Under the pieces are notes generated by a model. It did no database searches and had not been told where the DNA came from. It worked only from the letters and a program-made list of their open reading frames with translations. A stretch of 64,000 nucleotides of DNA from Marseilla massiliensis (GTDB taxonomy: Bacteria > Bacteroidota > Bacteroidia > Bacteroidales > Bacteroidaceae): positions 1 to 64,000 of the forward strand of contig NZ_JACJJL010000010.1 in NCBI RefSeq assembly GCF_016899955.1. Direction: 5' to 3'. Positions 1-64,000 of this stretch are shown one piece after another. The position numbers and the translations under genes were made by a program. Each line of letters opens with the position of its first letter. Positions within the stretch are counted from its first letter, which is position 1.

Positions 1-1
1 C

Positions 2-151
2 GTGTACGTACGGTTCGGAGGCAGGCTGTCGGAAACCTACCACCGTAAGGTGGCATGGCGCCGACAGCCGAGCCTACAAGTGACGAACAAAAAACTTGAA
101 AACGACATATCCGATTTCGAGAGCAAGGTAAGCGGACGTTTCGCCATATAA
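2..151 (+). pseudogene. C-terminal fragment, possible tyrosine recombinase tail
   Basis: An open frame enters from the left edge and ends with TAA at 149-151, leaving 49 residues. The last part (VTNKKLENDISDFESKV) resembles the charged tail that follows the catalytic tyrosine in Bacteroides integrases. The part before it does not show a clear HxxR/Tyr box in this frame, while the adjacent frame reads a GHGADSRAY-like string, so a frameshift is possible. It lies 11 bp before the RhuM-like gene, the same arrangement seen on the minus strand at 60.6-61.2 kb, where an integrase tail precedes a RhuM-like gene. That parallel is the main support. The function of the fragment remains uncertain. Confidence 0.35.
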
Positions 152-162
152 ACGCACAGGGT

Positions 163-534
163 ATGAAACGGACAACAATCACGATGGACGAGTACGGCAG
201 GGTTGCTGTACCGTCCGATGCCGCCAGCGTATGGATGAGCGAAATGGAACTGGTGGAACTTTTCAATGTAATCGTTCCTACACTCCGTGCCACCGTCCGA
301 TCCGTGTATAAGAGCGGAGTGTTGAAATCTTGCGAGGTGGAAACGCGTATCAGGCTGCCTAATGGCTATTATGCGGAAGCGTATGCCCTGCCAATGGTCG
401 TTGCACTTGCCTTCCATATCAACACACCCAATGCCGCAAGGGTGCGCAATGCCCTTTTGGAAAGGATGTGCTTGCGAAAAGACAGACAAATGCTGTGGCT
501 TTCGTTAAGCGACAGACAGCCATGTAAATGTTAA
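163..534 (+). CDS. RhuM-like N-terminal domain protein (123 aa)
   Basis: Small 123-residue protein. Residues about 22-55 carry a pattern (VWMSEMELVELF followed by a helix and VRSVYKSG) like the winged-helix N-terminal part of RhuM/Fic-associated proteins (family pattern VWLTQ..MAELF). A second conserved part (YALPMVVALAFHINTP..ARVRNALLERM) corresponds to the region where RhuM proteins read IIAVGYRVNS..G..FRxWA. The catalytic or effector C-terminal part of larger RhuM proteins is absent. Start chosen at the first ATG after the upstream stop. A paralogue with the same length and C-terminal layout lies at 60607-60980, so this is a recurrent companion of Bacteroides integrases. The role is probably DNA binding in element regulation, which is inferred. 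Confidence 0.6.
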   Translation: MKRTTITMDEYGRVAVPSDAASVWMSEMELVELFNVIVPTLRATVRSVYKSGVLKSCEVETRIRLPNGYYAEAYALPMVVALAFHINTPNAARVRNALLERMCLRKDRQMLWLSLSDRQPCKC

Positions 535-829
535 TGGGTGCGATTATTCGTCAATATATCCATTCGTCAATACGCCTGTGTGGTTACACATCCATACCAC
601 TATCATATCAGTCCGAAGAAGTGCGGTTTTGCTTCTTCGGGCTTTTTCTTTTCACCTTTTGATGGCTGGCATTGCCCGTTTCGCTGCATTTTCTTGTTTG
701 TCGGTTTCTTTTGCGCCGTTCTGCATAGTTTTACGTATCAAGGTTTTAACCGTCATGCCGTAGCTTTGCAGCCATGTTTAATCCGCCTGCCGACAGGGTG
801 TCGGCGGCACTAAAACCTATATTTGAAAC
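535..829. other. Intergenic region before primase-helicase
   Basis: Apart from the terminator at 613-652, no gene is supported here. The short plus-strand frames have no recognisable protein features. A CCGACA..TGTCGG hairpin (790-804) and a TATATTTG element (818-825) sit just before the ATG at 830. The latter would give an almost leaderless transcript, so its use as a promoter is doubtful. Confidence 0.5.
613..652 (+). terminator. Intrinsic terminator after RhuM-like gene
   Basis: A perfect 9-bp stem (CCGAAGAAG at 613-621, CTTCTTCGG at 632-640) with a 10-nt loop is followed directly by GCTTTTTCTTTT. It lies 78 bp after the stop at 534 and is a textbook factor-independent terminator. Confidence 0.85.
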
Positions 830-2023
830 ATGGAAAAGAAAGAAACATTCATCCGAGTAGGCACAACGCTTTACAAGATTGTGGACCAGCCCCGCATTGA
901 CGGCGGCTATGTGAGAAAGCGCATCGCATGGAACTCCGAGACCCTGCGGCAGGACTACGGCAAGGATTACATGGCAAGTGTCCCGAAGTATGACGGCTTC
1001 TGCACCGTACCCGACCATGTGGGCTACCAGCCCGTTGTCGGCAAGTTCCTCAACCTCTACGAGCCGATAAACCACCAGCCGCAGGAGGGCGACTTTCCCT
1101 GCATCCGCTCGTTGGTGGAACACATCTTCGGCGAACAGTACGAGTTGGGCATGGACTACTTGCAGCTGCTCTACCTCTATCCCGTTCAGAAACTCCCCAT
1201 CCTCCTGCTCGTGTCCGAAGAACGGAATACGGGCAAAAGTACGTTCCTGAACTTCCTGAAAGCCGTATTCCAAAACAACGTGACGTTCAATACCAACGAG
1301 GACTTCCGCAGCCAGTTCAATTCCGACTGGGCTGGCAAGCTGCTCATCATGGTGGACGAGGTATTGCTCAACCGCCGTGAGGACAGCGAGCGTTTGAAGA
1401 ATCTCAGTACCACGCTTTCCTACAAGGTAGAGGCGAAAGGAAAAGACCGTGACGAGATAGGCTTCTTCGCAAAGTTCGTGTTGTGTTCCAACAACGAGCA
1501 TCTGCCCGTCATCATTGACATTGGCGAGACACGCTATTGGGTGCGGAAAATTGTGCCGCTCAAGAATGACGATACAGACTTCCTGCAAAAGCTGAAAGCG
1601 GAAATCCCAGCTTTTCTCCATTTCCTGCAACACAGGCAACTCTCCACCGAGAAAGAAAGCCGCATGTGGTTCAACCCGAAGCAGCTGGAAACAGATGCCT
1701 TGCGGAAGATTATCCGAAGCAACCGCAACCGTTTGGAGATAGAGATGGCGGAACTGCTGCTCGACATCATGGCAAGCACGGGTGTCAGTTCTGTTTCTTT
1801 TTGCCTCAATGACATTATCCCGTTGCTTGTCTGCTCGCAAGTCAAGGTGGAGAAGTCGCAGGTTCGGAAAGTGGTGCAGGAATGCTGGAAGCTAGCTCCT
1901 GTATCCAATTCGCTTTCTTACACCACCTACCAATACGATTACAACCACGAATGTCACTATTCACCTGTCAGACGGATTGGACGCTACTATACAGTAAGCA
2001 AAGCGCAGTTGGAAACACTCTGA
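830..2023 (+). CDS. Primase-helicase (SF3-like, DUF5906-type) of mobilizable element
   Basis: A 397-residue protein with a Walker A motif at about residues 128-138 (EERNTGKSTFLNFL) and a Walker B-like stretch (KLLIMVDEVLL, about 167-177). These are followed by a sensor-like segment (FVLCSNNEHLPV) and an arginine-rich GETRYWVRKI stretch. This order matches the C-terminal ATPase of viral-type primase-helicases, annotated as primase-helicase family proteins in Bacteroides mobilizable transposons such as the NBU group, where a primase gene lies just before mob. By analogy it supports replication of the excised circular element. The primase catalytic half is absent, so it may act as a helicase loader or need a separate primase. 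Neighbouring iteron-like repeats (2029-2188) fit a replication role. Confidence 0.75.
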   Translation: MEKKETFIRVGTTLYKIVDQPRIDGGYVRKRIAWNSETLRQDYGKDYMASVPKYDGFCTVPDHVGYQPVVGKFLNLYEPINHQPQEGDFPCIRSLVEHIFGEQYELGMDYLQLLYLYPVQKLPILLLVSEERNTGKSTFLNFLKAVFQNNVTFNTNEDFRSQFNSDWAGKLLIMVDEVLLNRREDSERLKNLSTTLSYKVEAKGKDRDEIGFFAKFVLCSNNEHLPVIIDIGETRYWVRKIVPLKNDDTDFLQKLKAEIPAFLHFLQHRQLSTEKESRMWFNPKQLETDALRKIIRSNRNRLEIEMAELLLDIMASTGVSSVSFCLNDIIPLLVCSQVKVEKSQVRKVVQECWKLAPVSNSLSYTTYQYDYNHECHYSPVRRIGRYYTVSKAQLETL

Positions 2024-2028
2024 TATTT

Positions 2029-2188
2029 TGATGAAATGATGAAAGCATATATAAACATAAAGAATAACAGCAACTTACATACTCATCAAACACTCAACAA
2101 AAGTATTTGGCTGATGAAAAGAGAAAGCGTACACAACCCCACACATCACTTTTCTTTTGGCGAGCGGTTTGATGAAACGCTGATGAAA
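2029..2188. repeat. Iteron-like direct repeats (TGATGAAA x5)
   Basis: Five exact direct copies of TGATGAAA start at 2029, 2037, 2112, 2170 and 2181, and inverted related copies (CTCATCAA) lie at about 2082 and 2254. They sit directly behind the primase-helicase gene in a 580-bp stretch that has no convincing gene. The weak plus-strand frame at 2036-2443 has low-complexity composition and no domain features. Candidate replication-protein binding sites. Confidence 0.45.
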
Positions 2189-2434
2189 GGTTATTGCATT
2201 AGTTGTCAGTATATTAGACTATCCAATCATCAATTCATCGGATTTTCACCCCTCATCAAGTCCGCCGGGAAAGCAACAAAGGTGAATATCGCCATCCGTA
2301 GGCTGGTCGGACGGACTTCCGTCCTGCCGACCGACAAGGGAAAGCCGATGTCGCTGGCGAAAAGAAAAAGCAACCAATGTCCGCCAACATCACCGCTGAC
2401 ACCACCGCAGGCTTTTGGGAAACAAAAAGCCATA

Positions 2435-2545
2435 GCTCATTAGGGCGTTTTCTTCACGCACCGCTTCGCTCATGCTAAAAACACCCTAATGAGCCAATGG
2501 GGTTGCACCCCTCTGGACACCCCCGTTTGTCCTGTGCGGCATGAC
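2435..2545. other. Candidate oriT region upstream of MobV relaxase
   Basis: A 17-bp inverted repeat with one mismatch (2435-2451 and 2478-2494, beginning GCTCATTAGGG) is followed by two small hairpins: GGGGT-TGC-ACCCC around 2500, and GGACA..TGTCC around 2514-2531. This cluster lies 60-170 bp before the relaxase start, where oriT sits in Bacteroides mobilizable elements. The nick site cannot be assigned from sequence alone. Confidence 0.5.
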
Positions 2546-2603
2546 CGCAGGCGGACGAACATTGACAAACAAGTTTGTAGAACCTCAAAAACAAGAAACG
2601 AAC

Positions 2604-3974
2604 ATGGGATACATAAGCATTCAAATCAACAAGGCGAAAGGGTCGGCTGACACGGGCGCATCCGACCACATAGAACGCAAGACCACGCCCAAGAACACAG
2701 ACCCCACACGCACCCATCTCAACCGTGAACTGGTGGAGTTCCCCGACGGTGTGGCAGACCGTACCGAAGCGATAAGCCACCGCATCCGCACGGCTGGCAT
2801 CAGGCGTAAGATAACGTCCGACCAAGTGAGGGCAATCCGCATCGTGCTTTCAGGTACGCATGAGGATATGGTGAAAGTACAAGACGAGGGTAGACTATCC
2901 GAATGGTGCGATGACAACCTGCAATGGCTGCATCGCACATTCGGCAGGGAGAACACCGTTTCGGCAGTGCTGCACATGGACGAACACACTCCACATATCC
3001 ATGCCACGGTCGTTCCGATAGTGACGGGAGAGCGCAGGAAAGCCAAGAAGAAACAAGCGGACAGCAAACGCACCTACCGCAAGAAAGCCAACGCCGTGCG
3101 CCTGTGCGCAGATGACCTCTTGACCCGTGAACGGCTTGTTGCCTACCACGATAGCTATGCTGAAGCGATGGCAAAGTACGGCTTGCATCGTGGCATACGT
3201 GGGTCAGAGGCACGGCATACCACCACAGCCCAATACTACCGTGACTTGAAACGGCAGACGGGAGAGCTTGAAACCAACGTAAGGCAGTTGCAGACCGAAC
3301 AGAAACAAGCGGAACGGCTGCTTGCCGAAGTCAGGAAGGAAATCAAGTCGGAGAAGCTGGAAGCCGCCAAGACCGAAGCGAAAACGGCACTTGTGGCAAA
3401 GGTCGGTTCTCTTTTGGGAAGCGGCAAGCTGAAAGAACTTGAAGCCGACAACCGCACCCTGCAAAATGAGGTTGCAGCCCGTGACGAAAGCATCGAGTTG
3501 TTGCAACAACAGATGCAGCGGCAGCAGGATGAACACAGCCGTCAACTGATGGAACTGCAAGCCAAGCACCGCAGAGAAATGGCGGACAAGGAAGCGGAAC
3601 ACCAAAGGGAAGTGTCATTCCTGAAATCCATCATCCAAAAAGCCAAGAAATGGTTTCCGCTGTTCCAAGAGTTGGTGTACATGGAGAAATTCTGCCTTAA
3701 AGTCGGCTTCAACGAGCGGCAGACCGCCACGCTCATCAGCGGCAAGCCGTTGTTCTATGAGGGCGAACTCTATTCGGAGGAGCACAGGCGGAAGTTCACG
3801 ACCGAGGAAGCAGGCTTCCAAGTGGTGAAAGACCCGAAAGACAAATCCAAACTTGCGCTTGCCATCAATGGGCAACTGATTGGCGAATGGTTCAAGGAAC
3901 AGTTTGGCAGGCTGTTCTCATCCATTAAAAGGACTGTTAAGCCGCTTAGGAGAGACAAGGGCATGAGATTATAA
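2604..3974 (+). CDS. MobV-family (Mob_Pre) relaxase
   Basis: A 456-residue relaxase. The N-terminal half has the MobV three-histidine motif as HMDEHTPHIHATVVP (about residues 127-141), the metal-binding core of the nuclease that nicks oriT and becomes bound to DNA. The middle and C-terminal parts (about 205-345) are rich in Lys/Glu/Gln heptads and should form a long coiled coil, as in MobN1-type proteins. The start is set at 2604 (MGYISIQINKAKG), because the extra 21 residues upstream are unlike the family, which begins with a short beta strand. The gene follows the oriT-like repeats and ends at a strong hairpin, closing the primase-mob module. It probably mobilizes the element with help from a co-resident conjugative element. 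Confidence 0.88.
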   Translation: MGYISIQINKAKGSADTGASDHIERKTTPKNTDPTRTHLNRELVEFPDGVADRTEAISHRIRTAGIRRKITSDQVRAIRIVLSGTHEDMVKVQDEGRLSEWCDDNLQWLHRTFGRENTVSAVLHMDEHTPHIHATVVPIVTGERRKAKKKQADSKRTYRKKANAVRLCADDLLTRERLVAYHDSYAEAMAKYGLHRGIRGSEARHTTTAQYYRDLKRQTGELETNVRQLQTEQKQAERLLAEVRKEIKSEKLEAAKTEAKTALVAKVGSLLGSGKLKELEADNRTLQNEVAARDESIELLQQQMQRQQDEHSRQLMELQAKHRREMADKEAEHQREVSFLKSIIQKAKKWFPLFQELVYMEKFCLKVGFNERQTATLISGKPLFYEGELYSEEHRRKFTTEEAGFQVVKDPKDKSKLALAINGQLIGEWFKEQFGRLFSSIKRTVKPLRRDKGMRL

Positions 3975-3980
3975 ACGATG

Positions 3981-4044
3981 CCAACGGGAGGGTAGCAAGT
4001 TTGTGTTTGGGGCAGACCAAAACCGCTTGCTATCCTCCCATTGG
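3981..4044. terminator. Long hairpin closing the mobilization module
   Basis: Two 19-nt arms (3981-3999 and 4026-4044) pair at 17 of 19 positions around a 26-nt loop, 7 bp after the relaxase stop. It lies between the plus-strand mob gene and the converging minus-strand reductase genes, so it could stop transcription from both sides. Confidence 0.6.
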
Positions 4045-4111
4045 TTAAATTCAAAATCGGACAGGAAACATCCTCTACTCAAAAATCTATAAGTTTTCTT
4101 GTTAAGTTTGG

Positions 4112-4744
4112 TTATTCATATTTGTCTTGGATGAAGTGCGTCCGCATTCTCGGTTCATATTCCGGCTTGCGAACGCCGTTCTTCCGTCCGCTTTCAATGC
4201 ACTTTAGCAACCACGCCATATTTTGCCCCAAGATGCGCATGGTCTGCAAGCCTTCCTTGTCCTTGCGCACATCGTCGGGTGTGAAGCCGTGTACCGAGTT
4301 CCAGTATTGCGATGCTACGATAGGCATATTCGCAATAGTGAAATATTGATTCAATTGCTCGAAGGTGGCGGAGGCTCCACCACGGCGGCACGATACTACT
4401 GATGCGCCGAGCTTGCCCGCCATGCGGTTCTCCGTGGCGAAGAACAGGCGGTTCAGGAACGAAACGAGTTGCCCCGTTGGTGCACTGTAATAAACCGGAG
4501 AACCGATGACGATGGCATCAAATTCATCCAGCCGTTTCTGTATCTCTTGCACGAGGTCGTCGCGGAAACAATGTCCTGTATTCATGCAGGCTCCACAGGC
4601 GATGCAGCCCGCTATGGGCTTCTTGCCTAAATACAGCAATTCCGTCTCAATGCCGTTTGCCTGCAAGGTGGTTTCCACTTCGTGCAGGGCGGTATAGGTG
4701 CAGCCCGTTTGATTCGGGCTGCCATTAATCAACAATACCTTCAT
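4112..4744 (-). CDS. Flavodoxin-like FMN-dependent (NADPH) oxidoreductase
   Basis: A 210-residue protein of the flavodoxin-like fold / NADPH-dependent FMN reductase family. It begins MKVLLINGSPNQTG, the beta-strand and phosphate-binding loop for FMN. GSPVYYSAPTG (about residues 80-90) is the second FMN loop. A cysteine-rich stretch (CIACGACMNTGHC, about 46-58) is typical of the iron-sulfur-flavoprotein-like subset and may bind a cluster or support redox chemistry. The start at 4744 is chosen because MKVLLINGSP begins the fold and an upstream alternative adds 21 unrelated residues. Only 4 bp separate it from the next gene, a second member of the same family, so they are co-transcribed. Substrate unknown; quinone or electrophile reduction is plausible. 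Confidence 0.8.
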   Translation of the reverse strand: MKVLLINGSPNQTGCTYTALHEVETTLQANGIETELLYLGKKPIAGCIACGACMNTGHCFRDDLVQEIQKRLDEFDAIVIGSPVYYSAPTGQLVSFLNRLFFATENRMAGKLGASVVSCRRGGASATFEQLNQYFTIANMPIVASQYWNSVHGFTPDDVRKDKEGLQTMRILGQNMAWLLKCIESGRKNGVRKPEYEPRMRTHFIQDKYE

Positions 4745-4748
4745 ACGT

Positions 4749-5288
4749 TCAGAATTTATGCGCCAGTTCAGCCGCTTGCTTGCAGCCGTCCGTCTTGTTG
4801 ATGTCACCTTCGTTCAATACTCCGGTAATAAGCACTTCGCCAGCCATCTCCCATTTCAGCAGAGCGGCAGAACGTTCCAGCGGCATACGGATGCCGTCCA
4901 TTACCGTCACGTCGTTTTCTTCGCAGCAGGCTATCAGTCCGCATTTCTTTCCGGCGATATCCTTTCCGCCCACCACGAATGAAAACAGGCGGTCAATCAC
5001 ACCCTTTATCTGTGCCGGGATGGAATACCAGTAGGTTGGCATGGTGAATACAACAGCATCGGCTTCCATAATGGCAGGTGCGATAAGGTTGAAATCGTCG
5101 TCGAACGAACAAGCCTTGCCCGTCTTGAAGCAGGTCTGGCAGGCACGGCAACCGCCTATCTTCATCAGTGCGGCATCAAATCGTCGCACCGTGTGGCCGA
5201 GTGTCTCCGCTTCCCTGATAAATGCGTCCGTCATGGCAAAGCTGTTGCCATGCTTGCGTGGACTTCCCGTAATAACTGTTATCTTCAT
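4749..5288 (-). CDS. Flavodoxin-like FMN-dependent (NADPH) oxidoreductase
   Basis: A 179-residue paralogue of the downstream gene, with the same fold signature: MKITVITGSPRKHGNS at the start (FMN phosphate loop), CRACQTCFKTGKAC around residues 48-61, and MPTYWYSIPAQIKGVIDR around 84-101 (second FMN loop). It is the middle gene of a three-gene minus-strand operon (NTF2-like, this gene, second reductase) divergent from an HxlR regulator. HxlR regulators often control reductases that respond to quinones, aldehydes or other electrophiles, so this is likely a stress-inducible redox cassette. That function is inferred from context. Confidence 0.8.
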   Translation of the reverse strand: MKITVITGSPRKHGNSFAMTDAFIREAETLGHTVRRFDAALMKIGGCRACQTCFKTGKACSFDDDFNLIAPAIMEADAVVFTMPTYWYSIPAQIKGVIDRLFSFVVGGKDIAGKKCGLIACCEENDVTVMDGIRMPLERSAALLKWEMAGEVLITGVLNEGDINKTDGCKQAAELAHKF

Positions 5289-5300
5289 GACGCTTCCTCC

Positions 5301-5684
5301 TTACTTTTGAATGGTATTCGAATTCTGATTGTACGCCTTCGCCACGCACCGCCACTCGCCGTCCATCTTCATCAGCAGCAGGTAGTCGGTGAAGTCGATA
5401 CGGCCTCCCCATTTCTCTTCCAGCACGCGCACCACGGCGAGGGTCTCTTCTACGTCCACCACGTCGATGCGTGCCTTGAAGTCATCGCCTGCGCCTACGG
5501 TGTCCACATTGTGGTAGAACTGCTCGATGCTGCCGTGCTCCAGCTTCCCGTCCAAGTAGCCGAATAAGACGGCTTCGTCAATAAACAATTCGCGGGCATA
5601 CTTGCTGTTGCCTTCTGCCACACTTTTCACAAACTTCATGGCAGCTTCTTCCACTGCCTTGTACTCTTCGATATTTGCTCTCAT
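5301..5684 (-). CDS. NTF2-like (SnoaL / lumazine-binding type) protein
   Basis: A 127-residue protein with the cone-shaped NTF2-like pattern: N-terminal helix (EEYKAVEEAAMKFVKSVAEGN), a loop with FIDEAVLFG, IEQFYHNVD, and a C-terminal strand-turn-strand ending DYLLLMKMDGEWRCVAKAY. Close relatives are annotated as nuclear transport factor 2 family or putative lumazine-binding proteins. The start at 5684 is preferred because translation from 5753 would begin inside the promoter/operator region. First gene of the operon, 12 bp before the first reductase. It may bind a small hydrophobic substrate handled by the reductases (inferred). Confidence 0.75.
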   Translation of the reverse strand: MRANIEEYKAVEEAAMKFVKSVAEGNSKYARELFIDEAVLFGYLDGKLEHGSIEQFYHNVDTVGAGDDFKARIDVVDVEETLAVVRVLEEKWGGRIDFTDYLLLMKMDGEWRCVAKAYNQNSNTIQK

Positions 5685-5722
5685 GATGCTAATGTTTAAT
5701 TGATTATCTTGTTTTGATGCTG

Positions 5723-5753
5723 CAAAGGTAGGTGATTCCTCCAGTTTGCACAA
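5723..5753 (-). promoter_or_regulatory. Bacteroidetes-type promoter of the NTF2/flavodoxin operon
   Basis: Read on the minus strand, a TTG at 5753-5751 is separated by 20 nt from TACCTTTG (5730-5723). This fits the Bacteroidota TTTG / TAnnTTTG (-33/-7) pattern. The -33 end abuts the palindromic operator at 5755-5793, so bound regulator would block polymerase. Confidence 0.65.
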
Positions 5754-5754
5754 G

Positions 5755-5793
5755 TACCGAAAAATTATTCATATACTGAAAAATTATTCGGTA
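5755..5793. promoter_or_regulatory. 39-bp palindromic operator, candidate HxlR site
   Basis: The outer arms TACCGAA (5755-5761) and TTCGGTA (5787-5793) are perfect inverted repeats, and the inner halves are two copies of GAAAAATTATTC spaced 19 bp apart (5759 and 5778). The site therefore has both dyad and direct-repeat symmetry. It lies between two divergent promoters, as expected for autoregulation by the adjacent HxlR protein. Confidence 0.65.
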
Positions 5794-5818
5794 TATACCC
5801 GTTACGATATATTATCCT

Positions 5819-5826
5819 TACCTTTG
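5819..5826 (+). promoter_or_regulatory. -7 element of the hxlR promoter
   Basis: TACCTTTG matches the Bacteroidota -7 consensus TAnnTTTG and lies 30 bp before the HxlR start codon. The -33 part is weak. The mirrored promoter on the other strand uses the same TACCTTTG. Confidence 0.55.
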
Positions 5827-5855
5827 CAGGCGTAACATTCAATAAAGATAAAACC

Positions 5856-6206
5856 ATGTACGAAAGAAAGATACCCGTAGATTTGGACTGTCCCTTGCGG
5901 CTGACCATGAGCCTGATTGATTCCAAGTGGAAGTCATGCATCTTGGACGAACTGCGCCACCGTGCCCTGCGTCCCAGTGAATTGCACAAGATATTTCCCG
6001 AAGCCACGCCTCGTGTGCTCGACTTGCAACTGAAGGAACTGGTAGAGGACGGGCTCGTATCGAAGACCATCTACCCTGAACTGCCTCCTCGTTCGGAGTA
6101 TGCTATCACTCCGTTGGGGATGACGCTTATTCCCATCATCGATGCTATGATTGCATGGGGAGAGAAGAATACAGAATTATTTGAAAAGAAATATGGGAAA
6201 CGGTAA
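5856..6206 (+). CDS. HxlR-family transcriptional regulator
   Basis: A 116-residue winged-helix regulator. The HxlR pattern is complete: CPLRLTMSLIDSKWKSCILDEL at about residues 11-32, RPSELHKIFPEATPRVLDLQLKELVEDGLV (recognition helix and wing start), and YPELPPRSEYAITPLGMTLIPIIDAM (wing and dimer helix). The first Cys at about position 11 is the residue commonly modified in redox- or aldehyde-sensing HxlR proteins. It is divergent from the NTF2/flavodoxin operon across a 171-bp region with a 39-bp palindrome, so it very likely controls both directions. Base composition is closer to the mobile-element DNA than to the GC-rich chromosome that follows. Confidence 0.88.
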   Translation: MYERKIPVDLDCPLRLTMSLIDSKWKSCILDELRHRALRPSELHKIFPEATPRVLDLQLKELVEDGLVSKTIYPELPPRSEYAITPLGMTLIPIIDAMIAWGEKNTELFEKKYGKR

Positions 6207-6380
6207 TAGAATTTGGTTGCTTTTCACTATCTTTGCGCTAAGACAAGAGTTGTTTGACAGAAATTTACCGCATATTGCAGAATTTGTGACTGTTTCCAAG
6301 TCATTACCTCGTTTTTTGAGAAATGCTTATAAGTAGCTTATTTTTAATATATTCCTATTTCAATATCGTTTTTTTCGACA
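6207..6380. other. Gene-free stretch after hxlR
   Basis: No convincing gene is seen. The region has stops in every frame at short intervals. A TAAGTAGCT string near 6330 repeats the first bases of the MITE-like left arm at 6381, which may mark a second partial end. Confidence 0.4.
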
Positions 6381-6580
6381 TAAGTAGCTGTTCAAAATTA
6401 ACCGATACAATAGACCTTGCAGGTGTCCTCTATGTCTTTGCCACCATCTTGTGTGCTCTTTCGGGCCGCATACCAAAGTCTCATCGGTCGCGTAGCCCGC
6501 TACGCTCCCTCTTCGGACTTTTGCATGCATCTCCGAAATAGCGCACAATTTGATGGCAACTGATTTTGAACACCTACTTA
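6381..6580. mobile_element. MITE-like 200-bp element with terminal inverted repeats
   Basis: The left arm TAAGTAGCTGTTCAAAATT (6381-6399) and right arm (6562-6580, ending GAACACCTACTTA) are inverted repeats matching at 17 of 19 positions. The 162 bp between them hold no plausible gene. Small size, terminal repeats and lack of transposase are typical of a miniature inverted-repeat element or a solo remnant of an insertion sequence. It lies at the compositional border between the element DNA and the GC-rich chromosome. No target duplication could be fixed by eye. Confidence 0.5.
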
Positions 6581-6768
6581 ATTTGCAGGTTTCAGACTAT
6601 AAGGCGGCATACTCCAGGCGGCTGTTGTGGCATATTCCCGTTGCTCTTCACGCCTGCTGCCTTACGGTGGCGAGGGTGTCAGACACAGCGATGCCCGCCA
6701 TGCTGCCGGGCGTTGCTGACAATGGAGTTGGCGTAACCCACTCTGGCCGCAGCCACCTGTCACGGCCT

Positions 6769-7458
6769 TCAGTCGGTTATTTCAAAGCGGGCAACTATCG
6801 AATACCGGTTCTTTATGGTGCGGAAGAAGTCGAACGAGGCCGCGTTCGACGACAACACGTTGCTTTGCGCAAACGGCATGGCGCCCTGGCTGTCTTCCTC
6901 CACTATGCGTATCACGCCGCCAAGTTTCTTGCCCATGGCCTCAACCAGGTAGGCGGCCTTGCGCTGCGCGGCCTTCAGGGCCTCTGTCTTTCCCTTGCGG
7001 TGGTAGGCAGCCATGTCGTTGTTTTCCAGCTCGCCTATGCGCATCGATTGTATGCCCTTGGTGTCTATGCGCTTCACGATGTCGTTTATCTGGTTGAAGT
7101 CGGTCAGGGTGACGTCAAACTTCTTTGACACCAGGAAGTCGAGCCCCTGCTGCCGCCAGTAGTCGCCTATCTCTTGCGTCCTTATGGCATTGGGGCCGAC
7201 CCCGGCTTCGGCCAGTGCCTTGCGCAGCCCCTGCTCTATTGTGGACAGGGCAACTTTGGTGCTGTATTCTTCGGGCTTCGACTTGCCGTCGAACTCCTCT
7301 TCGAAGTATTCGCGTATTTCTATCAGATAGTGAATCTTGTCGGGCACAACCTCTATTTCCGACGTGCCTGTCACCTCGATGTATCGCCCGTTGTCCTGGG
7401 CCCGCAGCGATAGGGTGGCAAGCATCAACAGGGCCAATGCCAATAGTTTCGGTTTCAT
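6769..7458 (-). CDS. SIMPL (DUF541) domain protein, exported
   Basis: A 229-residue protein with a signal peptide (MKPKLLALALLMLATLSLRAQ) and then a SIMPL/DUF541 domain. The start of that domain is visible as YIEVTGTSEIEVVPDKIHYLIEI (about 25-47), and later parts include LVSKKFDVTLTDFNQINDIVKRID and AAQRKAAYLVEAMGKKLGGVIRI. SIMPL proteins form oligomeric assemblies in the periplasm or envelope, and their function is poorly defined. Length is usual for the family. It is followed 24 bp upstream in the transcript by a lipoprotein gene, so the two are probably co-transcribed. Confidence 0.85.
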   Translation of the reverse strand: MKPKLLALALLMLATLSLRAQDNGRYIEVTGTSEIEVVPDKIHYLIEIREYFEEEFDGKSKPEEYSTKVALSTIEQGLRKALAEAGVGPNAIRTQEIGDYWRQQGLDFLVSKKFDVTLTDFNQINDIVKRIDTKGIQSMRIGELENNDMAAYHRKGKTEALKAAQRKAAYLVEAMGKKLGGVIRIVEEDSQGAMPFAQSNVLSSNAASFDFFRTIKNRYSIVARFEITD

Positions 7459-7482
7459 ATTGATGTCTGTTTGTTGTCGTTG

Positions 7483-8043
7483 TCAAAAGCCTTCCACCAA
7501 GCGGCAGGCGTCAGAATAGTCGAGCATGTTTGCCAGCGAGTCTTGCTCGCCGGGCGTTAGCCTGCTGAAGCGCAGTGTGTCGATGAGCCAGCCGTTGGCA
7601 GAAAACAATGCGTCGAGCGAGTCTTTCTTTTCTTTCAGCATGCTCTTGTACAAGCGGCTCATGTCGTAGCCGTCGGGCCCAGATATCAAGAACTGGCCGC
7701 TTTCGAGCCCCATGTAGATGCGAGGGGCGACTACGACGGTGTCGTTGAACACAAATCCCATGCGCCTGCCCGAGAGCGCGCTGGTAGAGTCGGCCCATGC
7801 CTGCAGCCTGTTGCCGCCGACGCGGCCTGCTATCACGCTTCTGCCTAAGTGGTCGCGGTAAAGCCGCAGGCCAACAAACTCTTTCACGGTGGCCACCGGC
7901 CTGAGGGCAATGCTGTCTTTCCGGCCGTCGTATATACCGTACCAGCCGTTCTCCCTGTGGGCCGACGGCGGCGATGTGCATGCCACTGCTGTAAGCAGCG
8001 ACAGCAGCAGCGTGGCGCATCTGTGGATGGCTTTGTTGTTCAT
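7483..8043 (-). CDS. Lipoprotein with SecD P1-like domain
   Basis: A 186-residue protein with a lipoprotein signal (LLLSLLTAVAC, cleavage before Cys22). Residues about 65-125 read like the P1 head of SecD/SecDF: a GNRLQAW strand, then a strand with FVFNDTVVVAPRIYMGLESGQFLISG. In SecD the corresponding segment is a ..LDG.V.SAP.I...I.GG...I.G pattern. No membrane segments of SecD are present, so it cannot be a translocase. It may be an envelope protein that borrowed the fold. Sits beside the SIMPL gene. Resemblance judged by motif only; no function should be assumed. Confidence 0.6.
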   Translation of the reverse strand: MNNKAIHRCATLLLSLLTAVACTSPPSAHRENGWYGIYDGRKDSIALRPVATVKEFVGLRLYRDHLGRSVIAGRVGGNRLQAWADSTSALSGRRMGFVFNDTVVVAPRIYMGLESGQFLISGPDGYDMSRLYKSMLKEKKDSLDALFSANGWLIDTLRFSRLTPGEQDSLANMLDYSDACRLVEGF

Positions 8044-8500
8044 AAGCGCTCTGTCGTTTTGTTGCTTCAGCCACCGTGGGGGCGTAATCGGCTGTGCGGC
8101 CTTTGCTTGGCGCCCCCGGTGGCCCGGTGCAAAAATACAAAAAGAATGGCGAACGCCATAATATTATTGCCACAAGATTGGTATTTATGCCGAATAGGGC
8201 GTTGGCAGCCCGGCCTATTCCGTTGTTCCCGGGTGCCAGTGTGGGCCGGAAGCGCGGGCACTGACGCCTGCCGGGCTGTTGCCTGTGCCTGGGGTGGGGT
8301 GGTGTGCCTGCGGCGAAACAATGCCGACCGGATTGCGTTGCCCCCGGGCGCTGCTTGCCCTTGAGGCCCGCCGCCCCCATTGTTATCGGTCGATAAGACG
8401 CAATTATGGTCTGCCAATGCCGTTATCTCACATATTTTGATTAACTTTGTCACGATGTAATGCCATGCACGAGGCAATGGCAATGTAACTCTTATTTGGT
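8044..8500. other. Intergenic region with divergent promoters
   Basis: A 457-bp region between the minus-strand lipoprotein gene and the plus-strand serine dehydratase. The ORFs overlapping it are GC-driven and lack protein features. A TAACTTTG element at 8442-8449 is the only clear signal. Confidence 0.5.
8442..8449 (+). promoter_or_regulatory. -7 element of the L-serine dehydratase promoter
   Basis: TAACTTTG fits the TAnnTTTG consensus and lies 52 bp before the ATG at 8501, a normal leader length in Bacteroidales. The -33 motif is not obvious. Confidence 0.5.
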
Positions 8501-9739
8501 ATGAAATCGCTTAAGGAAATATACAGAATAGGCAAAGGGCCGTCGAGCAGCCACACAATGGGGCCGCAGAAGGCCGCTCAGATATTTGCATCACGCAACA
8601 ACGGCGTGTCGTTGTTTGTAGTAACGCTATATGGCAGCCTCGCCGCAACAGGAAGGGGGCACATGACCGACGTGGCCATACGCGATGTGCTGGAGCCGTT
8701 GGCCCCTGTCGACATACTGTGGGAACCGTCGGTGTTCCTGCCATACCACCCTAACGGCATGAAGTTTGAGGCCCGCGACGCCGAGGGGCACACGCTCGAT
8801 GAGTGGACTGTTTACAGCATTGGGGGCGGGGCTCTGTCGGAGGGCACCGCGCAGGGCGGCATATTCGACACCCCAGAGGTGTATGGCATGAACACCATGA
8901 CCGAGATAATGGAGTGGTGCAACAGCACCGGGCGCAGCTACTGGGAGTATGTTGACATGTGCGAAGACAGTTCCATCTGGGACTACCTGCAGCAGGTTTG
9001 GGAGACTATGCAGGCCGCCGTGGAGCGAGGCATCAACAATGAAGGCCGGCTGCCGGGCCCGCTCAACCTCATGCGCAAGGCCCCCATATACTATGTGAAG
9101 GCCTCCGGCTACAAGCAGTCGCTGCAGACCCGAGGGCTGGTTTATTCGTACGCGTTGGCCGTCAGCGAGGAGAACGCCTCGGGAGGCACCATAGTCACGG
9201 CACCGACATGCGGGGCCTGCGGGGTGTTGCCTGCCGTGCTGTACCATGTCTACAAGGGTCACGCCTTCTCAGACCGCCGCATACTGCACGCAATAGCCAC
9301 GGCCGGGCTTATAGGCAACATCGTCAAGCACAACGCTTCGATATCTGGTGCCGACGTGGGATGCCAAGGTGAGGTGGGGGTTGCCTGTGCCATGGCTTCG
9401 GCTGCTGCCTGCCAGCTGTTCGGGGGCAGTCCGTCGCAGATTGAATATGCCGCAGAGATGGGGCTTGAGCACCACCTTGGCATGACGTGCGACCCTGTTT
9501 GCGGGCTTGTGCAGATACCGTGCATAGAGCGCAATGCGTTTGCTGCCACCCGCGCCCTTGACGCAAACCTGTATGCTTCGTTTTCCGATGGCACGCACAG
9601 GGTTTCGTTTGACAAGGTAATCAACGTGATGAAGCAAACAGGCCACGACATACCCTCGCTTTACAAGGAGACCAGTGAGGGTGGCCTGGCCAAGGATTTC
9701 GACACCGACTCGCGGCTGGGCGGTGGCATGCCGGTGTGA
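8501..9739 (+). CDS. sdaA: L-serine dehydratase, iron-sulfur type, single chain
   Basis: A 412-residue enzyme that converts L-serine to pyruvate and ammonia using an oxygen-sensitive 4Fe-4S cluster. The beta domain comes first with the signature IGKGPSSSHTMGPQKAA (about 10-26). The alpha domain follows from about residue 180 with the conserved TAPTCGACGVLPAVLYH loop. Candidate cluster cysteines lie in SGADVGCQGEVGVACAMA, MTCDPVCGLVQIPCIERN and related segments. Length fits the fused form found in many bacteria; some other bacteria split it into two genes. Cytosolic, own promoter, and a strong terminator behind it. A central-metabolism gene, which supports this segment being native chromosome. 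Confidence 0.92.
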   Translation: MKSLKEIYRIGKGPSSSHTMGPQKAAQIFASRNNGVSLFVVTLYGSLAATGRGHMTDVAIRDVLEPLAPVDILWEPSVFLPYHPNGMKFEARDAEGHTLDEWTVYSIGGGALSEGTAQGGIFDTPEVYGMNTMTEIMEWCNSTGRSYWEYVDMCEDSSIWDYLQQVWETMQAAVERGINNEGRLPGPLNLMRKAPIYYVKASGYKQSLQTRGLVYSYALAVSEENASGGTIVTAPTCGACGVLPAVLYHVYKGHAFSDRRILHAIATAGLIGNIVKHNASISGADVGCQGEVGVACAMASAAACQLFGGSPSQIEYAAEMGLEHHLGMTCDPVCGLVQIPCIERNAFAATRALDANLYASFSDGTHRVSFDKVINVMKQTGHDIPSLYKETSEGGLAKDFDTDSRLGGGMPV

Positions 9740-9905
9740 GTGGCGTTCGGGCCGGCGGCCCGTGACTGTTGTGGCGGCGTCTTGTGGCGGCTTCGCCCTC
9801 GTGCCTGTCGGCTGTGCGGCATTGCCTTGCAGATGCATAACCCACGTGCCTGTTGGCAGCGGGCATTGCCGCAAGACCCTCCTATTGTGGCCCATCCAGA
9901 AAAAC

Positions 9906-9941
9906 AAAGGCTCCCGGTTTAAGCGTGAACCGGGAGCCTTT
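9906..9941. terminator. Bidirectional terminator between sdaA and GH43
   Basis: Perfect 14-bp arms (9906-9919 and 9928-9941, AAAGGCTCCCGGTT and its complement) flank an 8-nt loop, with T-rich sequence on both outer sides when read on each strand. It sits between the convergent sdaA and GH43 genes and should serve both. Confidence 0.88.
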
Positions 9942-10054
9942 TGTTGTTAGCCATGGAGCTGTCTGCCCGTGTGGCCTTAGCTTTGACCCTCTGAACCATG
10001 AGGCCCGACCGTGGCAAAGCCCACTATTCACCACGGCCAGGTGCACGTAAACCG

Positions 10055-11374
10055 TTATTTCAGAATCCAGAAATCCCAGTCAAACAGGTCTTTCACCTTG
10101 TCGCCCTTGAAGCGGAAATACAGGTCGTGCACCCCCTTGGCGCCTTTAACCTTGCAAGACACGCGGGTGAAACCGGGCCTTGCGACGGCCTCACCTACGT
10201 TTAACGTGCCGGCCAGCGGCCCTTCGGCACTGTCGAGACGTATTTCCACCTTTGCCGTTTGGTCTTTGCCCATCACAGTGGCTGTGAGTTTCCTTGCCCC
10301 CTTTGGCCCGAAGTCAACGCTACGCAGGCACAGCGTCTCACCGTCGTCAATGTCGGTGACAACAATTCCGCCCGTTACGCAGGGCTTGGTCTTCAGTCCG
10401 TATCCCCAGGCCATGGTCTCGGCCTCCACACGGCGGTAAGGATTAAATGTTCCCACCTGCTCAAGCCTTGTGTCAAGCCAGTGAGGCACCTCCTCGATGG
10501 TGCCGTCGGCGTTGTAGTGCATCTTGGCCACAGCCACCGAGCGGCGCTCTTTGTGCTCCATGGTCTCCAGATGCAGCAGCTCGTAGTTAAGCCCGAAGAC
10601 ATACGACGAACCCTTGTAGTCGATAATGCCCGGATGGTTTCCCCTCGACTTGTCGGTGGGCCGCATTATGTAGCCTCGTGTCTGCCACGGCCCGGTGGGG
10701 CTGTCGCTCATGGCGTAGCCGATGCCCTCGGGGCAGCATGTAGAGGCGAAGGCCATGTAGTATTGCCCTTGCCGCTTGTACACCCACGGCCCTTCCTGGT
10801 AGTGTTCGGGCCTCTTGTCGAGCTTGACAATGTTTCCAGAGTAAGAAATCATGTCTTTGTTCAGTTTCACGTAGTAGACGTTGGGGTTTCCCCAGTACAT
10901 GTAAGCCTGCCCGTCGTCGTCGATCATCACCGTGGGGTCTATGTCGTCCCAGTGCTCACGCTGCCATACGAGAGGCTTTCCCAGCGGGTCTTTGAATGGT
11001 CCGTATGGCGAATCTGCCACGAGAACGCCAATGCCGTTTCCGTGGATGGGGCAGTACATGTAGTATTTGCCGTTTCTGTACACCACCTGTTCGGCCCACG
11101 CCCCATTGTCGTGCTTAGCCCAGGCGAAGTCGTTGAGCGATGCCACGGCCCCGTGGTCTGTCCAGTTCACCATGTCGGTCGACGTGTACAGCAGCCAGTC
11201 TTTCATCTTGAAGCCCTCGGCGTCGTCCTCGTCGTGGGTGGTGTAAAGGTAGATGGTGTCGTTGGCTACCAGTGGGGCGGGGTCGGCCGTATACTTTGTC
11301 TGTATGATAGGGCTTTGGCCCAATGCCGTGGCGGCCGACAGTTCCGCCACGGAAAGCGAAAATATGTGTCTCAT
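10055..11374 (-). CDS. GH43 glycoside hydrolase with C-terminal CBM6-like domain
   Basis: A 439-residue enzyme of the five-bladed propeller GH43 family (alpha-L-arabinofuranosidase or beta-xylosidase). The three catalytic acids are visible: Asp in YTADPAPLV (general base), Asp in WDDIDPTVMIDDDG (pKa modulator) and Glu in HYQEGPWVYKR (general acid). From about residue 315 (YRRVEAETMAWGYGLKT) a CBM6-type beta-sandwich follows, ending FDWDFWILK. The N-terminus looks like a signal peptide, but the hydrophobic part is broken by Glu11 (SVAELSAA). Last gene of the GH95-esterase-GH43 unit. In the xylan context arabinose removal is most likely; xylosidase activity cannot be excluded. Confidence 0.85.
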   Translation of the reverse strand: MRHIFSLSVAELSAATALGQSPIIQTKYTADPAPLVANDTIYLYTTHDEDDAEGFKMKDWLLYTSTDMVNWTDHGAVASLNDFAWAKHDNGAWAEQVVYRNGKYYMYCPIHGNGIGVLVADSPYGPFKDPLGKPLVWQREHWDDIDPTVMIDDDGQAYMYWGNPNVYYVKLNKDMISYSGNIVKLDKRPEHYQEGPWVYKRQGQYYMAFASTCCPEGIGYAMSDSPTGPWQTRGYIMRPTDKSRGNHPGIIDYKGSSYVFGLNYELLHLETMEHKERRSVAVAKMHYNADGTIEEVPHWLDTRLEQVGTFNPYRRVEAETMAWGYGLKTKPCVTGGIVVTDIDDGETLCLRSVDFGPKGARKLTATVMGKDQTAKVEIRLDSAEGPLAGTLNVGEAVARPGFTRVSCKVKGAKGVHDLYFRFKGDKVKDLFDWDFWILK

Positions 11375-11401
11375 TTTTTCTGTATGGATAGGGTTGGGTG
11401 T

Positions 11402-12277
11402 TTATTGGGCAGAGAAATTGCGGCTTACGAAAGGCAGGCAGAGGTAAAGGGCGGTGTGCCAATACTCCCAGTCGTGCACGCCGTCCCTAACCCTGAACTG
11501 GCAGGGGATGGCGGCATGGCGCATGGCCCGGGTGAAGTCGATGTTGCGGTCGAGCAGAAAATCGTCGTCGCCGCAGTCGACAAACCACTGCACGGAGCGA
11601 AGCCTTTCTCTGGACTGGCTGTCGGCCTCTGCCACGAACCGCACGCAGCTATGGTCGATGACCGACCTCGTGAGCTTGGCCAGCTTTCCGTCGGGCTTTT
11701 CTGCATCGGTCTCCCGGCCATCGGGTATGTCCATCAAGGCGCTCATGGCATATACGGCGCAGAACATGTCGGGGTGCCTGAGTCCATATGCCGTGGCGCC
11801 GCCGCCACCCATTGACAGACCGGCAATGGCGCGGTTGGCCTTGCTTCCGCCTGTGCGGAATTGCTTTTCGATGAATGGCACGAGCTCGGTGAAGAAGAAC
11901 GTCTCGTACTTCCAGCCATCCATGTCGAAGTATCCGTTTTGGTAGACGTTAGGGTCGCCGCCACCGGCGTCGGGTGTAACGATGACCATCGGCCTGGCCT
12001 CGCCGCTGGCCACGAGCCTGTCGACCACATCCTTCAGCCGCCCCTGTGACACCCAGTCGTCGTTTTTGCCCCACATCCCGTGAAGGAGGTAGAGCACGGG
12101 GTAGCGCCTTGTGTCTCCGGAGTCGAAGCCTTTGGGCAGCAATACGGTATACGCACGCTTCACGCCGAGCACTTTGCTCAGTATGGTGTCGGTCACGATA
12201 CGGCTTTCATTTACTCCTTGCGCGCTTGCCGCGAGCGACATCAAGGCAGCGATAATAAGCATTCTTGTTCTTTTCAT
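11402..12277 (-). CDS. CE1-type esterase (feruloyl / acetylxylan esterase family)
   Basis: A 291-residue alpha/beta hydrolase of the esterase D / CE1 group. It starts with a clean signal peptide (MLIIAALMSLAASAQG). YPVLYLLHGMWGKNDDWV carries the oxyanion-hole region, AGLSMGGGGATAYG the nucleophile serine, and HDWEYWHTAL the catalytic histidine; the acid is likely the Asp in FVDCGDDDFLL. Members remove ferulic or acetic acid from arabinoxylan side chains, which fits its place between GH95 and GH43. The start at 12277 is chosen because it opens the signal peptide; the upstream extension would add 37 unrelated residues overlapping GH95. Confidence 0.83.
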   Translation of the reverse strand: MKRTRMLIIAALMSLAASAQGVNESRIVTDTILSKVLGVKRAYTVLLPKGFDSGDTRRYPVLYLLHGMWGKNDDWVSQGRLKDVVDRLVASGEARPMVIVTPDAGGGDPNVYQNGYFDMDGWKYETFFFTELVPFIEKQFRTGGSKANRAIAGLSMGGGGATAYGLRHPDMFCAVYAMSALMDIPDGRETDAEKPDGKLAKLTRSVIDHSCVRFVAEADSQSRERLRSVQWFVDCGDDDFLLDRNIDFTRAMRHAAIPCQFRVRDGVHDWEYWHTALYLCLPFVSRNFSAQ

Positions 12278-12323
12278 ATTGGTATATGTCTGTTGATGTT
12301 GCGTGTTGTTGCATGTAATGCCG

Positions 12324-14759
12324 TCATTGGCGGGCCTCTGCCTTGCGTCTAACAACGTAAGAACGGCCTGCCGCGGTGTCAATGTCATACTCGTAGACTT
12401 TTGTCAGCGAAGGCATGCGCGGTGTTGCCATGGCTGAGACCTCAGGCGTGGCGATGGCAGCCGGGGCGAGGAAAGGGTTGGGGCAGGGCTCATTGGCGGG
12501 CCTCAGGCCCTTGCCTTTCAGTGGCACGTATGAGCGCAGGCGCAGCGTTCCACCCCTGGCCGATGTTATTGTTGCCGATGCCAGCTTGCCTCCGTACCAC
12601 TCCATGCTCACCTCGAAACCGCCCCGGGCCTTTAGCCCCCTGACGCTGCCCTTGTCCCATGCCCGAGGCAGGGCCGGCAACAGTTGCACCGCCCCGTCGT
12701 GGCTCTGCACAAGCATCTCGGCCACCCCTGCTGTGAATCCGAAGTTGCCGTCGATTTGGAATGGCGGATGAGCGTCGAAAAGGTTGGGGTATGTGCGTCC
12801 GTCGGGATGGTCGGCAGCCTCTTTGTCGGATGGCAGCAGCCGGAGCATGTTGCTTATTATGCGGTAGGCATGCTCCCCGTCGAGCATGCGCGCCCAGAAG
12901 TTTATCTTCCAGCCAATGCTCCATCCCGTGGCTTGGTCGCCGCGTTGCCCGAGTGTCGTCTTTGCCGCCTCGAACAGCAGGGGGTTGAGCCGTGGCGAAA
13001 TTTGGTTGCTGGGGTAGAGCCCGTAGAGATTGGATATATGCCGGTGCTTGTCGTCCGGGTCGTCAATGTCGTCCAACCACTCTTGCAACTGGTTGTTCCG
13101 TCCGATGCGCATTGGCGGCAACTTGTCCATGGCCAGCCTGAGCGAGTCTTTCAGCGACTGCCGTTCGCCCACTATGCCAGCCGCAAGCAGGGTGTTGCCG
13201 AGTGCGTCGAATACAATCTGGTTGTCCATTGTACATCCGGCAGTCACGGGGCCGTGCTCAGGCGATATAGACCGTGCCACCACAAGATGCCGACCGTCGG
13301 GGTGCTCTGTGAGGAAGTCGAGGAAAAACAGTGCCGTGCCCCTCAGCACGGGGTAATACTTGCGCAGGAAACCAGTGTCGGCCGTGAACAGATAGTGCTG
13401 CCACAGGTGCTGTGCCAGCCAGGCCCCACCGCTTGGCCACATGCCTGCCGCGGCGAAGTCGACCAAGCCCGCTATGCGCCACAGGTCGGTGTTGTGATGG
13501 GCCGTCCACCCGCGGCAGCCATACATGGTGCGGGCGGTCTGCGCCCCGGTGACAGACAGGTCTTTGAGCATGTCGAACAAAGGCTCGTGGCACTCTCTGA
13601 GGTTGGTCACCTCTGCGGGCCAGTAGTTCATCTCGGTGTTAATGTTTATAGTGTACTTGCTGTCCCAAGGCGCTGCCACGCTGTTGTTCCATATACCCTG
13701 AAGCGTGGCGGGCTGGCCGCCAGGCAGCGACGATGATATGAGCAGGTAACGCCCGTATTGGAAGAGCAGCGCGGCCAAGTCTTCGTCATTCCCATCGGCG
13801 TAGTTGGCAAGCCGCCTCGGTGTCTCGGCGAGCGAGGCCGCAGAGCCTGGCAGGTCGAGGCTCACCCAGTCGAACATCGACCTGTATCGCTCCACGTGCC
13901 GCCTAACGGCCTCGTCATATCCCGTTTGCATGGCCTTGTCGAGGTATAGGTCTGCCTTGGCACGCTCGTCGGCGCTCGTGTCTCGATAGCTCACATAGTT
14001 GGTGGCGGCCGAAATGTATATCGTGGCCGTAGTGGCGTGGCTCACGCTCAGCGTCTCGCCGCAGCCATCGGTCTGACCGTCGGTCTTTACGCCTATAAGG
14101 CAGGCAGCCCTCAGGCATCCCTTCACGCCCTCCTGGTCGCGCCCGTGGCATGTTATGTGCAGCTTTTCGCCTTCGGCCCGCACTTCATGGCGCAGCGGGG
14201 CGTCGTATCCGATGGTGAAGTTCAGCGCCTTGTCCTTTCCGGCCCTGATGTTCATTATTATCACATTGTCGGCCAACGAAGCAAAGGCTGTGCGAGTGTA
14301 GCTCACTCCTGCCACCTCGTAGGTGGTGGTTGACACGGCCCTGCCTATGTCGAGGTCCCTTCGGTAGCGTGAGGCGTTGCCGTGGCCGGGAAATGTCATG
14401 AAGACGCTGTCCATGGTGAGGTAGCTCATGCCGTTCTTCCCAGTCTGGAAGTTGGCGTCGACAAGTCTCTGGGCCTCGTTGTTCTTGCCGGAGAACACAA
14501 GTTTCCTTATAGCCGGCAGCACGTAGAGTGCGTTGGGGTTGTCGTTGTTGTAAGGCGAGCCGGCCCAGAAAGTCTCTTCGTTTAGTTGCAGTTCCTCCTT
14601 CTCGGTGCCGCCGAATACCATGGCGCCGAGGCGGGAGTTGCCAATGGGCAGGGCCTCAGTCCATGCCCGGGCAGGCTGCGAGTACCATAGCCTGAGCTCG
14701 CCAGCCCATGTGCAGGCGCATAAGGTAATGGCGATGAATGCCAGTAAGTTTTTTTTCAT
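12324..14759 (-). CDS. GH95 alpha-L-fucosidase / alpha-L-galactosidase
   Basis: An 811-residue GH95 enzyme of usual length. It has a signal peptide, then the N-terminal beta domain opening [30 protein letters not shown] with [10 protein letters not shown]. An (alpha/alpha)6 barrel follows, with [33 protein letters not shown] (about 370-400, containing the two Asn that activate water) and [17 protein letters not shown] (about 695-710, with the general acid Asp in PFQIDGNFG). Inverting hydrolase. In Bacteroides ovatus, GH95 members in complex xylan loci act as alpha-L-galactosidases on cereal xylan, so this is as likely as fucosidase here. First gene of a unit with the esterase and GH43. Confidence 0.9.
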
Positions 14760-14861
14760 GTTTAGCGTCTTTATTTGTATTGCCTGTCAGGGTGTCTCTT
14801 TGGCGGCGGGCGAGTGGCTGGTAGTGGTTCCCGCAACGGCCCGCAGGCAGCTTATGACATG

Positions 14862-14869
14862 CAAATATA
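14862..14869 (-). promoter_or_regulatory. -7 element before GH95
   Basis: On the minus strand TATATTTG fits TAnnTTTG, 103 bp before the GH95 start, and lies after a 13-bp hairpin. It supports GH95-esterase-GH43 being a separate transcription unit. Confidence 0.45.
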
Positions 14870-14992
14870 ACCTAAATACTTGAGAAACCGTAGCTTTGCC
14901 AACAAACTTCTGCCTGCCTCCTGTCGGTGCACCGGTGTGGGCACATGGCGCGGTGGCGCAGTGGCGGGCTGCCATCTTTTGGCAAAAGCCAT

Positions 14993-15023
14993 CCTCCCGC
15001 CTGCCTCACTGGCAGGCGGGAGG
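14993..15023. terminator. Hairpin after GH30
   Basis: A perfect 13-bp stem (CCTCCCGCCTGCC at 14993-15005, complement at 15011-15023) with a 5-nt loop, 54 bp past the GH30 stop. The following T run on the minus strand is weak, so it may be a terminator or an mRNA-stabilising 3' end. Confidence 0.6.
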
Positions 15024-15076
15024 GCGACTGCATATCAGGCAAACGCCACCTGTGGTGTAGCGATGCCCTGTAGAAA

Positions 15077-16750
15077 TTACATTTTTATCTGTACAGACAC
15101 AATGCCCTTGCCCGACATGCGCACCAGAGCCTTGCCACCTTTCACTTGCGCGTGGGCATCGGCCATGTCGACATTATCGTTGGTCTCAACAGCCTCGGCC
15201 GTGGCTTCGGCCGATGGCAGTTGTATGCTCAGGCACCTGAAACCATCGCCCATATTGATGGCCACGAGTGTCATTTCAGTGCGCGAGGCGTTGGCGTAGG
15301 CCGTGACCAGAAGGTCGGGGGCCACCGCAGAGGCCTCAATGCGGTCCATACCCTTGGCATATTTGGCGTAGTGAGCCATGATGTAGCCGTTTTTGGTGGG
15401 CTCGCCCTCTGGCGTGGTGTTGCGCTCCGGGTCGTTGTCGCCAATCATGCCGTAGAACCGTTTCAGGTACCAATATACATAAGCCGAGCAGTTGCCTTCC
15501 ATACAATGGTGCATCTCCAGAGCCAGATGGTTGAGGCTGTATGTCCACTTCTGGAACTCGAGGTAGTTGTCGGCGTTGTCCTTGTCCTGCCCGTCGTTGA
15601 AAAGGTGTTCCGTCATCCACCACGTCTTTCCAGCTGCCTTGAGGTGATTGTCGTACAGTCCGCACACATATTTGCGCCGTTGGGCAGTGTAGGGCTGCGT
15701 GGTGTCTAAGAATCCCTGGTATAAATGGCCGGCCAAGATGTCGGTCTGTGCCATGGCTTCGGCGTCGGTCAGCACGGCATCGGTATAGTCGGGGTTGTAT
15801 CCGCACGACTCCGGGCCCATCAGTCTTGTGCCTGCGGCCCTTATCTTCTGGCCGAAGCGCTTTGTGAAGTCGACAATCTCGGCAGGCGACCAATAGGTGA
15901 AGTCCATGTCGGGCTCGTTTTGCACCGAAATGGCGTATATGCCGACCCCGTTTTGCCGCATGAAGTCGACGTAGCGTACCAGGTGGTCAGCATAGTCGGC
16001 ATACTTGTCGGCTCGCAGGTGCTTGAGCGACTTGCCGTTGACGGTCACCTTGTCGGCCCGCTCGTCGCCGCAGTCCCACGGGCAGGCGAAAATGATGGCG
16101 CCGAGGGCTTGAGCCCGCCTTGCGCCGTCGACATCGTCGGCCCATCTGTTCTCGTCGGGGTAAATCATCAGCCTGAGGATGTTGTGGCCCAAGCCCGACG
16201 GCGAGTACATGCGCTCCAGCTCGCCGGCCGAAATGCGGTCGGCGGGAGCTACCCATATCGACGGGTTGTACATGCCTCCGAATCCGGTCACGTGTTGGTG
16301 GGTGATGCTTATGTCGGTGGTCACATCGACAGTCTCATACTTAGGTTTCTGGGTTAGGGTGAGGGAACTTTTGGCTTTGCCGTCGGCCCCGATGAGTGCC
16401 AGTGTGGCCTGCCTCGCCTCGTCAGAGGCATTCTCGGCATACTCAATCCTCACTTTGTCAAACCGCCTTCCGCCCTCCCGGCTGCCTCCGCTCACGGCTC
16501 TCACTGCGGTGATGACACCGTTGTCCGAATGTTCTATGCGGTAATGACTGCCGTCGCTCTCGACCACAGCTGTGGCCGAGCCCGCCGTATAGTCGACAGC
16601 AATGCTGTCGCTGACAAACGACAGAGGCACTGTGAGTGCCGCACTGATGGTGTCGTCGTCGGAGCACGACCACATGCCGAAGGCCGTAACGATGCTTACG
16701 GCAAGCACCGCCATACCTTCCATTAAGTGTTTTCTCTTATTCGTTTTCAT
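15077..16750 (-). CDS. GH30 glucuronoxylanase-like lipoprotein with BACON-like domain
   Basis: About 557 residues. A lipoprotein signal ends GMWSC, followed by an acidic SDDD stretch that favours surface export in Bacteroides. Residues about 40-130 look like a BACON-type beta domain. The catalytic part is GH30, probably subfamily 8: VTGFGGMYNPSIW at its start, acid/base Glu in ISVQNEPDMDFTYW, and nucleophile Glu in KTWWMTEHLFND. The side beta domain closes the protein (ALVRMSGKGIVSVQ). GH30_8 enzymes cut xylan next to glucuronic acid branches. The start at 16750 (MKTNKRKH) gives the best signal peptide. It is 8 bp after the GH10 stop in the operon order, so the two endo-xylanases are co-expressed. 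Confidence 0.87.
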   Translation of the reverse strand: MKTNKRKHLMEGMAVLAVSIVTAFGMWSCSDDDTISAALTVPLSFVSDSIAVDYTAGSATAVVESDGSHYRIEHSDNGVITAVRAVSGGSREGGRRFDKVRIEYAENASDEARQATLALIGADGKAKSSLTLTQKPKYETVDVTTDISITHQHVTGFGGMYNPSIWVAPADRISAGELERMYSPSGLGHNILRLMIYPDENRWADDVDGARRAQALGAIIFACPWDCGDERADKVTVNGKSLKHLRADKYADYADHLVRYVDFMRQNGVGIYAISVQNEPDMDFTYWSPAEIVDFTKRFGQKIRAAGTRLMGPESCGYNPDYTDAVLTDAEAMAQTDILAGHLYQGFLDTTQPYTAQRRKYVCGLYDNHLKAAGKTWWMTEHLFNDGQDKDNADNYLEFQKWTYSLNHLALEMHHCMEGNCSAYVYWYLKRFYGMIGDNDPERNTTPEGEPTKNGYIMAHYAKYAKGMDRIEASAVAPDLLVTAYANASRTEMTLVAINMGDGFRCLSIQLPSAEATAEAVETNDNVDMADAHAQVKGGKALVRMSGKGIVSVQIKM

Positions 16751-16758
16751 TGTAAAAG

Positions 16759-18513
16759 TCATTGTATAGAGTTGTCGGTAACACCTTTTCCGGCCAAGGC
16801 GTCGGCCACGCCCATGTATGAGGCGTTGCGCATGTGAAGCCCATTCCACAGTCCTCTGGCGTTGTCGGTGACATTTGACAGAGCTATGCCATACTGTTGC
16901 GGCCCGGGAATTGTCTCAAGGTATTTCCTGACCACATAATTGTAGTAGTCGGCCACCTTAAGCCTTTGCTCGAAAGTGATGGCCCCGGCTTCTATCTGCT
17001 GTCCGTGCTCGTCTTCAAGGCGGATGTCGAGTTCGGCGATGCGTATCATCCGGCCCGTGTCTTTCAGTTTTGACAGTAGTGCCGATATGTCGGCCTCATT
17101 CTGCTTCTGCTTCTCGGCCGACAGCGAGCAGGCAAGGTGGAGCTTGGCCCCGATGCCGTCGACTTTTGTTACGCCGTCGGCCTCCCACTTGGCTATCATC
17201 CTGACAAGGCGGTTGAGCTTCTCAGTCCCGTTCTTCTCAAGGTTGCTTTCGCTTACGAATAGAGTCAGCTCGCCCTCGCCGCCGTTGTCTTTGTAGTACT
17301 TGCGGGCGCTGGCCACCACCATGCGGGCATAGTTGCCCCCCAGGTAGTCGGCCCAGTAGAAGTTGGTCAAGGTGTCTTTGTCGGCCTTGTTGTCATTGTT
17401 GGCCGACCTAAGCATGTAACGCCCGTCGTCAGACATGGGTTCATCCAAAACGTCCCATGACCTGATGTAGCCACCGGCGGTCTTCATCACTCCTGCAAGA
17501 TAGGCGTCGAGCGCCTTGGTCAGAGTGTTGCGTTTCTCCTCGGCCGTATAGTAATAGGGAGGCTCGCCCACCGACCAGTCGATGTAGATGTTGTCAATGT
17601 AGTAGTCGGCCTTGCCCGTCTTCGACCCTACAGCCAGTTCGAAAGATGAGAACTTCTTCTGTTCGGCCGAAAGGTTGAGGGCTGCGAAGTCGAGGCGAAT
17701 CAGTTCCTTGCCCCATGCGTCGCCTTGGCATCCGAAGCCGTAGGGCGAGTTGTATGGCGTGTAATCTCCGCCTGCACCCACTCGCATTCTCATTCCCTGT
17801 CCGTAAAGTCCTCCCGAGCCGGGAGCTTTCATGTCGAGCACGAGAGTCTTGCAGTCGCCCAATGTCACCCCCTCGGGCAGGCTGATGTCAAACACAGGGT
17901 AAGAGTCGTAGGTCGCATCCTTGATATGGAGCACATGTCCGTTCTTGCCCACAGGGTCGTCGACCACCGTTGCCGTGCCCGAGTTGCCTGACAGTCGGAA
18001 GGCCGACCCAAGCGGTTGTGCCTCGAAGTCGAAGAACATGGCAGTGCCCGGGTGCTCAGTGCCAGGTATCGGTGCTATGGCCGAATAGAGGTACGCCGTG
18101 TTGTTGATGTCGTGGCCGCACAGTGCATGGCCGAATATGCCTGTGCCGGCATCCTTGGCCGCGGCCACGAGATCGGTCACGGCATACGCGCCGACTGTGC
18201 CGTCGTTGCCGATGATGTCCTTATGGCCCAAGCCGCTTGTTGTCACTGCCTCGTCGGCGTTGGTGATAACGAGACTGTTGAGGCCAGTGCCTTCGGTCAG
18301 GTCATTTGCCGGCAGGCCTATCCCGAGCTTTAAGGCGGGGTGTCGCGAGCGGTCAACGTAGCTTTTCAGCACGCCATAGCTGTTGAGGTAGTCGGCCATG
18401 GCTGCCTCGTCGGGGCGGTTGAACGCCATGCCCGAGTAGAAAGGCCCGTCGTCGGCGCACGACGTCAAGTCTATAGCCAAGGCCAATATCGCAAGTTTGC
18501 CTAAAGAGTTCAT
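16759..18513 (-). CDS. GH10 endo-xylanase-like lipoprotein with inserted CBM
   Basis: 584 residues. A lipoprotein signal ends DLTSC at Cys19, and its hydrophobic core contains an unusual Asp15. The GH10 barrel is interrupted at about residues 155-315 by a CBM4-like beta-sandwich, the layout known from surface GH10 enzymes in gut Bacteroidota. Acid/base Glu358 lies in WDVLDEPM and nucleophile Glu494 in RIAELDIRL. Two conserved subsite residues differ: the Asn before the acid/base is Asp357, and the usual W in the GHTLxWH motif is replaced (GHALCGHD). Activity may therefore be altered. It is the third gene after a SusC/SusD pair and next to GH30. A degenerate paralogue of the same length lies at 32355-34118. 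Confidence 0.87.
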   Translation of the reverse strand: MNSLGKLAILALAIDLTSCADDGPFYSGMAFNRPDEAAMADYLNSYGVLKSYVDRSRHPALKLGIGLPANDLTEGTGLNSLVITNADEAVTTSGLGHKDIIGNDGTVGAYAVTDLVAAAKDAGTGIFGHALCGHDINNTAYLYSAIAPIPGTEHPGTAMFFDFEAQPLGSAFRLSGNSGTATVVDDPVGKNGHVLHIKDATYDSYPVFDISLPEGVTLGDCKTLVLDMKAPGSGGLYGQGMRMRVGAGGDYTPYNSPYGFGCQGDAWGKELIRLDFAALNLSAEQKKFSSFELAVGSKTGKADYYIDNIYIDWSVGEPPYYYTAEEKRNTLTKALDAYLAGVMKTAGGYIRSWDVLDEPMSDDGRYMLRSANNDNKADKDTLTNFYWADYLGGNYARMVVASARKYYKDNGGEGELTLFVSESNLEKNGTEKLNRLVRMIAKWEADGVTKVDGIGAKLHLACSLSAEKQKQNEADISALLSKLKDTGRMIRIAELDIRLEDEHGQQIEAGAITFEQRLKVADYYNYVVRKYLETIPGPQQYGIALSNVTDNARGLWNGLHMRNASYMGVADALAGKGVTDNSIQ

Positions 18514-18530
18514 GTCAAATAACTTTTATT

Positions 18531-19574
18531 CTACTTCTTTGTCACGGTGGGGTATAGCATCCTCACCTCTCTGCTTCTAAGCACAAGGGTGTCTTTGGTG
18601 GCATACTCCAGGTTGCCGTGGTTTTTCAGTCTCACTTTGTAGTCGAGGTACAGTCCGTCTCTGTCCTTTCCTCCCATACTGTGTTTCTCGCCTTTGCTTA
18701 CGAACTTTCCGTTGCCCGATATTTCGTAATCGGCATTGTCAGATGTCACTGAGCATGTGCCGTCGGCGCTGAACGTAAGCGTGAGGTTGAACGTAACGGC
18801 GTTGCCGTCGTCTTTCTTTACGGTTACGGGTAGCATGGTCTTGTTCAGACCCATGGTCGAGGTGAACACAACCTCGTCGTTTTCAACGTATTGCGCGTGG
18901 CGCACGGCGGTGGCTTTGGTGCCGTCGGCTTTGGTTATGGCGTCTGTGCCACGGCGCAGGTACGAGCCTTGGTATGGGTTTACATACCTGATGGCGTAGA
19001 GCACGTAGTCGCGGGGCTGCACGCTCCAGTTACCGCCAACCATGCGGTCGGGATTGTCGACCAGAGGCTTGCCTCTCAGTATAGAGTCCACTCCCATCGC
19101 ATCGGTCATGACCAGAGGTATGACATAGTTGAATTCCAGGGCTTTGGGGTCGTTGAAGAAGGCGTCGGTGAGCTGCACGTCGACCCCACCTCGCGGCTTC
19201 CCGGCAGGTATGCTTATCTTGTCGGAAGCCAGGGTATAGTATTCTCTTGGCATAGGCAGCACCTTGTTGCCGCCAGTCGAGGCGTCAAAGAAGAGTCCAT
19301 CGCAGAGTCTGTCGTCGACGCTCACCTTTATTATAATATTGTTTGGGTTGCTATAGGCCCCGCCCATGTTGGCTTGTATCTGCACCTTGTACTGGTTGTC
19401 GAGAGTCACGTCGACCTCGTCGTTGTTGCCTAAAGTCACAGTGCGACCCACAACCTGGTGGGCGAAGTATGCTGTCTGGTAATCGAAGTCGTCGAACACA
19501 GGGTCGCCGTTGTCGCAGGCCGTCAGTGCCATCTCGGCCAATGCCGCCAATAGTGTATGTCTGTAGTGTATCAT
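18531..19574 (-). CDS. DUF1735/DUF5627 surface lipoprotein, likely glycan-binding
   Basis: A 347-residue lipoprotein (LTAC cleavage at Cys20). An N-terminal DUF1735-like beta domain (about 25-160: YFAHQVVGRTVTLG..., then MPREYYTLASDKISIPAGK) is followed by a DUF5627-like domain. Such proteins occur directly after SusD in xylan loci and are taken to be surface glycan-binding proteins that hold the substrate for SusCD. No catalytic motif is seen. Its signal core contains Glu14 (AALAEMALTAC), odd for a lipoprotein signal. It is the only chromosomal gene here that ends in TAG at its expected length. Confidence 0.72.
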   Translation of the reverse strand: MIHYRHTLLAALAEMALTACDNGDPVFDDFDYQTAYFAHQVVGRTVTLGNNDEVDVTLDNQYKVQIQANMGGAYSNPNNIIIKVSVDDRLCDGLFFDASTGGNKVLPMPREYYTLASDKISIPAGKPRGGVDVQLTDAFFNDPKALEFNYVIPLVMTDAMGVDSILRGKPLVDNPDRMVGGNWSVQPRDYVLYAIRYVNPYQGSYLRRGTDAITKADGTKATAVRHAQYVENDEVVFTSTMGLNKTMLPVTVKKDDGNAVTFNLTLTFSADGTCSVTSDNADYEISGNGKFVSKGEKHSMGGKDRDGLYLDYKVRLKNHGNLEYATKDTLVLRSREVRMLYPTVTKK

Positions 19575-19592
19575 TGATTGTTGTGTTAAGTG

Positions 19593-21377
19593 TTATTTCC
19601 AGCCTTTGTTTTGCTTCAGTGCGTCATATTTCAGTATCTCAGAATATGGTATGGGGCAGAACGTCATGTAGTCGGCAAACGCACGTTGCTCGACATCAAA
19701 CGGATGGTATGCCCCGGCGTTGGCATCCATGCCCCGGGCAGTCTCGGTCAGCGTGGAGTTCCAACGCCTGAGATCCCAGAAGCGGAAGCTCTCGAAGCAC
19801 AGTTCCAGTCGTCTCTCGTTGCGTATGAGCTGGCGCATCTTGTCTTTGTCGTCCTTACACTCCTCGAGATAGGCGTCTTCTTGACCTTTGGCCAAGCCAG
19901 CTCGCTTGCGTATGGCCTTTATCACGTCGTATGCCGAGTATTCATGCCCGCCTCGGCCGGTGGGCCCGTAGGCCTCGTTGGCTGCCTCGGCGTAGTTGAG
20001 GAAAATCTCGGTGTATCTCACACGTGGTATGTAATGAGGCTTTTTCATGTTTGACGAAGGGTTGCAGTTGACGTCCATGCGCAGGCGTTTCTTCATGTAG
20101 TAGCCCGTCCGGGTTGACGTTTCCTTCACGTTGATGCCGTCGTCGGTGCCGGAGAGCGAGCCGGTGAGGATGGCAACGTCGTGCGACGTGCCTGTGCCAT
20201 CGTCGGCTGTGCCCTTGCTGCCGTTGTAGAAGATGTACTTAGACAGCCTCGGGTCGCGGCCTGAGAATGGGTCTTCGGCGTTGTATCCGCTCTTCGGGTT
20301 GCTGATGGGATAGCCGTTGGCCATTGGGAAAGCGTCGACAAGGTTTTGCGTGGGGTTCATCATGCCCTTGCCAAACCATGACGGCGGATAGTTGTTCTGC
20401 TCCTGCGAGTCGTCGGCGGTCTGTATATTCTCGCGCCAGAGTATCTCCTTGGGGTTGACACCCTCCTTCAGGGCGTCGATTTCGGTGGTGTTGCAATAGT
20501 AGGTTACGCCATTTGCGGCCAAGCCGTCAACCCCGCCGACATGGTCGATGACTGCAGCTGCAGCGTCGGCGGCAGTTCCCCAGGCTTGCTGGTCGCCCTT
20601 GAAGGCTGGGCTTGCGGCCAGCAGCGTAACCCTGGAGCGTATGGCCTTGGCAATGATGCCGTTGAACAACTGGCGGGCGTATTGCCCCATCACCCTGTTG
20701 TATACTTCCTTCCGCTTGGTTATTCCCAGGTATTTGGCGGGTATGTCGCTGTTGCTGTTTATGTTCTCATGCTCCTCGGGCAGTTTGGCCTCGGCCGAGT
20801 CGAGGTCGGAGATAATCTGCCTTACGCACTCCGAGAATGTGGCGCGAGGCATGTTGAAGTTGGCGTCAGAGCTTAGGAACGTGGTAAACAAAGGCACGCC
20901 CATGAGCTGTCCGTCGTCAGTGATGCCGGCGTGGTTTCTCAGCAGATAGTAGTAGAACAGGGCCCTGAGACCATAAGCCTCACCCGTTACGCGCATTCTG
21001 AACAACCGGGCCGGCTCTTCGTCGTCGGTCCACTTTACGTTGTCTATGTTGGCAATAAATCTGTTGAGCACGTTTATGGTGTTGTAGCCCTGGTTCCAGA
21101 AGTTCACAGGGTTGTCGGCGGCCGTCCAGTTGCCTGTTGCCATGTTTAGGTATGGGTTGCCCTTCTGGTTGGTCACGGCATCGTCGGTGGCGTAGTCGGT
21201 GTCGCTATAGTAGCCCGGTATTATTCTATAGCAGTTGAGCAGCATGCCTTGGGCATACTCAGAGCTGGAGTTTACCTGTTCTTGGTCTTTGAAATTGTCT
21301 ATGGCTGGTGAGAACAGGTCGTCGCATCCCGACAGCATAACGATGCCCGTTACCAGCATGATGATATTTTTCTTCAT
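19593..21377 (-). CDS. SusD/RagB-family glycan-binding lipoprotein (pair 1)
   Basis: A 594-residue SusD homologue with lipoprotein signal IVMLSGCDD. The N-terminal SusD-like TPR part (YAQGMLLNCYRIIPGYY, then FRMRVTGEAYGLRALFYYYLLRNHAG) is followed by the C-terminal family part, including YTEIFLNYAEAANEAYG, IRKRAGL and RRLELCFESFRFWDLRRW. SusD caps the SusC pore and binds oligosaccharide. The gene is complete, in contrast to the second SusD. It lies 12 bp after SusC in transcription order, giving a normal SusC-SusD pair. Confidence 0.93.
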   Translation of the reverse strand: MKKNIIMLVTGIVMLSGCDDLFSPAIDNFKDQEQVNSSSEYAQGMLLNCYRIIPGYYSDTDYATDDAVTNQKGNPYLNMATGNWTAADNPVNFWNQGYNTINVLNRFIANIDNVKWTDDEEPARLFRMRVTGEAYGLRALFYYYLLRNHAGITDDGQLMGVPLFTTFLSSDANFNMPRATFSECVRQIISDLDSAEAKLPEEHENINSNSDIPAKYLGITKRKEVYNRVMGQYARQLFNGIIAKAIRSRVTLLAASPAFKGDQQAWGTAADAAAAVIDHVGGVDGLAANGVTYYCNTTEIDALKEGVNPKEILWRENIQTADDSQEQNNYPPSWFGKGMMNPTQNLVDAFPMANGYPISNPKSGYNAEDPFSGRDPRLSKYIFYNGSKGTADDGTGTSHDVAILTGSLSGTDDGINVKETSTRTGYYMKKRLRMDVNCNPSSNMKKPHYIPRVRYTEIFLNYAEAANEAYGPTGRGGHEYSAYDVIKAIRKRAGLAKGQEDAYLEECKDDKDKMRQLIRNERRLELCFESFRFWDLRRWNSTLTETARGMDANAGAYHPFDVEQRAFADYMTFCPIPYSEILKYDALKQNKGWK

Positions 21378-21389
21378 AGTTTCCGGTTG

Positions 21390-24206
21390 TTAGAATTGTG
21401 CTTTTAAGCCGATGTTGAAGTTGCGGGTGTAGGGTGCGCCACCAATGTTGCGCTCCATGTGCTTGCGCTCCTTGGCAATGGTGAGCAGGCTCTCGCCGCT
21501 GACATATACGCTGAGCCCCTTGACAAGCATGCCCGGCTTGAACATGCTCTTGCCCAGGTCGTAGGTGAACTGAACCTTGTTGAGGTCGAAGCGGTCTGTT
21601 GAGTACAGCCAGAACGTGGAGTTGCGGAAGTTGTTGCTGTTGTCGTTGGTGCTCAGGCGCGGGAATGTGGCAGTGGTCTTGGTGTCTTCTGTCCACCGGC
21701 CCATCACCACCTCAGAGTATTTGCGTGACCCTCTAACCCAGTAATAGTCGGAGTTCTTGAAGCCTTTTGCCCCTGTCTGGCCTGTCCCGGCAACAAACAG
21801 CGTGAAGTCTTTCCACTTCAAGGTGAGGTTGATGCCATACGTGAAAGGGCTCGTGCCACGGCCGAGGTTCACCTGATCGCGGGAGTCGACCACGTTGTCG
21901 CCATTGACGTCCTTGTATTTCAGGTCGCCAGGCTTGACAGAGCCGAAGGTCTGCTGTGCGTGGGCTGCTATGTCGGCCTGGCTGTCGAAAAAGCCCTCGC
22001 AGACATATCCCCACTGAGAGTTGAGCGGGTTGCCAACACGGTACTGGTACTTGTCGCTGTAAACCTCGTCACGTTTTGTAGCCTCGGCTGTGCTGTACAT
22101 GCCTGCCAACCCCAGGCTGGCATCCACCTGGCCCACTTTTTTGTGAAGGTTGACAGTGAAGTCGAAGCCCGAGTATCTGTCTTTGTTGAAATTGATATTG
22201 GGCAGGAAGTTGACGTTGCTGTAACTGAACCATGAGGGATAAACCGTATTGTTGCCGGTGGCCAGGCCGCCGTCCATCACGTAGCGGAAATAGTTGGCGT
22301 CAATGGTCAGCAGCCAGTCGAAGAGTGAAGCCTCCAGTCCGAAGCGCATTTCCTTGCGTGTGACGAATGTGAGGTTGGGGTTGCTGCCAAGTTTCTGGCT
22401 GGCCGTGTAGCCGCCTGCCGAGCTGTCGTGCCATTGATACCACCCTCCTTTGGTGTCGTAGTATCCCTGGTAGAGGTAGTAGTTGTTTATGTCCAAGTCT
22501 TCGTGCAGGTTGGCGAATGAGGCCGTTCGCTTCAGGTCGTCGACAAACGCCACGTTTTCGGCAAACCATTTCTCCTGGCTTACGCGCCATCCCAGCGCCA
22601 CCGTGGGAGACAGCGCATTGCGGTTGCCCTCGGGCAACTTTGCCGAGTGTACCATGGCACCGGTGAAGTCGAAGTAGTAACGGTGCTGATAGTTATATGC
22701 TGCACGCAGGCCCAGGTTTACATTGCTTGTGCGGTGGTAGTTGGAACTGCCGTGGTTGGCGTCGGTTGACTGTTGTGTCTGGTAGCCCCAACCAAGCAGG
22801 GTGGCCGACACGTTGTGCGAGTCGTTGAACGTTCGGTTGTAGTCGAATTGGGCACTGAAGGTGATGGTCTGCCTGTATTTGCTGTCACCAAGGTACTCGT
22901 TTGACGATGCCGTGTCTTCGTTATACTTCTTAAGTGATGTTATCATGTCACGGCCGTTGACGTTAGACCACGTGGGTTCGTACACGGCATAGTCCACCTT
23001 GTATGCCTCGGAATAATAGTTCTCGTAGTCAACTCCGAACACCGTCTTGAACGACAGGCTCTTGAGAAGCATGCTCAAGTCGGCCCCGATGTTGACGTCG
23101 AACATGAAGTTGCGTGTGCGGTACTTCACGTAGCCTGCAGCCATGGTTGTGGCCAGGTTGTTGCTCAGGTCGGTGGAGGTGCCCCCCAAGAGATACTTGC
23201 CGTCAATTATGTGGCTGCTCGTGCTGATGATGTCGCGTATGGCAGAGTTGTTCTGATCCATCTGGTCGATGGGCAGCAGTGGCGCGAACCAGTTGGGCCG
23301 CAGCGTAGAGGCTGTGTTCCAGAAGTCGTCTCGGCCCCAGTAGCGGTCTTGCACGTTCACGGCGGCATTGACTTGCGCTTTGAGCCAGTCGGTTATGCGC
23401 ATGTCAACGTTGGTGCGCACATAGAAGTTCTTTGTGTTGTTCTTGTCGGCCTCGCCCAGCTTTACAAGTTCGTTGGCATAGTTCATGCCGAAGTTGACGT
23501 AATACTGGGTGCTTTTCGAACCTCCGTAAACCTCGCCTGTGGCGTCGGCCGTGGTGGTGAACTTGCGCAGGTAGTCAGAGCTGTATAGGTCGAGGTCTGG
23601 ATAACGGTAAGGGTTTGAGTGGCGTGCGGTCTGGTAGATGGTGGTGGCATCATACCGCTCGTTTATTCCGTCGTTGCGGCACGCCTCGTTGTATAGGGCC
23701 ATGTAGCTGGCAGCGTCAAGGTACTTGGGGAATGCCTTGGGCACTTTCAGGCCAACGTTGGCACGTACGTCGATGTGCATTCGCGACACCTTTCCACGCT
23801 TTGTTGTGATGATAATCCGACTGCCGTAGAGGGCCACCGCACTTGCGCCCTTTAGCACTGTCACCGTCTCGACCATGGTGGCATTGACATCGGCTACGTT
23901 GCGTGGAATGCCGTCAATGATGATAAGGGGCCATTGTCCCCATATGGTGCCGGAGTAACCGCCTATGATGGCGTTGAGATTGTCGGTCGCGCCGGTGTGG
24001 TAGTCTTTCTCCAACAGTTCGGCCACGTTCACTGTCGACACGGCTCCCATCAGGTCACGCTTGTCGGCCTGCCCGAACGCCACGTTCACCGTCTCGCCAT
24101 TGCTGACATCCACGCTGTCTGTCACTTCCCTTGCCATGGCCTCGGTAAGGCAGCCCGCCGTCATAATCGAAATCATGGCTCTGATATATAAGTCTTTTCG
24201 TTTCAT
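21390..24206 (-). CDS. SusC/RagA-family TonB-dependent transporter (pair 1), short form
   Basis: A 938-residue outer-membrane TonB-dependent transporter. It lacks the N-terminal carboxypeptidase-regulatory-like domain of most SusC proteins and enters almost directly into the plug (VAFGQADKRDLMGAVSTVNVAELL). Plug landmarks such as DGIPRNVADVNATMVETVTVLKGASAVALYGSR are present. The usual short loop between YGSR and IIITTKRG (A.NGV) is missing by about five residues. The barrel ends NIGLKAQF with a terminal Phe, typical for outer-membrane insertion. It pairs with the SusD that follows. Short SusC forms without the extra domain are known, so this may be functional; the plug deletion is the odd point. 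Confidence 0.9.
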   Translation of the reverse strand: MKRKDLYIRAMISIMTAGCLTEAMAREVTDSVDVSNGETVNVAFGQADKRDLMGAVSTVNVAELLEKDYHTGATDNLNAIIGGYSGTIWGQWPLIIIDGIPRNVADVNATMVETVTVLKGASAVALYGSRIIITTKRGKVSRMHIDVRANVGLKVPKAFPKYLDAASYMALYNEACRNDGINERYDATTIYQTARHSNPYRYPDLDLYSSDYLRKFTTTADATGEVYGGSKSTQYYVNFGMNYANELVKLGEADKNNTKNFYVRTNVDMRITDWLKAQVNAAVNVQDRYWGRDDFWNTASTLRPNWFAPLLPIDQMDQNNSAIRDIISTSSHIIDGKYLLGGTSTDLSNNLATTMAAGYVKYRTRNFMFDVNIGADLSMLLKSLSFKTVFGVDYENYYSEAYKVDYAVYEPTWSNVNGRDMITSLKKYNEDTASSNEYLGDSKYRQTITFSAQFDYNRTFNDSHNVSATLLGWGYQTQQSTDANHGSSNYHRTSNVNLGLRAAYNYQHRYYFDFTGAMVHSAKLPEGNRNALSPTVALGWRVSQEKWFAENVAFVDDLKRTASFANLHEDLDINNYYLYQGYYDTKGGWYQWHDSSAGGYTASQKLGSNPNLTFVTRKEMRFGLEASLFDWLLTIDANYFRYVMDGGLATGNNTVYPSWFSYSNVNFLPNINFNKDRYSGFDFTVNLHKKVGQVDASLGLAGMYSTAEATKRDEVYSDKYQYRVGNPLNSQWGYVCEGFFDSQADIAAHAQQTFGSVKPGDLKYKDVNGDNVVDSRDQVNLGRGTSPFTYGINLTLKWKDFTLFVAGTGQTGAKGFKNSDYYWVRGSRKYSEVVMGRWTEDTKTTATFPRLSTNDNSNNFRNSTFWLYSTDRFDLNKVQFTYDLGKSMFKPGMLVKGLSVYVSGESLLTIAKERKHMERNIGGAPYTRNFNIGLKAQF

Positions 24207-24311
24207 TGTTACTGTTTTCTGGTTCAGGATGCCGCTTCTGCGGCACCCTTGTTACATAAACCTATCGTTTGCGTATCGTAAAGCTGTGCTTTAATTTGTA
24301 TTGGCCCGCCG

Positions 24312-26173
24312 TCAGTTCCAGCCGGGGTTCTGGCCAAAGCTCTCGTACATCATCACGTCGTCGCGTAAGAACGGTAGCCAGTAGTGCCTGTCTTGGTACT
24401 TGCGCTCGAAAAGAATTTCCTCCCTGATGTTCAATACATGAGCGTCTTGCGGGTTGTCATAGTCTACGCCCTTGGGGTCGCGGTCGAAGAAGACGGCCTT
24501 TTTCAGCGTATACGGCCGTTCGGTTAGCAGCATCCACCGTCGCAGGTCAACGAAACGGTGACCCTCGAAAGCCAGCTCTACGGCTCGCTCATGAAACCGT
24601 CAAGTGAGGCCAGGAACTTGTCTGCCACGTGCCCCACGCCGGCCCTGTCGCGCACCTTGTTCACTGCATCAGCGGCGCTGAGCCCGTATCCGTTGACTTT
24701 CGACGTGGGCGAGCCATAGCCCTGTGCCGTAGCCTCTGCATACATCAGATATACATCAGCCACGCGCATGAACGACAGCACCATGCAGTTGTTTTCGCGA
24801 TACCCGTCGTAGTCGTTGGTCAGTTGTGGGCAGAACTTGGTGTTCATATATCCTGTCAGGCATCCCTTTGTGTCAACGCGGTAGCTGCCCCCGGTGTATA
24901 GGCTGGCATATTGCTTGGTCTCTTTCATGTCGCCCTTGCCATTGGTGCAGCACTTAACCCCATCAAATATTATGTCTTTGTAGAATCGTGGGTCGCGTCC
25001 TTTCCATGGGTATTCTGGGTCATAGCCCGACTCAGCGTCTTTCTTGGTTATGTCATTGATGGGCATTCCGTTGGCCATGCCGTAGTAGTCGACGTAGTTG
25101 GCCGTTGGCCAGCACTTCACGCCCGATGCATTGATGAGCTGTGGGCGGAAGTCGTTGACCATGTTCCAGCGCCACCTGCTGCTTGTCTCCCGCAGGTTCT
25201 CATAGAATATGGCCTCCTTTAGGCCCGGAAGCCTGCCGTTCTGGTTGTGTGTGTAGAACAGGTCTGACCACTGTGAGAAGTCGGCCAGCTGGTAGCGCCC
25301 TGTGCTCTCGCATATCTCGAGGGCTTCGGCAAAGGCGTCGGCAGCACGCTTGCACAGGTCTCTGTTGTACGACTTGCTGCCCGTCGACTCGTAGTTCATC
25401 AGCGGACTGCCAGCCCACAGCAGGTCTTTGCCAAGGTATCCCAAGGCCATCACCTTGTTTATGCGTATGTTGTTGTTGCCCATCGTGGCCTGCCCGGCCT
25501 TGGTTGCATCCCAGTCGACAGGCAGCAAGTCGGCCGCCCGTCGGAAGTCTTCGGCTGCTTTCTCGGCCTTAGCCTGGTACGACAGGCGTGGCAGTCGGTC
25601 GTTGGTCGTGAGCACCTTGTCTATGTAAGGCAGACCGCCCCAGTATTGCATGATCATGAAATGGAACCATCCACGGAAGAAATACAGCTGTCCGGCAATG
25701 AGGTTGCGCTCCTCCTGCGTGGCGTTGACCATCTTGTCAAGGTTGGCCAAGCCAAGGTTTGCCTTGTTTATGCCGTCCCATGCCAGTCCCCACAGGAATC
25801 CTTTGTCGCCTCTGGCCGTGCCGCTGCTGCTGCCGCCGTTGCGTAGCCATGAGGTGTAGGTATTGTTCCACGCCCAATAGTCGCCACGGTCTATAAGGTA
25901 AGACAGCGAGTAGTTGACGTCGGGCTCCCATATTACCTCTTCGCCAAGGTTGAAACTGTTATGGTAGTCATGCGACGTCACGTTGGGTATGCAGTCGTAC
26001 AGTTCCTCCGTGAACCCCTGGAAGTTCTTGAAGTTCTTGTATGCCTCTCCCTCCTGTATGGTGCTGTTGGGTGCCTTGTCAAGGTAGTCGGTGCACGATG
26101 TCATGGCTACCGAGGCAGCCAGGCAAGCGCAGAAGGCGAGTTTCTTGTTGAATGTAAGGAATGTCTTGTTCAT
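24312..26173 (-). pseudogene. SusD/RagB-family lipoprotein (pair 2), frameshifted
   Basis: The frame from 26173 encodes 531 residues with a lipoprotein signal (SVAMTSC) and the SusD order of motifs (QEERNLIAGQLYFFRGWFHF, MRVADVYLMYAEATAQG, NKVRDRAGVG). It then hits TAG at 24578-24580. The missing C-terminus continues in another frame: HERAVELAFEGHRFVDLRRW and onward to PGWN with TGA at 24312-24314. One base has been lost at about 24590-24597, where the string should read FLASLDGF(I)HERAVELAF. The truncated protein lacks the last ~90 residues of the SusD fold. Either real inactivation or a local sequence error; other lesions in this operon favour real decay. Confidence 0.85.
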
Positions 26174-26178
26174 GATGA

Positions 26179-29100
26179 TTAAAGTGTTAAGTCGATGCCA
26201 AGGTTAAACCTTCTCACTGTTGGGTAGGCTCCGTTGGGGCCCATGCCGCTGAAGTTAGACTCCCTGTCGTCGGGCATGTCTGTCCAAAGCAGCAGGTTGT
26301 CGCCGTTGAGGTAAACCCTGAGAACCTTTATTCCGAGCCTCTCTATGCCCTTGCCGGTGAATTTGTATGATATCTCGGCGTTTTTGAGCCTGAGGTAAGA
26401 GCCGTCGTACAGGTAGCGAGTGCCGTTGTTGGCTTCGTTTACCTTCGTCGACCAGCGCGGCATGGGCAGTCCGGTGCCGGTGTACTTGTTCCAGTATTCG
26501 CCCTCGACATATACCACGGTCGACGAAGCCTGGAATGTCGGGAAGCTTATCTCGCGCGTCACATTGTTCACGCCATAGAACTGTACGAAGCAGCTGAAGC
26601 CCTTCCACTCGAATCCCAGAGTTGCGTTGTATGTGTTCTGCGGTATTCCCGAATAGGCATAAGGCACTCTGTCGTCGGCGTTGATGACCCCGTCGCCGTT
26701 GAAGTCGACAATGCTGTAGTCTCCTGGCAACCGCTCAGAGTCGTTGGTCTCCCACTTCGTGCTTCCTGCCATGTCGTCCCACGAAGCCAGTGTGCCGTTG
26801 TCTATGTATGAATAAGTCTGCCCTATGGCGTGTCCGGCGGCCTTCTGGTAGTCAGGCTTAAGCTGCGGGTCGTCCTTGAACTTCACCTTGTTGATGGCGT
26901 GTGTCAGTTTGAAGTTGGCCCAAAGGCGTGTGTCGGTGCCTAATTTCTTGTTGAAGCGTAGCTCAAACTCATATCCATGGCTGTCAACGCGGCCAAGGTT
27001 GGCCATCGGGGGTGTCACCCCGAAGTAAGATGGTATGGCTTGGCTGTTGCCCGACACAAGAATGTCTGTGCGCTTGTCGCTGAATATGTCGACGGAGCCG
27101 GCGAGCATGCCGTCAATGAACGAGTAGTCTATGCCGAAGTTGCGCTTCTCTACCGTCTCCCAGTGAACGTCTTTGTTGCCGAGCGAGCTGAGCCGGTAAT
27201 ACTTGTAGGGGCTGTCTGCCGGTATGTAGCCCATGAGCGTGTTGCCTCCGTAGGCCCATTGGTCGGCGTAAAGGAAACGTCCTCCTACGTTGTCGTCGCC
27301 TATCTGTCCCCATGATGCGCGGAACTTAATCATGTCTATGAACTTAAGCTTCTTCATGAACGGCTCTTCCGTAAGAGTCCATCCGGCAGACACTGCCGGG
27401 AAGAAGTGGAAGCGGTAGTCGGGGCCGAACTTCTCCGAGCCGTTATATGCGCCGTTGAATTCTGCAAAGTATTTCAGGGCGTAATTGTATGTTGCGCGGA
27501 AAGCCCAGTCCTCACGGTAATGGCGGAACTCGCCTCCCGTTGCATAGCTCTCGCGGCTGAACAGACCGAGTCCTGTCACCTGGTGCTTGCCGAAGGTGCG
27601 GTCATAGTTGAGCTGTGCCGAGTAGTATATCTTTCGGAACGTCTGCCCGAGGTCGACATTGCCGGCCACGGTCGACCATGCTATGGTGTTCAACGGGTCG
27701 AGTTGCGTCCCGGGATTTACTTGTGCCTCATATTCAATCTGGCCTGTGTCTGGGTTTACCCACATCCGTTGTGTGGTAGAGTGGTAGCGGTCGTCGACGC
27801 CACGCTCTCTCTCCAGAAAACGGTAGTCCATTGAGTAGTCGAGGCGTGCGCTTAGTCCCTTGGTCACCATGCCGAGGTCTTGGGTGAGTATGAAGTCTGT
27901 GTTTATCTTGTTGGTCGTTCGTTTCTCTATTCCGCTTGTGGCGAGCAGGTATGCCGAGTTGGGCACGTCAGCGTTTCTCGGGGCATACCACCCCCACATG
28001 CCATTCGAGTAAACGGGGCGCATGGCGTCGGGGGCCGTCTTGTAAGCCGAGGCCCATGAGCTCGATTCACCGCTGTTGTCGGCTCCCCAGGGCAGTGTCC
28101 GTTGTCCGTTGGAGCCGAAGAGGTTGAGCGAGAACTGGGTTGTCTTGGTGAGCGTGAAGTCGAGGTTGCTTCTCACGTTGACGCGGTTGTAGCCATAGCC
28201 CGACTTGTAGCCGCGCCCGCTGTCGAAGTGTTTGAGCATGTCGCCCTCGTGGACGAAGTCGATTGACGAGAAGTACCTGACGAACTTTGAGCCGCCCGAC
28301 ACGTTGACACTGGTGTGGTACGACAGACCCATGTCGCGGAACAGGTAGTCTTGCCAGTCCACGTTGGGATACCTGTCCCACTCTGTTGCGTTGGCCGGAT
28401 GGCGGTATTTGTCGATTATTTGTATAGGCCGGTAGTCTGTCCATGCCCCGGGGCTGATGGGCAGTTCGCGTTCTATGGCTCGGTTGCGCAGTATGAGAGC
28501 GTCGTAAGAGTCGTATTTCTCCGGCAGTTTTGACACCGTCTTGACCGTCATGTCGGCCTTGATCTGCACTTGCGCCTTGCCTTCCTGACCTCGCTTTGTG
28601 GTGATTAGTATCACTCCGTTGGCACCTTTCACACCATAGACGGCTGTCGCCGATGCGTCTTTAAGCACCGAGACGCTTTTCACTGAAGATATGTCAACGG
28701 TGTTGATGTCTCTCTCAATGCCATCGACCAGCACCAGCGGGTCGCTGTTGTTCCATGAACTCTGGGTTCGTATCACAATCTTTGGCTCGTCGGCGCCCGG
28801 TATTCCCGTAGAGCTGAACGTGACCACGCCGGGCAGGTTGCCGGTAAGGGCCGCGCCGACATTGGTCACGCCTCCCGAGCGCTCGAGCACCTCGCCGGTG
28901 GTCTGGGTGATTGAGCCGGTGACGCTGGCCTTCTTCTGCTGGCCGTAGCCTACGACCACTACCTCGCCCAGGTTGAGGCCTGCGTTTTCTGTCAGTGTTA
29001 CGTTAAAGTTGCGTTTCTTTCCCACCTCTATCTCCATTGTCTGTATCCCGACATATGAGGCTACGATGACGCTTTTCTCGTTTGGCACGGTAAGCTTGAA

Positions 29101-29304
29101 CACACCGTCAATGTTGCTTGTCGTACCGATGGTTGGGCTGCCCTTGACCTTGATGTTCGCGCCGATGATTGCCTCATTGTTGCTGTCGAACACCTAGCCT
29201 TGTATCTTCACGCCGCCTGTTTGTGCCAAAGCCAATTGGCACGACAGCAGAGCCACGATTACCGACAGGGCAAGCCTCATGATATTTATGGCTTGATTCT
29301 TCAT
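26179..29304 (-). pseudogene. SusC/RagA-family TonB-dependent transporter (pair 2), amber-interrupted
   Basis: A complete SusC homologue is encoded apart from one in-frame stop. From the ATG at 29304 there is a signal peptide (VIVALLSCQLALAQ) and GGVKIQG, then TAG at 29194-29196, then VFDSNNEAIIGANIKVKG, the carboxypeptidase-like domain. Relatives commonly have a polar residue here (KG.V.D.NGE), so CAG to TAG is the simplest change. The plug (EVVVVGYGQQKKASVTGS, YGVKGANGVILITTKRGQ) and full barrel to NLGIDLTL are intact, about 1,040 residues in total. Without readthrough only a 36-residue peptide is made. A promoter element lies at 29434-29441. Confidence 0.87.
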
Positions 29305-29433
29305 TGTTTTTTGGTTAATGCGTTTGTTGTCTTGTTGTTAAAACATTTAGGCTTAGCCATTGTAAGGCTCGACTTGGATTGTTGTCAGTTGTTCTGTTTC
29401 ATGTCATAGGCTTGATGGTTTTGTTTCTCGTCG

Positions 29434-29441
29434 CAAAGATA
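29434..29441 (-). promoter_or_regulatory. -7 element before the second SusC
   Basis: On the minus strand this reads TATCTTTG, followed by C, matching TAnnTTTG(C). It lies about 130 bp before the SusC ATG at 29304 in a 228-bp intergenic region, a typical long leader for susC genes. Confidence 0.5.
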
Positions 29442-29532
29442 TTAAAACGGCGGGCATTGGTGTTTGCTTTCCGTTTCATAGGCTTTTGTTTATGTTTCAT
29501 CATCATAAGCGCATGAATGGCAGGTGTTTGCA

Positions 29533-32346
29533 TCATTGTTTTTCCACTGTTATGTTGTCCAGGTACAGGTCGCCGGCCGGGGCTTCTTCGGCTTTTAGCT
29601 CTATCCGGTTCTGTCCTTTCTGCAGCGACGCAGCCACCGATACTGTCTGCCACGTGGCGTTGCTGCCTGCCTGTCGGGTGAAGTTGAGGCCTGCCACGCG
29701 CCTGTTGTTGATGTACATGGCAACGGTGTTGACATTGGCTGTCGGGGAGTAATACCTCACCTGTATGTTGTATGCCCCGGCCTCATCAATGTTCATGGTG
29801 TTTCTTATGGCCGCGTTGTCGGCGCTGCCTAAGTTCACATAGCCCAGGGCTGTGTAGTTGCGGATGCCGTCGGCCACTGCGTTCTTGTAGACCTTTTTCA
29901 CATTCTTGTACTCAAAGTACTCTGTCTCATATTGGCGTGGCCCGGCATAGGCCTTGCCCCAGTTTGCGTTGGGTGTAGGTGGTTGCGACACATTGGCCCT
30001 GGTGAAGCGTGTCTCGCGCCCAGTGGCGTTGCCAGAGCAGTTGATGGTCAGGTCTACGGCGCCGTTGTGTGTTATGGTTATGGTGAAGACTCCGTCCTTC
30101 CATTCGCTGCTCACAGTGCACGGGTTGCCTTCCACGCGGTTTTTGTAGGTCATGGTGGGCTGCTTGTCGCTGCCGTGAATCTCTATGACGTCAGTGGTTT
30201 GCGTTCCCTTTGTGGTGTAGTTGGTCAGGTAGAAGTCAACCCTGTCGGCATATTCTCTTATAGCTGCTGCCGTATATTTGCCGAAGGCCAAGCTCATTTT
30301 TTCGCACGTGTTGTACTTAAAGGGTATAAAAGCCGTCCTCACTCCAGGCAGCGGATTGTAAACCATCCACCCGTTCTCGTGCCTTCCGGCATACAGTTCG
30401 CCCGTATACTCTTGTGGGAATATGCGGTTGAACTTGCCTTGCTTGAGCCTTATGTCGTCCCATCCGCCATTGAAGGCCGAGGCTTTTATCTGGTATTTGA
30501 ACGTGTTGGCCAGTCCGTCGGCCAGGTCGACGGCCATCGGTATGGTTGGATATCGACCCGTCTTCTTGAAGTAGATGATGTTTTTCTCCTGGTTGCCGTC
30601 GTTGTCAAGGCGATAGAGGCCCTCAAAGAGATTCCTAGGCGTGAGGTATCCCGGGTCAAGGCGTTGGTTCTTTGGCGTGATGTCGTTTATTACTATCAGC
30701 TTTGTGCGGTCTATCACCTCCTTGCGGCTCATTATCCTTATGGTGCCATCAATTATCTTTCTATAGATGTCCATGCTTATGTTCTCAAACTGCGGGAAGC
30801 GTTCCCATGAGCGTTTCATGAATCCTTCGCCCGTGCTTTTCTCCTTCACCTCCTTGAAGTCTTCGGTCCAGATGAGCTCAGGCCCGTCATAGACGGTCTG
30901 CCCGGTAAGCATGGTATGCTCCATCATGGCTATCGCGCCCGCCTGGGTCTGGTATCCGGCGTCGCCGTTCCACACTTTATCGTCGGGCCAGCCGCATACG
31001 TCGAAGCGCATGCCATACTGTCCGGCATAGCCGGAGAGCCACGTTCCGAGTGTGGCGCTCTCAATGTCGAAGAACCCGGCTGTCGATGTGAACTTCTCGC
31101 ACACTATCAGGTTCTCCGGGTGTTGCCTGCATGCGTCAGCCAGTTCGGGGTCTTTCTTGAGCATGGCCGTGGGCGTTGTGCCCGACGAATATTCGCCCGA
31201 GCCACAATAACTGATTACCAGGTAGCCGCCATACTCGTTGCTCAGCCTCATCAGGTTGGCCCAGTGGCGCAGCCTCTGACCGTAACTTACCGAGAACTTG
31301 TCGTCGAATCCCCAGAACTGTTCGCAGTAGTTGAAGCCCACGAAGTTGGGGAAGTCGCGGTAGAACTCCTTGAACACGCTCTTGTCGCTCTTTATCTCTT
31401 CGTAGCTCGAATAGTCGGGGAAGTGGCAGAAACCGCCGCTCGACGGTTGCACCATGGCCCACACGTCGTTCTCGGCGCACGTCCTGAGCCACGACTTCAC
31501 GGTCTCGTAGCCGTATTCCACGCGGTTCCACCGGCCGGTAGTCTCGTCGTGGCTCACCGACAACGACAGGTTGAAGATGACATAAGGGCGTATGTCTTGC
31601 GGTATGAGGTCGATGATGGCTTGTGGGTCGGGGGTGTTCCATACGTCGATGTGTATCAGCCAGGCGGGATGGTCGGGCGATATGGGGCGGCGCAGGGCAT
31701 AGGTTGGGCCCATGCCTGGGTTGTCTTTGCCGTCGGCCATGTCGAGGGTGAGGCTTGGCGTCTCGCCCCTGAGTAGGAACGTGACATGCCTCTTGTCGCT
31801 CATGTCAATGCCTCCGAAGAGGCTTTTCACTGTGCCCGGCCCGGCCTTATGGCCCAGTTGCCTGATGTCGCCGCCACACCTCACTGTCCAATATCCGTTG
31901 TGGTCAACGCCAATCTCGGGCGTCACGTCGGAGCTCACCGCCAGTTTGTTGCCGTCGGCCATGGTGATTGGCGAGCCGTCGATACACCAATGGTATGTGC
32001 CGTCGCCCTCGATGGCACTGACCATTGGCGTGTAGCAGGGCTTGTCTTGGGCGCCGAGTGCATCGATGTGGGTCAGTATGCTCAGCGAAGTGCCGTCGTC
32101 AAGCTCTACCTGGTATGACGAGGCTGAGGTCTGGGTGCACGACTTCACCGCCTTGCCCTCGCTCTTTGCCACAATCAGTGTGCGCAATGCGGCTGTGTTC
32201 GAGTTAATGTTTGCTGTGGCTTGCTCGATGCCGCCGCCGGTTCCGCCGGCCGTCAGGTCTTCGTCGGAGCAACCTGGCATTGCCCACAGGCAGATTTCCG
32301 CCATCATTGTCATCATGACGTGTATGCTGTTCTTCATCTTTTGCAT
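29533..32346 (-). CDS. GH98 glycoside hydrolase, likely endo-xylanase, with CBM35-like domain
   Basis: 937 residues. A lipoprotein-like signal ends PGCSDED. Residues about 35-180 resemble the DUF4988-type stalk. The catalytic domain is GH98: WLIHIDVWNTPDPQAII, RPYVIFNLSLS, VWAMVQPSSGG, and FVGFNYCEQFWGFDD with the likely acid Glu. The GH98 C-terminal domain follows (AGRHENGWMVYNP), and then a CBM35-like sandwich ending DLYLDNITVEKQ. GH98 includes blood-group endo-beta-galactosidases and, in Bacteroides ovatus, an endo-xylanase specific for highly decorated cereal xylan; the neighbours favour the latter. The signal core contains a Glu (MMAEICLWA). Only 8 bp separate it from the gene upstream in the operon. 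Confidence 0.82.
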   Translation of the reverse strand: MQKMKNSIHVMMTMMAEICLWAMPGCSDEDLTAGGTGGGIEQATANINSNTAALRTLIVAKSEGKAVKSCTQTSASSYQVELDDGTSLSILTHIDALGAQDKPCYTPMVSAIEGDGTYHWCIDGSPITMADGNKLAVSSDVTPEIGVDHNGYWTVRCGGDIRQLGHKAGPGTVKSLFGGIDMSDKRHVTFLLRGETPSLTLDMADGKDNPGMGPTYALRRPISPDHPAWLIHIDVWNTPDPQAIIDLIPQDIRPYVIFNLSLSVSHDETTGRWNRVEYGYETVKSWLRTCAENDVWAMVQPSSGGFCHFPDYSSYEEIKSDKSVFKEFYRDFPNFVGFNYCEQFWGFDDKFSVSYGQRLRHWANLMRLSNEYGGYLVISYCGSGEYSSGTTPTAMLKKDPELADACRQHPENLIVCEKFTSTAGFFDIESATLGTWLSGYAGQYGMRFDVCGWPDDKVWNGDAGYQTQAGAIAMMEHTMLTGQTVYDGPELIWTEDFKEVKEKSTGEGFMKRSWERFPQFENISMDIYRKIIDGTIRIMSRKEVIDRTKLIVINDITPKNQRLDPGYLTPRNLFEGLYRLDNDGNQEKNIIYFKKTGRYPTIPMAVDLADGLANTFKYQIKASAFNGGWDDIRLKQGKFNRIFPQEYTGELYAGRHENGWMVYNPLPGVRTAFIPFKYNTCEKMSLAFGKYTAAAIREYADRVDFYLTNYTTKGTQTTDVIEIHGSDKQPTMTYKNRVEGNPCTVSSEWKDGVFTITITHNGAVDLTINCSGNATGRETRFTRANVSQPPTPNANWGKAYAGPRQYETEYFEYKNVKKVYKNAVADGIRNYTALGYVNLGSADNAAIRNTMNIDEAGAYNIQVRYYSPTANVNTVAMYINNRRVAGLNFTRQAGSNATWQTVSVAASLQKGQNRIELKAEEAPAGDLYLDNITVEKQ

Positions 32347-32354
32347 GGTTTATG

Positions 32355-34118
32355 TTAGTGTTGTGTTTTGTCGTAGCCTGCGGCCGACTGCCTCAAACCG
32401 TTGGCCAGGCCCTCATAAATGGCCGTTCTCTCAAAGCCCGACGTCCATGGTCGAAGGTGGTTGCCTGTGGCTTCTTCTGTCATTCCGGCCAACGAAATGC
32501 CGTATTGAAGGGTTGCTGGTATTATGCGCATGTACTCCCTGATGATGAACGAGAGATAGTCAGCCGCCCTTTCCCTCTGCACCGGAGCAATGTCGGAGGC
32601 CGCCACTATGTTGCCAGTCCGGTCTTCATATATCACGTCGAGGGCGGAAAGCCGCACAGGTTTGCCGGTGGCGGCCAGGCGTTCCAGCATCCCGGTTATC
32701 TGATCCTTGTTTGCCTGTTGTTCGTCGGCGTCTTCGGCGCACACGGCTTGCAGTCCTATGTTGAAGCCGTCAATGCGGGTGGAGCCATCTGACTGCCAGC
32801 TGTCTGCCGTGGCTATGAGCCGATTTGTGGCGTCCACCATGTCGTCGTATTGCGACAGGTGCCCGCTCACAAACAGCGTGAGGTCGGCCTTTGATGCCTC
32901 GCGGGCCAGCCTCACAGCCGTGCGGGCATAGCCGTCGGCACCGAGATAGTCGGCCCAGGCAAAAGTGTTGGCGTCGGCCGTGCTGTCGAACAGGTCGCCC
33001 ACCACGTTCCACTGCTTCACGTAGTCGCCGCCCGAGGCAACCATCACTTTTATCCACTTGCCCATCTCGTCGGTCAGTATGGCCCTTTTCTCTTCAGGCG
33101 TTTTCTCTATCACCTCGTCGCCCTTGTCTTTCATGTTCAGCCTTACGTTGTCTATCTAGGCGTGCCACTCACCTGAGCCCGAGCCTATGGCCAGGTCAAA
33201 CTCGCTTAGTTTTGCCAAGTCGTCGGTTATGGCAATCCTTCCGTCGCCCGTGCTTCCCTCGGCCACGCTTATGATTGGTATGTTTATGGCTTCTCTGGCC
33301 CATGCGTTTGGCATGCAACCGAATGCGCTCGGGCCTTTGCCGCAGTTCATCTCTGTGCCGTTGATGACCACTCTCATGCCCGAGCCCCACTGCCCCCTGC
33401 CGTCTATTAGGAACATGTCGAGCGCAATGGAGCCATAGTCGGCCAGTGTCTTGCCTGGCTTCAGCCTGACGTGAAACTTTGGGTAGCTGTACTTGCAGAA
33501 GTCGTCGGCGGTGCCCACATGCAGCACATTGCCGCTTTTCCCCGTGGGGTCTTTCTCTACCACGCCTTGGTTGCCGTTGGTCATGGCGTAGTGCCCACCC
33601 TGTTCGTCGGCCTCAAAATCGGCCACCATAGTTACCAGTGTCTTCGGGTCTGAGGGTATTATGATGGGCGCAATGAGTTGTCTGAGGTGTGCCGCCGCTT
33701 GGCCTTGGGTTGAGCACAGTGTGCCTCCGAAAACGGCCGTGCCGGCGTTTTGCGCAGCATAGACGGCTGCTTTCATGGCGTTGAAGCCATATTCGCCATT
33801 GCCGTCTATCAGTGTCGATGGCGAGCAATCCCCGTCGAGGTCAATCCCGTCGAAGTTGCTCAGTGCCGTAGAGTACGCCAGTCCCTCCGACTGGAAGTCG
33901 GCATGGTTTACCGCTGTGGCCAGCACGAAAGGCGAGCCGGCCTCTTTGTTGACATACGACTTCAGCACACCGTAGGTGTTTAGGTAGTCCCTGTCGGCGA
34001 CGTCGGTTGGCTTTTCCAGCATGATGACGGCCAGCGGGCTGCCGTCAGCGCACGACACGCACAGGTCGGATAGCGTCCACGCAGCCGTTGCGATGGTCTT
34101 CTTCACTTGTATTTTCAT
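32355..34118 (-). pseudogene. GH10-like pseudoenzyme lipoprotein, amber-interrupted
   Basis: 587 codons in one frame with a TAG at 33156-33158 (codon 321, between GSGEWHA and IDNVRLNMK). Architecture and length match the GH10 protein at 16759-18513, including the inserted CBM (about 165-325). The catalytic sites are gone: the acid/base region reads WNVVGDLF (Asp375 where Glu is expected) and the nucleophile region reads RLSALDVIYED with Ala for Glu. So even without the stop this would be a binding protein derived from GH10, likely a surface glycan-binding protein. The signal core has an unusual Asp18 (TLSDLCVSC). A promoter element lies at 34247-34254. Either nonsense mutation or sequence error. 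Confidence 0.82.
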
Positions 34119-34458
34119 TGTTTTTAGGTTGATGTTATTATTTCAGGGTTTGCGGTGTTCAGTCATGTCGTTGCTTGGCCCCGGTGGCTAATGGGGCTTT
34201 GCATGGCAGTTGGTTGCCATGGGGCCATAGGTCTTTGTATTTGCTGCAAAGTTACGTAATCTTAATGGCTGCGTGTTTTCTGTTTGTTCCATATTGTTGT
34301 CTGCGTGTTCCATGGCCCCAGCCGCATGGCTGCCGTGTCTTGGCGTTGTGGCGCCTCGGCCTGTTTGAGCCCCGGCGCCACTCCTGCCCCGGCGCAGGCC
34401 GACGTGCCCGGCTATGTCGCGGAACCTTTTGCGGCCAAATGTCGCCTTGCGGTTAATT
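34119..34458. other. Intergenic region between HTCS and xylan operon
   Basis: A 340-bp region that holds the probable operon promoter (CAAAGTTA at 34247-34254, minus-strand TAACTTTG). It is also where the HTCS product would be expected to bind. No gene is supported. Confidence 0.5.
34247..34254 (-). promoter_or_regulatory. -7 element of the distal xylan operon
   Basis: TAACTTTG, followed by C, on the minus strand fits TAnnTTTG. It lies 129 bp before the GH10-like start and is the first promoter downstream of the regulator gene. No -33 motif is clear, as expected for an activator-dependent promoter. Confidence 0.5.
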
Positions 34459-37400
34459 TCAGCCGGGGCTGCCGTTGTTGCGTTCGGCATATTCGCTTGG
34501 CGACACGCCGAAATGCTTTTTGAACGAGGTAGAGAAGTGGGCGTTGTTGTTGACCCCCACCGTGTATGCCACCTGGGTTATGTTTATCTTGCCTCCGCGT
34601 ATCAGTTTTGCAGCCTGTTCGAGGCGTATGTTGCGCACAAACTCGCTGGCCGGAATGCCCGTGAGCTCTTTCATCTTGCGGTGTAGCTGCGTGCGGCTTA
34701 GCCCTACGTCGGCCGCAAGCCGTTCGACATTGAAGTCGGGGTCGCCCAGGTTGTCGTTGACCGACTTCATCACGCGCTACATCAGTGCGTCGTCGTTGCC
34801 CTTTACCTGCACGGCCTCTATTCTTTCCTCTTGCCGTTGCGCGCCCGAGAACTTGCCCCGCAACCTCCTTACGTTGTCTACCAGGTTGTCTATCGTGACG
34901 TGCAGCTCCTCCATGTTGAACGGTTTCGACATGTATGCGTCGGCCCCTCGCTTCAGTCCCTCAAGCCTGTCGGCAACCTCGGCCTTCGATGTTAGCAGTA
35001 TCACTGGTATGCTTGGTAGAACCTGTCGAACAGCTTGGCCGTGTTTTCGCCCTTGAGGCCTATGCCGGTGTCGGTAACGCTCAGCCTTGCGCCCTTGTCG
35101 TCTTGGTCGACGCACACGGTTATGCGTCCGCCGTCGGGCGTGTACTTGAACGCGTTAGACAGCAGGTTGGCCACCACCTTGTCAAACTGGCTGCGGTCTA
35201 TCCATGCCCAAACGGGGTGGGCGGGGTGGTCGAACGTGAAGTCTATCTTGCGTTCGGTGGCGTTGTAGCGGTAGAGGGCTATCACCCCGTTGACAAAGTC
35301 GACGAGGTCGGTCTGCCTGCAGCGCAGCCTCAGTTGGTTTTTGTCAATCTTCCGCTTGTCCAGTATTTGGTTCATGAGCGTGAGCAACCTCATGGCGTTG
35401 CGCTCGATGGTGTCCATGTCGGCCCGGCTTTCGGGGTCGGCAATGCGCTGCTTCAGCTTTCCCTGCGGACTGAGTATGAGTGTCAGCGGCGAGCGCATGT
35501 CGTGGGTGGCGTTGATGAGGAAGCGCATCTTGGACTCTTCGAGCTCGCGGTTCTTGCGGCGGTTGTAGTATACCATGCCCATGAGCGCTGTCGCCAGCAT
35601 CATCATGGCGTAGACGAAGAAGGCGTCGGCGGTGAGATACCATGGCGAGGCCACGCTGACGGTAATCTTCTCGGTGCCCTCAGAGTAGATGCCGTTGACC
35701 GTGGCGCGAACCTCTATTATGTAGTCGCCGGGTGGCAGCCTGTTGAACGTGATGGCGTTCGACAGCGTGCCGGCAGTGTTCCATGGACCGTTGTTCACCC
35801 TGTATTCAAACACCACGTTGTCGGTGTTGCGGTAGTCGAACAGCGAGAACTCCATGGTAAACGTGTTCTCGTCGTTGGATATGTCGTAGTGGCTGTGTGT
35901 GCTGCCCACCTGCTTGCCGCCTATGCTCATGGCCGAGAGGGTGACTTGCCCCAGCCTGACGCGGCTCTTCCTCACGTTGTCGGGGCTGAACACTGTCAGT
36001 CCGTCGGCTGTGCCGAAGCCTATTCGGTCGTCTTTCTCGTGGAAGAACACCTTGTCGAGATACTCCTTGGTGGTGAGCCCGTTGCCGGTGACGTGGCTTA
36101 TGAAGGCCCGCGCCTTGTGGTCGTACTGCCATATTCCGTCGGTGGTGCTCAGCCACACGTCGCTGCTGCTGTCGGGCACGATGGCGCACACCGCCTTGTT
36201 GCCGAGCGCGGCAGAGTGGGGAAAAGGCCTCATGCTTCCGTAGCGCTCGTCGTAGAGGTAAAGGTTTTGGTTGGTGCCTACCACTATATGCCCGCCATTC
36301 GTCTCGGCCAAGGCGGTTGTTGCCTCGCCTTTAAGCAATGTTTGCCAGCCCATGGTGTCAAACCTGCCTGTGCCCATGTCCATGCAGCACACCCCGTTGG
36401 CGGTGCTGAGCCACATCCGCTGGCGGCGGTCTATGTACATGTAGTTCACCCAGTCGTTGCATAGGGTGCCCCCGCTGCGCAGTGTGTCGTTCATGCTTAT
36501 GTTGCGCAGTTGCCGGGTGACGGCGTTGTAGACGTAGATGCCGCGCCCCAGGCTGCTGAAGTAGTAGTTGCCGCGGCCGTCGTCAGCCATGCATGCCAGT
36601 CCGTCGCCCTCGAGCGTGAGCTCCATGGTGGCGGTCTCGGTCGCCAGGCTGTAGCGGTACACCTCGTTGCGCCCGCACAGCCACAGGGCCCCGCCATGGT
36701 CTTTGTAAACCACGTCGATGCCCGTTGGGCAGCCCCGCCGCTTTGCTATCTTGCCGCCTTTGTCGAAGCGGAAGAGGCCGTTGCTCGGCACGAGGCACAA
36801 CACCCCGCCGTCGTCGAGCATGGCCATCGACTTGATGCAGCTGCCCGTCTTGACGTTTTGGGCAGAGAAACTCCACGTCTGGAACACGTCGTTGCCCTTG
36901 TTCAATAGCAGCAGCCCCTTGTTGTAGCAGCCCACCCACAGGTTGCCCGCGCGGTCTTCGATGACGCTGTTGACGTTGGCCGTGTGAATGTCGAAGGGTG
37001 CCACCGACTGGTCTATGGACCTTGCCACCCTGCTGCCGCGCCTTATCACCATGAGCCCCGTGGCCGACGAGCCGAGGTCAATGTTGCCCCTGCGGTCGGC
37101 AAAGGCCGTGTTTATGGCCTTCCTCTCGCCCATGGCGCTCAGGTCGAAGCCGGCGTCGGCCAGTCGGTCGGTAGCATAGTCGTATCGGGCAATGCCGTCG
37201 GAGCACACCAGCAGGAATCCGCTCTTGCCCCATGGCACAAACTTTCGTATAAGGCCGAGGCCGGCGTCGAAAGCCTTGACGGCCGGACGCCCATCCTTGC
37301 CTATGGACACCTGCTCGAGGTTGCTGCTCCGCCCCATGCGCCATAGGCGCCACTTGGCGTCGAAAAACAGCCTGGTGTAGAATCCCTGCATGGGTTTGGC

Positions 37401-37886
37401 ACCCCACACACGGTCGCTCTCAATGGTGGCGGAGCCCTTCTTCAGGCGGAATATGCCGTAGCCGGAGGTGCCTATGAGCAGGTCGCCGTTGCGGTCGGTG
37501 ACCAGCGAGCTCACCCTGGGGGTAACCCCTTCGGGGAAAGGCAGCCGCCTGAAGGCGTTGCTGTCGTAGTCGTAGCGCGCCAACCCGTTGACAAAGCCCA
37601 CGTAAAGTGAGCTGTCGGGGCCGCATATTATCTTTATGGCCGAGTTCGACGGCACTGATGTCGAGTCGGCTGCGTCGTTCATGTATGCCGTGTTGCGGTA
37701 GCCGTCAAACTTGTTGACGCCATATTCGGTTGCCACCCAGATGTATCCGTAGGCATCTTGGCAGATATCGTTGACCATGCTGCTCGACAGCTTGTCGGCA
37801 GAGTATAGCTTCCCGGTGTCGGCCTGAATGATCGACGATGCCAGCACCAGGGGTATGGATAGTGTTAGGGCATGTATCGGTTTCAT
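34459..37886 (-). pseudogene. Hybrid two-component system (HTCS) regulator, broken
   Basis: From 37886 the protein has a signal/anchor, two seven-bladed periplasmic propellers (repeated GYIWVATEYGVNKFDG, LLIGTSGYGIFRL and similar), a Y_Y_Y domain, and one membrane segment (AFFVYAMMMLATALMGMVYY, about 765-785). A HisKA box follows (FLINATHDMRSPLTLIL, phospho-acceptor His) and most of the HATPase (DTGIGLKGENTAKLFDRFYQ). It then stops at TGA 35001-35003. In another frame from about 35013 the second half of a receiver follows (SIPVILLTSKAEVADRL..KPF). Then TAG at 34777-34779, then an AraC HTH (VGLSRTQLHRKMKELTG). Roughly 150 residues, including the receiver phospho-Asp, are missing at about 35011-35020. 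The regulator cannot work as an HTCS. Confidence 0.87.
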
Positions 37887-38529
37887 CTACGTGAGTTTAA
37901 CGCTGTTATTGTGTTGGCGCAAGCCGGGCTGCCCGGGTTGCCGCATGCAGTGGATGTGGCCCGGGCCGTGGTGCCGTGGCAGGCTTGCGGTGGCGGCAAT
38001 GCACTTGTGTTGCATAGCACTGTTGGTGACGTGAATTTTATAGCTACGCCTTGCTGTAGGCGCCTTCATTCTGAATTTTGTTTACATCATAGGCCTCTGG
38101 CTTGGCTTTGCTGCCGGGTTGCGGCGCAAGGGCGGCTGATGCCACGCTTGAGCATGTGGAGGCCTGCATGCCGGTGGGTGGGGCTTTGTTGGGCTGTGGG
38201 GCATTGTCGGCCATGCCATTTGTCCCCTTTGTCCCTTTGTGTGCCGGTGGCTCGCCCCGTGGAGGCGTGCCGTGGCTGTCCGGTTGGTTTGCCGCCACGA
38301 TGCAGTGGGCAAGGTGGCGCTGCATGAAACGGGCCGTATGATGACGCGAAACGAGCCGTTCCGACCGTCGATACGGGCCGTTCGGGCCGGCCGAAAGGGC
38401 CGTATTGCAAGTCTGTGGCTCAGGGCCGGCCGCTGAGGGTGGCCGCTAACGGGCGTGACGATGGTGGGCGAGGTGTTGTAGTGCCACGAATATTCGTTAC
38501 AGATGCAGTCATGCCGACGGTTGGTTGAA
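37887..38529. other. Gene-free GC-rich region between HTCS and GH115
   Basis: About 640 bp with no convincing gene; frames on both strands are GC-driven and low in complexity (Pro/Arg/Ala/Gly-rich). A cluster of short repeats built on CGGGCCGT / GGGCCG lies around 38325-38405. It may include the HTCS promoter, which could not be placed. Confidence 0.4.
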
Positions 38530-38563
38530 ATGGTATGGGCGCGTTAATTGCGATGCGCCCATA
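38530..38563. terminator. Hairpin after GH115
   Basis: A perfect 11-bp stem (GGTATGGGCGC at 38530-38540, complement at 38553-38563) with a 12-nt loop, 60 bp past the GH115 stop. No long T run follows, so it is a terminator or 3'-end stabiliser. Confidence 0.6.
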
Positions 38564-38622
38564 CCGAAGAAACAAAGTATAATCAACTATTTAAATGTGC
38601 CTGCAATCCGATTGTGGCTTGT

Positions 38623-41171
38623 TTATCGGCGGTCTGCGGCCACCCTCTTGCCCGACTCCTTGCCGAAGAGGAACTGCGGAACGTAGCCGCCGGCGTCGAC
38701 CACCACCTTTTCAAACACGATGCCCGGGTCTTTTGGCCTCAGTGTGAGGGTGTGGAGGCTGTCGGGGCCCACGGGCAGCGTGACGGTGCTTTCGACCACC
38801 CTGCGTGCCACGGTGGGGTAATAAACCGAGTGGACGTTTTCGGGGTTCTCGTTGAGCCGGCTGTTGAAGTTGACGCTTACGGCATCGCCGCCGTCGAGGC
38901 TCACCTCGTATGTCATGCCGCCCTTGACCTGGAAGTCGAGCGTTGACTTGACAACGACGTGCACCTTCACTGTCTTCACGCCGCCAATGCCGCCGAACTT
39001 GTATGTCAATTCGGCCCCGTCGGTAGGCTTGGTGTAGGGCATGAGGGCCATGGCGCCCAGGGTGCGGCCCATGTGGGGGATGTTTGTCCAGCATGCCTCT
39101 TTTGCGTCGCGCTTGCAGAAATAGTGCTCGGCCTCGATGCTCACCACGCCATCGGAGCCCTCGAACACGTAGCCGCCCTGCCCGCCGGCAGCCATACGGT
39201 ATACCCGTGGCATGATGTCGTGGGGGAAATCGTCGTTCCACGATGTGTAACCTATGTGCTTCTGCATCATCATGCCACGCCATTTGCCTCCGGCCAGCTC
39301 GTTGTTGTATTGTGCGCAGAGAGCCGAGTCGCGCCTGAAGAAGCGCTCGCAGCGGTCGGCCCATACGTTGGCGTCGGGGTTGCCGGCCTCGTAGAGCCTG
39401 TTGTTCATGGCCTGGGCGCGATACATGCGGTGGAGGTTGGCCATGGCCTGGATGGGAAAGAGAATCAGTTCGCGGTAAGCGTCGTGCTGGTCGGGGCGGA
39501 GCCTGGTGTACAGCTCTAGTGCCTCGGCCTCAAGCTCGGTGTATTCGGCCACCACTTCGTCCCACTCGCCCTTGTCGAGGTTGTAGGTGCCGGCATCGAG
39601 CATCTCTGCCGTAGAGCGGCCGTTGAGCTTGCAGCACAGGTTGAGCAGCCGCGCTGCCTCGCCGGCGTGGGCCTCGCCAAACTGCTGGGCGCAGAACTCG
39701 CGCGTGTGGTCGAGCAGGTTGCCGGCGTTGAAGCGGCGCGGGTTCCATGCCATGCTCAGGAACATGTTGATGGGATACTCCATTGGCTTGAGGTCGCCCA
39801 CGTTCAGTACCCACAGCTTGTCGACACCATATTCGTAGGTGAGGTGCAGCTGCTCCCACATGTTCTGTATTGGCGTGGCGTTGAGGAACTTTGAGTTGCG
39901 GGGCGCTCCCACATAGTCTACATGGTAATACATGCCCCATCCGCCTTTGCGCTTGCGCTCGCTGGCGTTGGGCAGGCGGGTCACGTCGCCCCAGTTGTCG
40001 TCGCACAGCAGCACTATGGCGTCGTCGGGCGCCTTAAGTCCCTTCGCCATGTATCTCTGCACCTCCTTGTAGACGGCCCAACCTGTGGCCTCTCCTTGGC
40101 CGGGCGGCCGGTGGCTTCGGCAATGATGGCCCTTTGGTTCTTGAAAATCTTGCGCAGAAGGGCTATGTTGCGCTCGTCTTTGGTCTTGTACTCGCTGTCG
40201 TTGCGGTCTTCGCCGCCCATGGGCTCGTCGCCGTCGCCACGCATGCCGATGGTTATCAGGTCTTCGGTGTCTTTGGCGCGCTCAACACCGAGGCGGAAGA
40301 AGTCGTCGATTACCTTCTGGTTGGTCTCATAGTTCCACGCCCCGTACTGCTTGCGGTGGCGTGCCCATTCCTGGTGGTTGCGCGCCATGGGCTCGTGGTG
40401 CGACGTGCCCATGATGATGCCCATCTCGTTGGCAGTCTTGCTGTTGAGCGGGTCGTCGGCATAGAAGCTCCATCCCCACATCGCCGGCCACATGAAGTTG
40501 GCCTTGAGACGCAGCAGCAGCTCGAACACGCGGGCGTAGAAGTCGTGGCCGCCATAGTCGGTGCCGTAGGTGTTCTTCACCCACGAGGTGAGGCAGGGGG
40601 CCTCATCGTTGAGGAATATGCCGCGGTAACGCACGGCCGGCTCACCGTCGGTGTAGGTGCCACCTTTTATATAAATGCGCTCGTGGTGCTCTACAGGCAC
40701 GTCGGCCCACCAATACCACGGCGAGACGCCAATCTGCCTCGACAGCTCGTATATGCCGTAGATGGTGCCGCGGCGGTCGGAGCCGGCAATGACCACCTGG
40801 TTGCCGGTGGTGGTTATGATGTATTTCTCGCACTTGCCCTTCAGGTCTTTGGCGTTTATCACACCGAGGCTGGCCAGGCGGTCGATGCCTGCAGAGTGGC
40901 CTATGGTGCCGACAACGATCTTGGCGTCGGCATGCCGGCCCACCGTGGCCTCGGCGCCGCACACCTTGCCGATGTCGGTGGCCAGGTTGCGGGCGGCTAT
41001 CGACACGCCCTTGAGGTCGGCAGGGTCAAGGTCGATGGTTACGCGGCCGTCGTTAAGCAGCAGGCCGCCGCCCGTGAAACTAACGAACCGGGGGGCGCCG
41101 GCCATGGCCGACACCACGAATAGCAGGGCTGACACGGCCATTTGCCTGATGAAAGATTGTCTTTTTCTCAT
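38623..41171 (-). pseudogene. GH115 alpha-glucuronidase, frameshifted
   Basis: The frame from 41171 encodes a signal peptide and the first ~360 residues of a GH115 xylan alpha-(4-O-methyl)-glucuronidase (YRGIFLNDEAPCLTSWVKNTYG, LLRLKANFMWPAMWGWSF, MGIIMGTSHHEPMARNHQEW, MRGDGDEPMGG). It then leaves the family frame at about 40080. The rest, from EVQRYMAKGLKAPDDAIVLLCDDNWGD to VAADRR, lies in another frame ending with TAA at 38623. Restoring one base in the CCCAA run at 40078-40082 gives RPAKERPQVWAVYKEVQRYM, the normal family string. GH115 removes glucuronic acid from internal xylose units. Divergent from the GDSL/symporter genes. One-base loss: real mutation or sequence error. Confidence 0.88.
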
Positions 41172-41203
41172 TTCTAATTTTAGGTATGTTATTCGTTTCT
41201 CCG

Positions 41204-41326
41204 CGAAATTAGCAATACTTAAGGACAGTGAGGCCATGAAACGGCTTTTATTTTGCGGCATGAAACAAATAGCAAACAATACGGAACACGCTTGCAAGCC
41301 TCATGCGGAATTAGTGATTAACTTCG
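41204..41326. promoter_or_regulatory. Divergent promoter region GH115 / GDSL esterase
   Basis: In the 183-bp gap, minus-strand TAATTTCG (41211-41204) and plus-strand TAACTTCG (41319-41326) are mirrored near-matches to the -7 consensus, both with TTCG in place of TTTG. Each lies about 30 bp before its start codon. The shared deviation suggests co-regulated activator-dependent promoters. Confidence 0.4.
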
Positions 41327-41354
41327 CAATGTAAACCAAACAAAAAAAACAAGA

Positions 41355-42558
41355 ATGAGACATTACGTATCTGTCATGCTGTTGCTTCTTGCCATGATGG
41401 CGCATGCCGCCGACGGCAAGTGGGCAGGAACGTGGGCCACAGCCATAGAGCCGGTGGGGAAAAACCGACCTGCCGGACAATCTGGACTTGGCCAACAGCT
41501 CCATAAGGCAAGTGGTTAAGGTGTCGACGGGGGGCCGGGAGATAAGGTTGAGGCTGTCGAACGAGTTCAGTGAGAAACCAATAGAGATTATCTCGGTATG
41601 GGTGGCCGACGCGCGCGACTCGTCGGACGTGGACAGGAAGACGGCCCGCAGCCTGTATTTCGGCGGGAAGAAGGCCGTAATCATAGAACCGGGCAAGACC
41701 GTGACGAGCGACGCCCTGGCCTACGGCCTCAAGCCGTTGCAGTTGCTGGCCATAACCATCAGCTATGGGGCGGTGCCGGCCAAGGCCACGGGGCACAGGG
41801 GCTCGCGTACCACGTCGTATGTCGTTAAGGGTGAGGGCAGGCCCCGGCGCTCATTCAACGGGGCATTGCGCTTGGAGCGGTGGCTCAACATCGCAGCAGT
41901 GGAGGTGAGGGCCGACGGCAAGAAAAGCATTGCCATACTGGGCAACTCGATAACCGACGGGCGAGGCAGCGACACCGACAGGCAGAACAGGTGGCCCGAC
42001 AGGATGGCCGAGGCACTGGCCGGCAACGCGCTGACCTCCGGGATCGGGGTGCTTAACCTTGGCATTGGCGGCAACTGTGTGGTGGCCGGGGGGCTCGGCC
42101 CAACGGCACTGAACCGCTTTGACACCGACATACTGGGGCAAAACGGGCTTGAGGCGGTAGTCGTATTTGAGGGCATCAACGACATAGGCGGAGAACAAGG
42201 CAACTGTGAACGCAGGGCCGGAGAGCTGATAGAGGCCTACAAACTGTTTGTGGACAAGGCGCACAAACGCGGAATAAAGGTGTATGGGGCTACAATAACG
42301 CCGTTTGGCAACAGTTTCTACGACGCGGGCTTCTTCAGGGAGGCCGCCAGGCAGACCGTCAACAGGTGGATAAGGACTGGCGGGGCCTTTGACGGGGTTA
42401 TCGACTTCGACATGCTGATGCGCGACAGCGAATGCCCCGCAAAGCTCAGGAGGCAGTGGCAAAGCGACTGGCTGCACCCTAACGCCGAAGGGTATGAGGC
42501 CATGGGCCGGATGGCGGCGCAGTTTATCATTGACGAACAAACAAAGGCCGAGCCATGA
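41355..42558 (+). pseudogene. SGNH/GDSL esterase, frameshifted near N-terminus
   Basis: The ATG at 41355 opens a clean signal peptide (YVSVMLLLLAMMAHAADG) and GKWAGTWATAIEPVGK, then runs to TAA within 55 residues. The family frame continues one base off from about 41462 as TDLPDNLDLANSSIRQVVKVSTGG. Removing one A from the GGGGAAAAA run (41456-41464) restores it. Downstream motifs are intact: nucleophile Ser in AILGNSITDGRGS, Gly in NLGIGGNCVV, Asn in EGINDIGG, and Asp/His in DWLHPNAEGYEAM. In the xylan context it is likely an acetyl esterase. The last codons overlap the symporter start. The lesion is in a homopolymer, so a sequence error must be considered. Confidence 0.82.
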
Positions 42559-43967
42559 GCGTTGCTGTTTCATTGAATGAAGCTAAGGGCTTCTGTCGCC
42601 TGGGCTGGCTTACGAGGATAGGGTTTGGCGCAGGAGACCTGGCACAGAACCTGGTGTACCAGACCATTTCCATATATTTGCTGATATACTACACCAATGT
42701 CTACGGCCTTGACCCGTCGGCAGCGGCGTTCATGTTTCTCGTAGTGAGGGTGGTCGACCTCGTGTGGGACCCTTTAGTGGGAACATTTGTCGACAAGCAC
42801 TCGCCGCGCTTCGGCAAGTACCGCTCATACCTTCTCTTTGCCGAAGTGCCGCTGTCGGGCTTCGCCATCATGTGCTTCTGGAACGGATACAGCGGTTCGC
42901 TGCTGTATGCCTATGTCACTTACGTGGGGCTGTCGATGCTATACACTCTGATAAACGTGCCTTACGGTGCCCTGAATGCCTCGCTCACTCGTGACACCAA
43001 CGAGATAACCATACTCACATCGGTGAGGATGTTGCTGGCAAACACCGGCGGACTGGCTGTGGCCTATGGCATCCCGGTGCTCTTGGCCAAGCTGTCGCCC
43101 GACGGGAAGATGAACACCGCTGCCTCGTCGGACGCATGGCTGACGACAATGACTATTTACGCTGTGGCAGGTTTGGCGCTTATGCTCTTCTGTTTCAGCC
43201 AGACGCGGGAGCGTGTGGTGATGGGCGACGACGAGACTGCCGACGTGAGGCTCAGTGACCTCTGGACGGAGTTCTTCCGCAACAGGCCGCTGCGCATACT
43301 GGCCTTCTTCTTCGTGACGGCGTTTGCCATGATGGCCGTGGGCAACTCGGCAGGCTCTTACTACATGATATATAACATACATGCCGATGCCGGGCAGGTG
43401 GCCAACTTCATGGCTCTGGGGTCTGTGCCTGCATTCATATTCATGCCAATGGTTCCGGCCATCAAGCGGAAGGTTGGCAAGCGGGCCATGTTCAGCATCT
43501 TCCTTTCCGTTGCCATTGTGGGCATGGTGCTGCTGTATGTCATCTCGGTAGTACCGGCGCTGCGGGCCAATATATGGATGGTTTATGCCGCTCAGTTCGT
43601 GAAGTCAACTGGCGTGATTGTGGCCACGGGCTACATGTGGGCGTTGGTTCCAGAGGTCATCTCGTATGGCGAATATGTAAACGGCAAGCGGATATCTGGC
43701 ATAGTGAACGCTCTGACGGGCATATTCTACAAAGCCGGAATGGCCCTGGGTGGTGTGATACCAGGCATGGTGCTGGCCTTTGTGGGCTTCGACAAGGGTA
43801 GCGAGAGCGTACAGTCGCCGCTGGCTGAACAGGGCATCCTGTGGCTTGTGGCTGTCATACCGGCGGCTTTGCTCGTTGTCGCCCTGATGATAATATCGCG
43901 TTACGAACTCACCGACGAGCGTATCGACGAGATTAACCGTGTGATTGAGCGTAGGCGCAATGTTTGA
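42555..43967 (+). CDS. GPH-family sugar:cation symporter (MFS fold)
   Basis: 470 residues with about 12 hydrophobic segments, in the inner membrane. The family signature of glycoside-pentoside-hexuronide symporters is visible: GFGAGDLAQNLVYQTISIYLLIYYTNVYGLD at the start, RVVDLVWDPLVGTFVDKHSPRFGKYRSYLL (about 58-88, the cation and sugar region), and VPYGALNASLTRDTNEITILTSVRM (about 136-160). XynB/XylP-type relatives import xylosides or glucuronides, which fits the end of the xylan locus. The start overlaps the GDSL stop by 4 bp (ATGA), indicating translational coupling. The gene is intact. Confidence 0.9.
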   Translation: MSVAVSLNEAKGFCRLGWLTRIGFGAGDLAQNLVYQTISIYLLIYYTNVYGLDPSAAAFMFLVVRVVDLVWDPLVGTFVDKHSPRFGKYRSYLLFAEVPLSGFAIMCFWNGYSGSLLYAYVTYVGLSMLYTLINVPYGALNASLTRDTNEITILTSVRMLLANTGGLAVAYGIPVLLAKLSPDGKMNTAASSDAWLTTMTIYAVAGLALMLFCFSQTRERVVMGDDETADVRLSDLWTEFFRNRPLRILAFFFVTAFAMMAVGNSAGSYYMIYNIHADAGQVANFMALGSVPAFIFMPMVPAIKRKVGKRAMFSIFLSVAIVGMVLLYVISVVPALRANIWMVYAAQFVKSTGVIVATGYMWALVPEVISYGEYVNGKRISGIVNALTGIFYKAGMALGGVIPGMVLAFVGFDKGSESVQSPLAEQGILWLVAVIPAALLVVALMIISRYELTDERIDEINRVIERRRNV

Positions 43968-44572
43968 TTTGTGTTGCCATCATGTTGGTGTGGGGCTTGC
44001 AGCGGTGTTGCGGCATGTGTGTCGCGTGGCTATGGCCGCCATTGCCAGGCAATGCCTTTGGCAAGGAGGGAGGGGCTGTCCGCACGGAGACAAGGTTAAA
44101 ATAGCTTGACGGCAATGGGCTACTTAGGTTAAGGCGTGCGCCGTCTGGTGGTGCCTGTTGCCTAGTTAGGGTGGTTGGATATGTAGGTTTGTGGCCGCTG
44201 CAGGTTTAATGACACCGACAGGCAGCCCAGGGCTGGCGAGCAGACTGCTCTTGCCACGTTGCAGAAGTGGTATGATTGTGGCGTTGACGATGCCGCCCGC
44301 CATGTAGGCCAGGGCACGGGCATTGTCGACTGTTGGCTTTTATTGCGGTCCGTTGGACCGTGGTGGGCACAATGGAATCTGTTGGCAGGCAGCTTGCTGT
44401 GGTGATGCGTCCGGCAGTTGGCGATTCCAATGGCGAGTTACTGCATAGCTTCTTGCGGGTTCGCATCCACATCTCATACTGTTCGGACAGCACTGTCATT
44501 CCCCTTGTTCGCATCCATTTCACAAATGTTGTCTACCTTTCGCAAGTCGCATTGTGCCTTACATAAAATAGA
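43968..44572. other. Gene-free region between symporter and hairpin
   Basis: About 600 bp with no supported gene. A CATTGCC-A-GGCAATG hairpin near 44040 may end the symporter transcript. Composition begins to fall from GC-rich to AT-richer at about 44.5 kb, which probably marks the left border zone of the defence island. Confidence 0.4.
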
Positions 44573-44612
44573 TAATCCCGAAAACCCTCTTTCTACAGGC
44601 TTTTCGGGATTA
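44573..44612. terminator. 12-bp stem hairpin at island border
   Basis: Perfect 12-nt arms (TAATCCCGAAAA at 44573-44584, complement at 44601-44612) with a 16-nt loop. It lies downstream, on the minus strand, of both the tRNA-like remnant and the BREX operon, and could terminate either. Such CCCGAAA hairpins are common behind tRNA genes in this phylum. Confidence 0.6.
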
Positions 44613-44619
44613 CGATGTG

Positions 44620-44709
44620 GTACCACCAGAAATCGAACTATTCGTTCAAGTGGCTGAATATCTTTGATTTATGAATCAGCAAGTAGTGTAATCTCCCGCT
44701 ATTGCTCCA
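44620..44709 (-). other. tRNA-like remnant, possible attachment site
   Basis: On the minus strand a GTGGAGC...GTACCAC acceptor-like pairing (6 of 7, including a wobble) encloses a GTTCGATT T-loop-like string and a central stem with CAT in its loop. The D and T stems do not pair properly, so this is not a working tRNA by eye. It is followed by a hairpin typical of tRNA 3' flanks and lies at the island border, where tRNA genes often serve as integration sites. Weak call. Confidence 0.22.
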
Positions 44710-44825
44710 CCGGATTGTTGCAGCGTTCTGCGACAGATTGCGTGGAGGTTTCCTTTATTGATTACAAATATACAGCTTTCTTTTGAAAGTCAGGCATGTA
44801 ATCATGAAAATTTCTCCACCTTGGT

Positions 44826-46214
44826 TCAAAATCCTTGTTGGACTTCCCAATAGCCTCCTTTATTGGGGCCGACATGTTTTATCATCCCTTTTTCTTGGAG
44901 TGAAGCCAACCGACGTTTTACGCTGCTTTCATGTATGCCTAAGCGACTTACCAATTCTTTTCTTTGTATATAAGGATTCTCTTTAATTAGTTCAAGAATG
45001 ACGTTTTCTTGCTTTTGCTGGCCGGTTTCTGGTCGGTTTCTGGTCTTTTCTGGGTCGTTCTTTTGGGTCGTTTCTGGGTCGTATTGGGTCGTAACCCTTT
45101 CCGGATACTCGAACTTGAATGTAGTCCAAATCCCTGAAGCATCGTAGCGGAACTCCGGCGTGGAGAAACCGCCATTCTTACATGCCGTGATAATGCGCTC
45201 AATACCGCGTCCCCATGCCTCAATCTCACCTGCACGGAAGAACGTATTGGCAATATCCGGGTTGTAAGGCATACTTCGATGTGAGGACAATAAGGTTTCC
45301 ACAGTCCAACCTTCGGGCAATACTCCACCGTTTATTATCTCCACTTTGTTCTCATATACACGGATTTGGATTGGGGAAGGCTCCGCATAGTCTTTGTTGA
45401 TACAGGCATTCAATAGTGCCTCACGCAGAGCCTCACGGGGCATAGGCAATGTTTCTATCCGCTGGATACCTTCGTAGGTGATGATGGCTTTCATGTATTT
45501 GGTACACAGCAAGTCCATCAGTTTCACGATTTGTTGGAACAGATTACCATGCACTTCGTCCTGATACACCAAATCCATGCCTTCACGGAAGAAGCCGATC
45601 TTTACAAACGCTCCGGTCACATACTTTTCCGGGTCGGGATGGAACAGCAAGGCGGCAGCACGTTTCAGGTAACTGCCCTCATAAAGCCGAAGTTTTTCTA
45701 GCAATCCGTGATTGTCATCCATCAAGTCCGCTTCCTCCATGCGTCCGCTCCTTTTAGCATACTTGCGGAACAAGTCAAACGTAGCGTTGTCCAAGTCCTC
45801 CGCTTTCAGATAAGGCACAGGCACACCGTCCCAAGTCTTTCCCTGTTTGCGAAGCATAAAGCGGTCGAGTGCCGCCCCTTTCAGTTCCTGATTGGTCGCA
45901 CCGCTCCGTTGGTAATACTTGCCCCGGAAACTGACGGGATAAGGATAAGCCTCCGTCATGATTTCCAGATATTGCTTTCCGTTTTTTTCTTTCAGGTTGA
46001 CATCCACTAAGATACCCATCATGTCACGCACCTTGTTCGGAATGTCCTCCATCAGTTTCTTGGCATCCTGCACACCGCACACCTCGCCATTGTCCTTTAT
46101 ACCCACATAAAGGATACCGCCTTGTGCATTGGCAAAGCCACAAATCCATTTCTGGTATTCGTCACGCCAAGATTCTTTGAATTCTATGTTTTGGGATTCA
46201 ATGCCGTTATTCAT
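44826..46214 (-). CDS. AlbA_2 (Schlafen-like) ATP-binding regulator protein, BREX-linked
   Basis: 462 residues. The N-terminal AlbA_2 domain (about 5-125: SQNIEFKESWRDEYQKWICGFANAQGGILYVGIKDNGEVCGV) is followed by the usual mixed region. An HATPase-like C-terminal part comes next (LREALLNACINKDYAEPSPIQIRVYENKVEIINGG, then ANTFFRAGEIEAWGRGIERI). A repetitive polar linker (about 370-400) and a winged-helix end (RKELVSRLGIHESSVKRRLASLQEKGMI) complete it. Such proteins are called putative transcriptional regulators; close relatives also occur in defence islands. It is the last gene of the BREX operon, 29 bp after brxL. Accessory defence or regulatory role inferred from position. Confidence 0.78.
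   Translation of the reverse strand: MNNGIESQNIEFKESWRDEYQKWICGFANAQGGILYVGIKDNGEVCGVQDAKKLMEDIPNKVRDMMGILVDVNLKEKNGKQYLEIMTEAYPYPVSFRGKYYQRSGATNQELKGAALDRFMLRKQGKTWDGVPVPYLKAEDLDNATFDLFRKYAKRSGRMEEADLMDDNHGLLEKLRLYEGSYLKRAAALLFHPDPEKYVTGAFVKIGFFREGMDLVYQDEVHGNLFQQIVKLMDLLCTKYMKAIITYEGIQRIETLPMPREALREALLNACINKDYAEPSPIQIRVYENKVEIINGGVLPEGWTVETLLSSHRSMPYNPDIANTFFRAGEIEAWGRGIERIITACKNGGFSTPEFRYDASGIWTTFKFEYPERVTTQYDPETTQKNDPEKTRNRPETGQQKQENVILELIKENPYIQRKELVSRLGIHESSVKRRLASLQEKGMIKHVGPNKGGYWEVQQGF
45019..45104 (-). repeat. Short tandem repeats coding the AlbA_2 protein linker
   Basis: About seven imperfect copies of a 10-12 nt unit (GGTCGTTTCTG, plus strand) run through 45019-45104. They encode a DPETTQKNDPEKTRNRPETG-type linker between the ATPase-like and winged-helix parts. 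Unit lengths vary between copies, so slippage could change frame or linker length. Confidence 0.6.
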
Positions 46215-46243
46215 AAACTTGTAAGATATATGAAATCATTAAC

Positions 46244-47731
46244 CTAAAATAGCTCATTTTCTTCCATCCCTTGTTTGTTTGAACTTATATTCAAAAGTTC
46301 ATTTTTAATCCAAAAGTTGGGCATTGTAGTTTTAAACTCAGGGTCAATATAATGGCATTGCTCTTTAATAATTCCCCTACGATATATTGCAGGTTGTAAA
46401 CAATATCGATCAAACTCGTCCATATCCACTTTGGATGAATTAGTCCAATGAGGAAAGAGCAACTTCATATATCCAACTGCTATTCGCTTGACCGCATTGA
46501 AATCGCGGGTATCCGCATTCTTGTCATATCCAACTATTTGGTCAAAAACGATACCATAAATATTTTGAGTGCGGAGAGCATGAAGAATTTCAGAGAAATA
46601 TTCCACATTAATAGTCCACCCGGAGAATATCATCCCTTTGTGAATGCGTGGTAAATGCCACCCCTCTATGAAACAATGGAAACGGTCAAGCAATGCAGAC
46701 TCACGGAAATTTTGTGGCAAAGAATCAAAATAACGGAAGTTGAGTGGTCGCTTTCTCTCATTTAAAGGGATGTTTCCCATTAACATCAAGCCACATTCGG
46801 ATGTGAATTCGTTATTGTCTATTGTGGTTTTACCAGATTCGAGATATGATTTTAAGGCAGCTTGAATCTCTGCAGGTTCTTGAAAAACAATGGTCTGAAT
46901 TTCATCGAACGCAGTAAAATCATGATTTTTCATAATGCCATTTTGCTGTTTTTGCTTGTCATAAAACAACTTGGCACGAGTTACCTTACCTCCGCTAACC
47001 AACCAACCATATTTGGATAGATTGCCAAAGACATAACTCTTTCCTGTTCCTTTGGGAGCAAGCTCAATTACATTTAGACGAGGCTCTAAGAAAATGAGCA
47101 GTCTTGTAAGGAACTCTATTTTTTCTGTTTGCGATTGAAAACCTTCGGCATCATACTCCATAGCAGAAAGCAATAAGTCAATCCATTCTTTAGTAGTAAA
47201 AGCCTCTCTTGCATTTCTGAAATAATCTATATCAACTGACTTGTATGGTTTGAAGGGTTTGTAGTCAGTCATTTCAACATGATTCTTTTTCCCGTCATCA
47301 TCGGGTAAAAGAGCTAATTTTATAATACCCCATTTTTCTCCGTCAACAAGTTCTCCCATATGGGCTTTATATACATACTCTGGAATCTGACCTTCGTTTT
47401 GTTTGATACCCATGTCTGGTATCGAAAAGCGGCGGATACCTTTTACAAGGTCTATATATACTATAAAACGTGTCAGAAGGGTTAGTTCTTCTCTACAATC
47501 CAATCGATCTTTAACCGTAGATTGTTCAGTAGGAATAACAGAGTCCAGAAATTCTGTCAGTTTGAGCCGATTAACAGAACCATCAGGGTTTATATATCGT
47601 TTGAGCAGAAAGTCTTTAACAAATGAAGGTAAATTTCTTCCTGCAAAAAGGCTACCTGTAGAAGTAGGATCTTTGTATATAGTCATTGCGGCAAATTGCT
47701 CGCGAATTTTATCTGATAAGGATTCGTTCAT
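46244..47731 (-). CDS. brxL: BREX protein BrxL (short Lon-like AAA+ form)
   Basis: A 495-residue AAA+ protein of the BrxL family. The N-terminal region (about 1-215) includes RFSIPDMGIKQNEGQIPEYVYKAHMGELVDGEKWGIIKL. The ATPase follows: Walker A ELAPKGTGKSYVFGNLSKYGWLVSGG at about 224-248, Walker B FTAFDEIQTIVF at about 273-284, and a GLMLMGNIPLNERKRPLNFRYFDSLP segment. The Lon-type C-terminal domain of the long (~680 aa) BrxL proteins is not seen, so this is the short form. BrxL is a DNA-binding hexameric ATPase needed for phage exclusion in studied BREX systems. It is 11 bp after pglZ in the operon. Confidence 0.85.
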   Translation of the reverse strand: MNESLSDKIREQFAAMTIYKDPTSTGSLFAGRNLPSFVKDFLLKRYINPDGSVNRLKLTEFLDSVIPTEQSTVKDRLDCREELTLLTRFIVYIDLVKGIRRFSIPDMGIKQNEGQIPEYVYKAHMGELVDGEKWGIIKLALLPDDDGKKNHVEMTDYKPFKPYKSVDIDYFRNAREAFTTKEWIDLLLSAMEYDAEGFQSQTEKIEFLTRLLIFLEPRLNVIELAPKGTGKSYVFGNLSKYGWLVSGGKVTRAKLFYDKQKQQNGIMKNHDFTAFDEIQTIVFQEPAEIQAALKSYLESGKTTIDNNEFTSECGLMLMGNIPLNERKRPLNFRYFDSLPQNFRESALLDRFHCFIEGWHLPRIHKGMIFSGWTINVEYFSEILHALRTQNIYGIVFDQIVGYDKNADTRDFNAVKRIAVGYMKLLFPHWTNSSKVDMDEFDRYCLQPAIYRRGIIKEQCHYIDPEFKTTMPNFWIKNELLNISSNKQGMEENELF

Positions 47732-47742
47732 TGTTGTAATAT

Positions 47743-50175
47743 TTATAAATCGCCAAATAAATCATCTTCGACAGCACCCGTCGAAATCTTGATATTAAAT
47801 GTTCCGAAAATGTCGTTGTTGATACGCACAACAGCCCTTGTAGCAGTATCAACCAAGTTCAGACGTTCACTTTCAAATTTGTCGCCACCTAAATTTAACA
47901 GATGATATATTACACCGTTATATTCAAGCGTTGGGACATCTACTGAGGCAAGTCCCTTAATAGTAAATTTAAGATTAGGTTGCCTGCCATCTATCTCATC
48001 ATTGTCAATAGTAACTGAATAGGTGTTTGCGTTTTTATGGGAAGAAACAATAATGATTGGCACTAACACTTCTTCAGGAGAACACCCCCCATGTGCTCCA
48101 TGCCCCATGTTTACCTTGTCTGTTAATGATTGGTGAGTTAAGGAACATATAGTTCTCTTATCATCAAGAATAATATATTTGTTGTCAGACACGTAATTTC
48201 CACCAACAATATCAGCCAATCTGCCTTCATGGTTAGGGTTAAGTCCTGCCAATTTAAGGCCGTTAGAATGTTGTGCAAGGTAAGTAATACCATGATCAGA
48301 AACAAAAGCAATTTTCTTTCCTGTATATTTATCAAGCACTTGGGTAATTGCTTTTTCCAAAATTCTCATTTCACCAATGATATATTGAGGATATTTTTTC
48401 GCAGAATGGGCAAAGCTATCCAAGTCACCTATCCTTTCAAGAGGACAATTGTCTGGAAGGAGAGATTGCAGAATTGGTTTATTGATAGCAGTGATAGTTG
48501 GCAAATCTGCTACAGCGATGTGTATCTCGTTAAGATACACATGCTCTTTCTCAAACTTGTCTATTATGTTGCGGATGAATGGTATCCAATCTACGCCAAG
48601 TCCGTCTATCCAATAGAGTATATCAATATCTGAACGATTGTGTAATATCGTCTTTACAGTTCTAAAATTGTTATACCAATTCAGGAATGATGTAGAGTTA
48701 GCATTTTTCTCAGACATGATATCAGATACACGTTCATTTATGGTATCTGATATTTTTGATATGCGGTAACAGTCGAAGTATTCTAGTATCCATTGATTAG
48801 CTGCCTCTAAGTAGTTTAGGTTGAGGGGTTGCAGATACGAATAGAAATCTGGGAAGATGCTCTTTATATCGTTAATACTGACATTCCCTTGAGCGACCCA
48901 GCGTATGGCAAGCTGTAATTCTTCATCTGTCAATGGGGTTAGAAGCCTAGTGGCAAGATAATATCCTCCTTGTTCGGGTGCTATTGCGATGGATGTAAGT
49001 TTTGCTTTCAATTTGGTTCTCGCCATGTCAGGGATTTGCACACCTTTCTCAGCAGCTAATTTCATAGCAGCTAAACGCTCGGAGATAAACGTTTCTTTGT
49101 TTGGCTCATCAAATATTAGCGTAGCAATATGAGAGAACAATTCTGATTTGCTAAGGTTGGTACATTGAGAGACAGCACGATAGATGTATCCTGTTTTATC
49201 AGCAATCTTACGGAAATAGATAGACAATAGCCAACGGTCAAAATCTGTTTCGCAATCAAACCATGATTTTATAAAATCAATGCCATCTTGCAGGGTAAAT
49301 GTATCAAGATGTTCTTTTACGAACTCGTCAAAGTTGAACGTGTTCACATCAATCTTTGCCGCCAATTGTTCCCAATAATGCATTTCTTCATTACAGGGTT
49401 CTTCAGTTACACCAAAATCAATATGCAATCCGTTGACAAGAAATTGGTAAGCATTTTTGCACTCTGTATATGTGAAGGCGTTGTCCGGTTGCGCAAAATG
49501 AGTATTTGCAAAAATGTTCGGTGAACTGCTAATGATTGTTTGTTTTATTTTACCTCCTTTTTCCCATAACTTAAGCCATTCGTACAAGGTCTTGACATAC
49601 GTGTACTTGTCGGACAGTCCTGAAACGCCATAAATAGTTCCATTAGTTACAACCAAATTATATGTGCCTTTGTCAATTTCAGACTTAAATTCCCAAACAA
49701 AAGTCGAATTGTCGTTCATAAATCTGCCCATTTTCTTTTGCATGCCGACTATGGGTATGTATATACGGACATGCTCTTCTTGGGCATCCTCTGGGGCTTG
49801 AGAAGCGCGTATAGTAGTGATAAGAGCATCAAATTCCTTGCATTCCTCGTTATCATAGAAGCGAGCCATCTCAGAAAACGGATAGATGACAAAATCGTTA
49901 ATAGGAATTTTCTTTGTAAAGGCACGTATTTCACGAGACAATTCGGTATATGATAGGAAATCATCTGGTGACTCTATGTCAATCATTGTATCAATCGAAT
50001 GCTTGTAAATACCAGTCGGTCTATTTACAATAAATTCGTTGAAGTCAGAAAAATTATCAAATAACACAAACCTGACAGGATACCTGTTGTAATGGGAAGC
50101 ATTGGCACCTGTCCAATGCTTATCCTCCTGAATATACGCAAAAAGCGCATCAAGTGAGTTGAACGACTTATACAT
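47743..50175 (-). CDS. pglZ: BREX phosphatase-superfamily protein PglZ (type 4)
   Basis: 810 residues. The N-terminal ~500 residues are helical and lack simple motifs. The C-terminal part carries the alkaline-phosphatase-superfamily core: ILYWIDGLGVDWIPF (metal-site Asp), LPTITAINKP, GKKIAFVSDHGITYLA (metal-binding DHG), and MGHGAHGGCSPEEVLVPIIIV (second metal ligands), followed by a small beta domain. This pattern and the place between brxC and brxL identify PglZ, the common marker of BREX systems. The length fits the type 4 branch. The stop-to-start gap to brxC is only 4 bp. The biochemical role of PglZ is still unsettled in the field. Confidence 0.87.
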   Translation of the reverse strand: MYKSFNSLDALFAYIQEDKHWTGANASHYNRYPVRFVLFDNFSDFNEFIVNRPTGIYKHSIDTMIDIESPDDFLSYTELSREIRAFTKKIPINDFVIYPFSEMARFYDNEECKEFDALITTIRASQAPEDAQEEHVRIYIPIVGMQKKMGRFMNDNSTFVWEFKSEIDKGTYNLVVTNGTIYGVSGLSDKYTYVKTLYEWLKLWEKGGKIKQTIISSSPNIFANTHFAQPDNAFTYTECKNAYQFLVNGLHIDFGVTEEPCNEEMHYWEQLAAKIDVNTFNFDEFVKEHLDTFTLQDGIDFIKSWFDCETDFDRWLLSIYFRKIADKTGYIYRAVSQCTNLSKSELFSHIATLIFDEPNKETFISERLAAMKLAAEKGVQIPDMARTKLKAKLTSIAIAPEQGGYYLATRLLTPLTDEELQLAIRWVAQGNVSINDIKSIFPDFYSYLQPLNLNYLEAANQWILEYFDCYRISKISDTINERVSDIMSEKNANSTSFLNWYNNFRTVKTILHNRSDIDILYWIDGLGVDWIPFIRNIIDKFEKEHVYLNEIHIAVADLPTITAINKPILQSLLPDNCPLERIGDLDSFAHSAKKYPQYIIGEMRILEKAITQVLDKYTGKKIAFVSDHGITYLAQHSNGLKLAGLNPNHEGRLADIVGGNYVSDNKYIILDDKRTICSLTHQSLTDKVNMGHGAHGGCSPEEVLVPIIIVSSHKNANTYSVTIDNDEIDGRQPNLKFTIKGLASVDVPTLEYNGVIYHLLNLGGDKFESERLNLVDTATRAVVRINNDIFGTFNIKISTGAVEDDLFGDL

Positions 50176-50179
50176 AGGC

Positions 50180-53100
50180 CTACCCTTGATTATCTGATGA
50201 TTCTAGAATTTTGTCTATAACAAACTCGTAACCCAAATCGATTACCTTGTCAAGAAGTGAACGGAGTACATCCGCAGAGTCAATGGAATCAATATATTGT
50301 CTTGCAGAAACTTTCTTGCGGGCTATGTGCTCTGGATTTCCTTTTAGTTCTTGAATAGCTGCATTTTTGGCGTTTTTCGCTTCTTCTTCAAGGCGACGAT
50401 GTTCTTCTTCAAGTTTACGCTCGCGTTCTTCCCTTTCTAAACGATGACGCTCCTCTTCTTCACGGCGGCGTTCTGCCTCGATTTTGTCGTTCTCGGCAAT
50501 ACGCCAGTCTTTCAATGCGACAATTACTTCTTCTTCAGACCAATAACCAACGGTCGATTCCAGATGTTTTTTCACAAAGTCATAGGCAGAATCTACTTCA
50601 AAGTTTTGTAAGCCAATACCGGGTTGGCTAAGCATGAAGTTGTTGAATCCATTTTGAAAATTGCCCGGCTTAGCCATGATGTCAGGAATATCCGCACGAT
50701 AAGTTTCTATTAAGTTGAGAGTGTCTTTAATAAGTGCAGGATTCTTAATGTCTTTCTCCCCACAGATAGCAACGATATTATCAAACAGACGTTTGATGTC
50801 TTCGTTAAGCAATATTGCTGGGTGAGAGTTGACAAACTCCTCATCCATGTATTTAAGTGCCCACAGCGGATAGCCCTTTTCTTCGAGTAAAGAACCTGTT
50901 ATGGCAAAGCGGGCATCTTTAAGGCTAGAAATATCACTGTATCCTTTCAACTTGTCAAGTTTGAAAGTCTTGACAAGTGATTTGCAAAGTTTACCTTCTT
51001 CGGGAGTCTGAAACTTGAAACTCAACTTGTTTGAGTTCTTCCCTTTTTCCCAAACGCTAAACAATTCGCCAATCACTTCTACCAAATTATTTTTGTCAAG
51101 AGGCTTTCCTAAGGTGTCAAAAATTTTGTTTTCCCAATTGCGCATGGCAAAAGCTACCATCGCAGCAGAAGCATAGTTACCTGAAAGTCCGTATGGCGGT
51201 TTGCGCAAATCGTCAAATTTCTCAATGAAGTTAAACAACAATGATTTATCCGCATATTTAATTTTGTTTTGTATAAAATCATAAACCATTTTGAAAGGAT
51301 GATTTTCTGGCATATCCACACGCCATTCAAGATTTTCATCAATTGCATCTTGGATGAGATATTGGACAGGTTTCATTTGCCCTGCAACTTCGGTAAGTTC
51401 CGACTTGCTGGTGCTGAAAATAAAGGTGCGAATAATCTCTTTCGACACTTGGGGCTTCCAGAAAGTATTAGGGGCTTTTGACCTAATTGTTTCGATGGCA
51501 TCAGGTCCTTGTGGAAAGATGATAGGAGCAACCGTGTCATTGAGACATGGCGAAAGGCGTTTCACCGAAATTGGAATTTGCTGTCCGTTAATGTAGACAG
51601 TGGCATTGCCGCGTGAGGCATTTTGCAACCATTCTTTAATCATATCAGCAGCATGGTCGCGATGCACATTTACTTGATCAAGAAAACCATGAGATTGGGC
51701 AGAAGTATAGTTTGCCATATACTCAATGAAACGAGCATATTGTTTGTCGCCAAAAGCAGTATCAAACACGATGAATATAATATCCCGCAAATCTTTATCG
51801 TCCGTCACACCGCTGTTTGAAGCGAGGTCGGCAAATTCGCGAAGATGTGCTATTTCTGCATTGTTCTTGGAAAAGAGCAATGCCAAATACAGGTCGCTCG
51901 GCCGAGACTCTTTCTTTGCCCGCTTAATTCTGTCTTTCAGCAACGCATCGTTCGATGCTTCAGAATAGAAATGATATGTATAAGGACGAATAATTTTCTG
52001 AACAATTTTTTTAGTAAAGTACGATGCGGCTGTGTCGCCAAAATTAAGAATGCTCGAAATGAAACGGAATTTGTCAGTGTCATTGGCAAGTGAGTGTTTC
52101 AGTTCTTCAATTTCGTGTGAGGGCAGTGCGGTAAATTGAACCGAGAATATGCCGCCCGGTGTTCGTTGAATGATACCTTGGTCATTAAACCAGTTGAGCA
52201 CTTCTTTGACCTCACTCTCGTATTGAGTGCCGAGAAATAGATTTATAATGTTGTCTTCTGTCGGCGTGACAAGGTCATTATTGTTCTCGGCCGATATATT
52301 ATTAAAGGCGTTAAGCAACAAGATGCCCTTAAATATGGCGTATGCTGCTTTCCCGTGATCCTCCACATGCTGACGATAGGTATTGAAACGTTCGGTAACA
52401 GCGCCGTAATTTAACACATCGTCTTGGAACACTTTCAGGACAAAGTCCCAAAGATAGTCAGCAGTAACTGTTTCGCGATTAGCAAAAGCGGTTTCACTTT
52501 CTAGGAACTGTTCCATTGCCTCGTTTTGACCGATAAACTCAAACACGCTTCTGCTCGATGAACCGACAACAGTTGCGTAGTGGGTGGCAAGGTTTGCTGT
52601 TGCCGGATGTATCGGGAAGAGATTGAGCAAATCACCCCGAGTTTCTTTGGGGTCATTTGAAGATGCTGTGTACAAATCGAGCAAATTATTGTGGACTGAA
52701 TAAAAGAAATTGGTCATCGATTGATGACGTTCTTGATCTATAATCTCAAATTTGCGCGACATGATTTTGAATGCCGACACCGATTCCATGTTGTATTTCA
52801 TACGGTGGTATCGTCCATCGGTTTGCTTCGTTTCCTCGTTACCCAGCTTATTGAAAGCCGAAGGATGGGAAATTAAGAATAGGAAACTGTCGTTTTCTTC
52901 GTTGGCAAATTTCTGGGCAATGGTCTGAAGAGCTTTAAGCACAGGGATGCCGATAGAATCTTCCATCACATCAGTAAACTCGTCCCAGATGATGAGCAAG
53001 CCTTTATAGTCGGTTTCGGTGCGTAGTTTTTCCTGAACCTCAATAAGCCAGGCTCCCACATTTTCTTGATTCAGCAAAATGGTCATATTGGCTTTCCGCA

Positions 53101-53731
53101 AAGCTGATTTTGCCTTTTGGAAAGTCGCCATGTCCTTGCCTCTGAGCTTTTGTATTAACTTTTCACGAGTGGATGCAATGGAACGCAGCTCGGCAAAATT
53201 ATCAATCAGATAATCCCAAATTACCTGATTGTCTTGAATGTGCTGAACGAGGGCATCGAAATCGGTATCGACGGCGATTTCAAGATCCACCTCGTTGAGT
53301 GCTTTAACAACGGCTGTTTGAAGCACCAATGGTAGGTCGGAAACGTGCGACATATCGCACAATCCCTCAATCTTGACGGGCAACAGACGTTTAACTTTAC
53401 GTAGGCTATAAATCTGGCTTCGAATAAGGTCGAATTTATCAGCTCCATATTCATAATCCACCCATTCTTTGATATTGGTTAACGTATCGCAGAGCAAGTG
53501 GGAAATAACGGCCACAGCATGACTCTTACCTGTACCATATGTGCCGTTTATCCAAAACGATTTATGAGCATCAATATCATTACCACGCACTGAGCGAAGT
53601 ACTGTACGTAAAACCGTATTAAATTGGCCGTTTGGGATGAATGAAGCCCATTGATTCCCTTTTTCTTCTTCAATGCTATAAGCAGCCCTACCGCTGCGCT
53701 TGCGTATGATGTCGTTATATTTCGTTGCCAT
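50180..53731 (-). CDS. brxC: BREX P-loop ATPase BrxC (type 4)
   Basis: 1,183 residues. The N-terminal part carries a Walker A at residues 63-70 in WINGTYGTGKSHAVAVISHLL and a Walker B-like DYKGLLIIWDEFTDVMED at about 237-254, with LFLISHPSAFNKLG following (sensor-like). The remaining two thirds are helical. Near the C-terminus (about 1090-1140) lies a charged coiled coil of Glu/Arg repeats (AERRREEEERHRLEREERER). Size, P-loop position and location between brxP and pglZ match BrxC. It probably forms a large ATPase scaffold of the defence complex. It ends in TAG, so TAG works as a normal stop here. Confidence 0.87.
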   Translation of the reverse strand: MATKYNDIIRKRSGRAAYSIEEEKGNQWASFIPNGQFNTVLRTVLRSVRGNDIDAHKSFWINGTYGTGKSHAVAVISHLLCDTLTNIKEWVDYEYGADKFDLIRSQIYSLRKVKRLLPVKIEGLCDMSHVSDLPLVLQTAVVKALNEVDLEIAVDTDFDALVQHIQDNQVIWDYLIDNFAELRSIASTREKLIQKLRGKDMATFQKAKSALRKANMTILLNQENVGAWLIEVQEKLRTETDYKGLLIIWDEFTDVMEDSIGIPVLKALQTIAQKFANEENDSFLFLISHPSAFNKLGNEETKQTDGRYHRMKYNMESVSAFKIMSRKFEIIDQERHQSMTNFFYSVHNNLLDLYTASSNDPKETRGDLLNLFPIHPATANLATHYATVVGSSSRSVFEFIGQNEAMEQFLESETAFANRETVTADYLWDFVLKVFQDDVLNYGAVTERFNTYRQHVEDHGKAAYAIFKGILLLNAFNNISAENNNDLVTPTEDNIINLFLGTQYESEVKEVLNWFNDQGIIQRTPGGIFSVQFTALPSHEIEELKHSLANDTDKFRFISSILNFGDTAASYFTKKIVQKIIRPYTYHFYSEASNDALLKDRIKRAKKESRPSDLYLALLFSKNNAEIAHLREFADLASNSGVTDDKDLRDIIFIVFDTAFGDKQYARFIEYMANYTSAQSHGFLDQVNVHRDHAADMIKEWLQNASRGNATVYINGQQIPISVKRLSPCLNDTVAPIIFPQGPDAIETIRSKAPNTFWKPQVSKEIIRTFIFSTSKSELTEVAGQMKPVQYLIQDAIDENLEWRVDMPENHPFKMVYDFIQNKIKYADKSLLFNFIEKFDDLRKPPYGLSGNYASAAMVAFAMRNWENKIFDTLGKPLDKNNLVEVIGELFSVWEKGKNSNKLSFKFQTPEEGKLCKSLVKTFKLDKLKGYSDISSLKDARFAITGSLLEEKGYPLWALKYMDEEFVNSHPAILLNEDIKRLFDNIVAICGEKDIKNPALIKDTLNLIETYRADIPDIMAKPGNFQNGFNNFMLSQPGIGLQNFEVDSAYDFVKKHLESTVGYWSEEEVIVALKDWRIAENDKIEAERRREEEERHRLEREERERKLEEEHRRLEEEAKNAKNAAIQELKGNPEHIARKKVSARQYIDSIDSADVLRSLLDKVIDLGYEFVIDKILESSDNQG

Positions 53732-53744
53732 TGCCGAGTGAATG

Positions 53745-56243
53745 TTATTTTGTTAATAGTTCAAGAACGGAAATCGCATTTAAGTCTTTGCGCAAAGTGA
53801 TGTGGTCTAACCCCATATTTAGTTCCGCCAATAAGACCCTATTGGAATCTGAAGAAAGAGAGCGAAGTTTTTTCAGAAGGACATTTCTTGGTATGCCAAA
53901 TTCCAAGGGTGCGCTTTTATAGCCTTCAGTGTTGTAAAGGTCTGAAACTCTAAATTCTGTGCTATCGTTTTTTTCAGCATATAGATATAATGAATATGCA
54001 AGCCCTTCTAGGCTTAAATCATCGTAGCTTCGTCTAATACGTTTTTTTTCAATCACTTCACCTTGGGAAAAATCCTCACCTATCGGAGAACTTTTAAACA
54101 TGTCGATTAATGCTCCAACAGCATTGTTTAATGTAGTTAGAGATGAAACACTTTCAGATGTGGTAATTTTATCTGCTATAGTTCTCTTGTCAAATATATC
54201 ACCAACAGAAATTTGATTAATAAATCTATTTACGATAAAAGAAGAATAAGAAAGATTTATCCAGATTACTTCCCAAAATAATGAGGGGGTATTTCTATAA
54301 ATTTCTTGCATCAATTTTCCAAACTCCGTAGGGTTGTTTTTGGTATCAAGTAATCCTGCGTCTTTAGTCCATGATTTAAATGAATCGAACATCGCAGTTC
54401 CTAATAAGGTGCTTGACCAAAAATTATCTGGGTCACTCACATATTCATCGACCCATTCATCGCGAAGACCAAATGTTTTATAACCTTTAATTGATAATGT
54501 AGAATCCATTTTTATTTTACCTGATATTTTTCTTAAACAATCAGCTGCAATGCATCCTTTTTCGTGAAAATTAATGCACTTTAAGCAATGTACACATTGG
54601 GAGCCTATTGATACCTGTGGAACAATTTTCAAAGCCCCAGTAGGACACTGAACCTCACAAACCTCACATTGAATACAGTATGCAGCTTTTTGGGCAATTC
54701 GCATTATATTGTTAGCAAAGCGAGAATCATTTGAGTTGAACTTAATATCAATATGTGTCAATGTTTTTGTTCCACTAAATGGGATTATGTCTTTGCCAAT
54801 TTGAATAGCTCCTGAAAAAGAATTTTTTGAATACCCCATAGTGTATGATCCGAGGACTTTTAGCCATTCAAAAAACATATTCGAAGTGGCTGATATTTTG
54901 AGCCTCGTAACATGGTTGTTACTACTTATTAAGACCTTTTCCTTATTCCGCAAAACAGGACTTCCTATAGCCGATATGTGCCAACGCTTTGTTTTAATAA
55001 AAGTTTCTGGGTCTTTAATGCCTGATGCTTCAACCCAATATTGCAGTTTATCCAAGAATGGTTTTCTAACATTGGGATACAGTCTGCTTACTAGAAAATC
55101 AGACCATTCAGAACCAAAAGGGCAAATTACACAGCCAACACGAGAAAAGCCATATCGATATGATTGGTTTATAGGAAGATTGTGGATAAACATATATAAG
55201 AATATCTCAACAGTATTCCATTGAAGAATGGGGTGGGCATTGTAGGTATAAATATGTTTGCCTTTTCCAATCCTATTATAACTACTTCTACGTGTAGATT
55301 CTTCTGCTCGGACGCCATCGAAAGTAAGTACACGTGCCTGTTTGTTACCATCCATTTTGAGTGAACGGTATAGGGGGGCTGTTTTCATTACCGAACAACA
55401 CCAGCGATGAGTGTCACTGGGAGTACCAATTTTATCCCAATAGTTGAGAACTGATTCGTGATTACGTGTGGTGGTGAACTTCAATGCGGGAAAACGATTG
55501 CCATAATAACGTTTCACTTCTTCATAAAGCTCCAATGAAGGAGGTAATTCGTAACCAGTATCAGAGTAAATCACTTCAAATGCGGTAGGCGGTATGGCTC
55601 GAGTTACGAGGTCGAGCACTACTTGAGAATCCTTCCCGCCAGAGAAAGACGCAATAAACTTATCAATACGAGTAGACAACAAGACACGCTTGCCTTTTAC
55701 ATTTGCCTCATCAAGGGGCATCACATCAAAGCTGTCGCAATCTTCTTTCACGACAGCCATCTTCTGTTTGGTTTTTTTCTCTACTTTTTGAGCCAAAGCC
55801 TCGAAATCTATATTTTGGTTGGCCATTATGGCATCGTAAGCTTGATTGACGCCTGCATATGCAATGTAGGTGTCACGGATAAACTCCAAGGCTTCGTTTT
55901 CAATGAGAAACATTTGGTCTTTGTTGCGGCGTAGCATTTCCTCTAAATCAACGGGAACTAATGTGGCAGTTTCTTTCCCCTCTTGAAAGACAATGGTAGG
56001 TGCATCGTAAATATTAGCACCTTTGGCTTCAAACATAAGTTCACCACGATAGAAATATTGTTTATTAACAGCCCACATTAGTGGTGCTTCAGCAGGAGGG
56101 TAAATGTATCCTAATTTTTCAAGACCGAGCAAATTAAGTTCTTCAAACCAAACAGGACGTGGAGAAATGCCCAAAGTTTCTTTTGTAACCTTGGAACTCA
56201 GAAGAATGCCCCCTGTCTCTTTATCCCATTCTATCTTATACAT
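53745..56243 (-). CDS. brxP: BREX type 4 PAPS-reductase-like protein BrxP with ferredoxin domain
   Basis: 832 residues. After an N-terminal region (1-190) comes a PAPS-reductase/PP-loop domain: FIASFSGGKDSQVVLDLV (SGGKDS at 201-206, ATP pyrophosphate loop), YSDTGYELP, DTHRWCCSVMKTAP (C282, C283) and FSRVGCVICPFGSEW (C371, C374). These four Cys can hold an Fe-S cluster, as in the DNA-phosphorothioation protein DndC. A second, bacterial-ferredoxin-like module lies at 523-569 (CIQCEVCEVQCP and CVHCLKC..GC) with spacing for two 4Fe-4S clusters. A PAPS-reductase-like gene next to brxC, pglZ and brxL is the defining mark of type 4 BREX. Its start overlaps the regulator by 13 bp. Confidence 0.87.
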   Translation of the reverse strand: MYKIEWDKETGGILLSSKVTKETLGISPRPVWFEELNLLGLEKLGYIYPPAEAPLMWAVNKQYFYRGELMFEAKGANIYDAPTIVFQEGKETATLVPVDLEEMLRRNKDQMFLIENEALEFIRDTYIAYAGVNQAYDAIMANQNIDFEALAQKVEKKTKQKMAVVKEDCDSFDVMPLDEANVKGKRVLLSTRIDKFIASFSGGKDSQVVLDLVTRAIPPTAFEVIYSDTGYELPPSLELYEEVKRYYGNRFPALKFTTTRNHESVLNYWDKIGTPSDTHRWCCSVMKTAPLYRSLKMDGNKQARVLTFDGVRAEESTRRSSYNRIGKGKHIYTYNAHPILQWNTVEIFLYMFIHNLPINQSYRYGFSRVGCVICPFGSEWSDFLVSRLYPNVRKPFLDKLQYWVEASGIKDPETFIKTKRWHISAIGSPVLRNKEKVLISSNNHVTRLKISATSNMFFEWLKVLGSYTMGYSKNSFSGAIQIGKDIIPFSGTKTLTHIDIKFNSNDSRFANNIMRIAQKAAYCIQCEVCEVQCPTGALKIVPQVSIGSQCVHCLKCINFHEKGCIAADCLRKISGKIKMDSTLSIKGYKTFGLRDEWVDEYVSDPDNFWSSTLLGTAMFDSFKSWTKDAGLLDTKNNPTEFGKLMQEIYRNTPSLFWEVIWINLSYSSFIVNRFINQISVGDIFDKRTIADKITTSESVSSLTTLNNAVGALIDMFKSSPIGEDFSQGEVIEKKRIRRSYDDLSLEGLAYSLYLYAEKNDSTEFRVSDLYNTEGYKSAPLEFGIPRNVLLKKLRSLSSDSNRVLLAELNMGLDHITLRKDLNAISVLELLTK

Positions 56244-56455
56244 TGACTGTTTTTTATTTCTGTTTTTACAATTAAATCTCTAACATCAACATTAAGATGT
56301 TCCGCAATTTTTACCAACATTTCTAAGCTAGGTTGATAAGTATTTGTACACCACTTAGATATTGTGGCTTGATCCCTACCTAATTGCTCAGCAAGCCATT
56401 TACTGGTCCTATTTTGTTCTGCAAGTACAGCTTTTATTCTATTGATTTTTTGCAT
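56231..56455 (-). CDS. XRE-family helix-turn-helix regulator of the BREX operon
   Basis: A 74-residue single-domain Cro/CI-type HTH: RIKAVLAEQNRTSKWLAEQLGRDQATISKWCTNTYQPSLEMLVKIAEHLNVDVRDLIV. The HTH is WLAEQLGRDQATISKWCTN (about 20-38). It is the first gene of the operon and its end overlaps the brxP start, so it is translationally coupled. Such small XRE proteins commonly act as autoregulatory controllers of restriction-type systems, delaying or limiting expression. A TAnnTTTG promoter element lies 41 bp upstream. Confidence 0.85.
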   Translation of the reverse strand: MQKINRIKAVLAEQNRTSKWLAEQLGRDQATISKWCTNTYQPSLEMLVKIAEHLNVDVRDLIVKTEIKNSQCIR

Positions 56456-56495
56456 ATACTAATATCTTATGTTGCATGGTTAGCCTTAAATCTTG

Positions 56496-56503
56496 CAAAG
56501 ATA
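56496..56503 (-). promoter_or_regulatory. -7 element of the BREX operon
   Basis: Minus-strand TATCTTTG, followed by C, fits TAnnTTTG and gives a leader of about 35 nt before the XRE start. No good -33 motif is seen. It is the only promoter-like element found upstream of the six-gene operon. Confidence 0.5.
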
Positions 56504-56614
56504 CAGCTTTTCTCGGAGAATCGGATCTGATTTAGAAATTTTATTTCAAGAATATGGCATATTTCATCAATTATATGAATTCGTTGCTTTAGAATATCAC
56601 AAAATAAAAAATGA

Positions 56615-56684
56615 AAGCCACAAGCAAATCAGGCAAAGAGTTGCCAGATAAAATAGCATCTGATTATATTTTTGCTTGTGGCTT
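56615..56684. terminator. Terminator between mobilization and BREX operons
   Basis: Perfect 14-nt arms (56615-56628 and 56671-56684, AAGCCACAAGCAAA and complement) around a 42-nt loop. On the minus strand the second arm is followed by TTTCATTTTTTATTTT. It lies 12 bp after the last mob gene and insulates the BREX promoter from it. Confidence 0.8.
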
Positions 56685-56695
56685 ACTGAAATGGA

Positions 56696-57349
56696 CTATC
56701 TTACTTCTGGAGTAACTTTTTTCAGCTTATCCTGCATCAGGCTGTCAGAAACTGCCTTCAACTCCCTGTCATAGCCGTCAGCCTCTTGACGCAACCATTC
56801 GATGGTTTTCTCGTCACGCCGGATATCGAACACATCGTTCAGCCAAAGGATGGCCTTTGCGTCGCATCCTCCCCACGAGCGGATAACGCGGAACTTCAAA
56901 GCATCGTCCGCATACTGCCGTTTGTTCTTCCAAAGCTCGATGTTGCCCCAGACGGATAGGCTGCACACGACACCCATGCCGACCAAAAGAGAAAAGACCT
57001 TGCTTGACCGGATGTCAAAACAGTGGCGGTGGAAATGCTTCTGCGGCTCGTCCGTCCGTTCTTCCGAACTTCGGACAAACATCTCTTTCAAATCACGCAA
57101 CAAGTGCAGAATCTTGTTCGATGCGTGAACCTCCGCCTCCCCGAACTTGGTCAGCATGGCTTTGGTCTGCTGTTGATGCTCCTTTGCGGAACTGTCGAAC
57201 AACTCCTTTATGGGAGTCAAATCCATTGCAGGAGCTTGTTCTCCTGATTGACTGTTACTAACTTTTGGGGTGTTTTCCAATTTGTTATTGATACCCTTTA
57301 AGCCATTCCTGATGTCTTCAAAGAGAGCATAAACTTCATTATTATCCAT
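56696..57349 (-). CDS. Mobilization-operon membrane protein, unknown function
   Basis: 217 residues. The N-terminal half is helical and hydrophilic, with likely coiled coil (IRNGLKGINNKL, HASNKILHLLRDLKEMF). One membrane segment lies at about 122-137 (VFSLLVGMGVVCSLSVWGN), and a charged C-terminal helix follows. No enzyme motif is visible. It starts 2 bp after the relaxase gene and is part of the mobC-relaxase operon. Genes of this kind (sometimes labelled mobilization protein) regularly follow MobP-type relaxases in Bacteroides elements. It may link the relaxosome to the membrane or coupling protein (inferred). Confidence 0.6.
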   Translation of the reverse strand: MDNNEVYALFEDIRNGLKGINNKLENTPKVSNSQSGEQAPAMDLTPIKELFDSSAKEHQQQTKAMLTKFGEAEVHASNKILHLLRDLKEMFVRSSEERTDEPQKHFHRHCFDIRSSKVFSLLVGMGVVCSLSVWGNIELWKNKRQYADDALKFRVIRSWGGCDAKAILWLNDVFDIRRDEKTIEWLRQEADGYDRELKAVSDSLMQDKLKKVTPEVR

Positions 57350-57351
57350 AT

Positions 57352-58308
57352 TTAGAATCTGATTTTACGTTGTTTCTTTTTCTTGTTCTTACGTTTTAGC
57401 TGTTCCTCAAAATAGTTCTCATCCGCCTGCGCGTTTGAGTTGTCGGGCATGAAAAGACCTATTGAGCCGCTATACAAGTCATCACTACCTTTGGGCTCAA
57501 ACTGTGATGGTGGCGATGCCGGATGTCGGTAATCTGCCATTTGGTTGGCCATTACCCGCTGCCGTTCCTCATGACGGTTAGCATCCAACACCGCGTCTAT
57601 CTTGGAGTAGCTGAACCGTCTGTCAATCTTGGTGCCACTGAACGGATAACCGTTCATGGAGAATACGACACCCTGCACCTCGTCCGAACAGCCCTTGTAT
57701 TTGAATCGCACTTCCACGCCTTGTTTCTCCAGATTAGCCATTAACTGCTGCCAGTTCCCACACCTTGCAACTTCCAATTTAAGGATGGAATAAAGCTCGT
57801 ATTTGGTCTTATCCGGCTCTTTCAGGCGGTGGAGTTTCACCTGTTCCTTGCCGTCGGCAAAGTACAGGCCGTACTTCCGCGTCAGTTCCTTGCAGATGCG
57901 TGTGCTACGTATCCGCTCGTTCCGGTCATTGATAGTTCTGCCATCATTGGCGATACGGTTAAAGGCGATATGCACGTGCGGATGCTCTTTGTCGAAGTGG
58001 CGCACGATAAGGATTTGCGTGTCGGTTATTCCCATTTTCTTCAAGTATTCCAACGCTATTCCTGCCATTGCACGGTCTATCAGGCGGTGCTCGTCCTCCT
58101 TGGAGAACGCCAACGCGATGTGTCCGACAGGCTTCGTTACTCTCGGATTCATCCTTGCCTGTGCCTCGAAACTGCCCGCTATTGTTTCCTTATTCTCGGC
58201 AAACAAGCCGTCACAGACGAGGATTTTTGCATCCTTTTCCTTGTCAAGAATGTAATTCACCACACCCTTGAAATTGCTTCCCTTGACTATTTTGGCTATC
58301 ATATCCAA
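57352..58308 (-). CDS. mobB: Relaxase / mobilization nuclease, MobP-type
   Basis: 318 residues. The N-terminal relaxase domain begins MIAKIVKGSNFKGVVNYILDKEKDA, with the conserved Tyr for DNA attachment in VVNYIL. The histidine motif is VRHFDKEHPHVHIAFNRI (about 106-123). This matches the relaxase/mobilization nuclease family of Bacteroides mobilizable elements. The C-terminal end is strongly basic (KRKNKKKKQRKIRF). The true start may be the second Met (58302), where the family begins MIAK. It sits between mobC and a membrane protein gene. With the adjacent oriT-like repeats it makes the whole island mobilizable in trans. Confidence 0.87.
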   Translation of the reverse strand: MDMIAKIVKGSNFKGVVNYILDKEKDAKILVCDGLFAENKETIAGSFEAQARMNPRVTKPVGHIALAFSKEDEHRLIDRAMAGIALEYLKKMGITDTQILIVRHFDKEHPHVHIAFNRIANDGRTINDRNERIRSTRICKELTRKYGLYFADGKEQVKLHRLKEPDKTKYELYSILKLEVARCGNWQQLMANLEKQGVEVRFKYKGCSDEVQGVVFSMNGYPFSGTKIDRRFSYSKIDAVLDANRHEERQRVMANQMADYRHPASPPSQFEPKGSDDLYSGSIGLFMPDNSNAQADENYFEEQLKRKNKKKKQRKIRF

Positions 58309-58311
58309 CCG

Positions 58312-58677
58312 CTATAAAAGGATAAGATTAAGCACTTCTTCGATACGCGTGACCAGCACACGGCATTCCAGCCCCACGGTGGCGAAGCCTGCCGCGTTCG
58401 CCTTATGCGCCAGTTGGTTGAGGTTGTTCGCCATGCCGCATAACTGGCGGATGTAACCCGCATGCTCCGGCGTGAGCCGCTCCTTCACCTGCCCGTCCCT
58501 CATGCAGCCGCGCAGGAACTCCCCGGCAGACATGCCCGCACTCCGCGCCTTGCCTTTTAGCGTGTAGTAGTCCGATGTAGCCATCTTCACCGTGAGGCGA
58601 TATTTCAGTTTGTCAGCCGCTCCCTTCTTGGGACGGCCTCCCTTGTTCCTTCTGTCAAATTTCCGTTTCTGTTCCAT
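58312..58677 (-). CDS. mobC: Relaxosome accessory protein MobC
   Basis: 121 residues. A basic N-terminus (RKFDRRNKGGRPKKGAADKLKYRLTVKM) is a ribbon-helix-helix-like DNA-binding start. It is followed by KARSAGMSAGEFLRGCMRDG and the family C-terminal helix pair (IRQLCGMANNLNQLAHKANAAGF). This matches the plasmid mobilization relaxosome MobC family, which melts oriT and helps the relaxase nick. First gene of the mob operon, 3 bp before the relaxase stop-start junction and next to the oriT-like repeats upstream. Confidence 0.88.
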   Translation of the reverse strand: MEQKRKFDRRNKGGRPKKGAADKLKYRLTVKMATSDYYTLKGKARSAGMSAGEFLRGCMRDGQVKERLTPEHAGYIRQLCGMANNLNQLAHKANAAGFATVGLECRVLVTRIEEVLNLILL

Positions 58678-58724
58678 TGGTTTTTAATTGATTTCTACTG
58701 ATTGTAATGTGATTACCCATTAGA

Positions 58725-58840
58725 CCAACGGGATGCGGCTTCCACGGAGTTGTGGAGTGGGAGCAGGCGGTTTCGGTATGCCCGAAACACAAACTTGCTC
58801 CCCTCAAAACTCCGTTGGATGGGTTCAGAGTAACTCTGAA
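58725..58840. other. Candidate oriT with nested inverted repeats
   Basis: Between mobC and the DUF3408 gene, four nested arms share one centre: CCAACGG (58725) / CCGTTGG (58812), CGGAGTT (58745) / AACTCCG (58808), GGGAGCA (58759) / TGCTCCC (58796), and GTTTCGG (58770) / CCGAAAC (58782). A separate perfect palindrome TTCAGAG-TAA-CTCTGAA follows at 58824-58840. Position and structure are what an oriT of a MobC/MobP system should look like. Confidence 0.6.
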
Positions 58841-58869
58841 TTACCTCCCGTCAATCCACCTCTTAATTC

Positions 58870-59301
58870 TCAGAGTTTACGCCATGCCTCGATGTCCTCA
58901 CCGTAGATGGCAAGATGCTGCCGGGCGATGTTCTCCACCAGTCCCGACACGCTCATCTTGCGTTCGCCGAACATGCGGACGATGCGGTCGAGGGCATCGC
59001 GCGTGCTGCGGCTGAGAAACACGGGCTTGCGGTCTTCGATGGACGGAACAGGGAGGAAGGTTTCCTTGTATTCCTCCAAAGATGCCCGGCGTTGCTTGCC
59101 GCTGATGCGGCGTACCACCTGCGGGGTTTCATCCGTCTGTTCAGGCATAGGTTCGTTAGCCGTTTCCTGTACAGCCTCGCTTGCTTGTTCCTGCGTGTCG
59201 GCAGGCTGCGGTTCTGACTTCGGTGTTTCCTTGCTTGACAGATTTTCCAAAAATGTTTGCAATGTTGCATCCATTGACTGATTGCTTATGTTCTTTTTCA
59301 T
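58870..59301 (-). CDS. DUF3408 family protein
   Basis: 143 residues. A polar, Gln/Glu/Pro-rich N-terminal half (about 15-70) is probably disordered. The C-terminal DUF3408 part (RASLEEYKETFLPVPSIEDRKPVFLSRSTRDALDRIVRMFGERKMSVSGLVENIARQHLAIYGEDIEAWRKL) ends with a helical segment like a ribbon-helix-helix fold. DUF3408 proteins are common in Bacteroides conjugative and mobilizable elements next to mob genes; a DNA-binding role is likely. The start at 59301 (MKKNISNQS) is preferred because the upstream extension has no relation to the family. Divergent from the HTH genes. Confidence 0.75.
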   Translation of the reverse strand: MKKNISNQSMDATLQTFLENLSSKETPKSEPQPADTQEQASEAVQETANEPMPEQTDETPQVVRRISGKQRRASLEEYKETFLPVPSIEDRKPVFLSRSTRDALDRIVRMFGERKMSVSGLVENIARQHLAIYGEDIEAWRKL

Positions 59302-59480
59302 ACATGCTTGAATTAAATGTTTAACAATAGTGGTCACAGTGCGCACATCTGACCGATTATCGACCGCAAAGGAAGCGGATACATTACAGGCGGTCAAACG
59401 ATTGGGTTCGGTGTGGCAACATTGTACGGATTTGCATTATACGCATTAGGTTGACGGTGGATATTGCACCAATTTGCCAT

Positions 59481-59572
59481 CAGGATAAGTCCGTAAAGGA
59501 TGTGGCATCAGTCCGGATGTCATGTAGGATAAGGCCGGACTTGATGTAGGATGAAGTCCGGGGTGATGTAGG
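59481..59572. repeat. Degenerate ~22-bp direct repeats (GTAGGATAAGTCCGG type)
   Basis: Four to five imperfect copies sharing AGGATAAGTCCGG or GTAGGATGAAGTCCGG occur at about 59481, 59504, 59524, 59546 and 59568, with a period close to 22 bp. The unit is two helical turns, suggesting sites bound in phase by one protein. They lie upstream of two small excisionase-like HTH genes and could be Xis/Int arm sites or an operator. Confidence 0.5.
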
Positions 59573-59780
59573 TTGCCATGACAGCTGCTTTGTGAAATTA
59601 AAGAACGCCAGAGGCTACCAGACCGACGCCAAATACTGCCACGCAGGTATGAAGTGATTGGATTATGCCGGGTTCCGCTTTCCTTTGCATCACGGACGCT
59701 TGGAACAGCCGTTACAGGTCGGCGGACAACGCCACTCCCTGCCACTTGCTGCCACAAGCTGCCAGCCCATTGCAAAGCCA

Positions 59781-59810
59781 TTGTTTAATGCAAACACTGG
59801 TTTTACTTTG
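59781..59810 (+). promoter_or_regulatory. Promoter-like pair before HTH genes
   Basis: TTG at 59781-59783 is followed about 20 nt later by TTACTTTG (59803-59810), a near-match to TAnnTTTG. It lies about 40 bp before the ATG at 59851. Confidence 0.4.
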
Positions 59811-59850
59811 CAGGCAAAACGGATTATTAACAACAAAAACAAGATAAAAA

Positions 59851-60162
59851 ATGAACGTAGTGATTATCTCGAAAGAAAAGTATGAGGAAATGGTCGGCAA
59901 GCTCAACCTCTTGTCCGACCGGGTGAATGAAATCATTGGCAAACGCGAAAAAGGGAAGCTCAGCCGTTGGATGGATAACCAAGAAGTCTGCCAGCAGCTG
60001 CGCATCAGTCCACGTACCTTGCAGACGCTTCGCGACAACGGAACACTGGCTTACTCCCAGATTGGGCATAAGATTTTCTACAAACCGGAGGATGTTCAAA
60101 GTATTGTCCGGCTCGTGGAGGACAGACGCAAGGATGCTGCTTGGCGTGGCAGGACAATCTGA
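59851..60162 (+). CDS. Excisionase-like helix-turn-helix protein (HTH_17 type)
   Basis: 103 residues. An N-terminal helix (SKEKYEEMVGKLNLLSDRVNEIIGKRE) is followed by a MerR/Xis-like winged helix: WMDNQEVCQQLRISPRTLQTLRDNGTLAYSQIGHKIFYKPEDVQSIV (about 46-92). This is the HTH_17 pattern of small DNA-binding proteins in Bacteroides mobile elements, which control excision or mob gene expression. A sister gene follows 48 bp later. They are the only plus-strand genes in the mobilization segment. Confidence 0.8.
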   Translation: MNVVIISKEKYEEMVGKLNLLSDRVNEIIGKREKGKLSRWMDNQEVCQQLRISPRTLQTLRDNGTLAYSQIGHKIFYKPEDVQSIVRLVEDRRKDAAWRGRTI

Positions 60163-60210
60163 CAAGTAGAATTTAATGTACCACTAAATCCATTGTAAAT
60201 ACTGCAAATT

Positions 60211-60513
60211 ATGAATGAGTTGATTCTTGCCGACCAAGAATTGGAAGTCGGCTTCATCGGAAAGCTGGATGCTATGCTTGAAGGCATCGAGAAAATGGGC
60301 GCAAGCTGTAAGGCTTCGCCAAGTAAAGAACAGTTCCTGACGGACAAGGAGGTGTCGGCATGGCTCAAGGTGAGCCGCCGCACCTTGCAGGACTACCGCA
60401 ACAACAGGATGATTGCCTACTACCAGTTGGGCGGCAAAATTCTGTACAAGGAGTCCGACATCGAAAGGATGGTGATGAGCGGGTATCGGAATGCCTACCG
60501 CTTGGAAACGTGA
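60211..60513 (+). CDS. Excisionase-like helix-turn-helix protein (HTH_17 type)
   Basis: 100 residues, paralogous in layout to the preceding gene: an N-terminal helical part, then FLTDKEVSAWLKVSRRTLQDYRNNRMIAYYQLGGKILYKESDIERMV (about 51-90). Tandem pairs of such genes occur at the int side of many Bacteroides integrative elements, where they act as excision factors. The transcript ends at a hairpin at 60532-60580. Confidence 0.8.
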   Translation: MNELILADQELEVGFIGKLDAMLEGIEKMGASCKASPSKEQFLTDKEVSAWLKVSRRTLQDYRNNRMIAYYQLGGKILYKESDIERMVMSGYRNAYRLET

Positions 60514-60531
60514 TGTAACACGTGTAAAAAC

Positions 60532-60580
60532 AGAGCAAGCCGATGGTGACAGAATACCTGCCCAACCATCGGCTTACTCT
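60532..60580 (+). terminator. Terminator after HTH pair
   Basis: 16-nt arms (60532-60547, 60565-60580; core AAGCCGATGGT) pair with one mismatch around a 17-nt loop. It lies 19 bp behind the second HTH gene and faces the converging RhuM-like pseudogene. Confidence 0.7.
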
Positions 60581-60606
60581 TTGTGGAAAGTCCGTCTTGT
60601 TTTACC

Positions 60607-60980
60607 CTAACACGTGCATTGTGGATGGGTGTCGGATAGCGAAAAGAACAAATGGACTGGCTTTTCACGGTTGGCAGAACAGAGCTTGTCCATGATGAAC
60701 CGCCTGAAAGCCATGCATTCCTTAGTCCGCAATTTGAAGGCTATGCTATGACCATTTCAAGGCTGTACACGTCATAGCAAATCCTGCCGTCCTGCCTGAC
60801 ATGCCGCATCGTTTCTTCTTCCGACAACTCCATGTTCTTGTAAATGGCGCGTATAGCCCTGCGGATGTCGCAACCGAATACATTGAACGCATCGGACATT
60901 TCCTGTTGTGTCATCCATACGGGAACAGTCGGCATAATGACTGTCCTGTTTTCACTGATTGTAATGATTCCTCTGTCCAT
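60607..60980 (-). pseudogene. RhuM-like gene, frameshifted
   Basis: The frame from 60980 gives 79 residues with the RhuM-like start (VPVWMTQQEMSDAFNVFGCDIRRAIRAIYKNMEL) and stops at TAG 60741-60743 right after SLEMVIA. In the next frame it continues IAFKLRTKECMAFRRFIMDKLCS and LFFSLSDTHPQCTC to a stop at 60607-60609. That restores a 124-residue protein matching the 163-534 gene along its whole length (that gene reads LPMVVALAFHINTP at the same point and ends SLSDRQPCKC). One base is missing near 60742-60748. It lies 5 bp after the integrase stump. Confidence 0.8.
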
Positions 60981-60985
60981 AGTCC

Positions 60986-61205
60986 TTATCTTGTATTAGA
61001 AAGCACATTCCGTACATTGGTCATATCACGCAAAATGGAACTGTCCAACACACGGGCGTAGTGCTGTGTCATTTTTATATTGGAGTGACCGAGCATCTTA
61101 GCCACATTCTCTATGCTCACACCATTGGCGAGGCAGACCGAGGTCGCATACGAGTGTCGCGCGGCGTGGGAAATCATTGACGAAGCAAGTGGGTACAGAA
61201 TGGTG
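60986..61205 (-). pseudogene. Tyrosine recombinase C-terminal stump
   Basis: About 70 codons remain: HAARHSYATSVCLANGVSIENVAKMLGHSNIKMTQHYARVLD, with the catalytic HxxR (H-A-A-R), the LGH histidine and the Tyr of TQHYAR, then the tail to SNTR. Upstream the frame runs into a stop near 61206 and no other integrase sequence is found, so the N-terminal and most of the catalytic domain are deleted. It was probably the integrase of the BREX-carrying element. The loss lies where the next integrative element begins, suggesting truncation by that insertion. Confidence 0.85.
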
Positions 61206-61428
61206 AGTTAAAAACGCAAGCGGTTAATAATGAGCGGATTTTCAATATCTGGAAGAAGTCGCAGAAACGGATTTTGGAGAAATGCTGAATTGGTTCAGTT
61301 ACCAAACCGTTAACAGGTTGTTACCGAAAAATGACGGTGTTAACCGAAGGGTCGAAAAAAGTTTGGCGACGGTTTCTTTTTCTGTGAAACACAGCATTTT
61401 GCGTAGCGATGAACGCTTACATCAATAG

Positions 61429-61436
61429 TAAATTTG
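61429..61436 (+). promoter_or_regulatory. -7 element of the integrase pair
   Basis: TAAATTTG, followed by C, matches TAnnTTTG. It lies 20 bp before the ATG at 61457 and downstream of an earlier in-frame ATG (61409), so it argues for the later start. Confidence 0.5.
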
Positions 61437-61456
61437 CAAACAAAAAATGTAGGCGT

Positions 61457-62686
61457 ATGAAAATTGAGAAATTCAAGGTCTTGCTCTACCTGAAGAAGAC
61501 CGAACCCGACAAGTCGGGCAAAGCTCCCATCATGGGAAGAATTACAGTAAACCGGACAATGGCGCAGTTCGGGACGAAATTGTCCTGCACCCCGAAGCTG
61601 TGGAACGCACGGGAAAGCCGTCTGGACGGGAAGAGCCGCGAGGCGGTGGAGACAAACGCGAAAATAGAGAAACTGCTGCTCGCCGTGAACACGGCATTCG
61701 AGGAGTTGCAGGGACGGAAACGCGATTTCGACGCCAAGGCGGTGAAGGAACTGCTGCAAGGCAGCATGGAGACACAAATGACGCTGCTCCGCCTGTTCGA
61801 CAGGATGATCGAGGAGCGGAAAAGCCGCATCGGTATCGACGTGTCCCCGACCTCGATGAGCACGTGGCATTACGCACGGCTGACACTGGGCGATTTTGTC
61901 AAGAAGAAGTATAAGATGAACGACATCGCCTTTGGCGCTCTGAACGAACAGTTCATCCGGGAATACCAGGCTTACACGGAGGGGGAACGGGGCTATTCCA
62001 ACCAGACCACACGGCATTACCTCGCCCTGCTGAAGAAGGTCTGCCGGACAGCCTACAAGGAGGGCTTGTCGGAGGTGTGGCACTTCGTGCATTTCAAGCT
62101 GCCCAAGCAGAAAGAAAGCACGCCGAAGGCGTTGAGCCGGGAGGACTTCGAGAAGCTGCGGGATGTGGAGATACCGGAGAAAAGACGTTCCGTCGTCATC
62201 ACGAGGGATCTGTTCCTGTTCGCGTGCTATACGGGAACCGCCTATGCGGACACCGTGTCGGTGACACGGGAGAACCTGTTCACGGACGACGAGGGCAGCC
62301 TGTGGCTGAAGTACCGGCGCAAGAAGAACGAACTGAAAGCCCGCGTGAAACTGCTGCCGGAGGCCGTCGCCCTGATAGAGAAGTATAAGGACGACACGCG
62401 GGAAACGCTGCTGCCCCCGCAGCATTACCGCACTCTCCGGGCGAACATGAAAATCCTGCGTGTCATCGCCGGACTGGAGACCGACCTCTGGTATCACATG
62501 GGGCGGCACTCGTTCGCCTCGCTGGTTACGCTCGAAGAAGGTGTGCCCATTGAAACTATCAGTAAGATGTTGGGACATAGCAATATACGGACAACACAGA
62601 TTTATGCCCGTGTCACGCCGAAGAAGCTGTTCGAGGACATGGACAGGTTCATCGAAGCAACCGGCGATCTGGAACTGGCGCTATGA
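61457..62686 (+). CDS. Tyrosine recombinase / site-specific integrase
   Basis: About 409 residues. The N-terminal arm-binding domain (MKIEKFKVLLYLKKTEPDKSGKAPIMGRITVN) is of the type seen in Bacteroides transposon integrases. A core-binding helical domain follows (about 110-200), and then the catalytic domain: LFACYTGTAYADTVSVT (Arg replaced or shifted), RRKKNELKARVKLLP, MGRHSFASLVTLEEGVPIETISKMLGHSNIRTTQIYARV (HxxR with H, R, LGH and Tyr). In the first box the usual GxRxSE reads GTAYADTV, the variant common in the CTnDOT-type group. The start at 61457 is chosen from promoter position and family start. Confidence 0.88.
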   Translation: MKIEKFKVLLYLKKTEPDKSGKAPIMGRITVNRTMAQFGTKLSCTPKLWNARESRLDGKSREAVETNAKIEKLLLAVNTAFEELQGRKRDFDAKAVKELLQGSMETQMTLLRLFDRMIEERKSRIGIDVSPTSMSTWHYARLTLGDFVKKKYKMNDIAFGALNEQFIREYQAYTEGERGYSNQTTRHYLALLKKVCRTAYKEGLSEVWHFVHFKLPKQKESTPKALSREDFEKLRDVEIPEKRRSVVITRDLFLFACYTGTAYADTVSVTRENLFTDDEGSLWLKYRRKKNELKARVKLLPEAVALIEKYKDDTRETLLPPQHYRTLRANMKILRVIAGLETDLWYHMGRHSFASLVTLEEGVPIETISKMLGHSNIRTTQIYARVTPKKLFEDMDRFIEATGDLELAL

Positions 62687-62815
62687 GCGGAACAGGAACG
62701 GATTTATCATCGTCAAAGGATATATCGAACAGGATTTTAGGCATTGGCATTCAATGGCCTTGCCGCTCATTCCATAAAACATCATTATCATTTGTATCAT
62801 CTAAAAAATAATTCT

Positions 62816-64000
62816 ATGCGCAGCACATTCAAGATATTGCCTTACATCAACAAGAAAAGAATCAAACCGGACGGCACGTGCGCCGTCCTCTGCCGGGTGT
62901 CCATCGACGGGAAGAACATCCTTATCACCACGGGAATCACTTGCCGCCCGGAGGATTGGGACAGCAAGAAAGGAGGCATCCGCACGGCACGTGAGAACAA
63001 CCGGCTGGCGGAGTTCCGCCAGAATCTGGAACGGACCTACGACCGCCTGCTCAAAGAGCAGGGAGCGGTCAGCGCGGAACTGCTGAAGAACGCCGTAACG
63101 GGAGTGGCGAGAATCCCGCAGACCCTGCTCCAAGGCGGCGAGGCGGAAAGGGAACGTCTCAAAATACGCTCGGAGGAAATACACTCCACCTCCACCTACC
63201 GGCAGTCGAAGACCACACAGCTTAACCTGCAACAGTTCCTCCAGTCCAGAGGCATGGAGGACATCGCCTTTGCCGACATCACGGAGGAGTTCGGACACTC
63301 GTTCAAGCTCTTCCTGAAAAAAGATCTGGGCTATGCGACGACGCACGTGAACCATTGCCTGTGCTGGCTGAACCGCCTTATCTATATCGCGGTGGACGAA
63401 GGGGTACTGAGGTGCAATCCGCTGGAGGATGTGCCCTACGAGAAGAAGGACCCACCCAAGATGCGGCACATCAGCCGCGGCGAACTGCGGCGCATCATGG
63501 CCACGCCGATGGAGGACGAAAAAGTGGAGCTTGCCCGGCGCATGTTCATCTTCAGCTCGTTCACGGGACTGGCCTACGCAGACCTGCGCAACCTCTATCC
63601 GTGCCATATCGGTAAGACGGCGGAAGGAAGGCCCTATATCCGCAAGCAGCGTGAGAAGACGAATGTGGAGGCGTTCATCCCGCTGCATCCGGTAGCGCAG
63701 CGGATATTGTCGCTCTACAACACGGAAGACTATTCACGTCCGGTGTTCCCGCTGCCCATCCGTGATATACACTGGTTCGAGGTACACGCCTTGGGCGTCA
63801 TGATGGGCATTGAGCAGAATCTCTCCCATCACTGCGCACGTCATACCTTCGGGACCCTGTTGCTCTCGGAAGGCATTTCGATAGAGAGCGCGGCAAAGAT
63901 GATGGGACACGCCAACATCAACAGCACACAGGTCTATGCGCAGGTGACGGACGGGAAAATATCCAAGGATATGGACCAACTGATGGAACGGCGCAACAGC
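62816..64000 (+). CDS. Tyrosine recombinase / site-specific integrase, partial at window end
   Basis: The open frame from ATG 62816 has no stop before the window end (395 codons). The N-terminal domain is FKILPYINKKRIKPDGTCAVLCRVSIDGK, the core-binding part is about 110-210, and the catalytic domain reads FSSFTGLAYADLRNLY, KTNVEAFIPLHPVA, CARHTFGTLLLSEGISIESAAKMMGHANINSTQVYAQV (HxxR, GH, Tyr). The active-site tail is nearly complete, so only a few codons lie outside. It is 129 bp downstream of the first integrase in the same direction. Tandem integrases at one end are typical of Bacteroides conjugative transposons, so the element probably extends beyond the window. Confidence 0.88.
   Translation, partial: MRSTFKILPYINKKRIKPDGTCAVLCRVSIDGKNILITTGITCRPEDWDSKKGGIRTARENNRLAEFRQNLERTYDRLLKEQGAVSAELLKNAVTGVARIPQTLLQGGEAERERLKIRSEEIHSTSTYRQSKTTQLNLQQFLQSRGMEDIAFADITEEFGHSFKLFLKKDLGYATTHVNHCLCWLNRLIYIAVDEGVLRCNPLEDVPYEKKDPPKMRHISRGELRRIMATPMEDEKVELARRMFIFSSFTGLAYADLRNLYPCHIGKTAEGRPYIRKQREKTNVEAFIPLHPVAQRILSLYNTEDYSRPVFPLPIRDIHWFEVHALGVMMGIEQNLSHHCARHTFGTLLLSEGISIESAAKMMGHANINSTQVYAQVTDGKISKDMDQLMERRNS

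What the first reader, a model, noticed from the sequence alone, without database searches (positions are those of the whole stretch)
44826..56503. Compact type 4 BREX defence operon with its own XRE controller and an AlbA_2 protein
The order XRE - brxP (PAPS-reductase-like) - brxC - pglZ - brxL - AlbA_2 on one strand, with gaps of 4-29 bp or overlaps, matches the gene set described for type 4 BREX, one of the rarer BREX types. The operon is AT-richer than the flanking chromosome and carries no methyltransferase gene (PglX), which the better studied types need for self-marking. All genes appear intact, in contrast to the damaged xylan locus beside it.
Basis: partly seen in the sequence, partly recalled or inferred. 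Interest (0 to 1): 0.85.

Follow-up and report, generated by a model that had tools for sequence, protein, structure and literature searches.

The report
Mobile sulfur-marking BREX phage defence
This stretch carries a complete, known kind of bacterial anti-virus system (type 4 BREX) that probably marks its own DNA with sulfur instead of methyl groups; most related copies examined carry one extra small gene that looks like a reader of that sulfur mark, and this copy lacks it.

Summary
Six intact same-strand genes (44826-56455) encode XRE, BrxP, BrxC, PglZ, BrxL and a Schlafen-type AlbA_2/HATPase/HTH protein. PglZ scores 779 bits on NCBI's BREX-4 model (cut-off 140), and BrxP, BrxC and BrxL match PADLOC models over most of their length. 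It is a type 4 BREX. The missing methyltransferase is expected: published work treats type 4 as a phosphorothioation (PT) system. Relaxase and integrase genes lie beside it, so it is probably mobile cargo.

Comparison adds one thing. Of 28 operons (window included) with the brxP-brxC interval readable, 19 carry an extra gene, 16 of them there. Its profile matches the solved sulfur-binding domain SBDHga1 (E=2.9e-28), and two sulfur-cavity residues are invariant in 18 of 18; a third is not kept. It is a candidate stand-alone PT reader. The window lacks it; its sister operon in Bacteroides salyersiae (84-93% identical proteins) has it. I found no mention of this gene in what I could read, but the main type 4 paper was not held. 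The window itself is a new member of a known kind.

The parts
56231..56455 (-). XRE/Cro-type HTH regulator, 74 aa
   Evidence: HTH_3 PF01381 42.6 bits, cut-off 23; 87% identical homologue at the same place in B. salyersiae L003
53745..56243 (-). BrxP: PAPS-reductase domain with SGGKDS loop, two CxxCxxC clusters, DUF4007/SspB-like C-terminus, 832 aa
   Evidence: PADLOC BrxP 850 bits over 1-830, SspD 62.5 bits; PAPS_reduct 110 bits; DUF4007 and Fer4 below their cut-offs; SGGKDS at 201, CxxCxxC at 523 and 550
50180..53731 (-). BrxC/SspC-like ATPase, 1183 aa
   Evidence: PADLOC BrxC 1003 bits over 5-1081, SspC 47 bits; no Pfam or NCBIfam match; GTYGTGKS at 63, LIIWDEF at 246
47743..50175 (-). PglZ of type 4, 810 aa
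   Evidence: NF033445 BREX_PglZ_4 779 bits, cut-off 140; IDGLG 523, DHG 627, GAHGG 693
46244..47731 (-). Short BrxL (no C-terminal third), 495 aa
   Evidence: TIGR02688 425 bits, cut-off 329; aligns to 8-459 of the 679-aa BrxL of 8emc
44826..46214 (-). Accessory Schlafen AlbA_2 + HATPase_c_4 + winged HTH protein, 462 aa
   Evidence: PF04326 63 bits, PF13749 66 bits, HTH_24 32 bits; ESQNIEFK at 6 and GIKD at 38, i.e. E6, E11, D41
56496..56503 (-). TATCTTTG box, putative operon promoter
   Evidence: TGTATCTTTGCAA also in the L003 upstream sequence; promoter consensus recalled
56615..56684 (-). Inverted repeat followed by a T-rich stretch, putative terminator between mob genes and BREX operon
   Evidence: AAGCCACAAGCAAA 56684-56671 and TTTGCTTGTGGCTT 56628-56615
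56696..57349 (-). Mobilization-associated protein of unknown family, 217 aa
   Evidence: no Pfam, PADLOC or NCBIfam match; homologues next to MobB-like genes in L057, L058, L061, L072
57352..58308 (-). MobB-type relaxase, 318 aa
   Evidence: PF03432 Relaxase 124 bits; NF041325 123 bits, below its cut-off of 400
58312..58677 (-). MobA/NikA-like protein
   Evidence: PF21983 51 bits, PF05713 38 bits
58870..59397 (-). DUF3408 protein
   Evidence: PF11888 107 bits
61409..62686 (+). Tyrosine integrase 1
   Evidence: PF00589, PF17293, PF13102
62744..64000 (+). Tyrosine integrase 2: frame from TTG 62744, running past the window end (to L010:4025)
   Evidence: PF00589, PF17293, PF13102 on L010:2808-4025

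Best explanation
A complete type 4 BREX operon, probably carried as cargo of a mobilizable integrative element. BrxP, fed with sulfur by a housekeeping cysteine desulfurase and acting with BrxC, places phosphorothioate marks on host DNA (inferred from homology and published type 4 work). BrxC, PglZ and BrxL block unmarked phage DNA (inferred). XRE likely controls expression (inferred). The Schlafen-type protein is an optional second-line effector, probably an RNase (inferred). Most related operons examined add a stand-alone sulfur-binding-domain protein as a reader of the mark; this copy does without it (presence and absence shown; reader role inferred).
For: Family assignments. Type 4 as PT system in print. 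Weaker SspB/SspC/SspD similarity of BrxP and BrxC. No Aminotran_5 gene on the window's contig, but a 498-bit one on contig 43, a candidate sulfur donor (that it is a desulfurase was not tested). Low dN/dS against the B. salyersiae copy, 0.023-0.061, with dS near saturation. Mob and integrase genes adjacent; clear relaxase matches near BREX-4 in 5 of 31 relatives. SBD gene in 19 of 28 readable operons, matching solved SBDHga1. One of 10 accessory proteins of relatives scanned is DndB.
Against: Nothing here shows PT in this organism's DNA or defence against a phage. Element ends and attachment repeats were not found; the integrases lie about 5 kb from xre on the other strand. The Schlafen-type gene has a different GC and a relative away from BREX. 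Lack of the SBD gene could mean reduced or altered function.
Confidence: 0.85

Rival explanations
1. The operon marks DNA but no longer restricts: without the SBD reader it is an orphan PT modification system.
For: The sister operon in B. salyersiae has the SBD gene between brxP and brxC, where the window has 13 bp.
Against: Core genes are open and conserved against B. salyersiae, and 7 other readable operons also lack a full or partial SBD gene, so it is not strictly required.
Confidence: 0.1
2. The Schlafen-type AlbA_2 gene is a separate gene that happens to lie 29 bp downstream of brxL; the BREX unit ends at brxL.
For: GC 47% against 37-42% for brxP, brxC, pglZ and brxL. An 89%-identical block (44617-46199) occurs in G445 with no BREX gene in the 16 kb read. 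B. salyersiae DNA similarity stops at 46245.
Against: Nine of 31 related loci have a gene similar to this or to the B. salyersiae AlbA_2 protein on the same strand downstream of brxL (phmmer; domains checked in Pfam only for B. salyersiae). Such genes are reported near BREX and related loci in at least 1017 taxa.
Confidence: 0.35
3. It is an Ssp-type PT system rather than BREX.
For: BrxP and BrxC show weaker similarity to SspD, SspB and SspC.
Against: PglZ and BrxL are present and above their BREX cut-offs; BrxP and BrxC score more than ten times higher on BREX than on Ssp models.
Confidence: 0.02

Closest known systems
Type 4 BREX (brxP-brxC-pglZ-brxL); gut examples of Yuan et al., Nat Commun 2026 (citation seen in reference lists only; paper not held)
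   Same: Same four core genes in the same order, no methyltransferase
   Different: Here with an XRE gene, a Schlafen-type gene and no sulfur-binding-domain gene; no PT data. Whether Yuan et al. describe such genes I could not see
Bacteroides salyersiae DSM 18765 BREX-4 operon (L003)
   Same: Same order; proteins 83.6-92.7% identical; XRE and relaxase genes upstream; an AlbA_2/HATPase gene downstream
   Different: Has the 143-aa SBD gene between brxP and brxC; its AlbA_2 protein shows only 30% identity over a 108-residue stretch; relaxase 34% identical
Ssp systems (SspABCD with SspE or SspFGH)
   Same: PAPS-reductase, DUF4007 and ATPase components are related
   Different: Ssp lacks PglZ and BrxL (recalled); no SspE match among the eight proteins scanned
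Sulfur-binding domains of SBDHga1 and ScoMcrA
   Same: The extra gene of relatives matches SBDHga1 over most of its length; K and P of the sulfur cavity invariant
   Different: Stand-alone or with a short N-terminal extension, inside BREX-4 operons; the ScoMcrA H116 position is alanine in 16 of 18; not present in the window

Membership tests
Type 4 BREX | PglZ of the BREX-4 class | tested here: met
   NF033445 779 bits, cut-off 140
Type 4 BREX | BrxP PAPS reductase, often fused to DUF4007 | tested here: met
   PADLOC BrxP 850 bits; PAPS_reduct 110 bits; DUF4007 only 17.9 bits, below its cut-off of 27; second BrxP model 58 bits over 587-793
Type 4 BREX | BrxC ATPase and BrxL | tested here: met
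   1003 and 716 bits; TIGR02688 above cut-off
Type 4 BREX | No PglX methyltransferase in the operon | tested here: met
   a PglX-like gene lies on another contig in a second BREX locus
Type 4 BREX | Cysteine desulfurase in the locus (reported in 56% of taxa) | tested here: not met
   no Aminotran_5 match on the window's contig; candidates on other contigs. Not obligatory according to PMC12839542
Type 4 BREX | Phosphorothioate in host DNA and phage defence | not testable with these tools
   needs mass spectrometry, PT-seq or phage assay
Sulfur-binding domain (extra gene of relatives, not in the window) | Homology to a solved SBD | tested here: met
   8h0l_A SBDHga1 E=2.9e-28 with profile A1, next chain 0.62; three single members E 4.9e-4, 2.3e-9, 6.2e-19, the only chain at E<=0.1 each time
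Sulfur-binding domain (extra gene of relatives, not in the window) | Sulfur-cavity residues equivalent to ScoMcrA R/K117 and P165 | tested here: met
   K28 and P76 invariant in 18 of 18; equivalence read by eye through the 8h0l alignment and PMC6224610 passages
Sulfur-binding domain (extra gene of relatives, not in the window) | Other cavity residues (ScoMcrA H116, Y164, A168) | tested here: not met
   by eye: H116 position is Ala in 16 of 18 and His in 2; Y164 and A168 positions mostly differ. PMC6224610 calls Y164 and A168 less conserved among homologues but H116 similar
Sulfur-binding domain (extra gene of relatives, not in the window) | Fold | tested here: inconclusive
   single-sequence AlphaFold model mean pLDDT 55.8, not searched
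Schlafen-family RNase | AlbA_2 domain with two Glu five apart and a downstream Asp | tested here: met
   E6, E11, D41 against SLFN13 E205, E210, D248 (passages); the Asp is 30 residues on here and 38 there; matched by eye
Schlafen-family RNase | RNase activity | not testable with these tools
   biochemical assay needed
Mobilizable integrative element | Relaxase and integrase genes | tested here: met
Mobilizable integrative element | Defined ends with attachment repeats | tested here: not met
   longest exact repeat 13 bp between 43800-46300 and 56455-76000; only short weak matches to the 44560-44800 tail elsewhere in the genome

The most novel reading that the evidence does not exclude
Type 4 BREX operons of Bacteroidales commonly encode a stand-alone sulfur-binding-domain protein that reads the phosphorothioate mark for the BREX machinery (self-recognition or maintenance of hemi-modified sites). 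The window and B. salyersiae form a natural reader-minus/reader-plus pair of otherwise closely similar operons.
Probability: 0.6. Interest if true: 0.65.

Novelty: new member of a known kind. Interest (0 to 1): 0.48.

Why it matters
The passages I saw do not say how type 4 BREX tells marked from unmarked DNA. Mobilization genes beside this and five other loci suggest how the system spreads among Bacteroidales.

Tried and rejected
Attachment repeats: exact direct repeats between 43800-46300 and 56455-76000 reach at most 13 bp, which I judge to be chance; the tail 44560-44800 has only short weak matches elsewhere in the genome. A tRNA-like look of 44617-44710 was considered and dropped: ARAGORN finds no tRNA in the window and Rfam nothing in 40000-64000 at E<=1.

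Empty site: a DNA search of 60 genus genomes found the neighbouring MFS transporter gene outside this genome only at 64-75% identity, so no empty site could be read.

AlphaFold model of the B. salyersiae SBD protein alone: mean pLDDT 55.8, too poor to search.

SBD gene elsewhere: no match in contig positions 1-76000 nor in the window's genome at E<=1; the same profile matches in 51 of 398 genomes of the genus sample, so the search works.

Pfam and PADLOC do not recognise the SBD gene: scanning the 18 members of A1 gave only stray matches, best E 0.08 (GET4, one member) and 0.0073 (Cas8b, one member).

Considered and rejected: an Ssp system; an operon broken by mutation (the five BREX proteins have nearly the same lengths as in L003).

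Full report
What is there. Profile searches give XRE (HTH_3), BrxP, BrxC, PglZ, BrxL and a protein with SLFN_AlbA_2, HATPase_c_4 and a winged HTH. The most telling single result is NCBI's BREX-4 PglZ model: 779 bits against a cut-off of 140. BrxC has no Pfam or NCBIfam match but scores 1003 bits on a PADLOC BrxC model. BrxL is the short form: it aligns to residues 8-459 of the 679-residue solved BrxL. Motifs are in place: SGGKDS and two CxxCxxC clusters in BrxP, Walker-type motifs in BrxC and BrxL, and IDGLG, DHG and GAHGG in PglZ (meaning of the motifs recalled).

Why there is no methyltransferase. Passages of PMC12839542 describe type 4 as replacing methylation with DNA phosphorothioation, with BrxC, the PAPS reductase and DUF4007 related to SspC, SspD and SspB. 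[quoted passage not shown] The window's BrxP and BrxC show the same cross-similarity to Ssp models. The primary paper (Yuan et al., Nat Commun 2026;17:1717, citation seen) is not held, so I cite it only through others. No Aminotran_5 gene lies on the window's contig; the genome has seven matches over the cut-off on other contigs, the best 498 bits. PMC12839542 reports a desulfurase in 56% of taxa and suggests housekeeping substitutes.

Surroundings. Upstream and on the same strand lie a 217-aa protein, a MobB-type relaxase, a MobA/NikA-like protein and a DUF3408 protein; further on, on the plus strand, two small ORFs (one checked as HTH_17) and two tyrosine integrases. An inverted repeat with a T-rich stretch follows the mob genes, and a TATCTTTG box precedes xre, with a similar box in B. 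salyersiae. I infer that the operon is cargo of a mobilizable element. Its ends were not found.

Relatives. PglZ relatives occur in 26 of 398 genomes of the genus sample and 6 of 393 of the order sample, the window's genome included in both. In a phylum sample, 93 of 395 have some match to the BREX-4 PglZ model but only 3 pass its cut-off, again including this genome. A scan of genome contigs gave two loci: a 5.7-kb MAG contig with an identical PglZ (L002) and Bacteroides salyersiae (L003). Against B. salyersiae the five BREX proteins are 83.6-92.7% identical with dN/dS 0.023-0.061; dS is 1.4-2.6, near saturation, so these ratios are rough.

The extra gene. I read the neighbourhoods of 32 loci: the window, L003 and L052-L081; L002 was left out as too short. 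In four (L054, L062, L068, L081) contig ends hide the brxP-brxC interval. Of the other 28, 19 carry an additional gene, 16 between brxP and brxC and 3 after brxL (the latter with an N-terminal extension); one (L076) has a remnant; eight have none: window, L052, L053, L055, L065, L078, L079, L080 (the contig of L080 ends 0.3 kb past brxL, so a gene there could be missed). No match was found in the archaeal BREX-4 plasmid locus L082 or in the more distant L105-L107. A profile of 18 members (A1) finds one convincing chain in the PDB, 8h0l SBDHga1, E=2.9e-28. Three single members tested each find only that chain at E<=0.1 (4.9e-4, 2.3e-9, 6.2e-19). Of the nine invariant columns, K28 and P76 line up by eye with ScoMcrA R117 (lysine in most homologues) and P165; R117A or G and P165N abolish PT-DNA binding (passages of PMC6224610). 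Against this, the H116 position is alanine in 16 of 18 members and the Y164 and A168 positions mostly differ. Pfam and PADLOC gave only stray matches.

How specific is the association? In the genus sample the profile matches 51 of 398 genomes: 19 of 26 with BREX-4 and 32 of 372 without (Fisher p=1.3e-13). I take the two samples, both of 398 genomes, to be the same. The profile was built from BREX-linked copies, which inflates the figure. One of the 19 (G548) has its match on another contig, and one (G426) is the remnant. The domain is therefore not exclusive to BREX-4; nine of the other matches lie in reading frames over 600 aa. One of 10 accessory proteins of relatives that I scanned is DndB, the second gene after brxL in L070.

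Evolution. On a tree of BrxC, PglZ and BrxL, window and B. salyersiae are sisters with support 1.000, and the SBD-plus loci fall in several clades. The next relatives L052, L053 and L055 lack the gene, so it was either lost more than once or gained by B. salyersiae; I did not decide between these.

The AlbA_2 gene. [quoted passage not shown] In my loci, genes similar to the window's or the B. salyersiae AlbA_2 protein lie downstream of brxL on the same strand in 9 of 31 relatives (L003, L057, L058, L061, L065, L070, L071, L072, L079; phmmer), some at only 56-86 bits; domains were checked in Pfam only for L003. Against membership in this case: GC 47%, and an 89%-identical block (44617-46199) in G445 with no BREX gene in the 16 kb read, where the gene is split into two ORFs and preceded by a 42-aa ORF that by eye resembles an integrase piece. 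I treat it as an exchangeable accessory.

Is the SBD gene known? The terms SBD and sulfur-binding do not occur in the main text of PMC12839542. [quoted passage not shown] BREX does not occur in the main text of PMC10853773. A search for sulfur-binding domain + BREX + phosphorothioa listed one paper, on SspE. This is weak evidence of novelty, because the main type 4 paper and all supplements were out of reach.

Verdict. The window holds a complete member of a known kind. The added value is the comparison: a candidate PT-reader gene that most of the relatives read have and this operon lacks.

Noticed in passing
G000 contig 47, L104:18-13222: A second BREX-like locus in the same genome: PglX-like gene in two ORFs, a SIR2/ThsA-like 936-aa protein, an AlbA-like 533-aa protein, PglZ 854 aa, long BrxL 697 aa.
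   Followed up: partly
L057, L059, L060 downstream of brxL: Accessory proteins combining an RNA polymerase alpha-CTD match and a sigma-70 region 4 match below its cut-off.
   Followed up: no
L065:2181-5760: Downstream of brxL: a HATPase_c_3 protein and a reverse transcriptase-like protein, then an AlbA_2-like gene.
   Followed up: no
L073, L075, L076, L079 downstream of brxL: Several accessory proteins share an N-terminal stretch like EELELILKLIGKYNLPLSPILEYAVKE but have different C-terminal parts, in two loci the SBD; it may be a docking tag (by eye).
   Followed up: no
L076:15856-16101: Truncated SBD-gene remnant near a BREX-4 operon.
   Followed up: no
L010:4051-16001 (contig positions beyond the window): Further mobile-looking genes beyond the window: paired small ORFs and long ORFs, possibly a second adjacent element (no family search).
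   Followed up: no
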